In this document: positions 1 through 64,000 of the stretch, piece by piece
Layout of the letters: every line of letters starts with the position of its first letter
How positions within the stretch are numbered: the stretch's first letter is position 1
Source of the DNA: Candidatus Accumulibacter phosphatis
GTDB lineage: Bacteria > Pseudomonadota > Gammaproteobacteria > Burkholderiales > Rhodocyclaceae
Reading direction: 5' to 3'
Length of the DNA: 64,000 bases
Assembly (NCBI RefSeq): GCF_012939955.1
Contig: NZ_SPMY01000016.1
Coordinates: 1 to 64,000, forward strand
Position numbers and translations under genes: made by a program
Notes under the pieces: model-generated
What the model was told of the DNA's origin: nothing
Database searches by the model: none
Seen by the model: the letters and a program-made list of their open reading frames with translations, nothing else

Positions 1-254
1 GGAAACGGTCATGACTTTCATGATTTGGGGTGTCTCCACGTGTCATGACCGTTAATGTGAAAGTCGCGCAAGCGACTCACGAAACTCCCTTCCCGCTCGC
101 GGGAGAAGGGCCGGGGGTGAGGCGGGGAATTCAGGGAGCATGCTCCCTGCCCGGCGAACGATTCCGGCGTGCAAGCCGGAATGCGCACTGCAAGTGAGAG
201 GGGGGCGGTCCTGACTTTCATGATCAGGGGTGTCTCGACATGTCATGACCGTTA
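1..254. repeat. Composite dispersed repeat, copy 1 (A-B-C-A modules, cut by window start)
   Basis: Nearly identical to 15512-15766. Module A (8-54 and 223-254) is about 47 bp, bounded by inverted GGTCATGAC / GTCATGACC. Module B (55-115) holds two hairpins: AGTCGC-GCAA-GCGACT, and a CCCTTC/GAAGGG stem. Module C (about 116-222) holds the 16-bp palindrome AGGGAGCATGCTCCCT and the hairpin ATTCCGGC/GCCGGAAT. The last A module ends 17 bases before the start of the peroxiredoxin-like gene. Other copies lie at 15439, 36263, 38285, 45359, 51505 and 60151. Confidence 0.9.
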
Positions 255-271
255 GCCACAAGGAGATCCAG

Positions 272-820
272 ATGCATCTGAACGCATTGCTGCCGCGTTA
301 CCCGGTTCCCGCCCTGAATGTGGCGCTGACCTCCGGCGGGCGTTTCGTCCTCGGTGCGTCACCCGCCGAGCACTTCGACCTACTGGTTTTCTATCGCGGC
401 CTGCATTGCCCGATCTGTGCCAAATACCTGCTCGAGCTCGAACGCCTGGCGCCCGAGTTTGCGTCGCGTGGTGTGCAGATCGTGGCCATCAGCAGCGACG
501 GTGAAGAACGTGGCCGGCAAATGGCCGAGAAAGTTGGTGCCAAAGGCGTGCAGTTCGCCTACGCCCTGAGCCTGCGCAGCGCACGCCAATGGGGGCTGTA
601 TATCAGCACTTCGCGCGGCCAGACGTCGATCGGGATCGAGGAGCCCGAGCTGTTCAGCGAACCCGGTGTGTTCCTGGTTCGTCCGGATGGGACGCTGTAC
701 TACGGCGCGGTCCAGACGATGCCCTTCGCGCGTCCGCAGTTCCAGGATCTGCTCGGGGCGGTCGACTTCGCCATCAGCAAGGACTACCCGGCGCGCGGCG
801 AATTCACCGGCGCCGTCTAG
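272..820 (+). CDS. Peroxiredoxin-like (AhpC/TSA family) protein
   Basis: 182 residues with a thioredoxin fold of the AhpC/TSA redoxin type. An N-terminal strand is followed by FYRGLHCPICAKYL, in which the first Cys sits where the peroxidatic Cys of peroxiredoxins lies and a second Cys follows as CxxC. The usual PxxxTxxC context is replaced by RGLHCPIC, so this belongs to the divergent redoxin group (COG1225-like) rather than classical AhpC. The ATG at 272 was chosen because AAGGAG stands six bases upstream; an in-frame ATG at 230 lies inside the upstream repeat and has no ribosome site. It converges on gltX. Probable role: cytoplasmic thiol peroxidase or thiol-disulfide reductase; substrate unknown. 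Confidence 0.8.
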   Translation: MHLNALLPRYPVPALNVALTSGGRFVLGASPAEHFDLLVFYRGLHCPICAKYLLELERLAPEFASRGVQIVAISSDGEERGRQMAEKVGAKGVQFAYALSLRSARQWGLYISTSRGQTSIGIEEPELFSEPGVFLVRPDGTLYYGAVQTMPFARPQFQDLLGAVDFAISKDYPARGEFTGAV

Positions 821-845
821 CAAGCTAGCCAGCTGGCAAGCTTGC
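820..845. terminator. Palindromic hairpin between convergent genes
   Basis: GCAAGCT-A-GCCAG pairs with CTGGC-A-AGCTTGC, a 12-bp stem with one A/A mismatch. It lies exactly between the convergent peroxiredoxin and gltX genes. There is no U-tract on either side, so a bidirectional 3'-end role is only inferred. Confidence 0.4.
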
Positions 846-867
846 CGGTCTCGGCCCGCCGTCAGCG

Positions 868-2256
868 TCAGCCGGCGGCAGCCAGTCGCTTGAGTACCTC
901 TTCGCGCGGGAAAAGGGCGACTAGGGCATCGACCGACGGCGTCTGTTCCTGGCCGGTCAGCAGCACCCGCAGAGGCATCGCCAGCTTGGGCATTTTCAGC
1001 CCGTGCGCGGCGACGCTGTGCTTGATCAGGGCGCCAATCGCCGCCGGCTCCCAGGCGATGTTTGGCAGGCCGGCGACGAAGTCGGCCAGCGCCGGCAGGG
1101 CTTCCGGCGTCAGATGCTTGACCAGGAGTTCGCTTTTCGGAGTGATGTCGATGTAGAACACCGCCGCCGCGTCGGCCAGCTCATTGAGGTTGGCGACGCG
1201 CTCCTGGTATAGGGTGATCACCGCCGGCAGGGAAGGTGTTGCGCTGACCGTCACGCCGCGCGCTTGCAGGCGCGGCAAGACCAGCGCCGCCAGTCGCTGT
1301 GCCTCGGCGCGCTTGAGGTAGTGCGCGTTGAGCCAGTTGAGTTTCTCGGTGTTGAACTGCGCGGCCGACGGCGTGATGTGGTCGAGGTCGAACCACTCGC
1401 AGAACTGCGCCATCGAGAAGATTTCTTCGTCACCGTGCGACCAGCCCAGGCGCGCCAGATAGTTGAGCACCGCTTCCGGCAGATAGCCTTCCTCGTCGTA
1501 CTGCATGACGCTCACCGCGCCGTGGCGCTTGGAGAGTTTCTGGCCATCGTCACCGAGAATCATCGACAGGTGCGCGTATTGCGGCACTTGCACGCCCAGC
1601 GCCTGCAGGATGTTGATCTGCCGTGGCGTGTTATTGACATGGTCGTCGCCGCGAATGACCTGCGTGATGCCCATGTCGAAGTCGTCGACGACGACACAGA
1701 AGTTGTACGTCGGTGTGCCATCGGCGCGGGCGATCACCAGGTCGTCGAGTTCGGCGTTGGCAATTTCGATGCGCCCCTTGACCAGGTCGTCCCAGGCGAC
1801 GACGCCGTCGCTCGGGTTGCGGAAGCGTACCGCCGGCGAGACGCCGGCCGGCGGCGTCGGCAGGACCTTGCCCGGCTCCGGCCGCCAAGTGCCGTCATAG
1901 CGCGCCTTCAGTCCTTGCGCACGTTGCTCCTCGCGCAGGCGATCGAGTTCTTCGGGGGGCATGTAGCAATGGTAGGCCGTGCCGGCGGCGAGCATCTCGT
2001 CGATGACCACCTGGTAGCGCGCCATGCGCTGGGTCTGGTAGAAAGGCCCTTCGTCGTGGCTCAGGCCCAGCCAGTTCATGCCGTCAAGGATCGCCTGCAC
2101 GGCTTCAGGTGTCGACCGTGCCAGGTCGGTGTCCTCGATGCGCAGGATGAAGCTGCCGCCGTGGCGACGGGCAAAGGCCCACGAGAAGAGCGCGGTGCGC
2201 GCGCCGCCAATGTGCAGGAAGCCGGTCGGGGAGGGCGCAAAACGGGTGCGGATCAT
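868..2256 (-). CDS. gltX: Glutamyl-tRNA synthetase
   Basis: 462 residues, the usual length for bacterial GluRS. It charges tRNA-Glu with glutamate using ATP in the cytoplasm. The class I signature is at the N-terminus ([16 protein letters not shown], the HIGH-type motif), and the second signature KLSKRHG lies near residue 240. The C-terminal anticodon-binding helical domain is complete. The start at 2256 gives [12 protein letters not shown], typical of the family. It stands alone between the convergent peroxiredoxin gene and the co-directional diguanylate cyclase. Whether it is discriminating or also charges tRNA-Gln cannot be told from sequence alone. Confidence 0.97.
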
Positions 2257-2289
2257 GGCTGGGGGTCGCAGTCTGGCAAAGCGCCCATT

Positions 2290-5200
2290 TTAGACCCTAG
2301 ACCCCCCGTCGTCCCGCTGCTGTGCCGGCGGCTCTCTGCCGCGCTGTTCGCCATCGTAAAAGCGAATGAAATTTCGCCCGGCCTGCTTGGCTTCATACAT
2401 GGCCGCATCGGCCCGCTGCAGGATCTCGTCCTGCGTGGCTTGGTGACCAATGAACAAGGCGACGCCGATGCTCGCCGAGCACCGGTGGGTCAGCGTCGTG
2501 GCGCACTGTCCTGAGGACGGGATGCTCAGTCGATAGGGTTCTCGCAGGGCGACACGAATCTTTTCGGCGATGATGGCGGCTTTCTCCATTGACGCGTACT
2601 TGTCCGCAGCCAGCTCGCTGATCATCACCACGAACTCGTCGCCACCGAAGCGGGCGACGGTATCCACCTCGCGAACGCAGCTCTTCAGACGCCCAGCCGC
2701 CTCGACCAGGAGCAGGTCGCCGATGACGTGCCCATGCGCATCATTGAGCGGTTTGAAGTTGTCCAGGTCGACGAACATCACGGCACCATGGCAGGGTGCT
2801 CGCCCGCTGGCGGCCATCGTCTGCTGTAGACGGTCGTTGAGCAGGCGGCGATTGGGGAGCGCGGTCAGTGGGTCATGAAACGCCAGTTTGCGGACCTGGT
2901 CCTCGGCGTACTTGCGTTCGGTGATTTCCCTGCTGACGCCGTGATAACCGATGATCGTGCCCTGCGCGTCACGTTCCGGCGTGGAGAGGACTTCCAGCCA
3001 GATCAGGCTGCCATCCTGGCAGCGCTGTGGCAGTTCGAAGCGGGTAATCCCGGTGCGCACGCCCCGCCGTTCGGTTTCTGCGCGCAGCGCCTGTTTCTCC
3101 TTGAGAATGGCGATGCCCTCGGCGGTCAGCACTTCTGTCACGTGCCGACCGATGACCTGCTCTGCCTTGTAGCCGCGCAAGCGTTCGTCGGCCGGGCTGA
3201 TATAGGTGAAGTAGTGATCGCGGTCCTGCCGCCAGACGATGTCGGCAACATTCTCGGTGAGCAGGCGGTAGTGCGCCTCACTGGTGCGCAGCCGTTCAGC
3301 CGCGAGGTTGCGCTCGATGGCGATGCTGGCCAGGCGGGCGGATTGTTCGATCAGCTCGATATGGGCCGCGCTCGGGCTATGCGGGTGACGATGATAAATG
3401 GCGAAGGTACCGATTACTTTTCCCGGCGATGAGCGAACCGGTTCGGACCAGCAGGATCTCAGGCCGGCACTGGCCGCCAGCTCTCTGGCGCGCTCCCAGT
3501 AGGGATGCGTGGCGATATCTTCGACGATGACGCGCTGGCCGGTAAACGCCGCCGTTCCGCAGGAACCGGCTGCGGCGCGGATTTTCATCCCGTTGACCGC
3601 GGCGTTGAAGGAGTCTGGCAGGCTTGGGGCGGCGCCGGTGGTGAGGCGCTGGCCATCGTTGTCGACCAGCAGAATGCTGCACAGCATGCCCGGATTGAGT
3701 TCCTCTACACCCTGCGCCAGCGCTTCAAGAATGCCGTGTAGCGGCTCGCCTTCCGCAAGCAGTTGCAGGATGCGGCCGCGAAACTGTTCGTATTGCTCGG
3801 CGCGCTTGACGGCCGTGATATCGCTATGGGTGATCACTACGCCGCGCTCGATGTCGGGACCCAAAGGCATGACCGTCATCGTGAACCAACGCAGTTCTTG
3901 CGGCGAGTGGCAGGCATATTCAAGACTGAAGGAGGGCAAGCGGCGTTCCAGAACCGCTTCGATTCCAAGCCTGGGGTTGGCTGCATCATCGGCCAGGGCC
4001 GCAGCGTCGAGCGTGCAGAAAGCGAGGTAATTCGTGCCGGCTTCGGTATGCGCTGCGGGCTGCCCTGGCTGGCTGCTGTTCTCCCGCGAAAACCGCCGCC
4101 AACGCTTGTTCACCGCTTGTATGACGCCGTGCTGATCGAGGACGACGATTTCGGCAGCCATGGAATTGAGGATGGTGTTCTTGAAGGCTTCGCTTTCCTG
4201 CAACGCTTTTTCGCGATTTCCCAGGCTGTCGACGAGGTGATTGAAGCTGGCGATGAGTTCGCCAACTTCGTCATGGCGGGCTATCGGCAAGGGTTTCGGG
4301 AGCTGCTGCGTAGCCGACAAATGGGAGAGCAGCTTGGCGGCAGAAAGCATCGGCGCAAGCTGCCGATCCAATATCCACCACGTTGCGGCGGCTGCCAACA
4401 GGGTCAGTAGCAGCGCCGCCAGCAGCATGCGCTGCTGCATCGCGCGAATCGGGGCAAAAGCTTCAGCGGTCGGAAGGATGGCCACCATGTCCCAACCTGA
4501 AACCGGGATTCTCCTGGCCGAGCTCAGTACCTTGGTGCCAACGCTACTGACGAAGACGATGGGTCCCTCGAAACCTTCGATAAAGCGATCGATCGTCGGA
4601 TTGACGCCTGGCGACGGCAAGTGGGCCATGACGCGACTCTTGTCGGTAGCGGTGATGATCTGGCGGTACTGCGGTGCAACAAGAAGAAAACCACCGGTCT
4701 TGCCGTAGCGGCCGTCGGTGATGTGGTCGAGAAAGTTGGGTATGGCCAGATTGACGACCCCACTCACGGCGCCAATCACATGGTCACGTGGGTCACGAAT
4801 GGCTACGGTCATGCCAAAAACCGGCGCCTGCAGTTTCTTGCCTATCACAGGCCGGCTGATCGTCAATTTTCCTTCCTGTAGCGCCGTAGCGACGCTGTCG
4901 ATGTCCGTGTAATTGACACCGAGTCGCTCAGGGGCGGGAGGAAATTCGGCGACCGCTGTACCGTCGAGTCGATGGACAATGATGCCGGCGTTGAATGGTT
5001 CGCCTTCGAGAGTCAGGCTCTGCGCCAGGAAAGCCTGCAAGGTGGTGGTGTTGGCCAGCATCGCCGGAGTAATTCTGCTGGCAATTCTCGCCAGAATTGC
5101 CAGGCGGTCGCCCAATTCGTGATTCAGCTCGTCGGCCAGCAGGGAGACCGTCGACAATTGCTGGTCACCCAATAGACGTTCCATATCCGCCCGCAAGGTC

Positions 5201-5346
5201 TGGCTGCTGTAAAAAGCCAGTGACCAAATGCTGACAAGGAAGATGGTCAGCGTAAACAAGGTGATTCTCGTCTTGAGCGAGCGCCCTTTGAAGCGAGTCC
5301 AGTTCACGAGGTTTTCACGCAGTCGATAATATTTTTGGATTGGCAA
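2290..5346 (-). CDS. Membrane diguanylate cyclase with Cache, HAMP, PAS, GAF, PAS and GGDEF domains
   Basis: 1018 residues. The protein has an N-terminal membrane helix (about residues 25-48), a long periplasmic dCache-like sensor (50-300), a second helix (about 305-330, LLLAALLLT region) and HAMP (330-385). A PAS domain, a GAF domain (about 530-680) and a second PAS with PAC (690-815) follow. The C-terminal GGDEF domain has RFGGDEFVVM near residue 900. An inhibitory RxxD site (REVD) lies five residues before GGDEF, so product inhibition by c-di-GMP is expected. No EAL domain follows. It should make c-di-GMP from two GTP in response to an extracellular signal. It is transcribed away from the cytochrome operon that begins 389 bases upstream. 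The ligand is unknown. Confidence 0.92.
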   Translation of the reverse strand: MPIQKYYRLRENLVNWTRFKGRSLKTRITLFTLTIFLVSIWSLAFYSSQTLRADMERLLGDQQLSTVSLLADELNHELGDRLAILARIASRITPAMLANTTTLQAFLAQSLTLEGEPFNAGIIVHRLDGTAVAEFPPAPERLGVNYTDIDSVATALQEGKLTISRPVIGKKLQAPVFGMTVAIRDPRDHVIGAVSGVVNLAIPNFLDHITDGRYGKTGGFLLVAPQYRQIITATDKSRVMAHLPSPGVNPTIDRFIEGFEGPIVFVSSVGTKVLSSARRIPVSGWDMVAILPTAEAFAPIRAMQQRMLLAALLLTLLAAAATWWILDRQLAPMLSAAKLLSHLSATQQLPKPLPIARHDEVGELIASFNHLVDSLGNREKALQESEAFKNTILNSMAAEIVVLDQHGVIQAVNKRWRRFSRENSSQPGQPAAHTEAGTNYLAFCTLDAAALADDAANPRLGIEAVLERRLPSFSLEYACHSPQELRWFTMTVMPLGPDIERGVVITHSDITAVKRAEQYEQFRGRILQLLAEGEPLHGILEALAQGVEELNPGMLCSILLVDNDGQRLTTGAAPSLPDSFNAAVNGMKIRAAAGSCGTAAFTGQRVIVEDIATHPYWERARELAASAGLRSCWSEPVRSSPGKVIGTFAIYHRHPHSPSAAHIELIEQSARLASIAIERNLAAERLRTSEAHYRLLTENVADIVWRQDRDHYFTYISPADERLRGYKAEQVIGRHVTEVLTAEGIAILKEKQALRAETERRGVRTGITRFELPQRCQDGSLIWLEVLSTPERDAQGTIIGYHGVSREITERKYAEDQVRKLAFHDPLTALPNRRLLNDRLQQTMAASGRAPCHGAVMFVDLDNFKPLNDAHGHVIGDLLLVEAAGRLKSCVREVDTVARFGGDEFVVMISELAADKYASMEKAAIIAEKIRVALREPYRLSIPSSGQCATTLTHRCSASIGVALFIGHQATQDEILQRADAAMYEAKQAGRNFIRFYDGEQRGREPPAQQRDDGGSRV

Positions 5347-5734
5347 TGGGGAAGCTTAATACATTTTCCGCCAGCATGGTTTTTCAAAAAAAACTTCTTT
5401 GGCAGCGCCTGCCTGCGTCCGGGAGGGCCTGCAGGTCTCTTGAATAGCGGCAGAGGGGGCGGGTGCCTTGTCGGTCGTCAGCTTGCGTGGAACCACCTTG
5501 CGCCTCGGCTGCCAAAGCTCCGTCAGTCGCGGCAGCGCGAAGAGGGTGCCGGCACGATAATTTAACAAGAGTTCGCGCTGCGGACGCTGGCACTGAATTA
5601 GGGCGTGGCGCCGAGAATGGCGGCGCTTGACAGGGCGGGCATGCGAACAGATACTGCCCTGCCGTCGACTGCACTACCGACGAGTCTCCCACGTTTGGGG
5701 TTTCAAGCTGTTTGTGTCCGTCAGGAGAGAACGC
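5347..5734. other. Divergent intergenic region between diguanylate cyclase and cytochrome operon
   Basis: 388 bases. A small minus-strand reading frame (5356-5568, TTG start) and a plus-strand one were examined; neither has a ribosome site or recognisable product. The region should hold the promoters of both flanking transcripts. No clear -35/-10 pair was found. A GGAG at 5723 precedes the cytochrome start. Confidence 0.5.
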
Positions 5735-8356
5735 ATGAAACGTACTCTGCTTGCCGCTTTGGCGGCGACGCTCATTCTCGGTGCTGGCTTCGGTGTTTTC
5801 TACCAGCGCGACATCAATTTCGGCGACGCGTATGCGCAAGGCGCAGCGGGTTCCCCGCTTGCCGCTCCCGCTGAACAAAGCCTTCCGGAAGCGTCGATCA
5901 TCGACCAGGATGCTCCGTATTACGAAGCTTGTGCCCGCGAAGGACTGAGTGATTCGGAATGCGTCGGACGGCTGATCTGGTTCAAGGCCACCGCCGGTAA
6001 CGACCGCTTCCATACCTATACCCTGCAGCAGCGCATTGGCGTCCTGGTCGACTGGTTCCGCGTCCTGCGATCCGATCAGCGCGACGATCGTTTCTGGGCC
6101 TGGGGAATCATCAACGATCCCTCGTGCTGCAAACCCGGCGATCCCGACTGCCCGGCCAAGTCGGTGGCGGAAACCTATGGCTTCGACTGGTGTCCTGGCG
6201 ACGACGTGCTCCTGAAGTATGTCGGCAAGCCGGGCTACATCGACCCGGCCTGCGGCCTCAAGGATGCGGCCCTCGACCCGGACGACCCGCACAGCCAGGG
6301 CGGCAAGCTCGACCAACGGCACTCCGCCTGCGATCTCAAGTTCGGCACCTCCACGGGAGCGCTGGGAATTCGCAAGTTTCCCAATCCACGCTTCGACGCC
6401 GCCAAGTGGCAGGCCTTGAATGGCGAACCCGGAAGCTGGTCGGGCTTTGACCGCCCACTGATCGACAAGACCGGCATCGCCTCCGATCAGCGCGTCAGTC
6501 GGCTGTCCGATGGCTCGGTCGAGCCGCCATTCCTGATCGGCACTTCCTGCGGTTCCTGCCATATCGCGTTCGATCCGCTCAACCCGCCAGCCGACCCGGC
6601 GCATCCCAAGTGGGAGAATCTCAAGGGGCTGATCGGCAACCAGTACACGCGCATGTCCGAACTGCTCGGTTCGGGCCTGCCGATGAGCAGTCTCGAGTAT
6701 CAGATGTTCGCGCACGCCCGTCCCGGGGTCACCGACACTTCGGCGATTTCGCATGACCAGGTCAACAATCCGGGGACCATCAATGCCCTGATCAATGTCG
6801 CGCAGCGGCCGGTATTCAAGGGTGAAGTGGTAACCAAATGGCGCAAGGCGGCGAGCTGCGGCAGCGAGACCGACGCGGGCAAGTGCTGGTGCGAGCCGGG
6901 TCGCGAAGGCAAGTGCTGGGAGAAGAGCACCCGCGACGACGACACCACGCCGGTCAATCTCGGCGGCCAGAAAGTTGTATTGCCCGGCGTCCATCACATC
7001 CTCAAAGGCGGCGAAGACTCGACCGGCGCGCTGGAAGCGATCCAGCGCGTGTACTTCAACATCGGCTCCTGCTCCGAGCAGTGCTGGGTCAATCACCTCG
7101 CCGACATGCGCGAGGTGGACCCGGAGCAGCGCGGTTTCGGACAGACACCTTTCGACATTGGCCAGTGCCGCCGCGATTGCCCGAACTTCCGGGCCGTCGA
7201 GGACCGCTTGCAGAACGTGCTCGATTTCTTTGCCTCTGCCGAGTCGGATCAGACCGACCTCTACGCGGCGTTGGCCAATGTTCGCCAGGCCGGTTCAAGT
7301 GGCCTGGTTTATGGTCGCGCCGATTTGGTCCGCGACCTGGAAAGCGAATTCGGCGCCGGTGCCGTTGGCCGCGGACAGCTGGTCTTCGCCGAAAACTGTG
7401 CGCGCTGCCATTCGAGCATTCCCGAGAGCGAAGGCGGCTCGTTCAAGAATCGCGACTTCGCCGCCGCCAGCGAAACGCATCCGCGCCAGGTAAGGGCCGA
7501 TTTCCTGGGCAACGATCAGGCGACACCGGTCACCGAGGTCGGCACTTTCCGTTGCCGCTCGCTGCACTCCAACCACAAGGCGGGCAACCTGTACATGGAA
7601 TCGGCGTCGGACACCCTGCGCCAGCGCGAGGTCGTTGCCGACATTCCCGAGCGCGACGAACTCAAGGATGCCGGTCGCGGCTACCTGCGCAATGTCTCGC
7701 TGGTCAATATCTGGGCGACCGCGCCGTTCATGCACAACAACGCCATCGGGCCGGAAATCTGCGGCAAGCCGGCGAACAAGGCCAACGACTTCCACCGCGC
7801 CCGCTATGTCGATAGCGCTGGCCTGCTCCTCGCACGGCAGCCCGATTGCCTGCGCTACGACCCGAGCGTCGAGGGCCGCTTCGACCTCTACAAGCTGTCG
7901 ATGTTCGAGCTGCTGAACCCCAAGGAACGGGGCAGCAAGCGGACGTTGACCAACGCCGACCTGATCATCGACGTCGGCATACGACCGCTCGACGGCAAGA
8001 CCGAGAAGCCGCTGTTCGATTTCGGGCAGGTGAAGATTCCGGCCGGTACCAGCGCCGGTTTCCTGAATGGCCTGATGCACAAGCAGCTGATCGGCGACCT
8101 GTTCCTTGCCAAGCGCCACCCGGACAAGCTCGAAGCGGCCGGCAAGGCGAGCCTCTTGCCGACGCTGCAGACAATCGCCGACGAGATCATCAAGAATCCG
8201 TCGCGCTTCGTCGAAATTCTGCGTGAGCAGCGCGATTTCATCAGTGCCAATTACCAGAGCTGCACCGAGGAGATCGAAAACCAGGGTCACCGCTTCGGCG
8301 AGGATCTTTCCGAGGCCGACAAGAAAGCGCTCACCGCTTTCCTCGCCACGCTGTAA
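5735..8356 (+). CDS. Exported diheme cytochrome c, RoxA/MauG-like, first gene of cytochrome operon
   Basis: 873 residues. There is an N-terminal signal peptide (MKRTLLAALAATLILGAGFG), then two heme c sites, CGSCH near residue 272 and CARCH near residue 555. The C-terminal part has IWATAPFMHNNAIGP, matching the conserved A-P-Y-x-H-N stretch after the second heme in the RoxA/MauG/CCP superfamily. About twenty further cysteines, including CWCEPGREGKC, suggest disulfides in the periplasm. The protein is larger than RoxA (about 680 residues). The ATG at 5735 follows AGGAGAG; an upstream in-frame extension to 5627 lacks a signal peptide. It is followed after 19 bases by a lipoprotein gene. Role: electron transfer or oxidation of an unknown substrate. 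Confidence 0.85.
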   Translation: MKRTLLAALAATLILGAGFGVFYQRDINFGDAYAQGAAGSPLAAPAEQSLPEASIIDQDAPYYEACAREGLSDSECVGRLIWFKATAGNDRFHTYTLQQRIGVLVDWFRVLRSDQRDDRFWAWGIINDPSCCKPGDPDCPAKSVAETYGFDWCPGDDVLLKYVGKPGYIDPACGLKDAALDPDDPHSQGGKLDQRHSACDLKFGTSTGALGIRKFPNPRFDAAKWQALNGEPGSWSGFDRPLIDKTGIASDQRVSRLSDGSVEPPFLIGTSCGSCHIAFDPLNPPADPAHPKWENLKGLIGNQYTRMSELLGSGLPMSSLEYQMFAHARPGVTDTSAISHDQVNNPGTINALINVAQRPVFKGEVVTKWRKAASCGSETDAGKCWCEPGREGKCWEKSTRDDDTTPVNLGGQKVVLPGVHHILKGGEDSTGALEAIQRVYFNIGSCSEQCWVNHLADMREVDPEQRGFGQTPFDIGQCRRDCPNFRAVEDRLQNVLDFFASAESDQTDLYAALANVRQAGSSGLVYGRADLVRDLESEFGAGAVGRGQLVFAENCARCHSSIPESEGGSFKNRDFAAASETHPRQVRADFLGNDQATPVTEVGTFRCRSLHSNHKAGNLYMESASDTLRQREVVADIPERDELKDAGRGYLRNVSLVNIWATAPFMHNNAIGPEICGKPANKANDFHRARYVDSAGLLLARQPDCLRYDPSVEGRFDLYKLSMFELLNPKERGSKRTLTNADLIIDVGIRPLDGKTEKPLFDFGQVKIPAGTSAGFLNGLMHKQLIGDLFLAKRHPDKLEAAGKASLLPTLQTIADEIIKNPSRFVEILREQRDFISANYQSCTEEIENQGHRFGEDLSEADKKALTAFLATL

Positions 8357-8375
8357 GGAAACGGGAGATCACATC

Positions 8376-9329
8376 ATGCGACTGCCGCACACCTTTGCCC
8401 TGAGCCAACTGCGCACCCAGCGCACCCAGCGCACTGACCGGATGTCACGCTTCGCGCTTGGCGCGCTAGCCACCCTCACCGCGCTTGCCCTTGCCGCGTG
8501 CAGCAAGCCGGAACCCCCGGATATCAAGTTCGCGCCTTATGCCAAGAGCTACCAGACGAAAATGAGCCTGGCGCAGGTCGACTATCAGTATCCGATTCCA
8601 CCGGCTGAGCTGGCGAAGATCACGCCCGACTATCTGGCGACGCTGGACGAGGAGCAGATTGATCAGATCTACGCCCGCCTGACTGCCGGTCCGATCCCCG
8701 ATGGCGCTTTCGAAGGTCGCATCCTGCTGCCGCGTGGAAGCAGCGGCAAGTTCCGGCTTTCCGAGCTGGTCGGTGGCTTCAGTGGCACCGTCCTGCACCT
8801 CAAGGGACTGGTCGTCGAGGAAATTGGCGAAGTCCTCTGGCGCGGCAAAGTGTTCTTCCGCGACGAAGGCGTGCTGCGCAACCGCATCGAGGATCTGTCA
8901 CTGCTCAAGAAGCTCGGCCTGGTCGAAGGTGAGCCGCAGAAGATGAGTTATGCGGGCAAGGAAACCTGGTTGCTGTTCCCGGCCAAGCTCTATTGCGGCC
9001 AGAGTCTGCTCGACTCGCGGCGCGAATCGATCATCATCGATTATTTCTTTAGCGACGAAATTCCCGGTTACCAGGAAAGTCCCGATTACCTTGCCGGCCG
9101 GCGCGGACTCAAGGTGCGCGACGAAATCCGCATGATCCGCCCCGGCTTTTACCTTGGCCGCGCCTATCTGGACCGCGGTTTCGCGCTCAATTTCACGCTT
9201 TACGACAAAGCCACCGACGAGAAGGCTCAGGCGAATTTCGTCGCCACCGGCAAGGTGCAGGAAGACTGCTGGCCGGGAACGCAGCAACGCACCGTGGTCG
9301 CTGCTGCTGGCAAGTCTGCCAAGCCCTGA
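8376..9329 (+). CDS. Lipoprotein of unknown function in cytochrome operon
   Basis: 317 residues. An N-terminal stretch rich in Arg/Thr/Gln precedes a second Met (8442) that starts a good lipoprotein signal, MSRFALGALATLTALALAAC. The Cys of LAAC is the predicted lipidation site. The mature protein has no CxxCH motif and no family I recognise. It is mixed alpha/beta, with LPRGSSGKFRLSELVGGFSG and an aromatic-rich C-terminal half. The GGGAG before 8376 favours that start, but 8442 gives a more ordinary signal peptide. Its place between diheme cytochromes suggests a membrane-tethered partner or chaperone of that system. Confidence 0.75.
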   Translation: MRLPHTFALSQLRTQRTQRTDRMSRFALGALATLTALALAACSKPEPPDIKFAPYAKSYQTKMSLAQVDYQYPIPPAELAKITPDYLATLDEEQIDQIYARLTAGPIPDGAFEGRILLPRGSSGKFRLSELVGGFSGTVLHLKGLVVEEIGEVLWRGKVFFRDEGVLRNRIEDLSLLKKLGLVEGEPQKMSYAGKETWLLFPAKLYCGQSLLDSRRESIIIDYFFSDEIPGYQESPDYLAGRRGLKVRDEIRMIRPGFYLGRAYLDRGFALNFTLYDKATDEKAQANFVATGKVQEDCWPGTQQRTVVAAAGKSAKP

Positions 9330-9360
9330 GTCTGGCAAAGCCTGGGCATGGCAGCTGACG

Positions 9361-11575
9361 ATGCGTCCGCCCGTGACCTCGCTGGTGATCCTGCGGCGGC
9401 TTGCCACGGGTCTGGCAGCGGCGGGCTTGGCAGCGTGCTTGGCCACACTCGTCGCCATGCCGGTGTCGGCGACTGAAGCGCGCCCGACGGGGCCGGTGCC
9501 GGTGGCTGCGCTGCCCGTCGTCAATCCGGCCGACCCCGGCGAGCATCTCCCGAGCCAGGGCCGTTCATTGTTCGAGGAGCTGTTTGCCGTGCGCCGTGGT
9601 GCCGCCGCCGAAATCGAAGTGCCTTTTCCTTTTGCGGCCTTGCTCGCCCGCATCGATTCCCAGCTGCAGCGTGACCCGGCCAGTCCGCTGCCGCCTGCCA
9701 AGCGCGTACTGATTCCGCTGGGTCGCTCGCTGCAGCGGACGGCCGCCGCGCCCGACTACTTTGCCTATCCGCGCGTCCTGGTGGCCGTCGACAGCCCGCC
9801 GCTCGCCGCCGGCATGCCACTGCTCAAGGACCGCCTCTACATCGGCTACCAGGAGCAGTCGGCGGTCATCGAGATCATCAGTTACAACGAGGCCGCCGGG
9901 CGCTTCGAATTCCAGTTGCTCAAGGACTACCGAGCTGGCGGCAAGCCGCGCCTGGTTTACGCCAACCGCAGCATCTGTTTTGCTTGTCATCAGAACGGCT
10001 CGCCGATTTTTTTCGCGCGCCCTGTGGGACGAGACCAACGCCAATGCCCAGGTGGCGGCGACGCTGCTGGCCAGCGCTCAAAGCTTCTACGGCATCCCTC
10101 CCGACCGTGGCATCGACGTTCCCTACGCCATCGACAACGCCAGTGAGCGCGCCAACGGCTTTGCCCTGACCCAGCTTCTGTGGCGCGCGGGCTGCGGCGG
10201 CCATTCGGCCGAGGCGCAAGGCTGCCGCGCCGGCCTGTTCGCCGCCGCCTTGCGGCACGCGCTCTCAAGCGGTCAGACCTGGACCCCTGACGCCCGCTTC
10301 ATGCAGGCGGTTGACAAGCCGCTGCGCGAGCAGGCGCGACGCCGCTGGCCGGGCGGCCTGAGCGCGGGCAATCCCGACATCCCCAACCGCAACCCCTTGC
10401 AGGCGGTTAATGGCTGGCCCGCGGAGAGCGCTGCGCGGGCGGCTTTGGCGGCGGTGCCGGCTCGCTTCGACCCGCTCTTGCCGCGCTCCGCTGGAGCGCT
10501 CTGGCGCCCGCACGCCCCGGATGCGCTGCGGCAGCTGGTGGCTGGCCTGGCGGAGTTTGTCGCCGACAGCGACCGGCGGCAACTGGAGAGTGCACTGGCG
10601 CGCTTGGCGCCACCTGACGCAGAGCGATTCGGCGTGCCCTGCCGAATCGATACCCGAGTCGCTGCGCGCTGGTCCTTGCGCTGCTCCGCTACGGGTGGAA
10701 CGTTGCTGGCGGGAACGCTGTCGGTGCCGGCCGGTCGAGCGAGCGGAGGGCGGCTGACGCGGCTGACGCTGCCCGGCGGCACGGCCCTGAACAATCTTGA
10801 GCTGACACTGGTCGGCACGGGGACCGCCGCCGGCGCGACCTTGTCGCCGCAAGCCGACGGGCTGCCCGTGAGAAACGCTGCCGCCGACGTGATCTCCTCG
10901 ATCGAAATCCGCCGCAGCGAGGCCAATGCGGGCGATGGCTGGGTCGATGGCGAGGCGATACTGGAAGTCCGCCCCGATTTCGCCATCGTGCAGCAGGCTA
11001 TCGACCGCCTGTCCGCCGGCCCGCAAGCCGCAATCCTGTTCGGACCTGCTCCTTTCCCGCGCCAGTCGCTTTTTTCAGCACTGTTCGCCGAGCTCGGCAC
11101 GCCTGCCGCGGCGCCCTGCTGCGAGGCTGCCGAGTATTTGCCACCGGCGCAGCTGGAAGTCGCTGCCGTGGCGCCGGGTCAGGCGCCGAGCAGCGCCGGC
11201 GATCCGCTGCTGCGCAGCTTTCAACCCTATTGCGCCGCTTGCCACCAGACCGCCGAGACTTTTCCGCCGAATTTTCTGCAGGGTAGTCCGCCCGAAGTGG
11301 ACGCCAGTCTTCGCCACTGCGCCCCGCGCCTCTACGTACGCCTGGCGATGGCCGACATCGCGCCGGCGCAGCGTGCGAAGACGCCGATGCCGCCGGAAAG
11401 CATGTTGCCGGCGTTTGCCAGCGACGCTCAAGCATGGCGCAGCAGCCCGGTGCGCGCCGCACTGCTCGCTCAGGTGACACAATGGCTGCGCGCCGAAACC
11501 GGTCAAACCCCGCAACTTGAAACGCTGCTCGCCGCCGGCTATGAGGCCCTGCGCCCGTGTTTGCCGGCGCATTAG
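9361..11575 (+). pseudogene. Diheme cytochrome c-like exported protein, frameshifted at a T7 run
   Basis: The N-terminal part (9361 to about 10015) has a signal peptide (MRPPVTSLVILRRLATGLAA) and the heme site CFACH near residue 206. The reading frame then runs out, while the next frame continues in register with NANAQVAATLLASAQ and a second heme site, CAACH (11231). The break is at seven T residues (10007-10013). With six T the text reads QNGSPIFSRALWDETNANAQ without interruption. The composite would be about 737 residues. Either a sequencing or assembly error or a recent inactivating slip explains this; programmed slippage is a third option. Flanking gaps are 31 and 27 bases, so it belongs to the operon. 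Confidence 0.75.
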
Positions 11576-11602
11576 CCGGCGAGAAGAAAAGGGAGAAGAT
11601 AG

Positions 11603-13117
11603 ATGAACGAAAACGACACAGCGAAAAGCCCCTGGAAGCGACGCTTCATCATTCTCTTCATCGTCACCATCGTACTTCCGCTGCTGGCCGTGATCTGGCT
11701 GGTGCAGCGCTTTGGCGGCGACGTGCCGGTGGACCACGCCAGCCCGACCGAGCACTTCAAGTACGGTTCCACTGGCGGCGAGCACGAGATGGGTTTCCCC
11801 TACTGGATCTGGCGGGTGCTGCCCGACGTCTGCCCGCAATATCTGCCCGGCAAGGGCTACCAGTCCCTGGGAATGGTTTTCGAGAAGAACGCCGATGGCA
11901 GCGACCGCGACCTTCCGGTCGGCACTTCGCAGCGCCGCTACCAGGGCATCGATCGGGTCTTCGTCAACTGCGCCGTCTGCCATACCAGTACCGTGCGTAC
12001 TGCCGCCGCCCAGCCGCCGACGATCGTCCTCGGCATGCCGGCCGCGACTTTCAACATGAAGGGTTTCGAGGAATTCTTCTTCCACTGCGCCGCCGACCCG
12101 AAGTTCTCCAAGGAATTCATCCTGCCGGAGATCGAACGCCAGGGCGGCCAGCTCGACCTGCTCGATCGCTACGTCGTCTACCCGGTGGCCATTGCCATCA
12201 TGCGCGATCGCGTGCTGGCGCTTGCCGGGCGCTTCGACTGGGTCGCCAGGCAGCACGCTTGGGGCCCGGGACGCGTCGATACCTTCAACTCGGCGAAAGT
12301 GATCTTCAATTTCCCGATGGCGCATCTCGACCCCGCCGAGTTCGACGCCCCGGCCGACTTTCCTTCGCTGTGGCGGCAACGCCAGCGCAAGGAGCCGCAC
12401 GAGATGCAGTTGCACTGGGACGGCAACAACACCACCGTCGAAGAGCGCAACAAGAGCGCCGCCTTCGGCACCGGCACGACGCCGCCGACCATCGACATCG
12501 AACGCATCAGCCGCGTCGAGGACTGGATCCTCGACGCCTCGCCACCGAGCTTCAGCCAGTTCTTCCCGGTCGACGCCGAACTGGCCCTGCGCGGCGCGCC
12601 GATCTACAAGGCCTATTGCGCCAACTGTCACGGCGCTTCGGGCAGCGATTTCAGTGGTGAGCTGGTCGGCAAGGTGACGCCGCTGGCCGAGATCGGTACC
12701 GACCGGCGCCGGCTCGATTCCTACAGCTACACGCTGGCGGTGAATCAGGCCACACTCTACGCCGGCTACCCGTGGCGCTTCACGCATTTCCGCAAGACGC
12801 ACGGCTACGCCAACATGCCGCTCGATGGCGTCTGGCTGCGCGCGCCCTACCTGCACAACGGCTCGGTGCCCAGCCTGCGCGAACTGCTCGAACCGGCGGC
12901 CGCCCGGCCCGCGAGCTTCTATCGCGGCAACGACGTCTATGACCCGCTCAAGGTCGGTTTCGTCTCCGATCAGCCGCAGGGCAACGGTCAGCCGTTTTTC
13001 CTTTTCGACACCAGCGCTCCCGGCAACGGCAACGGCGGCCACACCGGCAAGGCCTACGGCACCGAGCTGAGCGCCGACGAAAAGACCGCCCTGGTCGAAT
13101 TCATGAAGACCTTCTGA
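11603..13117 (+). CDS. Membrane-anchored diheme cytochrome c (RoxA/MauG-like), paralog 1
   Basis: 504 residues. An uncleaved N-terminal anchor (about residues 14-35, FIILFIVTIVLPLLAVIWLV) precedes a periplasmic part. Heme sites are CAVCH (residue 123) and CANCH (339), spaced as in RoxA-type diheme enzymes. After the second heme comes MPLDGVWLRAPYLHNGSVPS, the conserved C-terminal signature. Near residue 50 it has FKYGSTGGEHEMGFPYWIW, shared with the next gene. A GGGAGA precedes the ATG. Only 10 bases separate it from its paralog, which points to tandem duplication. Predicted role: periplasmic redox enzyme or electron carrier; substrate unknown. Confidence 0.85.
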   Translation: MNENDTAKSPWKRRFIILFIVTIVLPLLAVIWLVQRFGGDVPVDHASPTEHFKYGSTGGEHEMGFPYWIWRVLPDVCPQYLPGKGYQSLGMVFEKNADGSDRDLPVGTSQRRYQGIDRVFVNCAVCHTSTVRTAAAQPPTIVLGMPAATFNMKGFEEFFFHCAADPKFSKEFILPEIERQGGQLDLLDRYVVYPVAIAIMRDRVLALAGRFDWVARQHAWGPGRVDTFNSAKVIFNFPMAHLDPAEFDAPADFPSLWRQRQRKEPHEMQLHWDGNNTTVEERNKSAAFGTGTTPPTIDIERISRVEDWILDASPPSFSQFFPVDAELALRGAPIYKAYCANCHGASGSDFSGELVGKVTPLAEIGTDRRRLDSYSYTLAVNQATLYAGYPWRFTHFRKTHGYANMPLDGVWLRAPYLHNGSVPSLRELLEPAAARPASFYRGNDVYDPLKVGFVSDQPQGNGQPFFLFDTSAPGNGNGGHTGKAYGTELSADEKTALVEFMKTF

Positions 13118-13127
13118 GGAGCCGACG

Positions 13128-14603
13128 ATGAGCATGCGATCCTGCAGGAACTGGTTCCGCGCCATCGGCGTGGTGATCATCGTCACGATTGTTGTTGGCG
13201 GGGTGATCGGCTACGATCGCGGCTTCCGCGAACGTCCCCAGCCCGACTGGGTAACCGCCGATTTCGAAACGCGCTTCAAGTACGGCTCGATCGGCGCCGA
13301 GCACGACGCCGGCATCCCCTACTGGATCTTCTACGTCCTGCCGCGCGTCTTTCCCGAAAAACTGACCCAGGACGGCAAGGTCCTTCCCGGTGGTTACGCC
13401 GCACTCGGCGTTCCCTGGGAGCAGGGCCAGGAACTGCCGGCCGGCTTCAGCAAGAAAACCATCGGCTTTCCGCGCGTGGCCAATAACTGCGCCGTTTGCC
13501 ACACCACCAGCTACCGCGAATCGCCTGATGCCAACCCGGTCTTTGTCGTCGGCGGTCCGGCACACACCACCAACGTCGAAGCCTTCTTCCGCTACCTGAT
13601 CGACTGCGCCAAGGACCCGCGCTTCAACGCCGACATCCTGATGGCCGAAATCAATCGCGTCACCGATCTCGACCTCATCGACCAGCTTCTCTACCGCTTC
13701 TTCGTCATCCCGATCACCAAGAAGCGCCTGCTCGAACGCGAGCAGCAGTTCGCCTGGATCTACCGCCCCGACTTTCCCGACTGGGGCCGCGGCCGCGATG
13801 ACGCCATGAACCTGACCAAGTACTTCATGATCGGCGCTCCCATGGACGATACCTTCGGCCCCACCGACATGCCCTCGGTATGGAACCTCAAGAAGTACGT
13901 CTGGGATCAGGGTCACCGCATGAACTACGCCGGCGACAGCAGCGACGCCTACTCGGTGATCATGGACTCCGCCCTGGGCCTGCTTGGCGCCGCGCCCGCC
14001 AACAAGCAGGACTTCGTCGGGCAGGTGCAATGGCTGCACAGCTACCTCTCCGAACTGCCACCACCGAAATACCCCTTCGCCATCGATCAGGCAAAGGCGG
14101 CCGAGGGCAAAACCCTGTTCGACGCCAACTGCGCCAGCTGCCACGCCAGCGAACTCACCGGCCGGCCGCTACCGCTGGCTGAAGTCGGCACCGACCGCGG
14201 CCGCTTGGACTCGTGGAACAAGGGCGCCGCGATCAAAGCCAACCAGGTGGTCAAGGAAATGGGCCTCGAGCGTCGCGGCCTGGTTGAGGAAGATTTGATC
14301 GGTTACGTCGCGCCTTTTCTGGACGGTATCTGGCTGAAGGCGCCGTATCTGCATAATGGGTCGGTGCCGACGCTGAGGGACTTGCTGGAGCCGGTTGGGC
14401 AGCGGCCGACGGTTTTCTGGCGAGGTTATGACGTGTATGACCAAGCGAGGGTCGGGTTCGTTACCGACACGCCGGCGGCCAAACGTGTCGGGACGAAGCT
14501 CGATACCGGCAGCAAGGGCGGCAGCAATCAGGGGCATGAGTTTGGCACGGGCTTGTCGGAGGCCGAGAAGGATGCGCTGGTGGAGTTCTTGAAAACCCTG
14601 TGA
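13128..14603 (+). CDS. Membrane-anchored diheme cytochrome c (RoxA/MauG-like), paralog 2
   Basis: 491 residues, a tandem paralog of the preceding gene. It has an N-terminal anchor (IGVVIIVTIVVGGVIGY, residues 13-29), FKYGSIGAEHDAGIPYWIF, heme sites CAVCH (residue 121) and CASCH (335), and FLDGIWLKAPYLHNGSVPT near the C-terminus. It ends with ALVEFLKTL, almost the same as ALVEFMKTF in paralog 1. GAGGAG precedes the ATG. It is the last gene of the operon; the next 1.2 kb is non-coding debris. The similarity in length, spacing of hemes and both termini makes a duplication the simplest reading. Confidence 0.85.
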   Translation: MSMRSCRNWFRAIGVVIIVTIVVGGVIGYDRGFRERPQPDWVTADFETRFKYGSIGAEHDAGIPYWIFYVLPRVFPEKLTQDGKVLPGGYAALGVPWEQGQELPAGFSKKTIGFPRVANNCAVCHTTSYRESPDANPVFVVGGPAHTTNVEAFFRYLIDCAKDPRFNADILMAEINRVTDLDLIDQLLYRFFVIPITKKRLLEREQQFAWIYRPDFPDWGRGRDDAMNLTKYFMIGAPMDDTFGPTDMPSVWNLKKYVWDQGHRMNYAGDSSDAYSVIMDSALGLLGAAPANKQDFVGQVQWLHSYLSELPPPKYPFAIDQAKAAEGKTLFDANCASCHASELTGRPLPLAEVGTDRGRLDSWNKGAAIKANQVVKEMGLERRGLVEEDLIGYVAPFLDGIWLKAPYLHNGSVPTLRDLLEPVGQRPTVFWRGYDVYDQARVGFVTDTPAAKRVGTKLDTGSKGGSNQGHEFGTGLSEAEKDALVEFLKTL

Positions 14604-14720
14604 TGGGAACAACCACAGGGAAAGACCCCATCTGCTGCACAGATGAACCGCCGTATGCGGAACCGCACCTACTGTGGTGTGAGAGGGCGACGGAGGTAAC
14701 TCCGTCCCCTACTCGATCCC
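14604..14720 (+). mobile_element. 3' end of a group II intron (domains V-VI) without its ORF
   Basis: The stretch around 14645-14682 (GAACCGCCGTATGCGG, then ACTGTGGTGTGAGAGG) has the layout of bacterial group II intron domain V. It is followed by a domain VI-like stem, GACGGAG/CTCCGTC (14688-14704), and the typical 3' boundary CCCCTACTCGAT (14706-14717). No reverse transcriptase/maturase reading frame is present, so this is a remnant. Recognised by pattern memory, not by a covariance search. Confidence 0.55.
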
Positions 14721-15020
14721 CGGTTTGTCGGCTAGCCACCAAGCCGACGCTCTTGACGTCAAGGAAGACGAACACAAGGAATCCGCAAATGGAATCCGGG
14801 GACAGACCACGGTTTGTCCGCTGCAAATAGCTCAAAACAGATCTTCAGAAACTGGGTCGCTACGCTACGCTGCGCGGCGTGCAACGGCTGCCATGCCCGC
14901 TCAGCGAGGGAGGCCGTGAGGTTTTCTCCTATCCCGATTAGCCGGCACAGGGCTGCGCTGTGCCGTTCCCGCGGGTTTGACGAGGCGTACGTACGCTAAA
15001 AGCCTCGAACCGGAGGCCCA
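14721..15020. other. Mobile-element debris, no gene
   Basis: No credible coding frame. At 14795-14815 there is CCGGGGACAGACCACGGTTT, a string often found beside REP-associated/Y1-type transposase genes. A stem GGCACAG/CTGTGCC lies at about 14943-14964. Confidence 0.4.
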
Positions 15021-15143
15021 CTGACCACCCTGACCGCCAGCGAAGCAAGAGCGAATCTGTATCGCCTGATCGATCAGGCATCGGAGTCGCATCAGCCGAT
15101 TCACATCTCAGGCAAACGCAGTAGTGTGGGCATGCATTCTTGA
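15021..15143 (+). pseudogene. Truncated Phd/YefM-type antitoxin remnant
   Basis: The frame from 15021 reads TTLTASEARANLYRLIDQA after its first codon and continues ESHQPIHISGKRSS. This is the N-terminal half of a YefM/Phd antitoxin (SEARANLYRLID is characteristic). It stops at a TGA after about 40 residues instead of about 85. The first codon is CTG rather than ATG, although GGAGG stands 4 bases upstream. No toxin gene follows; the sequence runs straight into a MITE-like repeat, whose insertion may have caused the truncation. Confidence 0.65.
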
Positions 15144-15173
15144 TGAGACTTTCGCCAAGCATCTCCCACCCTC

Positions 15174-15318
15174 CGTCATTGCGAGGAGGCGAAGCCGACG
15201 CGGCAATCCAGAGATTTGTCTTTTCGCGTATTCAGTGTTCACGATGTCAATGCGGTGGGAAATAGTGAGAGGATGGAACTGGATTGCCGCGTCGGCTGCG
15301 CCTCCTCGCAATGACGTG
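15174..15318. repeat. MITE-like element with 38-bp terminal inverted repeats
   Basis: The left arm (from 15174, GTCATTGCGAGGAGGCGAAG onward) and right arm (to 15318, ending CTCCTCGCAATGAC) are near-perfect inverted copies of about 38 bases around a 69-base non-coding core. The arm sequence belongs to a widely seen bacterial repeat beginning GTCATTGCGAG. It contains no transposase. Confidence 0.8.
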
Positions 15319-15438
15319 GGGGGCTGGTGTGGCGCCGCATTTACTATTCCCGACGCGGCCTTGAGGTAAGGAATAAGGATAGATCGTGCGAAGCCACGAT
15401 CTATCCGTTGTGCGCCCAGCATGGGCGCGATCCTGGCG

Positions 15439-15766
15439 GTTAATGTGAAAGTCGCGCAAGCGACTCACGAACCTCCCTTCTCTCCTTGCGGGAGAAGGGG
15501 CAGGGGAAGAGGGAAACGGTCATGACTTTCATGATTTGGGGTGTCTCCACGTGTCATGACCGTTAATGTGAAAGTCGCGCAAGCGACTCACGAAACTCCC
15601 TTCTCCCCCTGCGGGAGAAGGGCCGGGGGTGAGACGGTGAATTCGGGGAGCATGCTCCCTGCCCGGCGAACGATTCCGGCGTGTAAGCCAGAATGCGCAC
15701 TGCAAGTGAGAGGGTGGACGGTCATGACTTTCATCATCCGGGGTATCTCGACTGTCATGACCGTTT
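15439..15766. repeat. Composite dispersed repeat, copy 2 (B-A-B-C-A)
   Basis: 15512-15766 matches 1-254 almost base for base, including the C-module palindrome AGGGAGCATGCTCCCT variant and the ATTCCGGC hairpin. It carries an extra B module in front (15439-15510). It ends about 100 bases before the MBL-fold hydrolase gene. Confidence 0.9.
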
Positions 15767-15869
15767 GCTCATCGCGCTCGGGAAGGCAGCATGCCGCGGT
15801 TCAATCAAGCGCGGCGGCAGGAGGTATACTACGCCATCCCTCCAAACCAAGCCAACACACGCCTCGACC

Positions 15870-16502
15870 ATGAAATATCAGATCATCCCGGTAACCCCTT
15901 TCGCACAGAACTGCAGCCTGCTGTGGTGCGAGCAAACAAAACGTGGCGCGGTCGTTGATCCGGGCGGCAACATGGCGAGCATTCTGCGGGCGGTAGAGGC
16001 AAACGGCGTGACCCTGGAAAAAATTCTCGTCACCCATGGCCATGTCGATCATGCGGGTGCGGTTGCCGAACTGGCCGAGCGCCTGTCTCTGCCGATCGAG
16101 GGACCACATCGCGAGGATCAGTTCTGGATCGATGGCATGCAGCAACAGAGCAAAATGTTCGGACTGCCGGCAGCGCGCCCTTTCACACCCGACCGCTGGC
16201 TCGAGCAAGGCGATACGGTAGGCTTCGGCGAGGTCGAAATGGATGTTTTGCATTGCCCGGGGCATACGCCGGGGCATGTGGTCTTTTTCAGCAAGGCAGA
16301 CCGTCTGGCGATCGTCGGCGACGTGCTCTTCCAGGGTTCTATCGGTCGTACGGATTTCCCGAAAGGCGATTTCGACACCCTGATCTCGTCCATCCGTGGC
16401 CAACTCTGGCCACTTGGCGATGACGTGACCTTCCTGCCAGGCCACGGCCCGAGTTCGACTTTCGGTGCCGAGCGCCGCAGCAACCCCTTCTGCGGCGACT
16501 AG
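15870..16502 (+). CDS. MBL-fold metal hydrolase (glyoxalase II-like)
   Basis: 210 residues. The metallo-beta-lactamase signature THGHVDHAG (HxHxDH) is near residue 56. Further metal ligands are in CPGHTPGHVVF, the Asp of VGDVLFQGS, and GHGPSSTFG at the C-terminus. Length and motif spacing match the YcbL-type hydroxyacylglutathione hydrolase-like group. The ATG at 15870 (MKYQIIPVTPFAQNCSLLW) is the standard family N-terminus; the in-frame upstream extension runs into the repeat and is rejected. It converges on lpd. Substrate is probably a thioester such as S-lactoylglutathione, but this is not proven by sequence. Confidence 0.88.
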   Translation: MKYQIIPVTPFAQNCSLLWCEQTKRGAVVDPGGNMASILRAVEANGVTLEKILVTHGHVDHAGAVAELAERLSLPIEGPHREDQFWIDGMQQQSKMFGLPAARPFTPDRWLEQGDTVGFGEVEMDVLHCPGHTPGHVVFFSKADRLAIVGDVLFQGSIGRTDFPKGDFDTLISSIRGQLWPLGDDVTFLPGHGPSSTFGAERRSNPFCGD

Positions 16503-16558
16503 CGCCCGACTACCCTGACCGGCGGGGGCGGCGAAACGAGAGGTGAGAGGTGAGAGCC

Positions 16559-16581
16559 GAGAGGTGCTTGTCGCACCTCTC
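16559..16581. terminator. Hairpin between convergent genes
   Basis: GAGAGGTGC-TTGTC-GCACCTCTC is a perfect 9-bp stem between the MBL-fold gene and lpd. There is no U-tract. It is preceded by direct repeats of GAGAGGTG. Confidence 0.35.
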
Positions 16582-16611
16582 GCGCCCTCCCCTAGCCGGG
16601 GGGCACCCGTC

Positions 16612-18036
16612 TTAAAAGTGCAAGGGCCGCTTGTCGCAGGCCAGGGCCGCCTCGTGAACCACTTCCGACAGCGTCGGATGAGCATGACAGATGCGCGCCA
16701 GATCTTCGGATGCAGCACCGAACTCCATGGCCACGACACCTTCAGAGATCAATTCCGAAGCATTCGGACCGATGATGTGGACGCCAAGGATACGATCCGT
16801 CTGCGCACAGGCCAGGATCTTGGCGAAGCCGCTCGAATCGCCCATTCCCAGGGCCCGACCATTCGAGGCAAACGGGATCTTGCCCACCTTGAAGGCCGTG
16901 CCTTCGGCCTTCAACTGCTGCTCGGTCTTGCCAACCCAGGCGATCTCCGGGCTGGTGTAGATCACCCAGGGAATGGTGTCGAAATTGCAGTGCCCGGCCT
17001 GCCCGGCCATGATTTCGGCGACCATCACGCCCTCTTCCATGGCCTTGTGCGCGAGCATCGGTCCAGCGACCACATCGCCCACCGCCCACACCCCGGGAAG
17101 ATTGGTACGGCAGTGTGCGTCGACCTCAACCTGACCGCGTTCGGTGAGTTTGAGCCCGACCTTGTCGGCATCCAGACCTTCGGTATTCGGGATGCGGCCG
17201 ATCGAGACAATCAGACGATCCGCGTCAAGTCGCTGCTCCTGCCCGTCCTTGTCCGTATAGTCGATCGAAACACCCTTCTGCGAGATCTTGACGTCACCAA
17301 TCTCGATACCGGTGATGATCTGCAGGCCCTGTTTGGCAAACAGTTTGGCTGCTTCCCTGGCCACATCGATGTCGGCTAGCGAAAGAAACTCGGGCAAGGC
17401 CTCGAGGAGCGTCACTTCGGCACCGAGACGCCGCCAGACGCTGCCCATTTCGAGACCAATGACACCAGCGCCGATGACCGCGAGCTTCTTCGGCACCGCC
17501 GCAATGTCGAGCGCGCCTTCGTTGTCGCAAACGATCTCGTTATCGACCGGAACACCGGGCAGGTGACGCGCCCTGGAGCCGGTGGCTACAATCACCTGCT
17601 TCGCCTCGACGACGCTGTCACCCACCTTAACCTGCCAGTTCTCGCCTTTCTGGCCAAGGAATGCGCCATGACCGTTGAGCAGGGTGACCTTGTTCTTCTT
17701 GAACAGCATCTTGATACCGCCGGTGAGCTGTTTGACGATGCCGTTCTTGCGGCCCACCATCTTGGCGACGTCAATGCTCGGCGTCCCGACATCGATCCCC
17801 TGCGCAGCAAAGCCGTGCGACGCTTCCTCGAAAAGATGGGAGGTATGCAACAGGGCTTTCGACGGGATGCAGCCCACGTTCAGGCAGGTGCCACCGAGGC
17901 GCGGCTCGCCCTTGGGATCGGCGTAGGGATTGGATTCACAACAGGCGACACTGAAACCCAGTTGTGCCGCTCGGATGGCGGCAATATAGCCACCGGGCCC
18001 ACCACCGATAACGAGAACGTCGAATTGCTTGGACAT
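16612..18036 (-). CDS. lpd: Dihydrolipoamide dehydrogenase (E3)
   Basis: 474 residues. This flavoprotein reoxidises dihydrolipoamide of the 2-oxoglutarate dehydrogenase complex with NAD+. The FAD site [17 protein letters not shown] is at the N-terminus. The redox-active disulfide [16 protein letters not shown] follows, and the NAD-binding [13 protein letters not shown] is mid-protein. The C-terminal dimerisation domain carries the catalytic [12 protein letters not shown] pair. It is the last gene of the minus-strand TCA block, 89 bases after sucB. That gap contains a long hairpin, so lpd may be expressed at a different level from sucAB. Confidence 0.96.
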
Positions 18037-18066
18037 GATAGTTTCCCTTTCCAGCCGCAGAGACAG

Positions 18067-18114
18067 CGAGGCACGGACTTCGCACAGTGTGAAACTCTGC
18101 GACTCCGTGCCTCG
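18067..18114. repeat. Intercistronic hairpin between sucB and lpd
   Basis: CGAGGCACGGA (18067-18077) pairs with TCCGTGCCTCG (18104-18114). An inner CGCA/TGCG pairing extends the stem. It resembles a repeat common in environmental bacteria (CTCCGTGCCTCGGTGGTGAG type). It could act as an RNA-stability or processing element between the two cistrons. Confidence 0.6.
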
Positions 18115-18125
18115 GTGGTGAGAGT

Positions 18126-19412
18126 TTATACGCCGAGGAGCAGGCGGGCCGGATCCTCCAGCGCCTCCTTCATGGTCACCAGGCCAAGTACGGCTTCACG
18201 ACCATCGACGATACGGTGGTCGTAGGACATTGCCAGATAGTTGATCGGGCGAATGACAATCTGACCGTTCTCCACCACCGGACGATCCTTGGTGGCGTGA
18301 ATACCGAGGATCGCCGACTGCGGCGGGTTGATGATCGGCGTCGACAACATCGAACCGAAGACCCCCCCGTTGGAGATCGAGAAGGTACCACCGGTCAGAT
18401 CCTCCATCGACAGCTTGCCGTCCTTGGCTTTGGCGCCAAACTCGCCGATCTTTTTCTCGATATCGGCGATCGACATCTGGTCGGCGTCGCGCAGAATCGG
18501 GACGACCAGGCCGCGCGGGCTGCCCACGGCGATACCGATATCGATGTAGCCGTGGTAGACGATGTCGCTGCCATCAACCGAAGAGTTGATGATCGGAAAC
18601 TTCTGCAGCGCGGCGACGGCAGCCTTGACGAAGAAGCCCATGAAGCCCAGGCGAACGCCATGTGCCTTCTCGAAGCGCTCTCCGTACTGCTTGCGCAAGG
18701 CCATGACCGGACCCATATTGACTTCATTGAAGGTGGTCAGGATGGCGTTGCTGGCTTGTGACTGCAACAGACGCTCGGCAACGCGGGCGCGCAGGCGCGA
18801 CATCGGTACGCGCTGCTCCGGCCGATCACCGAGCGCCACGGTCACCATCGGCGCGGTGGCCAAGGCAGGTGCGCTCACTTTCGCAGCCACAGCGACTGGC
18901 GCGGCGGCAAGGCTAGCGGCAAGGCCAGCGGCAACCGGCCTCACCGCCGGACGCTCAGCGGCCACGGCATCAGCCTTGCTTACCCGCCCACCACGGCCCG
19001 TACCGACAACGTCGCCAGCGGCAATACCCTTTTCTTCGAGGATTTTGCGTGCCGCCGGCATGGCAACTCCCGCCGCCGCAGCGCCAGCTGCCTCCCCGGC
19101 AGGCGCCGCTTTCGCAGGCGCCGCTTTCGCAGGCGCCGCTGTGGCCACTGGCGCGACCACAGCACCGGCCTGCGCCGTGGTATCGATACGTGCAATGACT
19201 TCGCCCGCAACAACCGTGTCGCCATCGCCCTTGACGATTTCAACCAATACGCCACTATCCGGTGCCGGCAGTTCGAGAACCACCTTGTCGGTCTCGATGT
19301 CGATAAGATTCTCATCCCGGGCAACCGCTTCACCGGCTTTCTTGTGCCACGAAACCAGCGTCGCTTCAGCGACAGATTCCGAGAGCTGTGGAACTTTGAC
19401 GTCGATGATCAT
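18126..19412 (-). CDS. sucB: Dihydrolipoyl succinyltransferase (E2o) of 2-oxoglutarate dehydrogenase
   Basis: 428 residues. One N-terminal lipoyl domain carries the lipoylated Lys in [14 protein letters not shown] (about residue 43). An Ala/Pro/Lys-rich linker follows with three near-identical AAPAKA units. The E1/E3-binding domain ([20 protein letters not shown]) leads into the catalytic acyltransferase domain ending with the active-site [14 protein letters not shown]. It transfers succinyl from lipoamide to CoA. It sits 12 bases after sucA, so the two are surely co-transcribed. The single lipoyl domain and the C-terminus RLLLGV are typical of E2o rather than E2p. Confidence 0.96.
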
Positions 19413-19424
19413 GTTCTCTCCGTT

Positions 19425-22265
19425 CTAGGGCAATTTGTAGTACTCGATCTCACCAAGCGCGGAGTCGATCAGAGCCTTTTGTTGGGCATTATGCTTGCTG
19501 GCATAGCCAACTGCGGGGGAAGCGGCCGCCGGGCGGGAGACGAGCAGCAAATGCTGCTTGTCGTTGAGCTCGCGCGACAGATGCTGGCGTGAGGCGATCC
19601 AGTACCAGGGACCCTGATTGCGCGGTTCGTCCTGACACCAGACGATTTCTGTTGCCTTCGGATACTTGGCCACTTCGTCGTGGAAAGACTTCTCCGGGAA
19701 GGGATAGAGTTGCTCGAGGCGGGCAATCGCGATATGGGCAACTTTCTTCTCCTGCCGTGCGGCAACCAGATCGTAATAGATCTTGCCGGAGCAGAAGATG
19801 ACGCGGGTCACTTTCTTGGCGTTGATCGGCTCGACTTCGCCAATAACACGCTGAAACTCGCCGTCACTCAACTCTTCGAGGCTCGATGTTGCGTCTTTGT
19901 GGCGTAGCAAGGACTTTGGCGAGAAAACGATCAGCGGCTTGCGCTGATTGCGCACGGCCTGGCGACGCAGCAGATGGAAGATCTGCGCAGGCGTCGTCGG
20001 CTGGCAAACTTCCATGTTCATCTCGGCAGACAACTGCATGAAGCGTTCGATGCGCGCCGAAGAATGCTCCGGGCCCTGCCCTTCATAACCGTGCGGCAGA
20101 AGGAGGACCAAGCCGCTGGCACGACCCCATTTGGCTTCACCGGCAGCAATAAACTGATCGATGACCACCTGCGCGCCGTTAACAAAGTCGCCAAATTGCG
20201 CTTCCCAGACCACCAGTTCGTGGGGGTTGGCAGTCGAGTAGCCGTACTCGAAGGCGAGAACGGCCTCCTCCGAGAGGACCGAGTCATAGCACTGGAAGTT
20301 GGCCTGCTTTTCCTGGAGATGAGCCAGGGGAACATAGGTGCCGTCGTCCCACTCTTCACGATTCTGGTCGTGCAGCGCCGCGTGGCGGTGGAAGAAAGTG
20401 CTGCGGCCAACGTCTTCACCAGAAATACGAATACCGTAACTGGACACCAGCAAGGACGCGTAGGCGAGGTTTTCGGCCATCCCCCAGTCTACCGGCAGTT
20501 GCCCCTCGCCCATCGCACGACGATCGTCGATGATCTTCTTGACCCGACTGTGCAGGGTAAAACCCTCGGGCAGGGTCGACAAGCGTTCGCACAGGCGCCG
20601 CAACTCCGTGATCGGCACCTTGGTATCGCAGGTTTCGATATAGCGCGGCGAAAGAAAAGGCGTCCAGTCGATGGTCATCGGATGCTTGTAGCCGGCGAGC
20701 ACCGGGTTGTACAAGAGCTCGCCGCGGTCGAGATGGGCGCGGTAATCGGCAATGATCTCGTCTGGGCCTTCGACCACCAGAACCCCTTCGTCAACCAGTT
20801 TGTCTGCGTACAGCTTGCGTGTCCCTGGATGCAACCTGATCTTCTTGTACATCAGGGGTTGCGTGACCATTGGCTCGTCTTGCTCGTTATGCCCGAGCTT
20901 GCGGTAGCAGACGATGTCGACGACGACATCTTTCTTGAAGGTCCGACGATAATCCATGGCGATCGCGGTGACCAGGGCGACCGCTTCGGGGTCGTCGCCA
21001 TTGACGTGGAAGATCGGCGCCTCGGCCATCTTGAAGATGTCCGTGCAGTACAGCGATGAACGGTAGTCGCGCGGGTCGGAAGTGGTAAAGCCGATCTGGT
21101 TATTGACCACGATGTGCACCGTACCACCGACGCCATAGCCCCGCGTTTGCGCGAAGTTGAGCATCTCCTGGTTGACGCCCTGGCCAGCCACGGCAGCGTC
21201 ACCGTGAATGAGCACCGCCAGCACCTTGTCCTTGCCGTCCTCGCCGCGACGCAGCTGGCGTGAAAACACCGAGCCAGCGACCACCGGGTTAACGATTTCC
21301 AGATGCGAGGGATTGAACGACAGCGTCAGATGGCACGGTCCGCCGGGTGTCGAGACATCGGACGAGTAACCCATGTGATACTTGACGTCGCCAGCAGTCA
21401 GATCCTGCGCCTTCTTGCCCTCGAACTCGTCGAAGAGCATCGACGGCGCTTTACCCAGCGTGTTCACGAGAACATTGAGGCGACCACGGTGGGCCATGCC
21501 CACGACGATTTCGTCAACGCCGCCGCTTCCCGCCACACGGATCAGTTCGTCGAGGGAGACAATCAGCGACTCGCCACCTTCAAGGGAGAAACGCTTCTGA
21601 CCGACGTAGCGTGTGTGCAGATAGCGTTCGAGGGTTTCAGCAGCCGTCAGGCGCTCAAGCATGCGCAGGCGCTGCTCGGGGGTATAGCTGGGTTTGGAGT
21701 GGATGCGCTCAAGGCGATCCTGCACCCAGCGCTTCTCGGCGAGCGTGCTGAGGTACATGTACTCGACACCGATAGAGCCGCAATAGGTGGCTTTGAGGGC
21801 ATCGAGAATCTGCCCGAAGGTGGCATGCTCAGGCACGCCCTTGAACGAACCGACGGCGAACATGGTGTTGAGGTCGGCGTCCGAAAGCCCGTAGTAAGCC
21901 GGGTCAAGCTGCGGCAGATCCGGACGTGGCGTGCGCTTCAGCGGGTCCAGATTGGCCCAACGATCACCCGCAAAACGATAGGCGGTGATCATCTGCAGAA
22001 TGCCGACCTGCTTCTTGTCATCGGCCGGCGCCACCGCTGCGGCGCGGTAGCCACCCTTCTTCGCCTGCTCGGCAAAAGCGTTGATCACCGGCAAGTGCGG
22101 CACATCGCGCGCGACGTGACCGGGAAGCTGCGCCAGCTTGTCGAAATACTCGCGCCACTGCTCGGAGACGGAACCGGGATTATCGAGGTAGTTTTCGTAC
22201 AACTCCTCGACGAAGGGCGCGTTACCGCCAAAGAGGAGGGAGTTACCAAAAAGCTGGTTCATCAT
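19425..22265 (-). CDS. sucA: 2-Oxoglutarate dehydrogenase E1 component
   Basis: 946 residues. This thiamine diphosphate enzyme decarboxylates 2-oxoglutarate and succinylates the E2 lipoyl group. The N-terminal MMNQLFGNSLLFGGNAPFVE motif binds E2. The ThDP-binding stretch begins HGDAAVAGQG and ends about 30 residues later with the NN of VVNNQIGF. The active-site region GMAHRGRLNVL is also present. An in-frame GTG at 22283 is possible, but ATG at 22265 has AGG upstream and gives the usual N-terminus. It is separated from gltA by a strong terminator, so sucA-sucB-lpd may have their own promoter in the 22266-22330 interval. Confidence 0.96.
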   Translation of the reverse strand: MMNQLFGNSLLFGGNAPFVEELYENYLDNPGSVSEQWREYFDKLAQLPGHVARDVPHLPVINAFAEQAKKGGYRAAAVAPADDKKQVGILQMITAYRFAGDRWANLDPLKRTPRPDLPQLDPAYYGLSDADLNTMFAVGSFKGVPEHATFGQILDALKATYCGSIGVEYMYLSTLAEKRWVQDRLERIHSKPSYTPEQRLRMLERLTAAETLERYLHTRYVGQKRFSLEGGESLIVSLDELIRVAGSGGVDEIVVGMAHRGRLNVLVNTLGKAPSMLFDEFEGKKAQDLTAGDVKYHMGYSSDVSTPGGPCHLTLSFNPSHLEIVNPVVAGSVFSRQLRRGEDGKDKVLAVLIHGDAAVAGQGVNQEMLNFAQTRGYGVGGTVHIVVNNQIGFTTSDPRDYRSSLYCTDIFKMAEAPIFHVNGDDPEAVALVTAIAMDYRRTFKKDVVVDIVCYRKLGHNEQDEPMVTQPLMYKKIRLHPGTRKLYADKLVDEGVLVVEGPDEIIADYRAHLDRGELLYNPVLAGYKHPMTIDWTPFLSPRYIETCDTKVPITELRRLCERLSTLPEGFTLHSRVKKIIDDRRAMGEGQLPVDWGMAENLAYASLLVSSYGIRISGEDVGRSTFFHRHAALHDQNREEWDDGTYVPLAHLQEKQANFQCYDSVLSEEAVLAFEYGYSTANPHELVVWEAQFGDFVNGAQVVIDQFIAAGEAKWGRASGLVLLLPHGYEGQGPEHSSARIERFMQLSAEMNMEVCQPTTPAQIFHLLRRQAVRNQRKPLIVFSPKSLLRHKDATSSLEELSDGEFQRVIGEVEPINAKKVTRVIFCSGKIYYDLVAARQEKKVAHIAIARLEQLYPFPEKSFHDEVAKYPKATEIVWCQDEPRNQGPWYWIASRQHLSRELNDKQHLLLVSRPAAASPAVGYASKHNAQQKALIDSALGEIEYYKLP

Positions 22266-22307
22266 GGCTTTACCTGTCGTCACGGTCCTGGTGCGGAGAG
22301 CGAAAAC

Positions 22308-22326
22308 CTGTGGCCGAAAGCCACAG
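22308..22326 (-). terminator. Second hairpin downstream of gltA
   Basis: CTGTGGC-TTTCG-GCCACAG read on the minus strand, followed by GTTTT. It follows the main gltA terminator and lies in the sucA leader. Confidence 0.5.
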
Positions 22327-22330
22327 CATG

Positions 22331-22357
22331 AAAAAAGGGCGGCTACCGTCGCCGCCC
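22331..22357 (-). terminator. Rho-independent terminator after gltA
   Basis: On the minus strand GGGCGGC-GACGGTA-GCCGCCC is followed directly by TTTTTT. It lies 20 bases past the gltA stop and upstream of sucA, splitting the TCA block into two transcription units or setting partial read-through. Confidence 0.85.
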
Positions 22358-22376
22358 CTCGGAGTCGATATCAGCT

Positions 22377-23672
22377 CTAGCGCTGGTCAGCCGGAATAAC
22401 GTCGCGCCTTGCTGCCCCCACGTAGAGCTGACGGGGACGACCGATCTTGTATTCCGGATCGTTGATCATCTCTTCCCATTGCGTCATCCAGCCTACCGTA
22501 CGGGCCAGGGCAAAGATGCAGGTGAACATCGTGGTCGGAATACCGAGCGCCTTCTGAACGATACCTGAGTAGAAATCAACGTTCGGATAAAGTTTCTTCT
22601 CGATGAAGTAGTTATCCTCGAGAGCGATCCTTTCGAGCTCCATCGCCAGCTTGAACAGGCGGTCATTCTCCAGCCCCAGCTCCTGCAGAACTTCGTTGCA
22701 AACAGTCCTCATCAGGGTCGCGCGCGGATCGAAGTTCTTGTAGACGCGGTGCCCGAAGCCCATCAACTTGAAGGAATCGTTCTTGTCCTTGGCCCGAGCG
22801 ATGTACTCGGCAACGCGCGAGACGTCGTGAATTTCTTCGAGCATCTGCAGGCAGGCCTCGTTGGCACCACCGTGCGCCGGGCCCCACAGGCAGGCAATGC
22901 CCGCCGAGATACAGGCATAGGGGTTGGCGCCGGAAGAACCCGACAGACGCACGGTCGAGGTCGAGGCATTCTGTTCGTGGTCGGCGTGCAGGGTGAAGAT
23001 GGTATCCAGCGCACGCACCAGTACCGGGTTCGGCTTGTACTCCTCGCAGGGATTGCCGAACATCATGTGCATGAAGTTCGCCGTGTAATCGAGATCGTTA
23101 CGCGGGTACATGAAGGGCTCGCCGACGTGATACTTGTAGGCCATGGCGACGATGGTCGGCAGCTTGGCGACAATGCGGTTGAAACTGATGTTCTGGTGTT
23201 CGAGATCGGAGAAATCCTCGGCCTCATGGTAGAAGGCAGACAGCGCGCCAACGACCCCAACCAGAATGGCCATCGGGTGAGCATCTCGACGGAAGCCCTG
23301 GTAGAACTTCACCAGTTGCTCGTGCACCATGGTGTGATTCTTGATGTTCTTCTCGAAACCGGCCTTCTCGGCAGGTGTCGGCAACTCGCCATTCCACAGC
23401 AGATAGGCGACCTCGAGGAAGTTGCAGCTTTCGGCCAGTTGCTCGATTGGATAACCGCGATACAACAGCTCGCCCTTGTCGCCGTCGATGAAGGTGATCT
23501 TTGACCGACAGCTCGCCGTCGACAGGTAGCCGGAATCGTAGGTAAACAAGCCGGTCTTGGCGCCCAAGGTGCGGATGTCGATGCAATCATTGCCGTGGGT
23601 AGGCGTCATGATCGGAAACTCGACGGGGTCACGCCCTTCGATGTTCACAATTGCTTTACGTTCGGTCGTCAT
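22377..23672 (-). CDS. gltA: Citrate synthase (type II, hexameric family)
   Basis: 431 residues, the length of NADH-sensitive Gram-negative citrate synthases. It condenses oxaloacetate and acetyl-CoA. Catalytic regions are [16 protein letters not shown] (first His) and [14 protein letters not shown] (second His); the Asp lies in the later [10 protein letters not shown]. The N-terminal beta domain ([18 protein letters not shown] type) is present. It lies between sdhE and a terminator, and is probably the last gene of the sdhC-to-gltA transcript. The 68-base gap to sdhE shows no promoter I can point to. Confidence 0.97.
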
Positions 23673-23740
23673 GGTTTATCCCCGTTCAGGTATTGAAGGC
23701 ACAGCATGGATCGTAAAAGCGCCAGATTAGGGCAGCTTCC

Positions 23741-23995
23741 TTACTTAACTCTTACGTTGCGCAGCAAGGCAACGACTTCGGCCTGTACAGAGTCCGTACA
23801 TTCGCGGCTACCGTTGATCAGCGGCCACAGCTCCAGGTCTTCCATATCGGCCAGGATGATAAAGGCATCCGCCTGCGCGGGAGCAAGGGTCGGGAAAATG
23901 CGCTCGAGGAACTCCCCGAGCAGCAAATCCATTTCCAGCATCGCACGCCGCGTACAACGCCAGCGCAGACGGTTGATTCGCTCGCGTTCGTCCAT
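23741..23995 (-). CDS. sdhE: Succinate dehydrogenase flavinylation factor SdhE
   Basis: 84 residues, all-helical, of the SdhE/YgfY family that assists covalent FAD attachment to SdhA. It sits directly downstream of sdhB, overlapping by one base, in the usual betaproteobacterial order. The family motif RRGMxE appears as RRAMLEMD, so the conserved Gly is Ala. In E. coli SdhE that Gly is important for function, so this substitution is notable. The rest (LEMDLLLGEFLE, LADMEDLELWPLING) fits the family well. Confidence 0.9.
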   Translation of the reverse strand: MDERERINRLRWRCTRRAMLEMDLLLGEFLERIFPTLAPAQADAFIILADMEDLELWPLINGSRECTDSVQAEVVALLRNVRVK

Positions 23996-24714
23996 CAGAT
24001 TGCGCGACGAACCATCATTTCCTTGATTTTGCCTATCGCCCGCGTCGGATTCAGATTCTTCGGACAGACATCGACACAGTTCATGATCGAGTGACAGCGG
24101 AACAGTCGATACGGATCCTCAAGGTCGTCCAAACGCTCGTTGGTGGCCTCGTCGCGCGTGTCGGCGATGAAGCGATAGGCGTTCAGCAGACCGGCAGGGC
24201 CGACGAACTTGTCCGGATTCCACCAGAACGAAGGACAAGAGGTCGAACAGCAGGCGCACAGGATGCACTCGTAGAGACCGTTGAGTTCGTCGCGCTCCTC
24301 CGGCGACTGCAAGCGCTCGCGCTCCGGGCGCGGGCTGTCGTTGATCAGATAGGGCTTGACCGAGTGATACTGCTTGAAAAACTGCGTCATATCGACGATC
24401 AGGTCGCGGATCACCGGCAGGCCGGGCAACGGCCTCAACACCACCGGCTGCTTGAGATCGCGGATGTCGGTGAGACAGGCGAGGCCGTTCTTGCCGTTGA
24501 TGTTCATCGCATCAGAGCCGCAAATACCCTCACGACAGGAGCGGCGATAAGACAGCGTATCGTCCTTCCCTTTCAGGCGGGTGAGGATGTCAAGCAACTT
24601 GCGATCGATCTCGAAATCAACCTCAACCGAGATGTCCTGCATATAGGGCGCATCATCCTGGTCAGGATCGTAGCGGTAAATCTTGAACTCCATGGTACTG
24701 GTGGCCATAATCAT
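23995..24714 (-). CDS. sdhB: Succinate dehydrogenase iron-sulfur subunit
   Basis: 239 residues. All three clusters are visible: 2Fe-2S ligands in SCREGICGSDAMNINGKNGL followed by AC, 4Fe-4S ligands in CILCACCSTSCP, and 3Fe-4S ligands in CHSIMNCVDVCPKNLNP. It carries electrons from SdhA FAD to ubiquinone at the membrane. MEFKIYRYDPDQ matches the usual N-terminus, so the true start may be the ATG seven codons in, at about 24693. It follows sdhA after 18 bases and overlaps sdhE. Confidence 0.97.
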   Translation of the reverse strand: MIMATSTMEFKIYRYDPDQDDAPYMQDISVEVDFEIDRKLLDILTRLKGKDDTLSYRRSCREGICGSDAMNINGKNGLACLTDIRDLKQPVVLRPLPGLPVIRDLIVDMTQFFKQYHSVKPYLINDSPRPERERLQSPEERDELNGLYECILCACCSTSCPSFWWNPDKFVGPAGLLNAYRFIADTRDEATNERLDDLEDPYRLFRCHSIMNCVDVCPKNLNPTRAIGKIKEMMVRRAI

Positions 24715-24732
24715 TAACTCCGTGGCATACGA

Positions 24733-26517
24733 TCAGTAGGAGCGCGTCTTCAGCGCGATGGATTCGACAGTCAGCGGGGTCATGGTCACCGGCTTGTAGC
24801 TGAGACTGCTGCCCTCGCGTTGCCAGAGCGTATGCTTGTGCCAGTTGGCGTCATCGCGCCCGTTCGGGTTTTCCGGCGTATCGGGCGCGTCGTCCCGCAC
24901 ATGCGCACCGCGGGATTCCTTGCGCGCCTCTGCAGAAACCAGCGTCGCCTTGGCGACCTCAATCAGGTTGTCGAGTTCCAGCGCTTCGACGCGCGCCGTA
25001 TTCCAGACCTGCGACTTGTCCTTGATCTCGGTCCTGGCGACCGCTTTCTCGATGTCGACGATCTTGGCGACCCCTTCGACCAGCATGTCCTTGAAACGGA
25101 AGACACCGCAGTGCTTCTGCATCGTGCGCTGCAACTCGAGACGGGTTTCGTTGACGTCACTTCCGCCAGTCTGAGTATTGAGGCGATGCAGGCGCGCCAG
25201 GGTGCGTTCGGCGAAGTTTTCCGGCAATTCCTGATGCGCGACCTTGCCCGAAGCCAGGTCCTCGATCACCGAATCTCCGGAAGATTTGCCGAAGACCAAG
25301 AGGTCGAGCAGGGAATTGGTGCCCAAACGATTGGCACCATGGACCGAGGCACAGGCCACCTCGCCGGCTGCGTAGAAGCCCTTGACCGGCACTCCGTCGG
25401 CGGCGACCACCTGACCTTTGTAGTTGGTCGGAATACCACCCATCTGATAGTGGCAGGTCGGCACCACGGGAATCGGCGCCTGGATCGGATCGATACCGGC
25501 GAACTGGATCGAAATCTCGCGAATGCCGGGCAAACGCTTCATGATCGTTGCCGGGTCGAGGTGGGTAATATCGAGGAGCACGAAATCCTTGTTCGGCCCG
25601 CAACCGCGGCCCTCGTTGATTTCGGTGACCATGGCCCGGGAAACCACGTCGCGCGACGCCAGATCCTTGGCGTTCGGCGCATAGCGCTCCATGAAACGCT
25701 CGTTGTCCGAGTTGCGCAGAATGCCCCCCTCACCGCGCACGCCTTCGGTAATCAGCACCCCGGCACCGGCGACGCCGGTCGGATGGAACTGCCAGAACTC
25801 CATGTCTTCAAGAGCAATGCCGGCCCGCGCCGCCATACCCAGACCGTCGCCGGTATTGATGAAAGCATTGGTCGAGGAATAGTAGATGCGGCCGGCACCA
25901 CCGGTGGCAAAAATTGTCGCCTTGGCGTGGAAAGCGACGACTTCGCCGGTTTCCATTTCCAGGGCGATGACCCCGAGCACCTGACCCGACTCGTCACGAA
26001 TCAGATCCAGCGCCATCCATTCGACGAAGAACTGCGTGTTGGCGCGCACATTGCGCTGATAGAGCGCGTGCAGCATCGCGTGCCCGGTGCGGTCGGCCGC
26101 GGCGCAGGCACGCCGCACCGGCTTCTCGCCGAAGTTCGACATATGCCCACCGAATGGGCGCTGATAGATCTTGCCTTCGTCGGTGCGGTCAAACGGCATG
26201 CCGAAGTGCTCGAGCTCGACGACCACCTCGGGCGCCATCCGACACATGTACTCGATCGCATCCTGGTCACCGAGCCAGTCGGAGCCCTTGACCGTATCGT
26301 ACATGTGCCAGTGCCAGTGATCCTCTTCGGAGTTGCCCAGGGACGCGGAAACCCCGCCTTGCGCGGCCACGGTGTGTGAACGGGTCGGGAAGACTTTTGA
26401 CAGCACGGCCGTCTTCAATCCACCCTCGGATAGCTGAATCGCTGCGCGCAGCCCAGAACCGCCTGCGCCAACGATGACAGCATCGAACTTACGTACCGGT
26501 ATGCTTGAATTGCTCAC
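24733..26517 (-). CDS. sdhA: Succinate dehydrogenase flavoprotein subunit
   Basis: 594 residues. Visible features are the FAD-binding VIVGAGGSGLRAAIQLSEGG, the covalent FAD-His region in SHTVAAQGGVSASLGN, the substrate region HPTGVAGAGVLITEGVRGEG and the capping-domain residues near GAIPVVPTCHYQMGG-like PVVPTCHYQMGGIPTN. It oxidises succinate to fumarate on the cytoplasmic side of complex II. It abuts sdhD with no gap (26517/26518). Confidence 0.97.
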   Translation of the reverse strand: MSNSSIPVRKFDAVIVGAGGSGLRAAIQLSEGGLKTAVLSKVFPTRSHTVAAQGGVSASLGNSEEDHWHWHMYDTVKGSDWLGDQDAIEYMCRMAPEVVVELEHFGMPFDRTDEGKIYQRPFGGHMSNFGEKPVRRACAAADRTGHAMLHALYQRNVRANTQFFVEWMALDLIRDESGQVLGVIALEMETGEVVAFHAKATIFATGGAGRIYYSSTNAFINTGDGLGMAARAGIALEDMEFWQFHPTGVAGAGVLITEGVRGEGGILRNSDNERFMERYAPNAKDLASRDVVSRAMVTEINEGRGCGPNKDFVLLDITHLDPATIMKRLPGIREISIQFAGIDPIQAPIPVVPTCHYQMGGIPTNYKGQVVAADGVPVKGFYAAGEVACASVHGANRLGTNSLLDLLVFGKSSGDSVIEDLASGKVAHQELPENFAERTLARLHRLNTQTGGSDVNETRLELQRTMQKHCGVFRFKDMLVEGVAKIVDIEKAVARTEIKDKSQVWNTARVEALELDNLIEVAKATLVSAEARKESRGAHVRDDAPDTPENPNGRDDANWHKHTLWQREGSSLSYKPVTMTPLTVESIALKTRSY

Positions 26518-26865
26518 TTACGTTCTCCACAGAATCCGAATCGCCCAGCCGGCGTAACCGACCAGCACCGTCGCCGTCGCAATCATCAACAGCAGGCGTA
26601 AACCATCCGGCTTGATGTAGTCCATCCAGATATCCCGGATGCCGATCCAGGCGTGGTAGAACAGGCTGATGAAGAAAAGGAAGGTCGCGAAACGCATGAA
26701 ACCACCGGCAAAGACACCGCGCCAGCTTTCCAGCGAGTCTGGCCCAACGGAACCGATGACCACCAGGAAGATCACCGTGTAGACCGCCATGACGATGGCA
26801 GTCGCGCGCTGAATGATCCAGTCCTTGAGGCCGTAATGGGCCCCGACAAGAATACGATTTACCAT
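26518..26865 (-). CDS. sdhD: Succinate dehydrogenase membrane anchor SdhD
   Basis: 115 residues with three transmembrane helices. The first helix region has RATAIVMAVYTVIF. FYHAWIGIRDIWMDYIKP carries the heme b ligand His and the quinone-site Asp-Tyr. It overlaps sdhC by seven bases and abuts sdhA. Confidence 0.93.
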   Translation of the reverse strand: MVNRILVGAHYGLKDWIIQRATAIVMAVYTVIFLVVIGSVGPDSLESWRGVFAGGFMRFATFLFFISLFYHAWIGIRDIWMDYIKPDGLRLLLMIATATVLVGYAGWAIRILWRT

Positions 26866-27260
26866 AGCACTTGCACTCCCACGATCAGCGTCAGGGCGAT
26901 GCTGACGCCGAAGACAATCTTGCTCGAAAGAATCGCTTCCTTGAGGTCGACACCGATGTGCACGTCAAGCAGCAGATAGCGAATGCCGGCGCAGAAGTGG
27001 TGCATGTAGAACCAGATCAGACCGAGCAGGATGATCTTCACCAAGCCGTGGTCAACCACCGCCTTGAAGCTGGCAAAGGTCTCCGCCGAGCTCAGACTGC
27101 TCTCGAACAGCCATAAGAGGAACGGCAGCAGCAGAAAAAGCGCAGCCCCGCTAATTCGGTGAATGATCGACAGAATACCCGGAAGCGGTAGCCTGATCGT
27201 CGGCAAGTCCAGATTCTTTGGACGCTTTTTCTTTATTGCCATCTCTGCCATGGACGTCAT
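26859..27260 (-). CDS. sdhC: Succinate dehydrogenase cytochrome b556 subunit SdhC
   Basis: 133 residues with three transmembrane helices. IIHRISGAALFLLLPFLLWL holds the Ser/Arg quinone-site signature, and HHFCAGIRYLLLDVHIG holds the heme-ligand His. First gene of the sdh operon. The ATG at 27251 (MAEMAIKK) has GAGGG about ten bases upstream and may be the real start instead of 27260. A TATAAT -10 box lies about 60 bases upstream. Confidence 0.93.
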   Translation of the reverse strand: MTSMAEMAIKKKRPKNLDLPTIRLPLPGILSIIHRISGAALFLLLPFLLWLFESSLSSAETFASFKAVVDHGLVKIILLGLIWFYMHHFCAGIRYLLLDVHIGVDLKEAILSSKIVFGVSIALTLIVGVQVLW

Positions 27261-27314
27261 CCCTCATGTGTAGTACAGCAGCATGCGTGTTGCATGCGTT
27301 CCCCTTGAAAACTA

Positions 27315-27339
27315 CGCCCGATTATAAACCATTCGGGCG
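27315..27339 (-). promoter_or_regulatory. Probable sdh promoter -10 box inside an inverted repeat
   Basis: On the minus strand a perfect TATAAT (27326 to 27321) stands upstream of sdhC. It is flanked by CGCCCGA (27315-27321) and TCGGGCG (27333-27339), a 7-bp inverted repeat around the box. No good -35 was seen, which suggests an activated promoter. The inverted repeat could be an operator or RNA hairpin. Confidence 0.5.
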
Positions 27340-27373
27340 CCCCTTACTTCCTCGCAATGGCGCTTACGGGCCT

Positions 27374-28111
27374 TCACCCCAGCTCGTTGCGATAATGATG
27401 ATTGCGTGTCGAGTAGTAACCCCGCCGCCATTCGACCGGCTTCTGGGCATAGGAGAAAGTCACGCGCTCGACCAGTAGCAGCGGGCTCCCCTCGGCAACT
27501 TTCAGGAGCTCGGCGCTGACGCGGTCAGCAGCAACGGCGCGCAGGCGCTCGTCGGCACGAACCATGCAAACACCATAGCGACTTTCGAACAGGCCGTAGA
27601 GCGACTCGCCCGCGCGCACGACCTCCAGCGTCAGGTCGGGGAACAGCTCACTCGAAAGATAGATTTCGTCGAAGACCACCGGCTCATCGCCCAGCTTCAG
27701 GAGACGGCGCAGAATGGTGATCGGTGCCCCCGGCTCGAGGGCCAGCGTACGCGCCACGTCAGGGCCGGCTTTGGCGCGCCAGCATTCGAGCGGAATGCTC
27801 TGCGAGACCTGCGGCACACCGTCATTGGCGACCAGGCGCAGAAAACGGAAAGCAGAGCCGGGATCCTTGTGCGTCGCAACGAAGGTGCCCTTGCCTTGCT
27901 GACGGACCAGGAGGTTCTCGGCAGCCATTTCGTCGATGGCCTTGCGCACCGTTCCCTGACTGACGCCAAAGCGGCCGGCGAGCTCCGACTCACTGGGAAT
28001 CGCGTCGCCCGGGCCCCATTCCCCGGACTCCAGATTGCCCATGATCAATTGTTTGATCTGCCGGTAGAGCGGGCTGAAGGTCGGGGCGTGCATTGCTGAG
28101 GCGCGGTTCAT
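27374..28111 (-). CDS. GntR-family regulator (HutC/UTRA type) beside the TCA operon
   Basis: 245 residues. The N-terminal winged helix (about residues 13-80, IPSESELAGRFGVSQGTVRKAIDEM) has the GntR signature. The C-terminal UTRA ligand-binding domain (about 95-240) includes PLLLVERVTFSYAQKPVEWRRGYY. It lies between sdhCDAB and divergent mdh, a position conserved in Rhodocyclales as far as I recall, so it probably controls these TCA genes and itself. The ligand is unknown. Confidence 0.88.
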   Translation of the reverse strand: MNRASAMHAPTFSPLYRQIKQLIMGNLESGEWGPGDAIPSESELAGRFGVSQGTVRKAIDEMAAENLLVRQQGKGTFVATHKDPGSAFRFLRLVANDGVPQVSQSIPLECWRAKAGPDVARTLALEPGAPITILRRLLKLGDEPVVFDEIYLSSELFPDLTLEVVRAGESLYGLFESRYGVCMVRADERLRAVAADRVSAELLKVAEGSPLLLVERVTFSYAQKPVEWRRGYYSTRNHHYRNELG

Positions 28112-28367
28112 GGAAAGCTATTTCAGCACAATTTCGCACGTCCGTCCATCCCGTTCTTGTTACTGATATCATATATAAGACATAAGATAGACGCCATTGA
28201 TTTGACAGTGCACACCTCCGGGTCTTATGATTGCTCTGATTGGGCGCCCGGCGCAGCGAACGGGCATGCGGGCGTCGTCGATCGCTTTTTGATCCCTTGT
28301 TTTGCTTGCTTGCCTGTTTACTCTCGTTCAATTCTTCTCGCTCACCATTAACGACAGGAGCCGTATC
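28112..28367. promoter_or_regulatory. gntR-mdh divergent regulatory region
   Basis: 256 bases. ATAAGACATAAGAT (about 28176-28190) and the inverted GTCTTATGAT (about 28222-28231) share an ATAAGAC core in opposite orientation, 30 bases apart. TGATATCA is a local palindrome just upstream. These are the best operator candidates for the adjacent GntR protein. AGGAG (28356-28360) is the mdh ribosome site. Confidence 0.45.
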
Positions 28368-29354
28368 ATGTCCAAAGCCCCCATGCGCGTCGCGGTCACC
28401 GGCGCAGCCGGCCAAATCGGTTACAGCCTGCTTTTCCGGATCGCTTCCGGCGAAATGCTCGGCAAGGATCAGCCAGTCATCCTTCAACTACTCGACCTGC
28501 CGCAAGCTCAGAAAGCCTGCCAGGGCGTGATCATGGAACTCGAAGATTGCGCGTTCCCGATGCTCGCCGGCATGTTCGCTACCGACGATCCCAACGTTGC
28601 CTTCAAGGATGCCGACGTCTGCCTGCTGGTTGGTGCACGTCCGCGCGGCCCGGGTATGGAACGTGCTGACCTGTTGACCGCCAATGGCGCCATCTTCACC
28701 GTCCAGGGCAAGGCAATTGCCGAGAACGCCAAGGAAGACGTCCGCGTCCTGGTCGTCGGCAACCCCTGCAACACCAACGCCCTGATCGCCGGCTCCGCAG
28801 CGAAGAAAGTCGGTCGCACCAACCCAGCCAACTACCATGGCATGCTGCGCCTGGATCACAACCGCGCCCTCTCGCAACTCGCCGCGAAAACCGACCGCCC
28901 AGTGGCCAGCTTCAAGCAGCTCACCGTCTGGGGCAACCATTCGCCGACGATGTACGCCGATTACCGCAACTGCACGTCCAACGGCGACAACGTCAAGGAT
29001 CTGATCAACGATCCGGTCTGGAATAACGACGTCTTCCTGCCCACGGTCGGCAAGCGCGGCGCTGCGATCATCGACGCCCGCGGCCTGTCCTCGGCAGCCT
29101 CGGCGGCCAACGCAGCCATCGACCACATGCGCGACTGGGTACTCGGTTCCGACGAATGGGTGACCATGGGCGTCCCGTCCGACGGCTCCTACGACATCCC
29201 GACGGGTATCGTTTTTGGTTTCCCCTGCGAGTGCAAGGGCGGCTCCTTCAAGATCATCCAGGGTCTCGAGATCGACGGCTACTCGCGCGAGAAGATCAAC
29301 AAGACGCTCAAGGAACTGACCGACGAAGCCGAGGCCGTAAAAGACATGCTCTGA
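28368..29354 (+). CDS. mdh: Malate dehydrogenase (NAD-dependent, type 2)
   Basis: 328 residues. The nucleotide-binding start is [20 protein letters not shown]. The mobile loop with substrate Arg is [24 protein letters not shown] follows, and the catalytic His is in [12 protein letters not shown]. It oxidises malate to oxaloacetate. The start at 28368 has AGGAG upstream and [12 protein letters not shown] is typical. It is divergent from gntR and ends in a strong terminator, so it is monocistronic. Confidence 0.97.
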
Positions 29355-29376
29355 GCAGGCCTTGCTGCTGACGAGA

Positions 29377-29405
29377 AACCGCGGCCTGGCCGCGGTTTTT
29401 TTTTT
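29377..29405 (+). terminator. Rho-independent terminator after mdh
   Basis: AACCGCGGCC-T-GGCCGCGGTT followed by a run of T. It is 22 bases past the mdh stop. Confidence 0.92.
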
Positions 29406-29486
29406 CGCCTGCCAGCTTGCCTGCCACCTTGCTACACAGCGCGGTAGAATATCGCTCTCCGACGAACCAGACGCTATCGAAAAACC

Positions 29487-30470
29487 ATGCGCCATCCCAG
29501 CCAAGTCCTCTTCGCAGGCGAAAAGCCTTTTCCGATGATCCCCGCCGTCGACCACTACGCGGGCTCCGAAAAGCTGATCAACAAGGCCCTGCTGTTGCAG
29601 AACGAGTTGGGCCCGATCTTCGACGTCACCTGCGACTGTGAGGACGGGGCAGCGGCAGGCGCCGATCGCGAGCATGCGACGATGGTTGCCGAGCTGATCA
29701 TGAGCGATGCCAATCGGCATGGACGGGTGGGTGTCCGCATCCACGACATCGCCCACCACGGCTGGCAGCAAGACATCGAGATCATCGTCGCCCACGCCGG
29801 CCAGCGCCTGGCCTTCGTGACGCTGCCCAAAGTCAGTTGCGGTGAGGACGTGCGCATACAACTCGACGCTTTGCGGCGAGCGACGGCAGCCGCCGGCATC
29901 GAGCGCCAGATCCCGGCACATGTACTGATCGAAACCTACGGCGCCCTGCGTGATGTTTGGGAAATCGCCGCCCTTCCGGAGGTCGAATCACTCGATTTCG
30001 GGCTGATGGATTTTGTCAGCGGCCACCATGGCGCCATCCCGGCTTCGGCCATGCGCAGCCCCGGACAGTTCGAGCACCCGCTGATCGTCCGCGCCAAGTG
30101 TGAAATCTCGGCCGCGGCGCTGGCCAACGGCGCCGTCCCCTCGCACAACGTAACCACCGAACTGCGCGATCTGGACTTCATCCGCAACGATGCTCGCCGC
30201 GCACGCAACGAATTCGGCTATCTGCGCATGTGGAGCATCCATCCCAACCAGATCCGGCCGATCGTCGACATGATGCGCCCCGACTTCTCGGAGGTTGAAA
30301 GCGCAGCCGAAATCCTGATCGCCGCGCAAGATGGCGATTGGGGACCGATCCAGCACCAGGGCCTGCTGCACGACCGCGCTTCCTACCGCTACTACTGGGA
30401 GCTTCTCGCACGCGCCCATGCCACCGGCATGACGCTGCCAACAGCGGCACAGAAGCGTTTCTTCGCCTGA
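29487..30470 (+). CDS. HpcH/HpaI aldolase / citrate lyase beta-like (CoA-ester lyase family)
   Basis: 327 residues with the CitE-like TIM barrel. CDCEDGAAAGADREHA corresponds to the LEDGV metal/substrate region, VLIETYGALRDVWEIA carries the metal-binding Glu, and LDFGLMDFVSGHHGA the following Asp. The C-terminal YLRMWSIHPNQI matches the conserved IHPxQ. The family includes malyl-CoA, citramalyl-CoA and citryl-CoA lyases; the exact substrate cannot be read here. It lies 130 bases after mdh, next to TCA genes, so a malyl-CoA-type reaction is plausible. It is followed after 8 bases by the MazG-like gene. Confidence 0.82.
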   Translation: MRHPSQVLFAGEKPFPMIPAVDHYAGSEKLINKALLLQNELGPIFDVTCDCEDGAAAGADREHATMVAELIMSDANRHGRVGVRIHDIAHHGWQQDIEIIVAHAGQRLAFVTLPKVSCGEDVRIQLDALRRATAAAGIERQIPAHVLIETYGALRDVWEIAALPEVESLDFGLMDFVSGHHGAIPASAMRSPGQFEHPLIVRAKCEISAAALANGAVPSHNVTTELRDLDFIRNDARRARNEFGYLRMWSIHPNQIRPIVDMMRPDFSEVESAAEILIAAQDGDWGPIQHQGLLHDRASYRYYWELLARAHATGMTLPTAAQKRFFA

Positions 30471-30478
30471 AAAAACAC

Positions 30479-30844
30479 ATGGACCTGCCAGCGCTGACGG
30501 CCAAAGTACTGGCGTTTCGCGACCAGAGGAACTGGGCCCAGTTCCACAGCCTGCGCAACCTGATCGTTTCGCTGAATCTCGAAGCCAGCGAGCTGCTCGA
30601 GCTGACGCAATGGAAGAGCGACGCCGACATGGCGGCCCTGGCCGCCAGCACCGAAGCGCAGGAAGCACTGCGTGACGAATGCGCCGACGTGCTGATTTAT
30701 CTGCTGCTCATCGCCGAACACGCCGGCATCGACCTGGAAGCCGCCGCGCACGCCAAACTGGTCAAGAACGCGGCGAAATATCCGGTCGAAACCAGCTACG
30801 GCTCGAGCCGCAAGTACCTGGCCGAGGCGGCCGGCAAAGGCTGA
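30479..30844 (+). CDS. MazG-like nucleotide pyrophosphohydrolase
   Basis: 121 residues, all-alpha NTP pyrophosphatase. NLEASELLELTQW and DECADVLIYLLLIAEHAGID give the ExxE..D pattern that binds Mg2+ in this family. The length and RNWAQFHSLRNLIVSLNLEA match the bacterial dCTPase-like subgroup (COG1694/RS21-C6 type). It probably cleaves non-canonical or excess dNTPs. The ATG at 30479 follows the CitE-like stop by eight bases. Confidence 0.85.
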   Translation: MDLPALTAKVLAFRDQRNWAQFHSLRNLIVSLNLEASELLELTQWKSDADMAALAASTEAQEALRDECADVLIYLLLIAEHAGIDLEAAAHAKLVKNAAKYPVETSYGSSRKYLAEAAGKG

Positions 30845-30898
30845 GCGCCTGGGACGCTCTGGCCGGATCGCCCGGGGCGCTCTGGCCGTGACCCAGGC

Positions 30899-30951
30899 TC
30901 ATGCAGTGCCCTAGTCATGCAGCGCCGTAGTCATGCATCATGCAATGCCCC
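30899..30951. repeat. Short degenerate tandem repeat
   Basis: Three to four imperfect units built on CATGCAGTGCCCTAGT / CATGCAGCGCCGTAGT / CATGCATCATGCAATGCCC, in the 128-base gap between convergent genes. Confidence 0.6.
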
Positions 30952-30972
30952 TATTTCGCCGGGCATTCACCT

Positions 30973-31818
30973 TCACGAGGCCTGACTCTCGAGCGTAAAG
31001 GCCGCCCCCGCATCCAGCCCGAGCACTTTGACCAGCCACGGCATCGCCTCCTCCAGACTGGCCTGCAAAGTCCACGGCGGGTTGATCACGAAAACGCCGC
31101 TGCCATGCATCCCGAAACCATCCGCGGCCGGTGTCCTGACGCGCAGCGTGACGTGCAGCCAGTTGCTCGCCGGCAGGCGTTTCAGGCGTCCGGGCAGATC
31201 GTGCGCCTCGAGCCGGGTCAGCTGCGGGTACCACAGCTGGTAGGTGCCGCCCGGGAAACGCTGCAGCGAATCCTTGAGCGCCTGCACGACGCGCTCGTAA
31301 TCGTGCTTTTCTTCGTACGCCGGGTCGATCAGCACCAGAGCCCGTCGCGGTGGCGGCGGCAACACGGCTTTCAGGCCGGCGAAGCCGTCGCTGTGCTCGA
31401 CGACCACCCGCGATCCCTCGGCCTCGAAGCGCTTGCGCAGGTGTAGAACATCACGACTGTGCAGCTCGAAAAGCCGCAAGCGGTCCTGCGCACGCAGCGT
31501 TGCCAACGCCAAGTCAGGTGAACCCGGATAGACTTTCAGCGCGCCGCCGGGGTTGATCGCGCGCAGCAGCTGCAGATACTCGGCGACCGCCGGCGGTAGA
31601 TCCTGGCGCCCCCATAGGCGAGCGATCCCTTCCCGGTACTCGTGAAGCTTGGACGCCTGCGCTGAATCCAGGGCATAGGAACCCGCCCCGGCGTGGCTAT
31701 CCACGTACCAGAAGGCCTTCTCCTTGCGGCCCAGGTAGCGCGCCAGCTGCACCAGGATCAGATGCTTGAGAACGTCGGCGTGGTTACCGGCATGAAAGGC
31801 GTGACGATAGCTGAGCAT
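30973..31818 (-). CDS. rlmJ: 23S rRNA (adenine(2030)-N6)-methyltransferase RlmJ
   Basis: 281 residues. The N-terminus MLSYRHAFHAGNHADVLKH is the RlmJ signature. YVDSHAGAGSY is the SAM-binding loop and LIDPAYEEKHDYE carries the DPPY-type catalytic motif (DPAY). SGVFVINPPW is near the C-terminus. It methylates A2030 of 23S rRNA. Transcribed convergently with the MazG-like gene; short degenerate repeats of GTCATGCA fill the gap. Confidence 0.95.
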   Translation of the reverse strand: MLSYRHAFHAGNHADVLKHLILVQLARYLGRKEKAFWYVDSHAGAGSYALDSAQASKLHEYREGIARLWGRQDLPPAVAEYLQLLRAINPGGALKVYPGSPDLALATLRAQDRLRLFELHSRDVLHLRKRFEAEGSRVVVEHSDGFAGLKAVLPPPPRRALVLIDPAYEEKHDYERVVQALKDSLQRFPGGTYQLWYPQLTRLEAHDLPGRLKRLPASNWLHVTLRVRTPAADGFGMHGSGVFVINPPWTLQASLEEAMPWLVKVLGLDAGAAFTLESQAS

Positions 31819-31874
31819 CGACTAATGCCCTTTCGCGCGAGCGCGGGGAAACGCGGGGGTCAATGGCCAGCGCC

Positions 31875-33119
31875 CTACTCGGGAGCCAGGATCTTGCCGT
31901 CGGTGCTGAACTGATAATCGCGGAAGATGTGCTCGGCGCTGAGCAGTTGGTAGCTGCCGTCAGGCAAGCGACGGGAGGTATCCTTGAGGCGATAGGTGTA
32001 ATGACCGCAGGTCCAGCAATCGAAGTTGCGCATCTGCGTACAGAGACAGGTCTTGTCCCGCACCGATATCCGCTTGACCCCGGGATTCGCCTCGACTTCG
32101 CGATTGTAGGCGTTGATGTACGAGCAATTGCCGGTGCTGTCGAGCAGGTAGCCGTAGGCTTCGCAGTTGGGTCGAATACCGTCGCCGATCGCCGGGCTGT
32201 TGCTCAGCATGCGCATCGGATAGCCGGTCGGTGAAATCTGGTTGACTTCGATCCCCTCTTCGCTGGCTTCAAAATAACGCTGCTTGACGTCCTCCGGAAG
32301 GCCGCATTCCCGGGACACGGTAAAGCGCGTCGCCACCTGCACGGCGGCCGCTCCCTGCTCGAGAAAGGAGACCGCGTCGCTGCCGGTGAAGATGCCGCCG
32401 GCCGGAATCAGCGGAATGTCCAGTTGCTCGGCCTGCAGATAGCGATGAATCTCGGCGAAGATGGTCGCCAGATCGTACTCGGCCCAATCCATGCCGAAGC
32501 CCAGGTGACCACCCGCCAGCGGCCCTTCGACCACCACATAGTCGGGCAAGCGCTTGCAGCGTGCCGTCTTGCGCAGAAAAAGCTGCAGCGCGCGCAAGGA
32601 CGAGACGATGATGCCCAGCTTGGCGTCGCGGAAACGCGGATGATCCTCGATCAGCGCGAAGGAACCGAGATGCAGCCCGGCGGCCAGCGTGATGCCGTCG
32701 GCGCCCGCATCCAGCGCGCCTTGCATGCGTACGCGCAGCGTTTCCCGCGGCGAGTTCATGGTCAGCTTTTCCATGCAGTTGACGAAGATCAGGCCGTCGC
32801 CTTGCTTCGCCTCCATGGTCCTGCCGACGTGCATGCGGGTCGCCTCGGCGAGCTGCTCGAGATCGAAGCGGACGACCGACTTGTCGGAATTGGCGACGTT
32901 GAATTTGTACTGCTTGAGTTTGTCCTTGACGAACTTGGCGTTGAAGCGCCGATCGGCCACGGTATTCACCATGGCATCGGAAATATGTCCCACGCCACCC
33001 AGTCGCGCGGCTTCAAGCGCCAGCTCGGCCGTCGAAATATCGACCCCCATGCCGCCGATCATGATCGGCACCAGTTCCTTGCTGCCAAACTTCAGACGGT
33101 AATCATCAACGCACTTCAT
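31875..33119 (-). CDS. Nitronate monooxygenase-like FMN protein with Cys-rich C-terminal extension
   Basis: 414 residues. The TIM-barrel nitronate monooxygenase/2-nitropropane dioxygenase domain occupies about residues 1-330: VPIMIGGMGVDIS, VEGPLAGGHLGF, and IPAGGIFTGSDAVSFLEQGA for FMN phosphate binding. The last ~90 residues add cysteines in NCEAYGYLLD, TGNCSYIN, TCLCTQMRNFDCWTCGH, a spacing that could hold an Fe-S cluster or zinc. The ATG at 33119 has GGAAGGA upstream and was preferred over a start 49 codons earlier. It is divergent from the folE-like gene. The physiological substrate is unknown; the FMN domain assignment is secure. Confidence 0.82.
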   Translation of the reverse strand: MKCVDDYRLKFGSKELVPIMIGGMGVDISTAELALEAARLGGVGHISDAMVNTVADRRFNAKFVKDKLKQYKFNVANSDKSVVRFDLEQLAEATRMHVGRTMEAKQGDGLIFVNCMEKLTMNSPRETLRVRMQGALDAGADGITLAAGLHLGSFALIEDHPRFRDAKLGIIVSSLRALQLFLRKTARCKRLPDYVVVEGPLAGGHLGFGMDWAEYDLATIFAEIHRYLQAEQLDIPLIPAGGIFTGSDAVSFLEQGAAAVQVATRFTVSRECGLPEDVKQRYFEASEEGIEVNQISPTGYPMRMLSNSPAIGDGIRPNCEAYGYLLDSTGNCSYINAYNREVEANPGVKRISVRDKTCLCTQMRNFDCWTCGHYTYRLKDTSRRLPDGSYQLLSAEHIFRDYQFSTDGKILAPE

Positions 33120-33358
33120 GCATGTCCTTCCCAACTCGGCGCAGCGTCTTCGGCCTGCCCGACAGGTGATCACGGCAACTTCCACGAGCTCGCCATTATC
33201 ACTCATCCCGCGCCTCGATGGCTTGCCGGATGCAAGGAAATCGCAATCCGCGAGCACCCGGCGCAAGCAATCGGTCGCCAGCCGCGGCAGCCAGGACGAA
33301 GCACAGCACGCGCGCGTGTATCATGCCCACTCCCGGAGACGCCAAGCGGAGCCTCGCC

Positions 33359-33999
33359 ATGCCCGACTGCAACAGCCACGACCAAGCACTCGCCGCCGCC
33401 ACCGACATCGGCATCGCGCGCCAGGCACTTTCGACGCCGCCGCTTTCGAGCGCGCCATCGCCGACCTGCTCAGCGCCTGCGGCCTGGCCGCCGCTGGCCC
33501 GCACCTGGGCAGAACGCCGCAGCGCGTGCGCGAACTCTGGCAGCGCCGCCTGCTCGGCGGCTACGACCTCGACCCCGCCGCAGCGCTCGGCGAAGGCTTT
33601 GCCGATCCGCGCGGCGACATGGTCGTGCTGCGCGGGATCGCCGTGCATGGCGTCTGTCCGCACCACCTGGTCCCTTTCCGCGGCCTCGCCCACGTCGCCT
33701 ACCTACCCGGCGGCCGGCTGCACGGCTTTGGCCGCATTGCCCGCCTGGTCGACGCCATCGGCCACCGCTTCACCTATCAGGAATGGATGACCCGCGACAT
33801 CGCCGACGCCCTGATGCAGCACGGCAAGGCACGCGGCGCGGCCTGTGTCGTCGAGGCCGAACAGCTGTGCCTGCTGCTCGGCGAAGATCGGCGCGGCGAC
33901 GAACGGGTGATCACCCAGGCCTTCAGCGGCGAGTTTGCACACTCCGAACAGGCGCGCAACGAATTCCTGCGCGCCATCGCCGGCGGCCGCCGCGAGTAA
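33359..33999 (+). pseudogene. Divergent GTP cyclohydrolase I-like (FolE) gene, frameshifted near its start
   Basis: The main frame (about 33430-33999) has GVCPHHLVPFRGLAHVAYLP and later EQLCLLL, which supply the Cys-His...Cys zinc site of GTP cyclohydrolase I. Substrate residues are altered: the Lys of the E. coli LSKINR segment is Arg here (FGRIAR), and the Arg of KARGIRD is not in place. The natural start is the ATG at 33359 (MPDCNSHDQALAAATDIGIA) with GGAG seven bases upstream, but it lies in another frame. The frames join near 33425-33440 if one base is restored. The gene may be an enzyme paralog with changed substrate; the frameshift may be error or real. Confidence 0.65.
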
Positions 34000-34108
34000 G
34001 GAAACGCCGACACCAGCGCAGCAGGGAAAAGAGATGACAGGTAGGCAAGCGGCAGAAGCGAACTTTCGTACCTAGCGCAAAAAAATGGAACGTAGCCTCC
34101 GACCGTGG

Positions 34109-34128
34109 CTGTCGGGATTCTTTACACT
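34109..34128 (+). promoter_or_regulatory. Candidate PEP-CTERM gene promoter motif
   Basis: CTGTCGGGATTCTTTACACT lies 146 bases before the PEP-CTERM gene. It resembles the TGTCGGxATxxTTTACA pattern I recall from upstream regions of PEP-CTERM genes in EPS-forming betaproteobacteria. The regulator assignment (PrsR/RpoN-type) is inference. Confidence 0.35.
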
Positions 34129-34273
34129 GAACCTTCTTCGACCAAGGCATGTCCATTAAAAACTTATTTTTAATCCAACAGCCAACACTTCAGGCATCAA
34201 AACAGGCTTAAAAATTTCTTAGCGTTCGCCGACGATCCGCATTGCCGTGGATGTTCCTTACTCGGGAAGAACC

Positions 34274-34924
34274 ATGAAACTTAGACTCGAAACATTGACA
34301 CAGAAATTTCTGCCCGTTGTCGCGGCCGCCGCACTCGTATTTGGTGCCACTACCGCCAGTGCGTCCGTGATCACCTCATTGCCGGGCGGCACAGCGCACG
34401 CCTTTACCGCCCAGGATCTTGTTACCAGCGGACCGGTTGCCGAGAACGGCATGACTTGGACATCAACCTATGCCCGTTCAGTGTACGGCTACACAAGGCT
34501 TTACGGCCTCGTTGACAATGGCGATTGGACTGGTGACACCGGCCCCTATATCGGGCTGGACACGGACTACGGCTCGATGACCATCGTCTTCGACAACGCG
34601 GTGTCATCGGTGTTGGCGTTCATCAACTATGCGGTCCCCAACTTCGGGGCGGCGAAGATCGCCATCTACGACGCAGCCAACAATCTACTTGAGAGCCATA
34701 CCCTCGACATCAATACCCCGTCTGGAGTCGACGCCGGCTTCGACTTCGGCTTCAGCCAAACTACGGCCAACATCAAGTCTTTCGTCCTTAGCGACGGATA
34801 CATTGTCGCCGCCAATGTGAGAACCGACGGGCGTCGCATCGACGTTCCGGAACCGGGCACGCTAGCTCTCGCCGGCCTTGCCTTTGCCGGTCTGGCAATG
34901 CGCCGTCGCAAGGCCGCCATCTGA
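34274..34924 (+). CDS. PEP-CTERM sorting domain protein
   Basis: 216 residues. An N-terminal signal peptide (FLPVVAAAALVFGATTASAS) is followed by a beta-rich secreted domain of unknown function. The C-terminal sorting signal is VPEPGTLALAGLAFAGLAMR followed by RRK: PEP motif, hydrophobic helix and basic tail. Such proteins are processed by exosortase (EpsH/XrtA) and sent to the cell surface or exopolysaccharide matrix. The start at 34274 follows GGGAAGA. It is monocistronic, with two 3' hairpins. No exosortase gene is in the window. Confidence 0.92.
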   Translation: MKLRLETLTQKFLPVVAAAALVFGATTASASVITSLPGGTAHAFTAQDLVTSGPVAENGMTWTSTYARSVYGYTRLYGLVDNGDWTGDTGPYIGLDTDYGSMTIVFDNAVSSVLAFINYAVPNFGAAKIAIYDAANNLLESHTLDINTPSGVDAGFDFGFSQTTANIKSFVLSDGYIVAANVRTDGRRIDVPEPGTLALAGLAFAGLAMRRRKAAI

Positions 34925-34977
34925 GCGAGCCATTGCTCGCCAGTTAAAACAGCCGAGCACAAGCTTGGCTTTTTTTT
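34925..34977 (+). terminator. Terminator region after PEP-CTERM gene
   Basis: GCGAGC-CATT-GCTCGC (34925-34940), then AGCCGAGC-ACAA-GCTTGGCT (34951-34970, one mismatch) followed by a T8 run. Confidence 0.85.
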
Positions 34978-35322
34978 GTCTGTAGTTCCTTAGTTTTCCA
35001 GCATTTCAGGCGCATGCTTGCGCGTGGTCTCGGTGATATCCACGTTTTCGGCTGCCTCCTCGGCGATGAACCCCAGCGCCACGAGGCCAGCAAGCCTGTC
35101 AACTGAACGCCCAGCGCTTTGACGAGCCGTTCCGACTCCCGGAGGAATGAAGTCGAGTCTTTGTGAACCACTGCGAACTCGCTGCGTCATGAAGTGGAGT
35201 CTCTGCGGCTCACCGCTGATTGTCGGGGGGCGCGCATGGGGTCGATGGTGCGTCAATGAGTTTGCCGTCACCCCCAGGGCAGTCACGCCCAACGCGCTTC
35301 CCGGGACTCGCTGCCGGGGCTC
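34978..35322 (-). other. Non-coding stretch with a possible decayed gene remnant
   Basis: No intact gene. On the minus strand the end of one frame (about 34990-35100) reads LAGLVALGFIAEEAAENVDI and then TETTRKHAPEMLEN, which looks protein-like. A neighbouring frame reads DSTSFLRESERLVKALG, as if one short gene had lost its frame. Two imperfect copies of ATGAAGTnGAGTCT lie about 40 bases apart at 35146 and 35189. Confidence 0.3.
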
Positions 35323-36261
35323 TCAGCTTCCGGTCAGGGTCATCAGCAGCGGCGTGCTCAGCGCTGCCAGGGCGGTCGACAAGACCAGGCTGCTGGCCAC
35401 CGGCCCTTCCAGCGTCTTGAACTGACGCGACATCAGATAGACGTTGGCGCCGACGGCCAGCGAGGCGAGCAGCACCACGACCTGCGTTTCCATCGCCGGC
35501 AGACCCATCAGCAGGGCCAGCGACCAGACCACCAGGGGTTGCACGATCAACTTCAGGCAGCAGATGGCAACGCTGATTTGCCAGCCGGCGCGCACGCCAT
35601 ATTCTGCCAGCCCCATGCCCAGAGCGATCAGCGCCAGCGGCGCCGCGGCCTGCGCCAGCATCGCCAGCGGCTGCGCCAGCAGGGTCGGCAGCGGCCAGCC
35701 GGTGAGGCCGAACAAGGCTCCCGAAAGGATGCCGGCAACGATCGGATTGGTGAGCACGCCACGCGCCGTCTTGGCGAAGCCGTGCAGCGAAAAACTGCCG
35801 TGCTGCGCCCACTCGATCGAGACGCTGAGCAGGGTCCACAGAATCAGCGCGTTGAACACCAGCACCAGGGCCACCGACGGCACGGCCGCCTCGCCGAGAG
35901 CAACCTTGGCCAGCGGCAGACCGAGCAGCACATTGTTCGAGAACACGCCACCGAGGGCAAATACGGACTGCCCGACACCGTCCAGGGCAAACAAGCGCCA
36001 GGCGACCAGGCGGCCGATCACGAACACGATCAGGCAGCCGCCAAAGAAAGCGATCAGCAAACGGGCGTCGACCGGCGGCAACTTCGAGAAGTCGCTCATC
36101 ATCCGGAAGAGCATCGCCGGCAAGGCCACCGAAAAGACGAAGCGCGAGAGATTCTCGGACATCGACGGCGGCCAGCCACAGCCGCGCATGAGCAGGTAGC
36201 CGGCGAGCACCAGAACGAAGAGCGGTGCGGCCAGGCCGACGTGGCTGACAAAAGTTTCCAT
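35323..36261 (-). CDS. AEC-family (auxin efflux carrier-type) permease
   Basis: 312 residues with about ten transmembrane helices in two halves, as in the AEC/MleP/MdcF group. Visible: PLFVLVLAGYLLMRGCGWPP in helix 1, FSNNVLLGLPLAKVALGE in the first crossover (Asn-rich), NPIVAGILSGALFGLTGW mid-protein, and a C-terminal ALSTPLLMTL. Substrate is probably a small carboxylate such as malate or malonate; not determinable. Its start codon directly abuts the dispersed repeat at 36263, so that repeat forms its 5' leader. Confidence 0.88.
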   Translation of the reverse strand: METFVSHVGLAAPLFVLVLAGYLLMRGCGWPPSMSENLSRFVFSVALPAMLFRMMSDFSKLPPVDARLLIAFFGGCLIVFVIGRLVAWRLFALDGVGQSVFALGGVFSNNVLLGLPLAKVALGEAAVPSVALVLVFNALILWTLLSVSIEWAQHGSFSLHGFAKTARGVLTNPIVAGILSGALFGLTGWPLPTLLAQPLAMLAQAAAPLALIALGMGLAEYGVRAGWQISVAICCLKLIVQPLVVWSLALLMGLPAMETQVVVLLASLAVGANVYLMSRQFKTLEGPVASSLVLSTALAALSTPLLMTLTGS

Positions 36262-36262
36262 T

Positions 36263-36387
36263 AATGTGAAAGTCGCGCAAGCGACTCACGAAACTCCCTT
36301 CTCCCTCGCGGGAGAAGGGTCGGGGAAGAGGGGAAACGGTCATGGCTTTCATCATCAGGGGTGTCTCGACATGTCATGACCGTTAGC
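36263..36387. repeat. Dispersed repeat copy (B-A)
   Basis: Module B (from AATGTGAAAGTCGCGCAAGC) and module A ending CATGTCATGACCGTTAGC. It lies between the start of the AEC permease and the end of the dienoyl-CoA isomerase gene. Confidence 0.9.
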
Positions 36388-36405
36388 GCCGAGCGGGCGC
36401 GCGCC

Positions 36406-37233
36406 TCAGTCGCCGAAGCACGGCGGACGCTTCTCGCGCATGGCGCTCATCGCTTCCTGGAGATCGCTCGAGAGGAGCATCGCCGCATTCCAGGTGGCCA
36501 CGTAGTTCAAGCCGTCGGCGACTGAATGATCGCGTCCGTAGTTGAGCATTTCCTTGCTGCCACGGATAGCCAGCGGCGACTTCGCGGCGATCGTCCGGGC
36601 GATCTGGCGAACACCGTCGAGCAAGGTCTCGGGAGTCTCGAAAAGCTGATTGATGAGGCCGATCAGCTTGGCCTCGAAGCCATCGACCTTGCGCCCGGTA
36701 TAGGCCATCTCGCGTGCCATGCCGTCCGGAATCAGGCGCGGCAGTCGTTGCAAGGTGCCCACGTCAGCCGTCATTCCGACGTCGATTTCACGCACCGCAA
36801 ACTGTACGTCAGCGGCCGCATAGCGCATGTCGCAACAGCTCACCAGGTCGATCGCCCCGCCGATACAGGCGCCGTGGATCGCCGCCAGCACCGGCTTGCG
36901 ACAACGCTCGACGCTCGACAGGCAATCCTGCAAATCGAGGATCACGCGGCGCAGCAGCTCGCGTCCGCGCGCCGCGTCGCGATGCGCAACGCGCTCGCTG
37001 ACGCCAGCCAGCATCGCCAGATCGATACCGGCGCAGAAATTCCGCCCGGCGCCGCTGAGCATCACCACGCGTACCTCATCGCTCTCGTCGGCCCAGGCGA
37101 AAGCCATGCGCAGCTCCTGCCACATGGCCTGGTTGATGGCGTTCGACCGCTCCGGGCGATTCAGGGTGATTTCGGCAAGCCCCTCGTTCAGCACGATGGC
37201 CATGGTCGTCAACTCTGGAATGGCAGTGCTCAA
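36406..37233 (-). CDS. Delta(3,5)-delta(2,4)-dienoyl-CoA isomerase (crotonase family)
   Basis: 275 residues of the enoyl-CoA hydratase/isomerase superfamily. GRNFCAGIDLAML gives the first oxyanion-hole region and ACIGGAIDLVSCCDMRYA the second. The three acidic residues of mitochondrial ECH1-type dienoyl-CoA isomerase are all in place (Asp in GGAIDL, Glu in VREID, Asp in TADVGTLQRLPR); TADVGTLQRLPR is nearly diagnostic. It shifts double bonds during beta-oxidation of odd-position unsaturated fatty acids. The TTG at 37233 is chosen because AGGAG stands 6 bases upstream; the extension to 37311 is Arg-rich and not family-like. No other beta-oxidation gene is nearby. Confidence 0.88.
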   Translation of the reverse strand: MSTAIPELTTMAIVLNEGLAEITLNRPERSNAINQAMWQELRMAFAWADESDEVRVVMLSGAGRNFCAGIDLAMLAGVSERVAHRDAARGRELLRRVILDLQDCLSSVERCRKPVLAAIHGACIGGAIDLVSCCDMRYAAADVQFAVREIDVGMTADVGTLQRLPRLIPDGMAREMAYTGRKVDGFEAKLIGLINQLFETPETLLDGVRQIARTIAAKSPLAIRGSKEMLNYGRDHSVADGLNYVATWNAAMLLSSDLQEAMSAMREKRPPCFGD

Positions 37234-37471
37234 GCTGTTCTCCTGGAAGTGATGATTGTTTGGTCGAAGCGCTTCCGGCGCGCTCCTGGCGAGGCGTCGC
37301 CGTCGTCGCATTCACAGCCGCAGCCGCCGTCGCCGTGCCCGTGCAGTGTAATTGATTTGTCGGCTCGCGCCGTCGGCGGCCAATTGGCGCGACAATGGCA
37401 GCCCTCACCGGCCCCCTTCGTCCCCGTCGACAAATTCAACCATTGCCTTGCCCTAGCCTCCCCCCTCGCGC

Positions 37472-38170
37472 ATGCACTCGACCTCGACCACCGCTGTTCC
37501 CGCCACCCTTGCCACCGCCCGCTGTTCCGACCTAGGCCCCGACGCAATCGAGATCCTCTACGGCGACGCGGCGCTGCTGGTGGTCAACAAGCCGGCCGGC
37601 CTGCTCGCGGTACCCGGTCGCGGCGAAGACAAACAGGACTGCCTGAGCCGACGCGTGCAGGCCGAATTTCCCGATGCCCTGATCGTCCATCGCCTCGACA
37701 TGCACACCTCCGGGGTGCTGGTATTGGCACGTGGCAAAGAGATGCAGCGGCGCTTGAGCAGCCAGTTCGCCGAGCGAAAGGTGAACAAGCGCTATGTCGC
37801 ACTGGTCGCCGGCCGGCTGCCGGCGGCCAGCGGCGAAATAGACCTGCCACTGAGCGCCGACTGGCCGCGCCGGCCGCGCCAGAAAGTCGACCCGCTCGCC
37901 GGCAAGCCCTCGCTCACCCGCTACCAGGTGCTCAGCCACGACCCCACTACACAGCGCTCGCGCCTGCTGCTCGTCCCCCTGACCGGGCGCACGCACCAGC
38001 TGCGCGTGCATCTGCTGGCCATCGGCCACCCGATCATCGGCGACGCGCTCTACGGCCGCGCCGAACTCACGGCGACGAACACACGCCTCATGCTGCACGC
38101 CGAGGTGCTGGCCTTCGCCCACCCCGCGAGCGCCCAGCCGCTGCGCTTTTTGTGTCCGGCCCCGTTCTAG
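37472..38170 (+). CDS. rluA: RluA-family pseudouridine synthase
   Basis: 232 residues, the short RluA type without S4 domain. HRLDMHTSGVLVLARG contains the catalytic Asp. VNKRYVALVAG, PLTGRTHQLRVHLLAIGHPI and the C-terminal LMLHAEVLAFAHP are all characteristic. It isomerises uridine in 23S rRNA (746-like) and some tRNA anticodon stems (32). Divergent from the isomerase gene. The first ~25 residues are low-complexity, so the true start may be a little downstream. Confidence 0.88.
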   Translation: MHSTSTTAVPATLATARCSDLGPDAIEILYGDAALLVVNKPAGLLAVPGRGEDKQDCLSRRVQAEFPDALIVHRLDMHTSGVLVLARGKEMQRRLSSQFAERKVNKRYVALVAGRLPAASGEIDLPLSADWPRRPRQKVDPLAGKPSLTRYQVLSHDPTTQRSRLLLVPLTGRTHQLRVHLLAIGHPIIGDALYGRAELTATNTRLMLHAEVLAFAHPASAQPLRFLCPAPF

Positions 38171-38284
38171 ATCAAAGCCAGGCGCGGTCCGCCAGGCGAC
38201 AATTCCCGCCTAACGAGGCGCGCCGGCCGGCGCCCTACTCGGCGCCCGACTCGGCACCCGCCTCGCTACCCTGTTCGTTTGCCT

Positions 38285-38415
38285 AACGGTCATGACATGT
38301 CGAGATACCCCGGATCATGAGAGTCATGACCCGTTTCCCCCCTTCCCCCTACCCTTCTCCCGCGAGGGAGAAGGGAGATTCGTGAGCCGCTTGCGCGACT
38401 TTCACAGTAAACGGC
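38285..38415. repeat. Dispersed repeat copy (A-B, reverse orientation)
   Basis: TAACGGTCATGACATGTCGA starts module A, followed by module B with the CCCTTCTCCC/GGGAGAAGGG stem and GCGACTTTCACAG. It lies between the rluA-type gene and nnrS. Confidence 0.9.
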
Positions 38416-38452
38416 CATTTCCAGGCAACACTCACAGCGAGGCAAGCTGAAC

Positions 38453-39613
38453 ATGCGCTTTTCGGATCAACCCCTCTGGCTGGTCGGTTTCAGACCGTTC
38501 TTCGCCCTCGCCTGCCTGTCGGGGCTGACCCTGCCGGTCCTCTGGGCGCTGCTCTTCGCGGGCACTCTGGCGGCACCGGCGGCACCATTTTCGCCGACCC
38601 AGTGGCACGCCCATGAGATGTTCTTCGGCTTTGGCTGGGCCGTGATGGGGGGTTTCCTGCTCACCTCGACCAAGAACTGGGTGAAGATCCGCGGCTACCA
38701 CGGCACGGCGCTGATCCTGCTGGTCAGCGCCTGGCTGCTCGAACGCGCGGGCATGTGGTTTGCCGGCGCCCTGCCGCCGCTACTCTTCCGCCTCTCCAAC
38801 AACCTCTTCCTGGCCACCATTGTCGCCATGCTCCTATGGTCGCTGATCCGCCACCGGCAGAGCGACTCCTTCCGCGACAACTACTTCTTCCTGATCATCC
38901 TGCCCCTCTTCCTGGTCGCCAAGAACCTGCTGCTCAGCGAAACGCATTTTCAGGCCGGCGCGAGCATGGCCATGGCGCTCTTCCGGGTGGCATTTCTGGT
39001 CATGCTCGAGCGGACGCTGACGCAGTTCATGAAAAATGCGATGCAGGCCGAAATCCTGCGCAACGCAGTGCTCGACACCGCCATCAAGCTGCTCGCCGTG
39101 GGACTGGTTCTTGCCAGCCTGCTGCCTGCCCCGGTCTCGGCATGGAGCGGTCTCTTGCTGGCGCTGCTGCTGCTCGTCCGCTTCGCCTTCTGGAAGCCGC
39201 AGCTGGCGCTGCGCCGGCTGGACATTGGCATCATGTATCTCGGCTACCTGGCGATCGTCGCGCAACTGCTGCTCGAGTTCGTGGCGCTGGTCGCGCAGCC
39301 GGCGTGGATTGGCTCGCTACCAATGCATGTCTTTACTTTCGGCGCCATGGGCCTGATCATCCCGGCCATGTTGATCCGCATCGTCAACGGTCACACCGGC
39401 CGAAAAGTCGCTTTCGATCGTCTCGACAAGACGGTGCTATGGATCATGATTGCCGGCTTCGTGGTGCGCATCGTCATCCCGCAGATCGACCCGGCCAACT
39501 ACCTGCGCTGGATCGATCTCGCCGCGGCGTGCTGGTTCAGCTGCTTCGCGATACTCGGCTGGCGTTATATCCCCTACCTGCTACAAGCACGGGTCGACGG
39601 CAAGGAACACTGA
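38453..39613 (+). CDS. nnrS: NnrS family protein
   Basis: 386 residues with about twelve transmembrane helices. WLVGFRPFFALACLSGLTLP, QWHAHEMFFGFGWAVMGGFL and the conserved HVFTFGAMGLIIPAMLIRIV followed by NGHTGR are family landmarks; the several His suggest heme/copper binding. NnrS proteins are linked to nitric oxide stress and denitrification, but the mechanism is not settled. No nor or nir genes are next to it. It starts 38 bases after a dispersed repeat. Confidence 0.92.
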   Translation: MRFSDQPLWLVGFRPFFALACLSGLTLPVLWALLFAGTLAAPAAPFSPTQWHAHEMFFGFGWAVMGGFLLTSTKNWVKIRGYHGTALILLVSAWLLERAGMWFAGALPPLLFRLSNNLFLATIVAMLLWSLIRHRQSDSFRDNYFFLIILPLFLVAKNLLLSETHFQAGASMAMALFRVAFLVMLERTLTQFMKNAMQAEILRNAVLDTAIKLLAVGLVLASLLPAPVSAWSGLLLALLLLVRFAFWKPQLALRRLDIGIMYLGYLAIVAQLLLEFVALVAQPAWIGSLPMHVFTFGAMGLIIPAMLIRIVNGHTGRKVAFDRLDKTVLWIMIAGFVVRIVIPQIDPANYLRWIDLAAACWFSCFAILGWRYIPYLLQARVDGKEH

Positions 39614-39696
39614 GCGAGGCAAGCAGACATCATGCGCTCGGCTTGCCCGCCGTCAGCCGCAGCACTTCTGCGTAGGCGGCGGTGACGATGGGGTGA

Positions 39697-40713
39697 TCAT
39701 GCGTGCTTGTGATGAGCACCGTGAACGCTGTGATTCAGCGCCAGCTCCCTGCTCGCTTCTTCCTCGATGTCCTTGAGATCGGCGAGCAAACCTTCATCGG
39801 ACAAATCCACCGGCGTGGAATGCTCCCAGTCATGATGAACGACCTGGCGCAAAGGCTTGGCGACCTCCTCGTCATGCACAGCGATGGCCAGTTCGCGGCG
39901 GCTGTCGAAGCTGCCCGGCGCCAGGTTGATCGAACCGATCAGCGCGCGAGCACTATCGGCGAAGGCCATCTTGCCGTGCAGTTTGAGCCCTTTTAGCTTG
40001 TGCACCTTGGCCCCGATATCCTGCAGGATGCGCAGGCCTTCGACGCCTTCCACCAGCTTTCCCTTCTTCAGCGTGTGCGCCGGCCGTGCCAGGATGTGCA
40101 GTTTGACGCCACGGCGAAGCGCCCGCACCAGACGCTCGATGATCACCTCGTCCTGATAGCGCTCGTTCTGCAGAAACAGGGTTTCCTTCGTTTCGTCGAT
40201 GAACTGCGCGACCCGGTTTCGCCCGTTGATATTGCACCAGATAAGATGCGAGTCCTGGCCCGGGTCGAAGGGCTGGCGGTCCCAATCGGCATCGAAGCAC
40301 TGCACGACCTCGTCCACCTCGTGGCGATGCGTCGTCACAATCGCGTAGTCGCGGGTTTCAGTGAAATTCCGCGTTTCCCAGTTGAGCGACTGGATGAATG
40401 CCAACTGGCCATCGACGACCATCGACTTTTCGTGGGTGATGTCGATTGCCGGGTTGCTGTCGAGCACCTCGACACCCGCCTCCTCCAGTAGCGCACGCGT
40501 TTTCTGGTTCTCGGGTTCGCCACTGCGCCGGGCCGGATTCAGCATCACACGGACCATGACGCCACGCTGATGCGCGGCAATCACCGCCGCCAGCAGCGTC
40601 GGCTCGGAAAACAGGAATATCTTGATGCGAATCGACTCCTGCGCCGCCTCGATGGCGTCAAGGATGGGCTTGCCGGTGTCGTCGGGCATTACGATGAGCG
40701 AGCGTGAAGCCAT
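39697..40713 (-). CDS. Phospholipase D-family protein (cardiolipin synthase-like)
   Basis: 338 residues with two HxKxxxxD motifs: HEKSMVVD (about residue 95) and HGKMAFAD (about 245), the hallmark of PLD enzymes with two half-sites. No N-terminal transmembrane helices, so it is like ClsB/ClsC-type or other cytoplasmic PLD proteins rather than ClsA. It may form cardiolipin or hydrolyse phosphodiesters. GGAGG precedes the ATG at 40713. The last residues, EASRELALNHSV, recur in a fragment at about 42250-42300. Confidence 0.85.
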   Translation of the reverse strand: MASRSLIVMPDDTGKPILDAIEAAQESIRIKIFLFSEPTLLAAVIAAHQRGVMVRVMLNPARRSGEPENQKTRALLEEAGVEVLDSNPAIDITHEKSMVVDGQLAFIQSLNWETRNFTETRDYAIVTTHRHEVDEVVQCFDADWDRQPFDPGQDSHLIWCNINGRNRVAQFIDETKETLFLQNERYQDEVIIERLVRALRRGVKLHILARPAHTLKKGKLVEGVEGLRILQDIGAKVHKLKGLKLHGKMAFADSARALIGSINLAPGSFDSRRELAIAVHDEEVAKPLRQVVHHDWEHSTPVDLSDEGLLADLKDIEEEASRELALNHSVHGAHHKHA

Positions 40714-40749
40714 GAAACCTCCTCGAATTCAGATGGTTGCGGCCAATCG

Positions 40750-41523
40750 TCAGCCTGGCAAAGCGTCGGAGATCCCTTGTTCCTTGGTTTCCTTGGGCTC
40801 CTTCGCTTCCTTGGGCTCCTTGGCCTCCTTGGCCGGAGCATTTGCCGAGAATTCCTCCTGCATGCCGGTCAGCTTGCGAATCCCGAAAAACACGGTAATC
40901 GACATGAAAATGACCAGGAAACCGGTGAACATTTCTTCGACGTGAAACTGCGCCGTGCGATTGGCGACATAGGCGGCAAGAATGGTTGCGAGTATGGTCA
41001 GGTTGAGTAGCCAATTGGTCGTCTTGGACACCAGATAACCAAGAACACCGAAGCCGGACAGCTGGTAGATCATGAACGGCAGGATGGCAGCAAACGGAAT
41101 GAGCTCGGAGGCTCCAAGCGCAACATCCGCGGCACCGGGTGCCTTGGCATGCAGCAGCGTGCTGTTCGCCAGCTGGTGGAACAAGGCTGGCAAGGCGCAG
41201 AGAAAGGGAACAACAGACAGGAATGCGATGACCAGTTCCCCACACCACAGACTGATCTGCGACTGTGTGTCGGCCCCCCCACTCGCCGCCTGCGTGGCGA
41301 TGAAGAGTCCGGCAACGACCGCCGTTGCGCAGGAAAGCAAGAGCAGTTCGATGGTGACGCCGAATGCGGCGGGCTCGCCGGCCTTGATCAACAGTAATGC
41401 GACAAAGCCCGGGGTGAAGAACATCACCCGTACCAGTCTGGTCCACAAACGCGGATCACGGTCGGGGGGAAGAATCGGTAAGGCGTTGCCATCCGCGCCG
41501 ACGCTTGGTCTTTCTTTTGACAT
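40750..41523 (-). CDS. Multipass membrane protein of unknown function with a KEPKEA tail
   Basis: 257 residues. Five to six predicted transmembrane helices (for example FFTPGFVALLLIKAG, LVIAFLSVVPFLCALPALF, WLLNLTILATILAAYVANRT, FTGFLVIFMSITVFFGI). The soluble C-terminal tail contains repeats KEAKEPKEAKEPKETKEQG. No known family recognised. GGAGGA precedes the start. It lies 37 bases upstream of the PLD gene on the same strand, so the two are probably co-transcribed; function may relate to the membrane or lipids. Confidence 0.75.
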   Translation of the reverse strand: MSKERPSVGADGNALPILPPDRDPRLWTRLVRVMFFTPGFVALLLIKAGEPAAFGVTIELLLLSCATAVVAGLFIATQAASGGADTQSQISLWCGELVIAFLSVVPFLCALPALFHQLANSTLLHAKAPGAADVALGASELIPFAAILPFMIYQLSGFGVLGYLVSKTTNWLLNLTILATILAAYVANRTAQFHVEEMFTGFLVIFMSITVFFGIRKLTGMQEEFSANAPAKEAKEPKEAKEPKETKEQGISDALPG

Positions 41524-41629
41524 ATCGTGTTTCCTCCGGGATGTTTGAGAAGCTGATCTGCCGATTATATTGGCTTCACTCGACCGGCGGCGCGGGATTT
41601 CGTTCGAGCTTAGATCGCGGCCTACTCCT

Positions 41630-42091
41630 TTACTCCTCCCCGCTATGGAGCTTCTGGACGATGACCGCCAGTATCGCCGTCGACCAGCCGAACATCAGCA
41701 TCGCCGTCATCGCTTCGAATGCCGACACGCCCTGCCATTCGTGAGGTAGGGTGATGCCCGAACTGCCCAGGGTGGTGTAAGCATTGACCGAAAAAAGCAC
41801 GGCCTCCCTGCCTTTCGGCAGTATGCCCATCAGCAGATAGAACCATCCCCACGCCAGTACCTCGACCCAGTGGGTCACCAGCATGATGGCGACGACGCCG
41901 ACGACAACCAGCCAACGACCAAAGGCACGGAAATGGCGCCCCAACAATTCGAAGCGCCGGAAGAAGGAACGGGCGAGACCGATTCCCAGGGCATGAATGA
42001 CGACGCAGATGGTCACCGGAACGAGGGCGCTGGCGCTTTGCTTCAGGTAGATGAAGTGGAGCGCCCACAACTCCAACAAAGTCTCTTCCAT
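41630..42091 (-). CDS. Two-TM ion channel family protein
   Basis: 153 residues. Helices: ALVPVTICVVIHALGIGLA, WLVVVGVVAIMLVTHWVEVL, the pore region AVLFSVNAYTTLGSSGITLP and a final helix AFEAMTAMLMFGWSTAILAVI. The filter TTLGSSG resembles the TxGYG/TLGFG motif of the ion channel family (Ion_trans_2-like) but lacks the canonical aromatic-Gly, so K+ selectivity is doubtful. The ATG at 42091 was chosen because the upstream extension is not protein-like. Confidence 0.72.
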   Translation of the reverse strand: MEETLLELWALHFIYLKQSASALVPVTICVVIHALGIGLARSFFRRFELLGRHFRAFGRWLVVVGVVAIMLVTHWVEVLAWGWFYLLMGILPKGREAVLFSVNAYTTLGSSGITLPHEWQGVSAFEAMTAMLMFGWSTAILAVIVQKLHSGEE

Positions 42092-42389
42092 CGTCCTTGG
42101 TTCAGCCTTTCCCCTGCTGCATTCTGCAGTGACGCACTGCCCCAAAATTATACACAGCCAGGCGAGCGCGGGATCCTCCTCCTGTTGCCCTGTTGCTTTC
42201 CCGGCAGCAGGAGAACGACAGGCTCGGACGCTGGGGCTGCTCCCGTCCGTCGGGAACGCCATGATTCAGCGCGAGTTCCGTGCTCGCCTCGTTTTCCATT
42301 TGCTGTCGGTCGGCGAGACACGGGTGCTTCCCCCACCGGTTCAAGTGGCAGCAGCATTCACCGGCGACTGCGCGTCGCCGTGTACCGAA
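42092..42389. other. Non-coding gap with a gene-like fragment
   Basis: On the minus strand around 42235-42300 the frame reads ENEASTELALNHGV. It matches the C-terminal EEEASRELALNHSV of the PLD-family protein at 39697, both as peptide and as DNA. No start or complete gene. Confidence 0.4.
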
Positions 42390-45212
42390 TCAAGTCACCA
42401 GAAAATCCGCACTAGTCAATGCCAGTCCGCTGCTCAGGCTGGCGAACTGCACCGCCAATCCGGCACCGTTGCCGTCGGCATCGTAGTGCAGCGCTCCCGA
42501 GACGTTGTCGTAGAGGATGAAGTCGTTGGCATCGACAGCACTGACGCCTGCGGCCGAACGGAACGACCCGGCGGCCAGGGTGCCGGTGCTGCTCAGCGAG
42601 CTGAAGATGGCGTTCTCGAGTTCGATGCTGTCGGCGGCGACGTCGAAGTCGCTGATCGTGTCGCGGTTGCTCAGCGCGTTGAGCAGGGTGTCGAAGCGGA
42701 TGCTGTCGCTGCCCGAGCCACCGATCAGGGTGTCGTTGCCCAGGCCACCGTTGAGGGTGTCGTTGCCGGCGTAGCCTTCGAGGCGGTTGGCGGCGCTGTT
42801 GCCGGTGAGTTGGTCGGCATTGTTGCTGCCGCGCAGGTGTTCGATGCTCGTCAGGGTGTCGGTACCCGAGCCGCCGGTGGCTTGCGCGGCGGTCGTGGCA
42901 AGGCTGACGATGACGCCGGTGCTGCCGCTGACACCGTAGTAGTAGGTGACGGTGTCGCTGCCCGCGCCACCGTCGATGACGTTGTTGCCGGCACCGGCGT
43001 AGAGGTAATTGTTGAGGCTGTTGCCGCTGAGCTTAGCAGCGGCGCTGGTGACGATCCGACCGTTCTCGACGTTGGCGCCGAGGGTGTAGCTTGAGACATA
43101 GGTCAAGACAGTGTCGGTACCGCCGGTGCTGGCGGTGGCGTTGCTCTCGCTGACGATGTCGCCGCTATCGCGAACGTAGTAGTAGTCGTTGCCGTCGCCG
43201 CCGAGCATGGTGTCGTTACCGGTGCCGCCGTCGAGGGTGTCGTTGCCGGCGTAGCCTTCGAGGCGGTTGGCGCCGCTGTTGCCGGTGAGCTTGTCGGCAT
43301 TGTTGCTGCCGCGCAGGTGCTCGATCGCCGTCAGGGTGTCGGTGCCCGAGCCGCCGGTGGCTTGCGCCGCGGTCGTGGCGAGGCTGACGGTGACGCCGGT
43401 CGTGCCGCTGACGCCATAGTAGTAGCTGACGGTGTCGCTGCCCGCGCCACCGTCGATGGCGTTGTTGCCGGCGCCGGCGTAGAGGACGTTGTTGAGGGGG
43501 TTGCCGCTGAGGTTGGCGGCGGCGCTGGTGACGATCCGGCCGTTCTCGACGTTGGCGCCGAGGGTGTAGCTGCTGAGGTAGCTATAAACGAGGTCCGTGC
43601 CGCCGGTGCTGGCGGTGGCGTTGCTCTCGCTGACGATGTCGCCGCTATCGCGAACATAGTAGTAGTCGTTGCCGTCGCCGCCGAGCATGGTGTCGTTACC
43701 GCTGCCGCCGTCGAGGGTGTCGTTGCCGGCATAGCCTTCGAGGCGGTTGGCACCGCTGTTGCCGGTGAGCTTGTCGGCATGGTTGCTGCCGCGCAGGTGC
43801 TCGATCGCCGTCAGGGTGTCGGTGCCCGAGCCGCCGGTGGCTTGCGCCGCGGTCGTGGCAAGGCTGACGATGACGCCGGTCGTGCCGCCGACGCCGTAGT
43901 AGTAGCTGACGGTGTCGCTGCCAGCACCACCGTCGATGACGTTGTTGCCGGCGCCGGCGTAGAGGAAGTTGTTGAGGCTGTTGCCGCTGAGGTTGGCGGC
44001 GGTGCTGGTGACGATCCGGCCGTTCTCGACGTTGGCACCGAGGGTGTAGCTGCTGAGGTAGCTATAAACGAGGTCCGTGCCGCCGGTGCTGGCGGTGGCG
44101 TTGCTCTCGCTGACGATGTCGCCGCTATCGCGAACATAGTAGTAGTCATTGCCGTCGCCACCGAGCATGGTGTCGTTGCCGGTGCCGCCGTCCAAGGTGT
44201 TGTTCGCGCTGTTGCCAATCAGGGTATCGTCGCCGGCTCCGCCGATGGCTTTCTCGATGGTCACGCCAAAAGCGATCGCCAGGTTGTCCGTACCATCGTA
44301 GGTTGCCGGCGGACCAGAAGCGCCGGCAGGAAGCGGATCTGAATTGATGGCAATGTCCGAAAAGCAACCTGCCCGCAAATCGATTCTGCACGCATCGGTA
44401 AAATTGGCAACCGACACCGTGTCTGTTCCTCCGGCATCCCAGATGGTCATCAAGAACGGCGAGCCAGGGGTAAAGGTGTATACATCATCGCCGGCGTTAT
44501 AGCTGGTATTCGCGCCGTACAGGTGCTGGATGGCGGCGATATCGTAAAGCATCGGGGTTTGCGGCGTAATCGGGAAATACGACCAGCTAAACGAGCCGCC
44601 GCCGTGATCCACGACCTCGCGAAACAGCGCGTGCGGATGATCGGTGTAGGACATCAGCGTGTATTGTTCGGAGTCTTCAGCCGTTGCTAGAACGGGCGTG
44701 CCTTCAAAGGGATGTTTGAGTCCCAGAGCGTGGCCAATCTCGTGCAGCAAGGCCGAAAACTGGCCGCTCCCGACCGACCAGTCATCCGCCGCGCGTGCCG
44801 CGTTGACCCAGATGTCGCCAGCCGCGGGCCAGAATGCGTTCGGGTAGCTGGACCAGCCCCACCACGCTGCAATTGCCGGGGTTTGAGTATAGGCAAAGCG
44901 AATATCTCCGACGTCGCTCTGGGTCTCGGTGGTTTCCACGAAGCGCAGGTCGGCGACGTTCGCCCATTGCTGCAAAGCCTGCCGCGCGGCTGCCTGGTGA
45001 TCACTCCCGAAACCAGACGCAGTGTCCGGTTCGTCCTGGCTTGAGTAAGCGCTCGCCCAGACAGCGTCGCCGTTTGCGTAGGGAAAGCTGTAGGCGATGG
45101 TCGCGCCGGTCCCGGCGCCCCCCCACTTGATGCCGGCCGCAAGCGCATCAATCGCCACCGATCCCGACAGAGGCACAGGCGTCACGGTCATGCTCGACAA
45201 GGGGCTGGTCAT
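42390..45212 (-). CDS. RTX-type secreted metalloprotease (serralysin/M10-like) with three 160-residue repeats
   Basis: 940 residues. The catalytic domain (about 25-300) has the zinc signature HEIGHALGLKH (157-167) and the Met-turn Met187 in YTLMSYTDH, as in metzincins of the M10B group. C-terminal to it are hemolysin-type Ca2+-binding nonapeptides (GGxGxDxLx: LDGGTGNDTMLGGDGNDYYY) in three nearly identical blocks of 160 residues. A final RTX set and a terminal segment likely contain the type I secretion signal. No N-terminal signal peptide, consistent with type I export. No hlyBD/tolC-like genes are near. Probably acts outside the cell on proteins. Confidence 0.9.
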   Translation of the reverse strand: MTSPLSSMTVTPVPLSGSVAIDALAAGIKWGGAGTGATIAYSFPYANGDAVWASAYSSQDEPDTASGFGSDHQAAARQALQQWANVADLRFVETTETQSDVGDIRFAYTQTPAIAAWWGWSSYPNAFWPAAGDIWVNAARAADDWSVGSGQFSALLHEIGHALGLKHPFEGTPVLATAEDSEQYTLMSYTDHPHALFREVVDHGGGSFSWSYFPITPQTPMLYDIAAIQHLYGANTSYNAGDDVYTFTPGSPFLMTIWDAGGTDTVSVANFTDACRIDLRAGCFSDIAINSDPLPAGASGPPATYDGTDNLAIAFGVTIEKAIGGAGDDTLIGNSANNTLDGGTGNDTMLGGDGNDYYYVRDSGDIVSESNATASTGGTDLVYSYLSSYTLGANVENGRIVTSTAANLSGNSLNNFLYAGAGNNVIDGGAGSDTVSYYYGVGGTTGVIVSLATTAAQATGGSGTDTLTAIEHLRGSNHADKLTGNSGANRLEGYAGNDTLDGGSGNDTMLGGDGNDYYYVRDSGDIVSESNATASTGGTDLVYSYLSSYTLGANVENGRIVTSAAANLSGNPLNNVLYAGAGNNAIDGGAGSDTVSYYYGVSGTTGVTVSLATTAAQATGGSGTDTLTAIEHLRGSNNADKLTGNSGANRLEGYAGNDTLDGGTGNDTMLGGDGNDYYYVRDSGDIVSESNATASTGGTDTVLTYVSSYTLGANVENGRIVTSAAAKLSGNSLNNYLYAGAGNNVIDGGAGSDTVTYYYGVSGSTGVIVSLATTAAQATGGSGTDTLTSIEHLRGSNNADQLTGNSAANRLEGYAGNDTLNGGLGNDTLIGGSGSDSIRFDTLLNALSNRDTISDFDVAADSIELENAIFSSLSSTGTLAAGSFRSAAGVSAVDANDFILYDNVSGALHYDADGNGAGLAVQFASLSSGLALTSADFLVT
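42747..44192 (-). repeat. Three tandem 480-bp direct repeats inside the RTX gene
   Basis: Blocks repeat with a period of exactly 480 bases (compare 42781, 43261 and 43741 onward) and differ at only a few positions. Each encodes a YYYVRDSGDIVSESNATAS domain plus calcium repeats. The near identity implies recent duplication or gene conversion, and a risk of assembly collapse. Confidence 0.93.
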
Positions 45213-45358
45213 AAGGTATTTCCCACAAGGTGTGCCTGCATTTTACCGTATTGCGTTCGGCTACCGGTCGGCCAAAGCCAAGGGAAAATCGCAAAAGCCA
45301 AGCGACCTTCGTAGCCGCCCTTGCGGTGAGCAGCGAGTCACTTACGCGACGTTCTCAT

Positions 45359-45484
45359 TACTGTGAAAGTCGCGCATGCGACTCACGAAACTCCCTTCGC
45401 CCCTTGCGGGAGAAGGGCCGGGGGAAGAGGGGGGCGGTCATGACTTTCATGATCCGGGGTGTTTCGCCATGTCATGACCGTTAG
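45359..45484. repeat. Dispersed repeat copy (B-A)
   Basis: Module B (GTGAAAGTCGCGCATGCGAC) followed by module A ending CATGTCATGACCGTTAGC. The last bases TTA (45481-45483) are the reverse-strand TAA stop of the MFS gene. Confidence 0.9.
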
Positions 45485-46665
45485 CGCATGCGGCGCACAA
45501 CCACCGCGACCACACACCACAGGGCTACCGGCAACCAGTCGAGCACCTGCGCCCCGGCAGCGGCAGCACCGCCGGAAGCGGCCAGCCCGATGCGTGAAAA
45601 AGCCGCCACCGCCAGTGTCGCCATCAAGGCGCCGGTATGGCGGCCGGTGTGCATGGGATTGCCGCTCTCGGCGGCCAGACCGATGGAAGCGCAGAGGATG
45701 GCGGCCCAGAAGATCCCGGCGACAAACTGACTCAGCAGCAAGGCCGCCAGCGAGACGGCAAGCGCCGTGCCGGCCAGGGCCAGCGCACCGAGCGGACAGG
45801 CCACCCGCAGCACCTGCAGCGGGCCACGCGCACGCACCAGGCGGCCGACACCGAGCAGACCGAAGCTGAAGCCGATCCAGAAGACCGGCATCAGCCACGG
45901 CAGCAGCGCCGGGTCCGCCAGCCGCTTGAACTGCACCGCCGAGTTGAGCACCGAGTGCACCTGCTGGCCGAAGGCGAGCAACAAGGCGAGCAGCAGCAGG
46001 AAGGCCCACGAGGCCTTTGCCCCACCGGCCGCTGTCTGTAAGGCCTCTGCCGCGGCCAGCGTCGGCGCTGCCGCCGGCAAGCGCCGCTCGACATAGACCA
46101 GAGCCAGCGCGGAAGCAGCCACTGCCAGGGCGCTGAGCAGGAACGGCAGCGCCGGATCCACCCCCTTGAGAACGATCGCCAGGTAAGGTGCCAGTGCCGA
46201 CGCCAGCGCCAGCCCAAGCAACTGGATGCCCGCCAGGCGCGGCAGCGTCGCCCGCCCCGCGTAGCGCGAAAGCAGCACGTACGGCGGCGCCCGCAGGGCC
46301 GACGAGGTCGCCACCCAGACGCTGATGGCCAACAGGAAGAAGATCGGCGTTGCGGCCAGCCAGGGCATCAGCAGCATCGCCAGCGCCGAAATCGCCGACA
46401 GCAGCACCAGCAGCGGCCCGATCCTGCGCAGCGCCGCACGCGCCCGATCGACGGCCACCCCCATCCACCAGTCGGCCAGCGCAAAGATCAACTGGTCAGC
46501 GGCAATGATCCACGGCAGATAGCGCTTGTCGATACCGCCGCGCGCCAGCAATTCGGGAAGAAAAATGACATAGACCACCCAACTCAGCGCAAAGAAAAAC
46601 TCCACTCCTGCCAAGAACCAGGCAGCGCGGGTGTCGCCAAGGGGGGATGAGGCAGTCATGCGCAT
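45481..46665 (-). CDS. MFS transporter
   Basis: 394 residues with twelve predicted helices. AADQLIFALADWWMGVAVDR is the loop 2-3 region typical of MFS. The second half begins about residue 220 (ASWAFLLLLALLLAFGQQV). No substrate-specific motif recognised. The stop codon is supplied by the terminal bases of the adjacent dispersed repeat, and the C-terminus ends bluntly as VVVRRMR, so the original C-terminus may have been altered by the insertion. Confidence 0.83.
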   Translation of the reverse strand: MRMTASSPLGDTRAAWFLAGVEFFFALSWVVYVIFLPELLARGGIDKRYLPWIIAADQLIFALADWWMGVAVDRARAALRRIGPLLVLLSAISALAMLLMPWLAATPIFFLLAISVWVATSSALRAPPYVLLSRYAGRATLPRLAGIQLLGLALASALAPYLAIVLKGVDPALPFLLSALAVAASALALVYVERRLPAAAPTLAAAEALQTAAGGAKASWAFLLLLALLLAFGQQVHSVLNSAVQFKRLADPALLPWLMPVFWIGFSFGLLGVGRLVRARGPLQVLRVACPLGALALAGTALAVSLAALLLSQFVAGIFWAAILCASIGLAAESGNPMHTGRHTGALMATLAVAAFSRIGLAASGGAAAAGAQVLDWLPVALWCVVAVVVRRMR

Positions 46666-46824
46666 AATCGTGGCATGAAAATCCGCGTCGCGAAACGTCG
46701 TTTTTGCTTCTCACAGCAGATCAGCACTTACGGCGATTGAGCACTCGGCCACCTGCTCGCCTGGCCCCAGACCTTTTCTCTCGACGCCAGCCGCGTAGGC
46801 GCTGCCCTGCCCGGCCCCGTCGCC

Positions 46825-47088
46825 TCAGCGCTGGCGCAAGGGGTCAAGCAATCCGGAGAGGCCGTTGTGGTCGAGCTCGTGCATCAGCGCCAGGAGCTGG
46901 CCGAGCTTGCCCGGTGGGAATCCTTCGCGGGCGAACCAGTTCAGGTAATTGCCCGGCAGGTCGGCGATCAAACGGCCCTTGTACTTGCCGTAGGGCATGC
47001 TCCAGGTGAGCAGCAGTTGCAGGTCGTCGGGATTCACTTGCCGCTCAGCGCATTGACTCGTCGCGTCGTCGCGTCGTCGCGTTGTCAA
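46825..47088 (-). CDS. DUF3820 family protein
   Basis: 70-87 residues. NPDDLQLLLTWSMPYGKYKG, RLIADLPGNYLNWFAREGFP and KLGQLLALMHELDHNGL cover the whole DUF3820 (putative quorum-sensing-regulated virulence factor) domain. Starts: TTG at 47088, which overlaps the pepD stop as TTGA, or GTG at 47037 just before NPDDLQ. The first 17 codons (MTTRRRDDATSQC) derive from a CGTCGTCG microsatellite, so the GTG is more natural. Function unknown; co-transcribed with pepD. Confidence 0.8.
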   Translation of the reverse strand: MTTRRRDDATSQCAERQVNPDDLQLLLTWSMPYGKYKGRLIADLPGNYLNWFAREGFPPGKLGQLLALMHELDHNGLSGLLDPLRQR

Positions 47089-47152
47089 GCCATCGACTCG
47101 GCGACGCGGACGCGCAGCAAGTCATCGCTCGCATCGCTCGCATCGCTCGCGG
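47059..47152. repeat. Two microsatellites at the pepD-DUF3820 junction
   Basis: CGCGTCGT-type 8-base units at 47059-47083 and three 9-base units GCATCGCTC at 47121-47149. The second lies in pepD and encodes ASDASDASDD near its C-terminus. Confidence 0.75.
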
Positions 47153-48632
47153 CGCCGGCGCCGACAGCCGCCAGAATCGCCGTCAGGAGTTGCCAGGCGC
47201 GTCCGACCGATTCGATCTCGACACGCTCACCCGGCGCGTGCGCGCCGCGGATGGTCGGCCCGAAGGAAACCATGTCCAGACCCGGGTAGCGAGCGGCGAT
47301 GAGACCACACTCGAGACCGGCGTGAATCACCTGCACCGTCGATTCAGCGCCGAATTGCCGCCAGTAGACCGACTGGCACAACGCGAGCAGGGGCGAAGCC
47401 GGATTTGGCGTCCAGCCCGGATAGTGGCCGGCTTTTTCGGCGGCCGTTCCCGACAGGGCGAAAAGCGCCACGATCTCGTCAGCGAGGGCGCTGCTGCCGC
47501 TCTCGATCAGCGAGCGGACCATGAAATTGCAGCCGCCGCGGCTCGGCGTGATGGCCACCATGCCGAGATTGTTCGAGGTCTCGACCACGCCCTCGACGCT
47601 CAAACTGCGGCGGCGCACTCCGTGCGGCGCGGCAGCGAGCGACGCCAGCCAGATGAATTGATCGCCTGGAGACATCACTTCCTCAACCGAGGCCGCGGTG
47701 AAGTCAATTTCCAGCGCCTCGTCGACGCCCCGCAATTCCTCGCGCAGCAAGGACTGCCACGCCACTAGGCTGGCTGCCAGGGCATCGCCATCGCGGACCG
47801 GCACGGCCAGCGTCGCCGAGGCTTCCCTGGGCAGGGCATTGCGGGCCGACCCCCCATTCAGTTCCGCCAGGCGAAGCGGAAAGCGGCTCTCCAGATCACG
47901 CAGCACGCGCACCAGCAGTTTGATGGCGTTGCCGCGCTCGGCGTCGATATCGATACCCGAATGTCCACCGCGCAGGCCGCGCAAATCGATGCGCCAAGCC
48001 GTGAAACCGGCTGGCAGAGCTTCCGCGCGACCATCGCGGTGCACATTGACGTCCAACCCGCCGGCGCAGCCGAGATAGAACTCGCCCCACTCCTCGGTAT
48101 CCAGGTTGAGCAGCAGCCGACCCTGCAGCAAGCCGCCCTGCAGACCGTGCGCGCCACCCATGCCAGCTTCCTCGTCGACGGTCAGCAGCGCTTCGAGCGG
48201 CCCATGCGTCAGCGAGTCATCCGCGAAGGCGGCCAGGATCAGGGCCACGCCAATGCCGTTGTCGGCTCCCAGCGTCGTCTCCTCGGCCAGCAGCCAGCCA
48301 TCGCGGCACAGCGGTTGAATCGGATCGCGGGAGAAATCGTGCGCGCTGCCGGTATTCTTCTCGCAGACCATATCCAGGTGCGCCTGCAGAACGACGCCCG
48401 GCGCCTCTTCCATGCCGCGGCTGGCCGCTTTGCGGAGCAGGAGGTTGCCGGCCGCATCGACCGTCGCCGACAGCCCCCTGGCCAGCGCCCAGTTCTGAAT
48501 CTCGTCGCGCAAGCCCCCTTCCGCTTTCGACTGGCGCGGAATACGGCACAGCGCGGAAAAATGCGCCCAGACGGCGGCCGGCTCGAGGGTGGAGAAAACG
48601 GGGTCGATACGTCCAGGGAAGCTGTTGTTCAT
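47085..48632 (-). CDS. pepD: Aminoacyl-histidine dipeptidase (cytosol non-specific dipeptidase, M20C)
   Basis: 515 residues. Zinc ligands: VVLQAHLDMVCEK (His, Asp), LGADNGIGVA (bridging Asp), TVDEEAGMGGAHGL (catalytic Glu-Glu) and the C-terminal His of IHAGLECGLIAARYPGLDM. The substrate-binding lid domain sits in the middle. It hydrolyses Xaa-His and other dipeptides in the cytoplasm. The ATG at 48632 (MNNSFPGRIDPVFSTLEPAA) is the family start. The C-terminal tail holds a microsatellite-encoded ASDASDASDD segment that may vary in length. Confidence 0.93.
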   Translation of the reverse strand: MNNSFPGRIDPVFSTLEPAAVWAHFSALCRIPRQSKAEGGLRDEIQNWALARGLSATVDAAGNLLLRKAASRGMEEAPGVVLQAHLDMVCEKNTGSAHDFSRDPIQPLCRDGWLLAEETTLGADNGIGVALILAAFADDSLTHGPLEALLTVDEEAGMGGAHGLQGGLLQGRLLLNLDTEEWGEFYLGCAGGLDVNVHRDGRAEALPAGFTAWRIDLRGLRGGHSGIDIDAERGNAIKLLVRVLRDLESRFPLRLAELNGGSARNALPREASATLAVPVRDGDALAASLVAWQSLLREELRGVDEALEIDFTAASVEEVMSPGDQFIWLASLAAAPHGVRRRSLSVEGVVETSNNLGMVAITPSRGGCNFMVRSLIESGSSALADEIVALFALSGTAAEKAGHYPGWTPNPASPLLALCQSVYWRQFGAESTVQVIHAGLECGLIAARYPGLDMVSFGPTIRGAHAPGERVEIESVGRAWQLLTAILAAVGAGAASDASDASDDLLRVRVAESMA

Positions 48633-48829
48633 GGCGGATGAGCGCGTCTTGGCGCCAGGAAATGTGTGGCGTGCAGGATACGCGCTCCTGGCCTGCGCTT
48701 CCAGATGCCTGAAGCCTGATTCTTGCCTGCGGATTCGCGTCCGCGTCCTGCCCGAAGCTCGCTGCTCAAGGACGCCCCCTTGCCGAAGCCTTAGAATTGG
48801 CGAACAACAACGCCCCACAGGAGCCCGGA

Positions 48830-49498
48830 TTGGAGCACAGCACGCCGAATCGAGATCAGCACAAGCAGGCCACGGTCATCCTGGTGCACGGCCTGTGGAC
48901 GCCGGCCGCCGTTTTCGCTCTGCACAGCCATTGGCTCAAGCGCCACGCTTACCGCACGCGACGTTTCGGCTACCCCAGCGTGCGCGCGACGCTGACGCAG
49001 AACGCGCAGGCGCTAAAGACCTTTGTCGCGGCAACGACCGCCAGCGAGATCCACCTCGTCGGCCACAGCATGGGTGGCCTGATCATCCTCGACCTCCTCG
49101 CGCAAGCACCCGACCCACGCCTGCGCCGGGCGGTCTTTCTCGGCACACCCAGCCTCGACAGTCACTGCGCGCGCCGGCTGGCCAGGATGGCCGGAATGCC
49201 AACACTGCTTGGCCGCTCGATCATGGAATGGTTGTCGCGGCCAACGGCGACCAGCGTCTTGCCGCAGTCATCGATCCCGATCGGCGTGCTTGCCGGCACG
49301 CGCAGCGTCGGCCTGGGGCGCATCGTGCCCAGCCTGCCACAGCCCAATGATGGCGTCGTCAGCGTGGCGGAAACGCGCCTGCCCGGTGCCGCCGACTTCA
49401 TCACCCTGCCGGTCGCACACTCGGAAATGCTCGCCTCACGTGCCTGTGCGGCACAGATCGTTTCTTTTCTGGAGACGGGTCGCTTTCGGCATGATTGA
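48830..49498 (+). CDS. Alpha/beta hydrolase (lipase/PGAP1-like esterase)
   Basis: 222 residues. VILVHGLWTPAAVF gives the oxyanion HG, LVGHSMGGLIILDLL the nucleophile elbow GHSMG, and the C-terminal VAHSEMLASR the catalytic His; the Asp is in PQPNDGVVSV. The TTG at 48830 has AGGAG seven bases upstream. It ends 8 bases inside the next gene. Probable cytoplasmic esterase/lipase; substrate unknown. Confidence 0.85.
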   Translation: MEHSTPNRDQHKQATVILVHGLWTPAAVFALHSHWLKRHAYRTRRFGYPSVRATLTQNAQALKTFVAATTASEIHLVGHSMGGLIILDLLAQAPDPRLRRAVFLGTPSLDSHCARRLARMAGMPTLLGRSIMEWLSRPTATSVLPQSSIPIGVLAGTRSVGLGRIVPSLPQPNDGVVSVAETRLPGAADFITLPVAHSEMLASRACAAQIVSFLETGRFRHD

Positions 49499-50651
49499 CC
49501 GACGGCTTGGAAACACGGTCTTGCTGCCATTGCTGGCCGCCTTGCTGCTTGGCTGCGGCAACGCCGGCTACTACGCGCAGGCGGTCGGCGGACACCTGGC
49601 CGTGATGCGTGCCACGACACCGATCGACGCGCTGTTGCACGACCCGGCCGACGATCCGCGCCTGAAAAGCCGCTTGCAGGAGGCGCAAGAGATACGCGAC
49701 TTCGCCAGCCGCGAACTGGCACTGCCCGAGAACGGCAGCTATCGCAACTACGCCGACCTCGGTCGCCCCTACGTGGTATGGAACGTCTTCGCCGCACCCG
49801 AACTGTCGCTGCAGGCCAAGACCTGGTGCCTGTGGATGGTCGGCTGCGTCAGTTACCGCGGCTACTACGAGCAGCACGCAGCGGAAGAGCTCGCCGCCGA
49901 GCTGCGCGAGCAGGGTTACGACACCTATGTCGCCGGCGTCCCGGCCTACTCCACGCTCGGCTATTTCGACGACCCGCTGCTGAACACTTTCCTGCGCTTC
50001 GGCACGCCGGAAGTGGCACGCATCGTCTTTCACGAACTGGCCCACCAGCAGCTCTTCGTAAAGGACGATTCACTGTTCAACGAATCCTTCGCCACCGCCG
50101 TGGAAAACGAAGGCATGCGCCGCTGGCTGGCGGCAAACGCAGCCCCCGAGCAGCGCGCTGTCTTCGAGACGCAGCGGGCACGCAAGGCGGCCTTGGCGGC
50201 GTTGATGCGGGCGTATCGCGAAAAGTTTCGCGTGCTCTATGAGGCTGACGGTGCTGACAGCACTCGCCCGACCGTCGAGCAGCGCGCGGCCAAGGCGGCG
50301 CTGTTCGACGACCTGCGGCGCGACTACGCCGAACTGAAGACCAGCTGGGGCGGCTACGCCGGCTATGACCGGTTCTTTGCCGACGACCTGAACAACGCCA
50401 AACTGGTATCGCTCGCCCTCTACAACGAGTTGGTGCCGGCCTTCGAGGTCCTGCTCGCGCAGCAGGATTACGATCTGCCGCAGTTCTACCAACGCGTCGC
50501 CGAGCTGGCAGCGCTCGACAAGGCGGCTCGACGTGAAGCGCTGATGCAGCTCCTGCCGGCAGCCAATGAAGCCAGGCAGGCACAAGGCCGAGTAACGGTC
50601 ATCGTTCCCGCCACAAAAGGCATCAGCAGAGGCAAGAGCGCTGCGCAGTGA
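49491..50651 (+). CDS. Aminopeptidase-family lipoprotein (PF10023 type)
   Basis: 386 residues. A lipoprotein signal ends LLAALLLGC with Cys as the lipidated residue. The zinc motif HELAHQQLF (HExxH) near residue 183 is followed by FNESFATAVENEG with the third ligand Glu. YYAQAVGGHLAVM and PYVVWNVFAAPE match the predicted aminopeptidase family. It starts within the end of the upstream hydrolase gene (8-base overlap), so the two are translationally coupled. It probably sits on the periplasmic face of a membrane. Confidence 0.88.
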   Translation: MIDRRLGNTVLLPLLAALLLGCGNAGYYAQAVGGHLAVMRATTPIDALLHDPADDPRLKSRLQEAQEIRDFASRELALPENGSYRNYADLGRPYVVWNVFAAPELSLQAKTWCLWMVGCVSYRGYYEQHAAEELAAELREQGYDTYVAGVPAYSTLGYFDDPLLNTFLRFGTPEVARIVFHELAHQQLFVKDDSLFNESFATAVENEGMRRWLAANAAPEQRAVFETQRARKAALAALMRAYREKFRVLYEADGADSTRPTVEQRAAKAALFDDLRRDYAELKTSWGGYAGYDRFFADDLNNAKLVSLALYNELVPAFEVLLAQQDYDLPQFYQRVAELAALDKAARREALMQLLPAANEARQAQGRVTVIVPATKGISRGKSAAQ

Positions 50652-50771
50652 ATAGAGCATTGATCCGCGGCAGTCCTCGGCGCGACCTCCCTTGCCACCG
50701 TTACACGCAACAGGCGAGCCTTTCGGAGTGGCGCGACCGAGGCAGAGGCTTCCCGATAGCCAGACAGGGTG

Positions 50772-50791
50772 CTATCCTCTTAAGCGGATAG
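50772..50791. promoter_or_regulatory. Inverted repeat upstream of toxin-antitoxin pair
   Basis: CTATCC-TCTTAAGC-GGATAG, 26 bases before the antitoxin start. A typical place for an autoregulatory operator of a ribbon-helix-helix antitoxin. Confidence 0.55.
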
Positions 50792-50815
50792 ATGCTTATA
50801 CACGGATGAGAGCCA

Positions 50816-51088
50816 ATGGCCAACGAAGACACTACGCGGCTAACCGTTACCTTCTCGCGAGAAACGGACCTCGCCTTACGGGCTTTCCTCGGGGCTCAGG
50901 GAATGCGCAAGGGCGACCTTTCCAAGTTCATCGAGGACGCAGTGCGCTGGCGAATGTTCGACCAGGCGGTTCAAGGCATGAAAGCTCGCAACGCTGATAT
51001 CGACCCTGACGACCTGCAAGCAGCGATTGACGAGGCCTGCGCCACAGTACGCGAAGAAATGTGGCCGACCCCAGTGAAGGATTCGTAG
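50816..51088 (+). CDS. Ribbon-helix-helix antitoxin
   Basis: 90 residues. The N-terminus (TTRLTVTFSRETDLALRAFL) forms the beta strand and helix of an Arc/MetJ-type ribbon-helix-helix DNA-binding fold. The C-terminal half (DDLQAAIDEACATVREEMW) is helical and likely wraps the toxin. It is five bases upstream of the PIN-domain gene. Expected role: neutralises the PIN RNase and represses the operon through the inverted repeat at 50772. Confidence 0.82.
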   Translation: MANEDTTRLTVTFSRETDLALRAFLGAQGMRKGDLSKFIEDAVRWRMFDQAVQGMKARNADIDPDDLQAAIDEACATVREEMWPTPVKDS

Positions 51089-51093
51089 TTGGA

Positions 51094-51507
51094 ATGCGCT
51101 TGATTCTCGACACCAACATACTTATCGCAGCACTGATCACGCGCGGTACGCCACCCGATCAGCTGTATAAGGCATGGCGGGACGGCCAGTTCACCCTTAT
51201 TACCTCAGAGCTGCAAATCGAAGAAATCCGCCGCGTCACGCGTCGCGACGGAATCCGCTTCCGAATTCACCCTGCAGAGGCAGGCCGATTGGTCAACGAT
51301 CTCCGCCGCTTGGCAGTGACCGTCGAGAACCTGCCGACCATAGACATTTCACCAGACCCCTACGACAATTTTCTATTGGCGATGGCCCAGGCAGGACAAG
51401 TCGACGTTCTGGTTACCGGTGACAAGCGAGACCTACTCGCCCTCTCACGCCATCAGCGGACGCACATCCTGACCGCACGCGAGGCTCTTGTTTTTCTGAA
51501 GAGCTAA
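51094..51507 (+). CDS. PIN-domain toxin (VapC-like, COG1569)
   Basis: 137 residues. The PIN acidic residues are visible: Asp in LILDTNILIAAL, Glu in SELQIEEIRR, Asp in PDPYDNFLLAMA and Asp in VTGDKRDLLAL. It is a predicted Mg2+-dependent RNase. The ATG at 51094 gives MRLILDTN, the usual start; a GTG at 51061 overlaps the antitoxin. The TAA stop (51505-51507) is formed by the first bases of a dispersed repeat, directly after the last codons FLKS. Confidence 0.87.
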   Translation: MRLILDTNILIAALITRGTPPDQLYKAWRDGQFTLITSELQIEEIRRVTRRDGIRFRIHPAEAGRLVNDLRRLAVTVENLPTIDISPDPYDNFLLAMAQAGQVDVLVTGDKRDLLALSRHQRTHILTAREALVFLKS

Positions 51508-51634
51508 CGGTCATGACATGTCGAGACACCCCTGATGATGAAAGCCATGACCGTTTTCCCTCTTCCCCTGACCCTTCTCCCGCGAGGGGAGAAGGGAGTT
51601 TCGTAAGTCGCATTCGCGACTTTCACATCAAACG
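51505..51634. repeat. Dispersed repeat copy (A-B, reverse orientation)
   Basis: Begins TAACGGTCATGACATGTCGA, which supplies the PIN toxin stop. Module B with GACCCTTCTCCCGCGAGGGG and GCGACTTTCACATC follows. Confidence 0.9.
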
Positions 51635-51683
51635 GTGCAAAATGGCCGATTGCACTCATTCGGCATGTTTTTACAACAGCCCT

Positions 51684-52625
51684 TCAGGGTGCCTTCGGAA
51701 TGAGTGCCGCGCCCAGCCAGGCGTTTGTCGTGCAGAGGTTCTTGGTCAGATCTGGGGTGAGTCGGGCGACGGCGGTGGCGGCAGCAGAGAGCGGGATATG
51801 CTTCGAGGCGCAGAGCGCCAGACGGCGCGTGAGCGTCGGGTTGTCGACGGGAACGGCACACAGCGTGCCGGCCGCCAGTTCATGCTGCAAGGGCATCACC
51901 GGCAGCAGGGTGTGACCGAGGCCGGCGAGCAAAGTCGTGCGCAGGATGCTGACCGAGCTGATGTCGGCGATGACGTTCGGCCCCGCTAGCCCATGCGCGC
52001 GCGCCGCCGCCTCGATGATCGGGCGCACGCCGTGTGGATTGGCGGGCAGGATCAAAGGCAGCAGCAGAGCCTGCTGCAAGCTCACCGCCGCCTGCGGGCG
52101 ATCCGCTGCCGAGGCGGGCGAAATCAAGGCCAGAGCTTCGTCGAGCAGGTACTCGCAGGCAAACTCGGCGATGCTGCCGTCGTCGAACAACAGGGCCAGG
52201 TTGATCTGGCCGCTGCGCAGTTGCTGGACGAGGTTGCCTGTCAGCTCTTCCGTCAGTTCGAGTTCGACCTTCGGCAAGTGCTGGCGGACGGCCTGCAGTA
52301 ACGGCAAGGCCAGTGCATTCGAGGCACTGTGCGGTACGCCGAAAACGACCTTGCCGCTCGGATCGTCGGCGTTGTTGCGAACGCTGGCGATGGCGTCATC
52401 CACCTGCCGGAGGATGGCCGTGGCGTGAGCGAGGAAGATGCGGCCGGACTCGCTGAGTTCGACCCCACGCCGCGAGCGGTGGAGCAGGCGCGTCCCCAGC
52501 TCTGCTTCGAGCTGCGCGAGCTGATGGCTGAGCGCGGACTGGGCGACGAACACCTGCTCGGCCGCCTTCGAGAAGCTGCCGTGCTTGGCAATGGCCACGA
52601 AGTATCGCAACTGGCGGAGTTCCAT
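51684..52625 (-). CDS. LysR-family transcriptional regulator
   Basis: 313 residues. The N-terminal helix-turn-helix (MELRQLRYFVAIAKHGSFSK, then QSALSHQLAQLEAELGTRLL) is followed by a type 2 periplasmic-binding-like effector domain. The ATG at 52625 was chosen over an eight-codon extension because MELRQLRYF is the family start. The nearest divergent gene (DUF3300, 53221) is about 600 bases away, so the target is unclear. Most like the Nac/Cbl/TsaR-type general LysR group; effector not predictable. Confidence 0.9.
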   Translation of the reverse strand: MELRQLRYFVAIAKHGSFSKAAEQVFVAQSALSHQLAQLEAELGTRLLHRSRRGVELSESGRIFLAHATAILRQVDDAIASVRNNADDPSGKVVFGVPHSASNALALPLLQAVRQHLPKVELELTEELTGNLVQQLRSGQINLALLFDDGSIAEFACEYLLDEALALISPASAADRPQAAVSLQQALLLPLILPANPHGVRPIIEAAARAHGLAGPNVIADISSVSILRTTLLAGLGHTLLPVMPLQHELAAGTLCAVPVDNPTLTRRLALCASKHIPLSAAATAVARLTPDLTKNLCTTNAWLGAALIPKAP

Positions 52626-52649
52626 GGTGACGCAATGGTACACGTTCAA

Positions 52650-52667
52650 TCGTAATTCGAGATACGA
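52650..52667. promoter_or_regulatory. Probable LysR operator
   Basis: TCGTA-ATTCGAGA-TACGA, a perfect 5-bp inverted repeat with 8-base spacer, 24 bases upstream of the lysR start. The location fits autoregulation. Confidence 0.5.
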
Positions 52668-52785
52668 CTATCTCCATTCAATGTTTTTCAGATGCGCCGT
52701 GTTCGGGTCTAATAGGGCCATCTGACCAACGCGAACACCTGCAGCCACCCGCTGCCAGAACCCAGGCCCACCCGGCCACCGTTCG

Positions 52786-52886
52786 CCGAGGAAACACTTT
52801 CTACAGAAAGTGGGATCGCAAGGCTCTCAAGCCCGAGCCTGCTGACGGAAGCCAAGCAAAGGCCCGCATATGGCGGGCCTTTGCTG
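52786..52886 (+). ncRNA. Structured RNA candidate with terminator-like hairpin (GEMM-like fragment)
   Basis: CACTTTCT-AC-AGAAAGTG (52795-52812) is followed by GGATCGCAAGGCTC. The arrangement hairpin + GGAnCGCAAnGC resembles the P2 and tetraloop-receptor part of c-di-GMP-I riboswitches. A 13-bp stem, AGCAAAGGCCCGC / GCGGGCCTTTGCT (52855-52885), follows and could be a terminator. The 5' conserved CAAACC and the P3 strand are not convincing, so this is a weak call. Confidence 0.3.
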
Positions 52887-53220
52887 TTTCTGCGCGCATC
52901 GCTCCCGTTGGCGTGAACACTTCCGTGAGACCATTTGGCGTCGCCGCCCTGTCGACTGCGCGGGGGCCAGCGGCAATGGCAGGACGGGCGGTGGTCATGG
53001 CGAACGACGTGAAGCGATCCAGGAGCAAGGTTTGTCGCGGCGAGTCAGCTTTCATGGCCGTGCCTGCAAGCTTCACTGGTCGACTTGGCAAGCCCCCCCC
53101 GCAACGGATAAGCTAGACGAGCTAGTGGCTCGCCTGGCGGGCGCATCCTGCCCAAGCACAGTTGTATGTAACCCTTGTCGCTTCGCTCGTAAATCGTTGT
53201 TTTGTACCCGAGGATCCTTG

Positions 53221-54588
53221 ATGAACTCAAAAACCTCCCGATCCTGTGCGCTGCTTACAGCACTGATATTTGCGCTTTCCCCGACGCTGGCCCAACAAGC
53301 GCCGTCAGCGCCGCTAGCCGAGCCAGCGTCGACCAGTGCGGCGCAGCAAAGCTTCTCGCAGGAAGACCTGGACCGGCTTCTGGCGCCCATTGCCCTCTAT
53401 CCGGATGCGCTGCTGGCGCAGATCCTGATGGCTTCGACCTACCCGCTCGAAGTCGTCGAGGCGGCACGCTGGTCGAAGGCCAACCCCGAGGTCACCAACG
53501 AGAAGGCGCTTGAGGACGCAATGGCCCAGCAGCAGTGGGATCCGGCGGTCAAATCGCTGACGGCGGTACCGGAAGTCCTCAAGCAGATGAACGACAACCT
53601 CAGCTGGACGCAGAAACTTGGCGACGCTTTCCTCGCCCAGCAGGCGGCAGTGATGGACACCGTGCAGTCGCTGCGCGCCAAGGCCGATGCCACCGGCAAC
53701 CTCAAGACGACGCCGCAGCAGGTGGTCAGGACCGAGACACAGGGCAGCCAGACGATCTATGTCGTCGAGTCGCCAAAGCCGGACGTGATCTACGTACCCA
53801 CTTACAATCCGAGCGTGGTCTACGGCAGCTGGTGGTATCCGACACCGCCTTACACTGTCTATCCGCCGGCCTACGTCTATCCACCCGGCCTGGTCTTCGC
53901 CACCGGCCTGCTCGTTGGCGCCGCAATCTGGGGAGGCTGCAACTGGGGCTGGGGCCGCGGCTCGGTCGACGTGAACGTCAATCGCTACAACTCGTTCAAT
54001 CGCAGCAACATCAGCAACAAGAACTGGAATCACAACGTCAATCACCGCCGCGGTGTCGCTTACGGGGACAGGAACGTGGCGCGCCAGTACAACCGTGGCA
54101 GCAACGCCGCCGCAGCCAAGTCGCGCGAGAACTTTCGCGGTCGCGCCGAAAGCGGGCGCTCGGAGCTCAAGGGCATGGATCGCAAACAGCTGAACGATCG
54201 CGTTCAGAACGCTGATCGTGGCGCTAGGGCAGCGACACGCGACAAGACCGCCGGTGTCGGTTCCGGTGCTGGTGGCAGAGGAGCAACGGCAAGCGACCGC
54301 ATGCAGGGCGGCGGCGGAGCGCGGGCATCGGCAAGCAACCGCATGCAGGGTAGCGAAGCACGGTCGACGACCAGCAACCGCATGGCTGGCAGTACCGCGC
54401 GCAACAATGCGAGCAGCAGCGCGAGGGGTAGCGGTTTCTCGGGCGCCGGCAACGGACACTCGACACGCGAAGCCAGCCAGCGCGGCAACGCCAGCCGCGC
54501 ACAGATGAGCAACCGCGGCGGCGGAGGTGATCGTGGTGGCGGTGGTGGTGGACACCGTGGCGGCGGTGGTGGCGGCCGTGGTCGCTAA
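53221..54588 (+). CDS. DUF3300 domain secreted protein with Gly/Arg-rich tail
   Basis: 455 residues. The signal peptide ends ALSPTLAQQ. The DUF3300 domain (about 45-260) has LDRLLAPIALYPDALLAQIL, MASTYPLEVVEAARW and IYVPTYNPSVVYGSWWYP. The rest is a low-complexity tail with Asn/Arg/Ser/Gly, SNRMQG-type repeats and a final stretch of Gly with His/Arg. The tail looks disordered and surface-exposed. It is paired with a DUF2950 gene, an arrangement common in proteobacteria; function unknown. Confidence 0.85.
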   Translation: MNSKTSRSCALLTALIFALSPTLAQQAPSAPLAEPASTSAAQQSFSQEDLDRLLAPIALYPDALLAQILMASTYPLEVVEAARWSKANPEVTNEKALEDAMAQQQWDPAVKSLTAVPEVLKQMNDNLSWTQKLGDAFLAQQAAVMDTVQSLRAKADATGNLKTTPQQVVRTETQGSQTIYVVESPKPDVIYVPTYNPSVVYGSWWYPTPPYTVYPPAYVYPPGLVFATGLLVGAAIWGGCNWGWGRGSVDVNVNRYNSFNRSNISNKNWNHNVNHRRGVAYGDRNVARQYNRGSNAAAAKSRENFRGRAESGRSELKGMDRKQLNDRVQNADRGARAATRDKTAGVGSGAGGRGATASDRMQGGGGARASASNRMQGSEARSTTSNRMAGSTARNNASSSARGSGFSGAGNGHSTREASQRGNASRAQMSNRGGGGDRGGGGGGHRGGGGGGRGR

Positions 54589-54630
54589 GCAGCCCTGCCC
54601 CCCACCCCCACTTCTGCGGAGAACAAAACG

Positions 54631-55594
54631 ATGAAACTCAAGCACACGCTCAAGACACTCGCTGCCGCCCTGTTGATCGCGACAGCTCCCCCCGACCTTC
54701 GCCGCGACAGCCAGCAAGGCTGCGCCGGCGCCGAAAAAAGTCATCAGTGCTTTTGCAACGCCTGACGATGCCGCCATGGCGCTCGCGGCGGCGGTCCGCG
54801 CGCAGGATGCGAAAGCACTGCTGGCGGTCGTCGGCCCGAACTCGGGAAGCTGGCTTTTCAGCGGCGACAGCGTCGCCGACCGCGCGGACTGGAAGAAATT
54901 CCTGGCCGCGTACGATGCGAAGCACGGCATCAGCAAACAGGCGGATGGCCATGCGCAGCTGGTCGTCGGTGACGACGACTGGTCCTTCCCGGCACCGCTG
55001 GTGCACAGGGCCGACGGCTGGGTTTTCGACGCCGATGCCGGACGCGAGGAGATCACCAGCAGGCGTATCGGCCGCAACGAACTTGACACCATCCAGACCT
55101 TGCTGGCGATCGTCGATGCGCAGCGCGACTACGCCGCCGACGATCTCGACGGTAACGGATTCAACGACTACGCACGCCGTTTCGTGTCGACCAAAGGTAA
55201 GCGAGATGGCCTTTTCTGGCCGGTGCAGGAAGGCCAGCCGGCGAGTCCCCTCGGGCCACTGATCGCCGACGCCACGGACGAAGGCTATGCCGTCAAGCAG
55301 TCGAAAGCCAAGCGTTATGAGCCAAAGCCCTTTCACGGCTATCTCTACCGCATGCTGACCGCCGAGGGCGAGAACTCCCCGGACGGCGCCTACAACTACC
55401 TCGTTGCTGACAAGATGATCGGCGGTTTCGCCGTTGTCGCCTACCCCGCCAAATACGGAGCGTCGGGGGTGATGACTTTCCTCGTCAACCACAATGGCGT
55501 CGTCTACCAGAAGGACCTCGGCGATGACACCACGCCCGCAGCCAGCACCATGAGCCGTTTCAATCCCGACTCCAGCTGGACGGCAGTGCCCTAA
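54631..55594 (+). pseudogene. DUF2950 family exported protein, frameshifted at a C6 run
   Basis: The ATG at 54631, with GGAGA upstream, opens a signal peptide (MKLKHTLKTLAAALLIATAP). It falls out of frame at six C residues (54688-54693). With five C the frame continues TFAATASKAAPAPKKVISAF into the DUF2950 body (WLFSGDSVADRADWKKFLAA, ARRFVSTKGKRDGLFWPV, GGFAVVAYPAKYG, SGVMTFLVNHNGVVYQKDLG). The composite is about 320 residues, the normal DUF2950 size. A homopolymer sequencing error is the first suspect. It follows the DUF3300 gene by 42 bases. Confidence 0.82.
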
Positions 55595-55678
55595 GCCAGG
55601 CACGTACAGTCGCCGGCATGACGACTGACGACGACGACAACCATGCCGCGCAGGGCGCCGCCGGGCAGTTCTTGCGCC

Positions 55679-56986
55679 CTAAGCGCTTGGCTGACGCTCG
55701 AAAAGGGCGATCGACTCGACGTGGGAAGTGTTGGGAAACATGTTGACCACGCCCGCGCCACGCAAGCGGTAGCCCTTCTGGCTGACCAGAATCGCCGCGT
55801 CGCGCGCCAGGCTCGGTGGACTGCACGAAATGTAGACGATGCGCCGCGGGCCGTCAGCCGCCAGTGACTTGACCAGCTCCAGCGCCCCATCGCGCGGCGG
55901 GTCGATGAGCATCTTGTCGAGCCCGCCGAAGGCGGCAAAGCTCTCCGTAGTCACTTCGAAGAGATTCGCAATACGATACTCAACGCGTCCATCGAGACCG
56001 TTCGCAGCGGCATTCTCGGCCGCCCGAACGACGAGTTCAGGACTGCCTTCGACACCGAGAACCTGCGCGCCCGAACGCGCGATGGCCAGCGAGAAGTTCC
56101 CCAGCCCGCAGAACATGTCGCCGATCCGCTCGCCTGGCCGCGGTTCCAGGAGGCTCATTGCTCGCCGCACCAGGACGCGATTGATCGCCGGATTGACCTG
56201 CGTGAACTCGGTCGGCGAGAAGAAATGCTCGACGCCGAAGTCGGGCAGCAGATAGGAAAGCGGTGGCCCCTCCTGCGGATGGAAGCGGTAGGCCGTTGCC
56301 GGCCCCTTCGGCTGCAGATAGAAGACGACCCCGTAGCGGTCGGCAAAGTCGCGCAGCAGAGCCTCGTCATCCGGACTCGGCGCTTCCAGCACGCGCAGAA
56401 CGAGAGCCGTTACCCGCTCACCGACGGCGACTTCGATCTGCGGCAGGCGATCGCGGATCGAGAGCGCCCCGATCAACTCGCGCAGCGGCAACAGCATCGC
56501 CGAAAGATGTGGCGGCAGCACCGCGCACTGCTGCATATCGGCGACGTAACTGCCTCTCCGCTCGCGAAAGCCGACCAGCACGCCGCCTTTCTTGGCCACG
56601 AAGCGAACCGACAGCCGCGCGCGAAAGCGGTAAGCCCATGTCGGACCATGAATCGGCGCGTACAGCTGCTCGGCACTGATCTCGCCAAGATGGCGCAGAT
56701 TGTCTTCGAGCAAGCGCTGCTTGGCCGCCACCTGCGCACTGGCATCGAGATGTTGCATGCTGCAACCGCCACAGACGCCGAAATGCGGGCAGCGCGGCGT
56801 CACGCGATCCGCCGACGGATCGAGAATACGCAGCGTCCGCGCCTGTTCGTAAGTCGGTTTGCGGCGATGGACGACGTATTCGACGCGCTCGCCCGGCAAG
56901 GCGCCTTCGATGAAAACCGTCGTGCCGTCGACCACGATCAGCCCGCGCCCCTCGTGGTCCAGCGAGTCAATAATTCCGGTGGGCAT
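55679..56986 (-). CDS. rlmD: 23S rRNA (uracil(1939)-C5)-methyltransferase RlmD
   Basis: 435 residues. An N-terminal TRAM domain ([20 protein letters not shown]) is followed by Fe-S ligands [10 protein letters not shown] and a fourth Cys in MQQCAVL. The SAM-dependent methyltransferase domain has [24 protein letters not shown] and the catalytic [12 protein letters not shown]. It methylates U1939 of 23S rRNA. The ATG at 56986 with GAGAG upstream is preferred to the TTG five codons earlier. Confidence 0.95.
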
Positions 56987-57295
56987 GCTCTCTATCCGCA
57001 AAATAACGGGCGATTCTACCGCAACGGCAATGACTCATCGGAAGACCACGACAAGGAAAGCCACTCGCTTGCAGCCAGCTGGATGCGCTTACCCGATGCA
57101 CAAGCTCAGCAAAGTCGACGATCACCGCCCGGTGCCGCCGACGACAATCGACGATGGCTTGCCTGGGCGGCGGCAAGCCTGCTATCTTCGCCGGCGAATG
57201 ACCTGAAAGATTCGCCGTTAGGCGCTTGCCGGAAAAGACAAGCAAGATGGGTTGCCCTTGGACAGAAATCGCCCAAGGCACGCGGAGGACTCCTG

Positions 57296-57775
57296 ATGAC
57301 CAGTCGCCTGCTCACCACCTGGACCGAACACGACAGCGCGGTACAGGAAATTCTGGACCTGTCAGCGAAGAGCTTGCTGATCTTCGACGAAGACCTGTCA
57401 CCCCTCAAGCTTGAAAACCCGGCGAGAATTGCCGCCCTGAATCGTCTGCTGAGCTCCCGGCAGCAAGGCAGTCAACTGACGATCGTCGTTCAGAAGACCG
57501 AGTTCGTCCGGCAATACAGCCCGCAATTGATGAAGCTGTTACGTGTCTATTCGCCGACCCTGCAGATCATCGACGCGCCACCGCAACTCGAAGCGCGAAA
57601 TGACTCCCTGCTGATCGCCGATGACAAACACGCGCTGCTGCGCTTCCACCGCGACCATGCCCGATCCCGGCTGATTACCGACGATGTCCACGAGTGCAAG
57701 CCCTACCGGAAGCGCTTCGACGAGATCCTCGGCGAAGGCGGCGACCCGATCAGCGCGACCACGCTCGGGCTGTAA
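57296..57775 (+). CDS. DUF7931-like protein (PLD-fold, unknown function)
   Basis: 159 residues. KSLLIFDEDLSPLKLENPAR, IVVQKTEFVRQYSP, LLIADDKHALLRFHRDHARS and FDEILGEGGDP match the layout of the domain that often follows GNAT acetyltransferases in proteobacteria (DUF7931), here standing alone. It lacks an HKD motif, so enzymatic phospholipase D activity is not expected. GGAGGA stands six bases before the ATG. Divergent from rlmD. Recognition is from memory of the domain and is moderate. Confidence 0.6.
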   Translation: MTSRLLTTWTEHDSAVQEILDLSAKSLLIFDEDLSPLKLENPARIAALNRLLSSRQQGSQLTIVVQKTEFVRQYSPQLMKLLRVYSPTLQIIDAPPQLEARNDSLLIADDKHALLRFHRDHARSRLITDDVHECKPYRKRFDEILGEGGDPISATTLGL

Positions 57776-57907
57776 ACGCCGCGCCAGCATCTGCCAAGGG
57801 CGGCCGACCACCTGGCGCCGATCTGGCGAGTCCGCCAGGCACTTCACGAGTGCGGCGAAGACTGCCAATTCGGCTACACTTGCCGGCTTTTCCCGGAAAC
57901 CTTCACC

Positions 57908-58819
57908 TTGACTCGCGCCCAGGCCAATCTGCTGCTGCTCGCCGTCGCCCTGATCTGGGGTTCGGCTTTCGTCGCCCAGGCCGAAGGCATGGCCGGCGTC
58001 GGGCCGCTGACCTTCACCGGCACCCGCTTCCTGCTCGGTACCGCCGTCATCGCCCCGCTCGCCTGGCGCGAGTGGCGCCAGTTGTCGCTACGCCAGGCGC
58101 AGCCGCGGCCCACCGACGCCCTCGGCATCAGCGCCCTGGGCGTGCTGCTGATGCTTGGCGCCGTCTTTCAGCAGATCGGCATCATCAGCACCACAATCAC
58201 CAACGCCGGCTTTCTCACCGCGCTTTACGTGCCGCTGGTACCGCTGCTCGGCTGGATGCTGCTGCGCACACCCGCGCACTGGTCGGTGTGGCCGACGTCG
58301 ATTGGTTGCCTGGCCGGCACCTGGCTGCTCTCCGGCGCGCAAGGTTTCGAGCCCGTCGTCGGCGACCTGTGGGTGATGGCCAGCAGCATCTTCTGGGCCT
58401 TGCATGTGATCTTTGTCGGACGCATCGCCGAGCGCCTGCACGCGCCGTTCCTGATCGCCAGCGGGCAATTCTTGGTCTGCGGTGTCATCAGCCTGCTTTG
58501 GGCCTTACTCAGCGAAAGCATTACCCTGAGCGGAGTCGTCCAGGCAGCGCTGCCGATTGCCTACGCCGGCCTGGTGTCGGTGGGCATCGGCTACACCACG
58601 CAGGTGGTCGCGCAAGGCTATGCACAGCCCGCCGACGCGGCAATCATCCTCTCCGCCGAAACCGTCTTCGCCGCCCTGTTCGGCTTCCTGCTCATGGGTG
58701 ATCGGCTTAACGCCAACGGCATCGCCGGCTGTGTGCTGATCCTGGTGTGCATCGTCGCCGTCCAGATCGCGCCGCTGGCCGCAGCCGGCAGGCAAGCGCT
58801 TGCCCGGCGAGCGCAATAG
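57908..58819 (+). CDS. EamA/DMT-family transporter
   Basis: 303 residues with ten transmembrane helices in two EamA repeats: LLLLAVALIWGSAFVAQAEG begins the first, DLWVMASSIFWALHVIFVGR the second. The C-terminal AIILSAETVFAALFGFLLMG is the conserved Glu-containing helix 9 region. Probable metabolite exporter; substrate unknown. A TTG start (57908) gives a normal N-terminus. Confidence 0.88.
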   Translation: MTRAQANLLLLAVALIWGSAFVAQAEGMAGVGPLTFTGTRFLLGTAVIAPLAWREWRQLSLRQAQPRPTDALGISALGVLLMLGAVFQQIGIISTTITNAGFLTALYVPLVPLLGWMLLRTPAHWSVWPTSIGCLAGTWLLSGAQGFEPVVGDLWVMASSIFWALHVIFVGRIAERLHAPFLIASGQFLVCGVISLLWALLSESITLSGVVQAALPIAYAGLVSVGIGYTTQVVAQGYAQPADAAIILSAETVFAALFGFLLMGDRLNANGIAGCVLILVCIVAVQIAPLAAAGRQALARRAQ

Positions 58820-58943
58820 GACGGAAAGCGCGGGAAGACCGTCCCCTTCTCGCGACGAATGGCATCGAGGTTGTTGACGTTGTCGTTGAGGACGATGCCG
58901 TCGATGACACGCCAACTGTGAAGTCGATCACCTTCTCGGCCTC

Positions 58944-59987
58944 TCAAGCACCGTCTGCGAAAACGTCGTCGAGATTGGCTGCATCGAGCAGTTCAAGACC
59001 CCACCTTTCGAGCTGAGCAGGACTGGCCTGCGCCAGTCGTTCCGGCACCCAGGCCGGTAGCACCCCAAAACGGCGCGCGAGTTGTTTTTGCAGCAGGGCT
59101 GCCTCGCCCTGTTGCATGCCCTCCTGGCGACCCTCCTGGCGACCCTCCTGCAGACCCTGCTGCAGACCCTGCTGCCGCCCCTCGCGCAGGCCATCCGCTT
59201 TCCACTGCCGGGTCCATTCTTCGACGGTTTCTGCGAGCATGGTATCAATCTCCTGTAATTCCTTGACTTCGGGTATTTCCTGCCCGGGCATCAGCCGGCG
59301 AAGGACTACGCGGTTGATCCAGACGGCGAAAGCGCGGCGCAGGCTCGCGTATTGCGGCCCCCGCAAACGCTTCTGCAATAGTGAGACCGCTCGCCGCACG
59401 TCCGCTGGCGCGCGGCTAGCTTCGAGACGAATGATACCGGCGACCGTGTTCTCCGTGTCGGTCAGCTCGTCATCGCCGAGCGCCGCCTCCTCCAGCAGGA
59501 AATAACGTTGCGCCGGGTGATAAGGCTTCAGGCTGGCCGGCAAGGGCTCGATCAGTTCGCTGACTTCGCGTGCCGCGGTCCAGCGACGGCGCCCGTTGTA
59601 GAGAACGAGCGGGAAAACCGCCGGCAGCTTCTGCTGGCTGCCGATCTCGCCGCTCTTGATCAGATCCTGATACAGCAATCCGGTATAGACCATGATGCGC
59701 AAGGCCATCCACGGATCAACGCTGCTCTGGAACTCGAGCAGCAGGTACACATAGAGCCAGTCGCCGCGGTGGCGCAGGCGCCAGACGATGTCGTCCTCAC
59801 GCTCGCGCAAATCGTCGCTGACGTAACTGGCAGCGACTTTTTCGAGCGTCGCGAAGTCAAGCTCGGCGACCCAGTCCTCGGCGACGAAACCGCGCAACAG
59901 GTCTTCGACGACCTGGGCGTGCGAAAAGAGCAGCTTGTAGCCCGAGTCGTAGCTTGCGGCGGCGGGCGGTGGCGAGTCGGCAAGCAT
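58944..59987 (-). CDS. Rpn-family recombination-promoting nuclease / putative transposase (PF04754)
   Basis: 347 residues. YDSGYKLLFSHAQVVEDLLR is the family start. The PD-(D/E)xK-like core contains DLREREDDIVWRLR and LYVYLLLEFQSSVD. The C-terminal part has a run of Glu-Gly-Arg-Gln-Gln-Gly units (LREGRQQGLQQGLQEGRQ) encoded by short DNA repeats at 59122-59190, usual in Rpn/YhgA-like proteins. Such nucleases are mobile-element-like and may act in recombination or defence. The ATG at 59987 was chosen by family N-terminus. Confidence 0.82.
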   Translation of the reverse strand: MLADSPPPAAASYDSGYKLLFSHAQVVEDLLRGFVAEDWVAELDFATLEKVAASYVSDDLREREDDIVWRLRHRGDWLYVYLLLEFQSSVDPWMALRIMVYTGLLYQDLIKSGEIGSQQKLPAVFPLVLYNGRRRWTAAREVSELIEPLPASLKPYHPAQRYFLLEEAALGDDELTDTENTVAGIIRLEASRAPADVRRAVSLLQKRLRGPQYASLRRAFAVWINRVVLRRLMPGQEIPEVKELQEIDTMLAETVEEWTRQWKADGLREGRQQGLQQGLQEGRQEGRQEGMQQGEAALLQKQLARRFGVLPAWVPERLAQASPAQLERWGLELLDAANLDDVFADGA

Positions 59988-60150
59988 GGGGTCGATGGCT
60001 TCCAGGCTGGAGATCGTTGCTCGTGCGAATGCGCTTCGACGTACATTCTCGCACAGCGAGCCACTTTGGGGCAGCCACGGTAACGATGGCAGACAATGCG
60101 CCGCCAGGCGCGGTCGCCACCGGCGACCACCTGCCGAAAATGGTTTTCGG

Positions 60151-60272
60151 CTAACGGTCATGACAATCGAGACACCCCAGATCATGAAAGTCATGACCGT
60201 TTTCCCCTCTTCCCCGACCCTTATCCCGCGAGGAGAGAATGGAGATTCGTGAGTCGCTTGCGCGACATTTAC
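60151..60272. repeat. Dispersed repeat copy (A-B, reverse orientation) forming the 5' end of the STAND gene
   Basis: TAACGGTCATGACAATCGAG begins module A; module B follows and runs into the STAND gene. The segment GGAGATTCGTGAGTCGCTTG supplies a ribosome site (GGAG) and the GTG start at 60249. After about 60270 the sequence departs from the other copies. Confidence 0.85.
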
Positions 60273-62221
60273 GATTCGATAGACCAGAGCGGTGCGACGC
60301 GAGAGTTCACCCTGCGCTGCGTCCGTAATCTGCTCGAACGCGGCTTCGCCGGCTCGCGGCATTCGTTGTGCTGCTGCTGGAGGTCGTGCAGCGCGATGCC
60401 GGCGACGAGAAACACGCGGACTACGGCGCACTCGTTCGCGCGCTCGACGCGCTCAGCGAGCGCCCGCCCGACGCCGACTGCCCCTACCGCGACCTGCGCG
60501 CTTTCCGCGAAGAAGACCAGCCGCTCTTCTTCGGCCGCGACGCGTTCACCAGCGAACTCGCCGCCGCCGTCGTCGGCGCTTCGGGCAGCGGCAAGTCGTC
60601 GGTGGTGCAGGCCGGGCTGATCCCGGTGCTGCGCGCTCGCGGTGGCTGGGCGGTGGGCATCTTGCGGCCCGGTCGCGAACCCTGGCGCAGCCTCGCCGCC
60701 TGCCTTCTCGAACTGATCGAAGGCGAGCCAACCGCCGACGAGCGCGTCAAACGGGTGATCGCCACGGGCGAACTAGCCGCCAGGCTTGCCGATGTCGGCG
60801 ACCAGCCGCTGCTCGAATTCTGCCTGACGCAACTGTACGCCCGCAGTCGGGACGGCACCCTGTGCCAGGCCGCTTTCGAAGCCATCGGCGGCGTCCGCGG
60901 CGCCATCGTGCAACGTGCCGACAGCGTCATCGACGCCATGGAGAGCGAGCATCCAGGCCGCGCGGCGATGGCCCGCGACATCTTCCTGCAACTCGTGCAG
61001 CTCGGCGAAGGCAGCGAGGACACCCGCCGACGCGCGCCGCTAGTCGACTTCGACGATGTAGCGCGCGCGCTGATCGGTGAGTTGGCGACCGCCCGTCTGC
61101 TGGTCACCGGCCGCGACCCTGGCAGCGCAACGGAGACCGTCGAGGTCGCCCACGAAGCGCTGATCCGCAACTGGCACCGCCTGCACCAGTGGCTGCAGGA
61201 AGACCGCACCGATCTGCACCAGCGACGCGAAATCGGACGTGCCACCCTGGCCTGGCGGGCGCACGGCGACAGTTATCGCTGGCCCGACGAGCGGGTGATT
61301 CGCGAAACCGCGCCGATGCTGCAGCGCCTCGGATCGCGCTTCGAGCTGAACGACGTCGAGCGCGATTTCCTCGGCCCGCTCGCCGCCGACGCAATGCTCG
61401 CGCTGCTCGACGAGGCCTCCACCCCGCAGGCCTTGCGCGCGCAGATCGGCGACCGCCTGGCGCTGCTCGCCCGCGGCCACCCGCGCCCCGGCGTAGGCGT
61501 CGGTGCCGACGGCCTGCCGGAGATCGCCTGGCACGCGATTCCGGGCGGCGAGGTCGAACTGGACATCGACGCCACTGGCCTGTGGAAGCGCTGGCGCGGT
61601 CGGCCGCGCTTCCAGGTTGCGCCTTTCCACATCGCCCGTCATCCGCTGACGATCGCCCAGTGGCGCGTCTTTCTCGAAGCCGCCGACGGCTACGACGAAC
61701 TGCTGCGCAAGGTTTACAGCTGGCTGCCAGCGTTTCAGCGCGGCAGCGACAACCAGCCGGCGGGGAATGTCACCTGGATCGAAGCAATGGCTTACTGCCA
61801 GTGGCTTTCTGTGACGCTTGGTTTTCCCGTCCGCTTGCCGACCGAGTGGGAGTGGCAGCAGGCGGCGACCGGCGGCGACCCGCGCAGCGAGTTTCCCTGG
61901 GGCGAGTGGCAGGAAGGACGGGCCAACACGGTCGACAGCGAATTGGGCCGGATGACTGCCGTCGGCCTATATCCGCAGGGAGCAAGCGCCCAGGGTGTGC
62001 TGGACCTTACCGGCAATACCTGGGACTGGTGTCTCAACAAGTTCGATACGCCGAGCGATGCGACACTGGCTGTTGACGCCCGGCGCGTGGTTCGCGGCGG
62101 CTCGTGCGGTGGCGATCGTCACCACGCGCGTTGCGCCTCCCGCAACGTCGTCGCTCGCGACTACCGCGGCGGCGATCTCGGCTTTCGGGTGTTGTGTGTT
62201 TCCCCCATCCCGAAGCGCTGA
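60249..62221 (+). pseudogene. STAND-type NTPase fused to FGE/C-type-lectin domain with DGR-like variable C-terminus (frameshifted, Walker B missing)
   Basis: Frame 1 from GTG 60249 reads SRLRDIYDSIDQSGATREFT, then LRCVRNLLERGFAGS, a small helical effector-associated-like domain. After one lost base near 60355 the next frame continues AFVVLLLEVVQRDAGDEKHA. The nSTAND NTPase has Walker A GASGSGKSS (60575-60601) and PGREPWRSLAACLL, but then passes directly to ADVGDQPLLEFCLTQLYARS. The Walker B/sensor section (DQFEE and about 150-200 residues) is absent. The helical part RRAPLVDFDDVARALIGELA follows. From about 61540 an FGE-sulfatase fold runs to the end (RLPTEWEWQQAATGG, GNTWDWCLN, GFRVLCVS). 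Codons 62105-62176 match a DGR variable region. It probably binds a variable ligand; NTPase function is doubtful. Confidence 0.75.
62096..62191 (+). other. Candidate DGR variable region
   Basis: Frame RGGS-CGG-DR-HH-AR-C-A-S-RN-VV-ARD-Y-R-GG-D-L-GFRV. In related DGR targets most of these sites are Asn. Here the substituted codons (TGC, GGT, GGC, GAT, CAC, CAC, TGC, TCC, GTC, GTC, TAC, GGC, GGC, GAT) all end in a pyrimidine, as expected if template AAY or AGC codons lost only their adenines. The constant positions (R, A, N, L, GFR) sit between them. Confidence 0.65.
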
Positions 62222-62312
62222 GCACCGCAGCTCTGATCTCTGTCAACTCTGTTTCGCTGACCCTCTGGAACATCGCGCAGCGACGTTCTGCGGGGCGCGC
62301 AGCGCCCCGCGC

Positions 62313-62516
62313 CTATGCCGTCGGATAGCCGGCCTGCTCGATGATCTCGCGGATGTCGCTCTCACTCACCATTGCCGTGTGCTCGATGACCGCCTCGCCG
62401 CTTGCCAGCGAGACCTCGACGTGGCCGATACATGGCAGATCCTGGATCGCATTCATCACCAGGCGCAGGCAGTCGTCGGATTTCATTCCGGTGACTTTCA
62501 GGGTAGTGGTCGGCAT
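62313..62516 (-). CDS. Heavy-metal-associated (HMA) domain protein lacking the first metal Cys
   Basis: 67 residues with the ferredoxin-like fold of CopZ/Atx1 copper chaperones. The usual GMTCxxC reads GMKSDDCLRLV here: the first Cys is Ser, only the second remains. IGHVEVSLASGEAVIEH and IREIIEQAGYPTA fit the family closely. GAGGAG precedes the ATG at 62516. Metal binding by the usual two-Cys site is not possible alone; a dimeric or non-metal role may apply. Convergent with the STAND gene. Confidence 0.8.
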   Translation of the reverse strand: MPTTTLKVTGMKSDDCLRLVMNAIQDLPCIGHVEVSLASGEAVIEHTAMVSESDIREIIEQAGYPTA

Positions 62517-63514
62517 CGCAAGCTCCTCTTCGGTGTGGCCGCTCATTGTATTCGCTAAGCCCAGCGTCACCGCAATCCACCCCCTTCCCCTTCCCCTTCC
62601 CTCCCCCCTCGCGCCGACCTTTACCCTCACACAAGTCAAAGATGTCGGATTCCCGATCGCCGATGCTCACCAGCTGGGTTTTCGCACACAGCGCCTGGAT
62701 CCCGGAGAGCCGGGCGAAGCTGCTCAGCCACTTCATGCTCGGCTCGATGGGCAGCTCCTTGCACCGGTCGCGCTCCGCCAATCGAGCCACGCGCACACCC
62801 GACGCGACAACGCGCGGGGGGATATGTCCGGCACCGACACAACCACCTCCCGGATTCACTCTCGCTCTGGCATTCGCTCCAGGATGTCGAGGGAGAACTC
62901 CTGCCCGCAATTCCGCATGACCATACGCTACGGCTCCGCTGCCACGGAGTTAAGTGTGTGCGACGATCAGCCCGCGAGGGGGAGCACGGCCTTGGCTCAC
63001 CGGGCCGTTTCCTGCGCTCTGGGGACGCCCACAAATTGGCGCCGCGTTCGTCGCCTGGATGGCGTCGTGGTTTACCCGCACTCCTCTCTGGCTGGTCGCG
63101 CAGCGCTGGCTTATGGGCTGTGTTCTCGCCGGGCTCGCCGTACGTCTGGCGCTGGAAGAGCGGCGAAACCTTCAGGCTCGATGGTCGGAAAAAGCGTTCC
63201 CGACACAAGGAGGCGAACGTCCGCGTATGACCAGGAGTAGAGCTTGCCACCTCGGACTTGAGTTCCTGACCCTGCTTGCAGCCCGGCGAGGCGCAAGTAT
63301 CCGAGGTCAGCGCTTTGACCCACACCTGGCGGGGCGTGCTGTGATAGGACTGGCCAGGGCGGGCAACGGGGACTCCGCCAGGCGGGCAACAAACTCCCAC
63401 CCGTCACCAGTGCTAGAATCGCGCCTCGTACTTTCCCGTCCGGTGTTGGCTTCCCTCTCGCACCTCACACACCGCCGGGGCAAACAACAAGCCAACAACA
63501 AGGAACAGCACACG
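62517..63514. other. Gene-poor region with polypyrimidine tract and transposase remnant
   Basis: No intact gene. A C/T-only tract spans about 62576-62612. The IS4-type fragment is at 62630-62810. 62811-63480 contains scattered reading frames on both strands without recognisable products. AAGGA (63500-63504) serves the CBS gene. Confidence 0.6.
62630..62810 (-). pseudogene. IS4-family transposase remnant
   Basis: The minus-strand frame reads CKELPIEPSMKWLSSFARLS, then GIQALCAKTQLVSIGDRESD and IFDLCE. VSxGDREsDIxDL is the second-Asp region of IS4/Tn5-type DDE transposases, and LPIEPSMKWL matches the segment before it. Only about 60 residues remain; no ends or target duplication were seen. Confidence 0.65.
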
Positions 63515-64000
63515 ATGGCTGAGGAAGGTCAGTTTTTTCGCCCGGTGAAGGATTTCTGCCAGCGCACGGTCGTCACCTGCAAACCGGATGACGCACTGGT
63601 GGACGTGGTTGGCATCATGCGCGAGAAGAATATCTCCAGCGTCGTGGTCTGCGATCAGAAACGACCGAGCGGCATCTTCACCGACCGCGACCTGCGCAAC
63701 AAGGTGGTCGCCTCGGGTGTTGACCCGTTGACGCTCACCGTCAGCGCGATCATGAACAGCCCGCTGGCAGTGATCGGCGAGGATGACCTGCTCTACGAAG
63801 CCCTGTATCGCATGTCACGCCAAAAGATTCATCGCCTGGCAGTGGTCGATGGCAAGGGCCGACTCTCCGGAATCATCACCGACAGCGACATCATTCGCCT
63901 GCAATCGCACTCGCCGCATCAACTGGTTCTGGACATCGAAGTGGCCCAGGACATTGAGGAAGTGAAGGTGGTGTACGGCAGGATCCAGAGCCTGGTCCTG
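63515..64000 (+). CDS. CBS-domain signal protein, N-terminal part (cut by window end)
   Basis: 162 residues visible. Two CBS domains: about residues 15-70 (VVTCKPDDALVDVVGIMREK, GIFTDRDLRNKVV) and 80-135 (AIMNSPLAVIGEDDLLYEAL, GIITDSDIIRL). The following DIEVAQDIEEVKVVYGRIQS looks like the start of a DUF294 nucleotidyltransferase-like domain, as in GlnD-related signal proteins. CBS pairs usually bind adenine nucleotides. AAGGA precedes the ATG. The reading frame is open at the window end. Confidence 0.85.
   Translation, partial: MAEEGQFFRPVKDFCQRTVVTCKPDDALVDVVGIMREKNISSVVVCDQKRPSGIFTDRDLRNKVVASGVDPLTLTVSAIMNSPLAVIGEDDLLYEALYRMSRQKIHRLAVVDGKGRLSGIITDSDIIRLQSHSPHQLVLDIEVAQDIEEVKVVYGRIQSLVL

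Follow-up and report, generated by a model that had tools for sequence, protein, structure and literature searches.

A gene end in a Candidatus Accumulibacter genome raises the question of whether it is a genuine variable region (VR) of a diversity-generating retroelement (DGR) and, if so, whether it is still being rewritten or has outlived the machinery that wrote it. The window, a stretch of 64,000 nucleotides, is part of contig C16 of a draft genome (G000; 5.04 Mb, 149 contigs, 97% complete, 5% contamination) from a wastewater bacterium. A sequence-only reading had proposed that a STAND-FGE protein ends here in a DGR variable region and had stated that the window holds neither a reverse transcriptase (RT) nor a template repeat (TR). 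The latter is borne out by a search with an RT profile and by a query with the TR of a relative (G018), which matches nothing in the window except the VR itself. When 28 genomes of the genus, G000 among them, were searched at the DNA level, the FGE end proved to have orthologues, and the VR by itself gave numerous short matches in clusters.

Profile searches with the window protein identified an FGE-sulfatase domain (PF03781, E 3.9e-35) and, in two pieces, an nSTAND1 domain (PF20703, E 5.5e-63). The FGE part matches 28 distinct solved sequences, including formylglycine-generating enzymes and Treponema denticola variable protein 1 (2y3c), and the protein is predicted to end in a C-type-lectin/FGE fold, as expected of a DGR target. 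The orthologue in Ca. A. meliphilus UW-LDO-IC (G009) is a complete EAD8-nSTAND1-FGE protein of 830 amino acids, with EAD8 (PF19961) at E 2.3e-10 and nSTAND1 covering profile positions 1-376 of 379. Compared with G009, the window gene has no start region, a shortened and out-of-frame N-terminal EAD8 part and, within the NTPase part, alignment gaps of 24 bp and of a net 411 bp that reflect deletions. As computed from the alignments, these remove about 145 of the 408 nSTAND1-matched residues of G009, roughly one-third of the NTPase domain, and the longer deletion takes out a stretch bearing what we take to be a Walker B-like motif. The window gene does not encode the intact P-loop NTPase domain of a STAND sensor; intact copies of it are present in relatives. 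Beyond the point where similarity to G009 ends (Table 1), G009 carries a second target gene, EAD8-TIR-NACHT-FGE, that is absent from the window. The window protein has no PADLOC match, and two G009 proteins give weak partial PADLOC matches only. Two further features were noted in the same comparison. A Transposase_31/DUF4351 gene at 58944-60431 on the minus strand contains a Gln/Arg/Gly-rich repeat that is present in a different number of copies in G009. The FGE domain has a second patch, at about 61700-61790, that diverges from G009 nearly as strongly as the VR does, by up to 20 differences per 78 nt, with no template pattern, in an alignment that left out G013 and the truncated G027 (Ca. A. 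vicinus UBA5574).

Table 1. Features of the VR-bearing gene and its downstream region, in window coordinates.
Feature	Coordinates	Strand	Basis
Out-of-frame rest of the N-terminal EAD8-like region	60261..60367	+	DNA match to the G009 gene begins at 60261
EAD8-nSTAND1-FGE gene remnant, open frame of 617 codons	60368..62221	+	ORF, domain profiles, alignment with G009
Best kept nSTAND1 stretch, residues 140-301, profile 216-376 of 379	60785..61270	+	Profile search
FGE-sulfatase (C-type-lectin-like) domain, PF03781, residues 390-608	61535..62191	+	Profile search
Stretch aligned gap-free with the G018 and G011 template repeats	62081..62209	+	TR alignments
VR core, 26 codons, 24 adenine sites of the G018 template	62102..62179	+	Alignment to the G018 TR
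Constant 3' part, GFRVLCVSPI, at the position of the IMH	62180..62209	+	TR/VR alignments
First downstream hairpin, 9-bp stem, 3-nt loop, one A-C mismatch in the window copy	62268..62288	+	Stem scan, covariation
Second downstream hairpin, intact 9-bp stem, loop GCA	62290..62310	+	Stem scan, covariation
Synteny break, end of similarity to G009, two bases after the second hairpin	62312..62313	.	Alignment with G009

Nucleotides 62093-62191 read RGGSCGGDRHHARCASRNVVARDYRGGDLGFRV and form the end of the FGE-sulfatase domain. The claim that all substituted codons end in C or T is correct as to the third position, which is C or T in 14 of the 14 codons aligned to G018 template codons with an adenine at position 1 or 2, but only 13 of these codons are changed, AAC at 62144 being identical to the template. 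Because 59% of the 592 codons outside the VR also end in C or T, the chance of 14 out of 14 is near 7e-4; the argument is true but weak, suggestive rather than decisive. The cysteine at 62105, also listed in that reading, needs a correction: the template there reads TGG and the change is TGG to TGC, not at an adenine.

At the level of sequence, the decisive test of a VR is the comparison of allele with allele. For the contrast of the window with its G009 allele, the G018 TR defined 24 adenine sites and 54 other core sites. Across 702 bp at the FGE end, differences between the alleles occupy 16/24 adenine sites, 5/54 other core sites and 53/624 flank sites; the adenine sites exceed the flank with p 2e-11, whereas the other core sites do not (p 0.5). 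This agrees with the proposal of a VR at the end of a STAND-FGE protein that is changed mainly at template adenines. A control pair of FGE genes not suspected of DGR control, C49 of G000 and C2 of G009 (93% identity), differs at 1/24, 4/54 and 48/661 sites, respectively; it is a single pair, the first control query, C58 of G000, having no close orthologue in G009. The same contrast extends to eight orthologous VRs, among which adenine sites differ more than other core sites in 28 of 28 pairs. The pattern is cleanest between Ca. A. adjunctus (G003) and G013 (16/24 against 1/54) and between G006 and G003 (14/24 against 2/54), and noisier in distant pairs, where up to 17/54 other core sites differ. 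When compared with the template of G008, the orthologues of G003 and G013 show no mismatch at any of the 54 other core sites, in each case, and differ at 15/24 and 14/24 adenines.

Templates of this kind are present in relatives. Self-comparison of 19 stretches from relatives and 8 from G000 revealed TR/VR pairs at seven loci in six relatives (G004 with two, G008, G009, G011, G012 and G018), with 0.77 to 1.00 of the mismatches at TR adenines; an extra 109-bp pair in G009 with 5 mismatches (0.80) was left out of the count. The 8 stretches of G000 gave no pair, nor did 12 of the 19 from relatives. The seven loci lie near RT matches, the RT at G018:C3 being in pieces. The RT of G011 carries the motifs GNLTSQ and YVDD, which we take to be marks of DGR RTs; none of its six NCBIfam hits is named a DGR RT. 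In a census with this protein, 21 of the 28 genomes have a match at E 1e-12 or better, some of them to group II-like RTs only, below 31% identity, and 15 have a match of at least 34% over at least 250 residues. In G027, a bAvd protein adjoins a TR (Pfam 58 bits, cut-off 40; NCBIfam Avd 73.2 bits, below the cut-off of 80). In this genome, at C90 (L107, 7258-7407), the FGE end of a target gene is itself template-like, with NNN codons and an SH end and with an Avd gene nearby, and the target is apparently fused to its own TR.

Set against the TRs of relatives, the window shows an adenine excess in seven of seven cases, two of these TRs being identical over the alignment: 19-21 of 26-30 adenines differ as compared with 13-31 of 96-131 other sites (p 1e-8 to 5e-6), and one TR, for example, gives 19/28 against 15/107 (p 6e-8). 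In the reverse direction, only 2/11 window adenines differ from the G018 TR. The excess belongs to the targets and not to the templates, since in the 10 pairs that can be formed from five TRs the summed differences are 24/254 at adenines and 76/526 elsewhere, with no adenine excess. With relatives' TRs as reference, both the orthologue contrast and the seven TR comparisons place the substitutions where a DGR target should have them, confined to template adenines. The exact template of the window is not in hand, because 10/54 non-adenine core sites differ from the G018 TR, the change at 62105 included, and none of 30 TR-like sequences matches the window at all non-adenine core sites, the best having 9/51 mismatches.

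Comparison with TRs alone is not specific. Seven other FGE ends of G000 compared with nine TRs give best p values of 2e-4 to 0.06, and with the 30 TR-like sequences one of eight own FGE ends reaches 16/24 against 10/54 (p 6e-5) when set against the TR-like sequence closest to it, near the value of the window. Such ends could be VRs of an earlier date; alternatively, variation at these positions could be a property of the fold. Own FGE paralogues were rejected as clean negative controls because some may be old VRs, and the C49/G009:C2 orthologue pair was used instead. The orthologue contrast and its control are independent of this problem, except for the choice of adenine sites. The adenine-skewed ends are located at C20 (L043, 3744-3899, p 2e-4), C49 (L042, 3837-3950, p 6e-5) and C58 (L038, 4531, p 0.005 to 0.008, and 5040, p 2e-4); the two ends at C58 converge, like DGR target pairs. 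All of these are possibly older orphan VRs. For the window, the comparisons indicate that 62096-62191 is very probably a real VR of a DGR.

The sequence that follows the core differs between targets and templates. The 3' end reads SP in 8/8 orthologous VRs and SH in 5/5 TRs of this type. Two tandem hairpins follow the VR at distances of approximately 60 and 80 bases. A stem of at least 7 bp was found after 15 of 18 VRs scanned, the exceptions being G008 VR1, G006 VR2 and the G008 orthologue, and was not found downstream of the one TR scanned. From 22 VR tails we selected the 11 (10 distinct) with both hairpins, the other 11 having one hairpin, none, or being cut; in these, pairing holds in 94.3% of 175 cells, and 6 of 18 pairs are changed on both sides, as compared with at most 58.8% of cells and 2 pairs in slid controls. 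By eye, the CTCTG-rich tail and the tandem hairpins were not seen after three TRs inspected, although an inverted repeat, different in sequence, lies after the G008 TR. Phased CTCTG repeats, seen by eye at 62230-62267 between the VR and the hairpins, are common to many VR tails. A VR of another DGR type (G004:C45) has a different hairpin with a 4-nt loop. The window copy thus combines the VR-type 3' constant sequence with a downstream hairpin, as a DGR target would, and both are putative target marks. According to the accessible text of PMC3240598, the BPP-1 target has a hairpin or cruciform formed by a GC-rich inverted repeat of 7-10 bp 3' of the VR, whose stem is kept while its sequence varies, as is the case here. 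In that account, a single hairpin is needed for efficient homing of BPP-1, the phage DGRs share a 4-nt GRNA loop, and the distance to the VR is 4-34 bp (PMC3240598). By contrast, the hairpins described here are two in tandem, have 3-nt loops (GCA, GAA, TGC and others) and lie farther from the VR, which suggests a target mark different from the phage type.

None of the components of a complete DGR, that is, a DGR-type RT, a template repeat and Avd, was detected in the G000 draft. PF00078 gives four matches at three loci (C7, C21 and C82). The C7 RT was rejected as a group II intron fragment with a GIIM maturase domain, and those of C21 and C82, the latter broken, were rejected by their motifs and by the search with the G011 RT; we read the motifs of C21 as UG/DRT-like and C82 as a broken, presumably retron-like RT. 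The best match of the G011 DGR RT in G000, at E 0.15, is a group II intron fragment, and Avd (PF22296) has no match at E 1. The template that the sequence-only reading suggested might lie elsewhere in the genome was not found in this 97%-complete draft in genome-wide DNA queries with the VR and with the G018 and G008 TRs. Apart from itself, the VR best matches a remnant at C44 (74% over 83 bp) and a stretch of C20 (76% over 62 bp); the TR queries return the VR itself, the remnants at C44, 61-62 bp at C20 and matches that are short and weak. A VR without its machinery does not have to result from gaps in a draft, because the single-contig genome G013 has the orthologous VR with RT matches that are only group II-like (29% or less) and with no matching TR found.

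Contig C44 shows what may have become of the donor. In G011 and G018, two converging target genes flank the RT and TR. At C36 of G009 both VRs are kept with a 54-residue RT remnant between them. C44 is 95% identical to G009:C36 over 5.5 kb, but here the two target genes meet at inverted RRVVRGG codons, without VR cores, RT or TR, and further stretches of G009:C36 are absent as well. The fused, converging FGE genes (L039, 5440-5500) look like the scar of a deleted DGR. The junction probably arose by deletion between the inverted VR copies, and C44 would be the donor locus of the window VR on account of the TR type of G011 and G018.

We consider it highly probable that the window VR is a frozen orphan, left behind by a DGR that once diversified an EAD8-nSTAND1-FGE sensor and was then lost. 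This reading draws on the adenine-confined divergence of orthologues, the templates and RTs of relatives and their non-detection here, the C44 junction and the broken gene, all of them seen in sequence comparisons. An ancestral DGR RT would have copied a template of the type RGGSWNNN-R-NNARCAYRNNN...GFRVLCVSHI with errors at adenines, and the mutated copies would have replaced the end of the sensor gene; its target marks would have been the constant 3' part and the hairpins downstream. The RT and template would later have been lost in the G000 lineage; as a consequence, the VR would have been frozen and would drift like its flanks, and the sensor gene would have started to decay. The order of these events is the one that appears most plausible to us. 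By analogy, the putative STAND sensor would have bound a ligand and activated an effector, and its product may have sensed an invader.

An alternative is that the window VR is a remote target still diversified in trans, by a DGR missed in the assembly or confined to other members of the population. An RT or TR locus may have escaped this draft, the constant 3' part and second hairpin are intact, and the accessible text of PMC10907252 describes, for Thiohalocapsa PB-PSB1, targets served in trans as well as loci that are disrupted but have intact variants among other cells. We nevertheless regard this as improbable, since no RT, TR or Avd was found in G000, C44 is contiguous and empty, the target gene is broken, the first hairpin carries a mismatch, and G013, in a single contig, is in the same state. 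The sequence-only reading had left open whether the VR is served in trans or an orphan; the site of RT and TR in two relatives being a junction here, its second option is upheld and the first is not supported. The broken state of the gene and the two conserved hairpins beyond the VR had not figured in that reading. Equally improbable, and partly overlapping with service in trans, is that assembly errors account for the C44 junction and for the breaks in the gene, the living genome having an intact target and DGR. The several separate lesions in the gene, the other G009:C36 stretches absent from C44 and the orphan state of G013 argue against it, even though the assembly is a draft, VRs and TRs are near-identical repeats, some of them inverted, and the C44 junction could be an artefact at inverted VR copies. 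It is scarcely credible that the gene end reflects only fast-evolving loop residues under diversifying selection, without any DGR: this would suit the adenine-skewed mismatches of other own FGE ends and the divergent second patch, but not orthologue differences concentrated at template adenines with other core sites at the flank rate, two orthologues agreeing at 54/54 such sites with another genome's template, a flat control pair, and templates without adenine excess.

The frozen orphan offers a view of the end of a targeted-mutation, immune-like system, in which a hypervariable receptor is readable as a fossil after its mutator has gone. The states of the loci in Accumulibacter (RT and TR present, RT remnant, empty junction) form a natural series for dating DGR loss, which also allows one to ask whether frozen receptor alleles keep a use. 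In all eight genomes with a complete orthologous VR, no fitting TR-like copy was found among the stretches fetched from the same genome: three, including G000, gave none, and in five the best has at least 7 non-adenine core mismatches. A broader idea, which we hold to be doubtful, is that STAND-FGE targets of Accumulibacter outlive their mutators, with DGRs being gained and lost repeatedly, and that orphan VRs make up a frozen genus-wide repertoire of sensor alleles that may spread by gene exchange instead of arising afresh.

Among known proteins, the FGE part resembles Treponema denticola TvpA (PDB 2y3c), which we take to be a DGR target with this fold, by a sequence match of E 2.7e-6 in which no single stretch passes alone. 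The accessible texts of PMC10907252 and PMC3521204 already report DGRs of Accumulibacter, as well as DGRs whose targets are of the nSTAND1 or NACHT type and carry EAD8 and FGE domains. The former names Accumulibacter as having multiple related DGRs, describes DGR-diversified STAND NTPase sensors in multicellular bacteria, and reports incomplete loci with intact variants elsewhere in the population. The window locus itself was not found described in the openly accessible part of the literature on Accumulibacter DGRs, a scope that excludes subscription papers and supplements. It is new as a decayed addition to these published targets; relative to the accessible accounts, it is less ordinary that several genomes are in the orphan state and that the hairpins occur in tandem. 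In the DiGReF survey, as far as its accessible text goes (PMC3521204), Pseudogulbenkiania has DGR targets whose nearby RT is strongly mutated, and likewise a VR away from any working RT and remnants of a DGR locus, but there a second RT could serve the distal targets, whereas no DGR RT was found in G000. A further parallel is DGR 6 of Thiohalocapsa PB-PSB1, as described in the accessible text of PMC10907252: although the window genome appears to have lost the RT, TR and second target and its target gene is broken, the two systems have in common EAD8, nSTAND1 and a C-terminal FGE domain with the VR, two target genes, and a related clade with NACHT and TIR targets.
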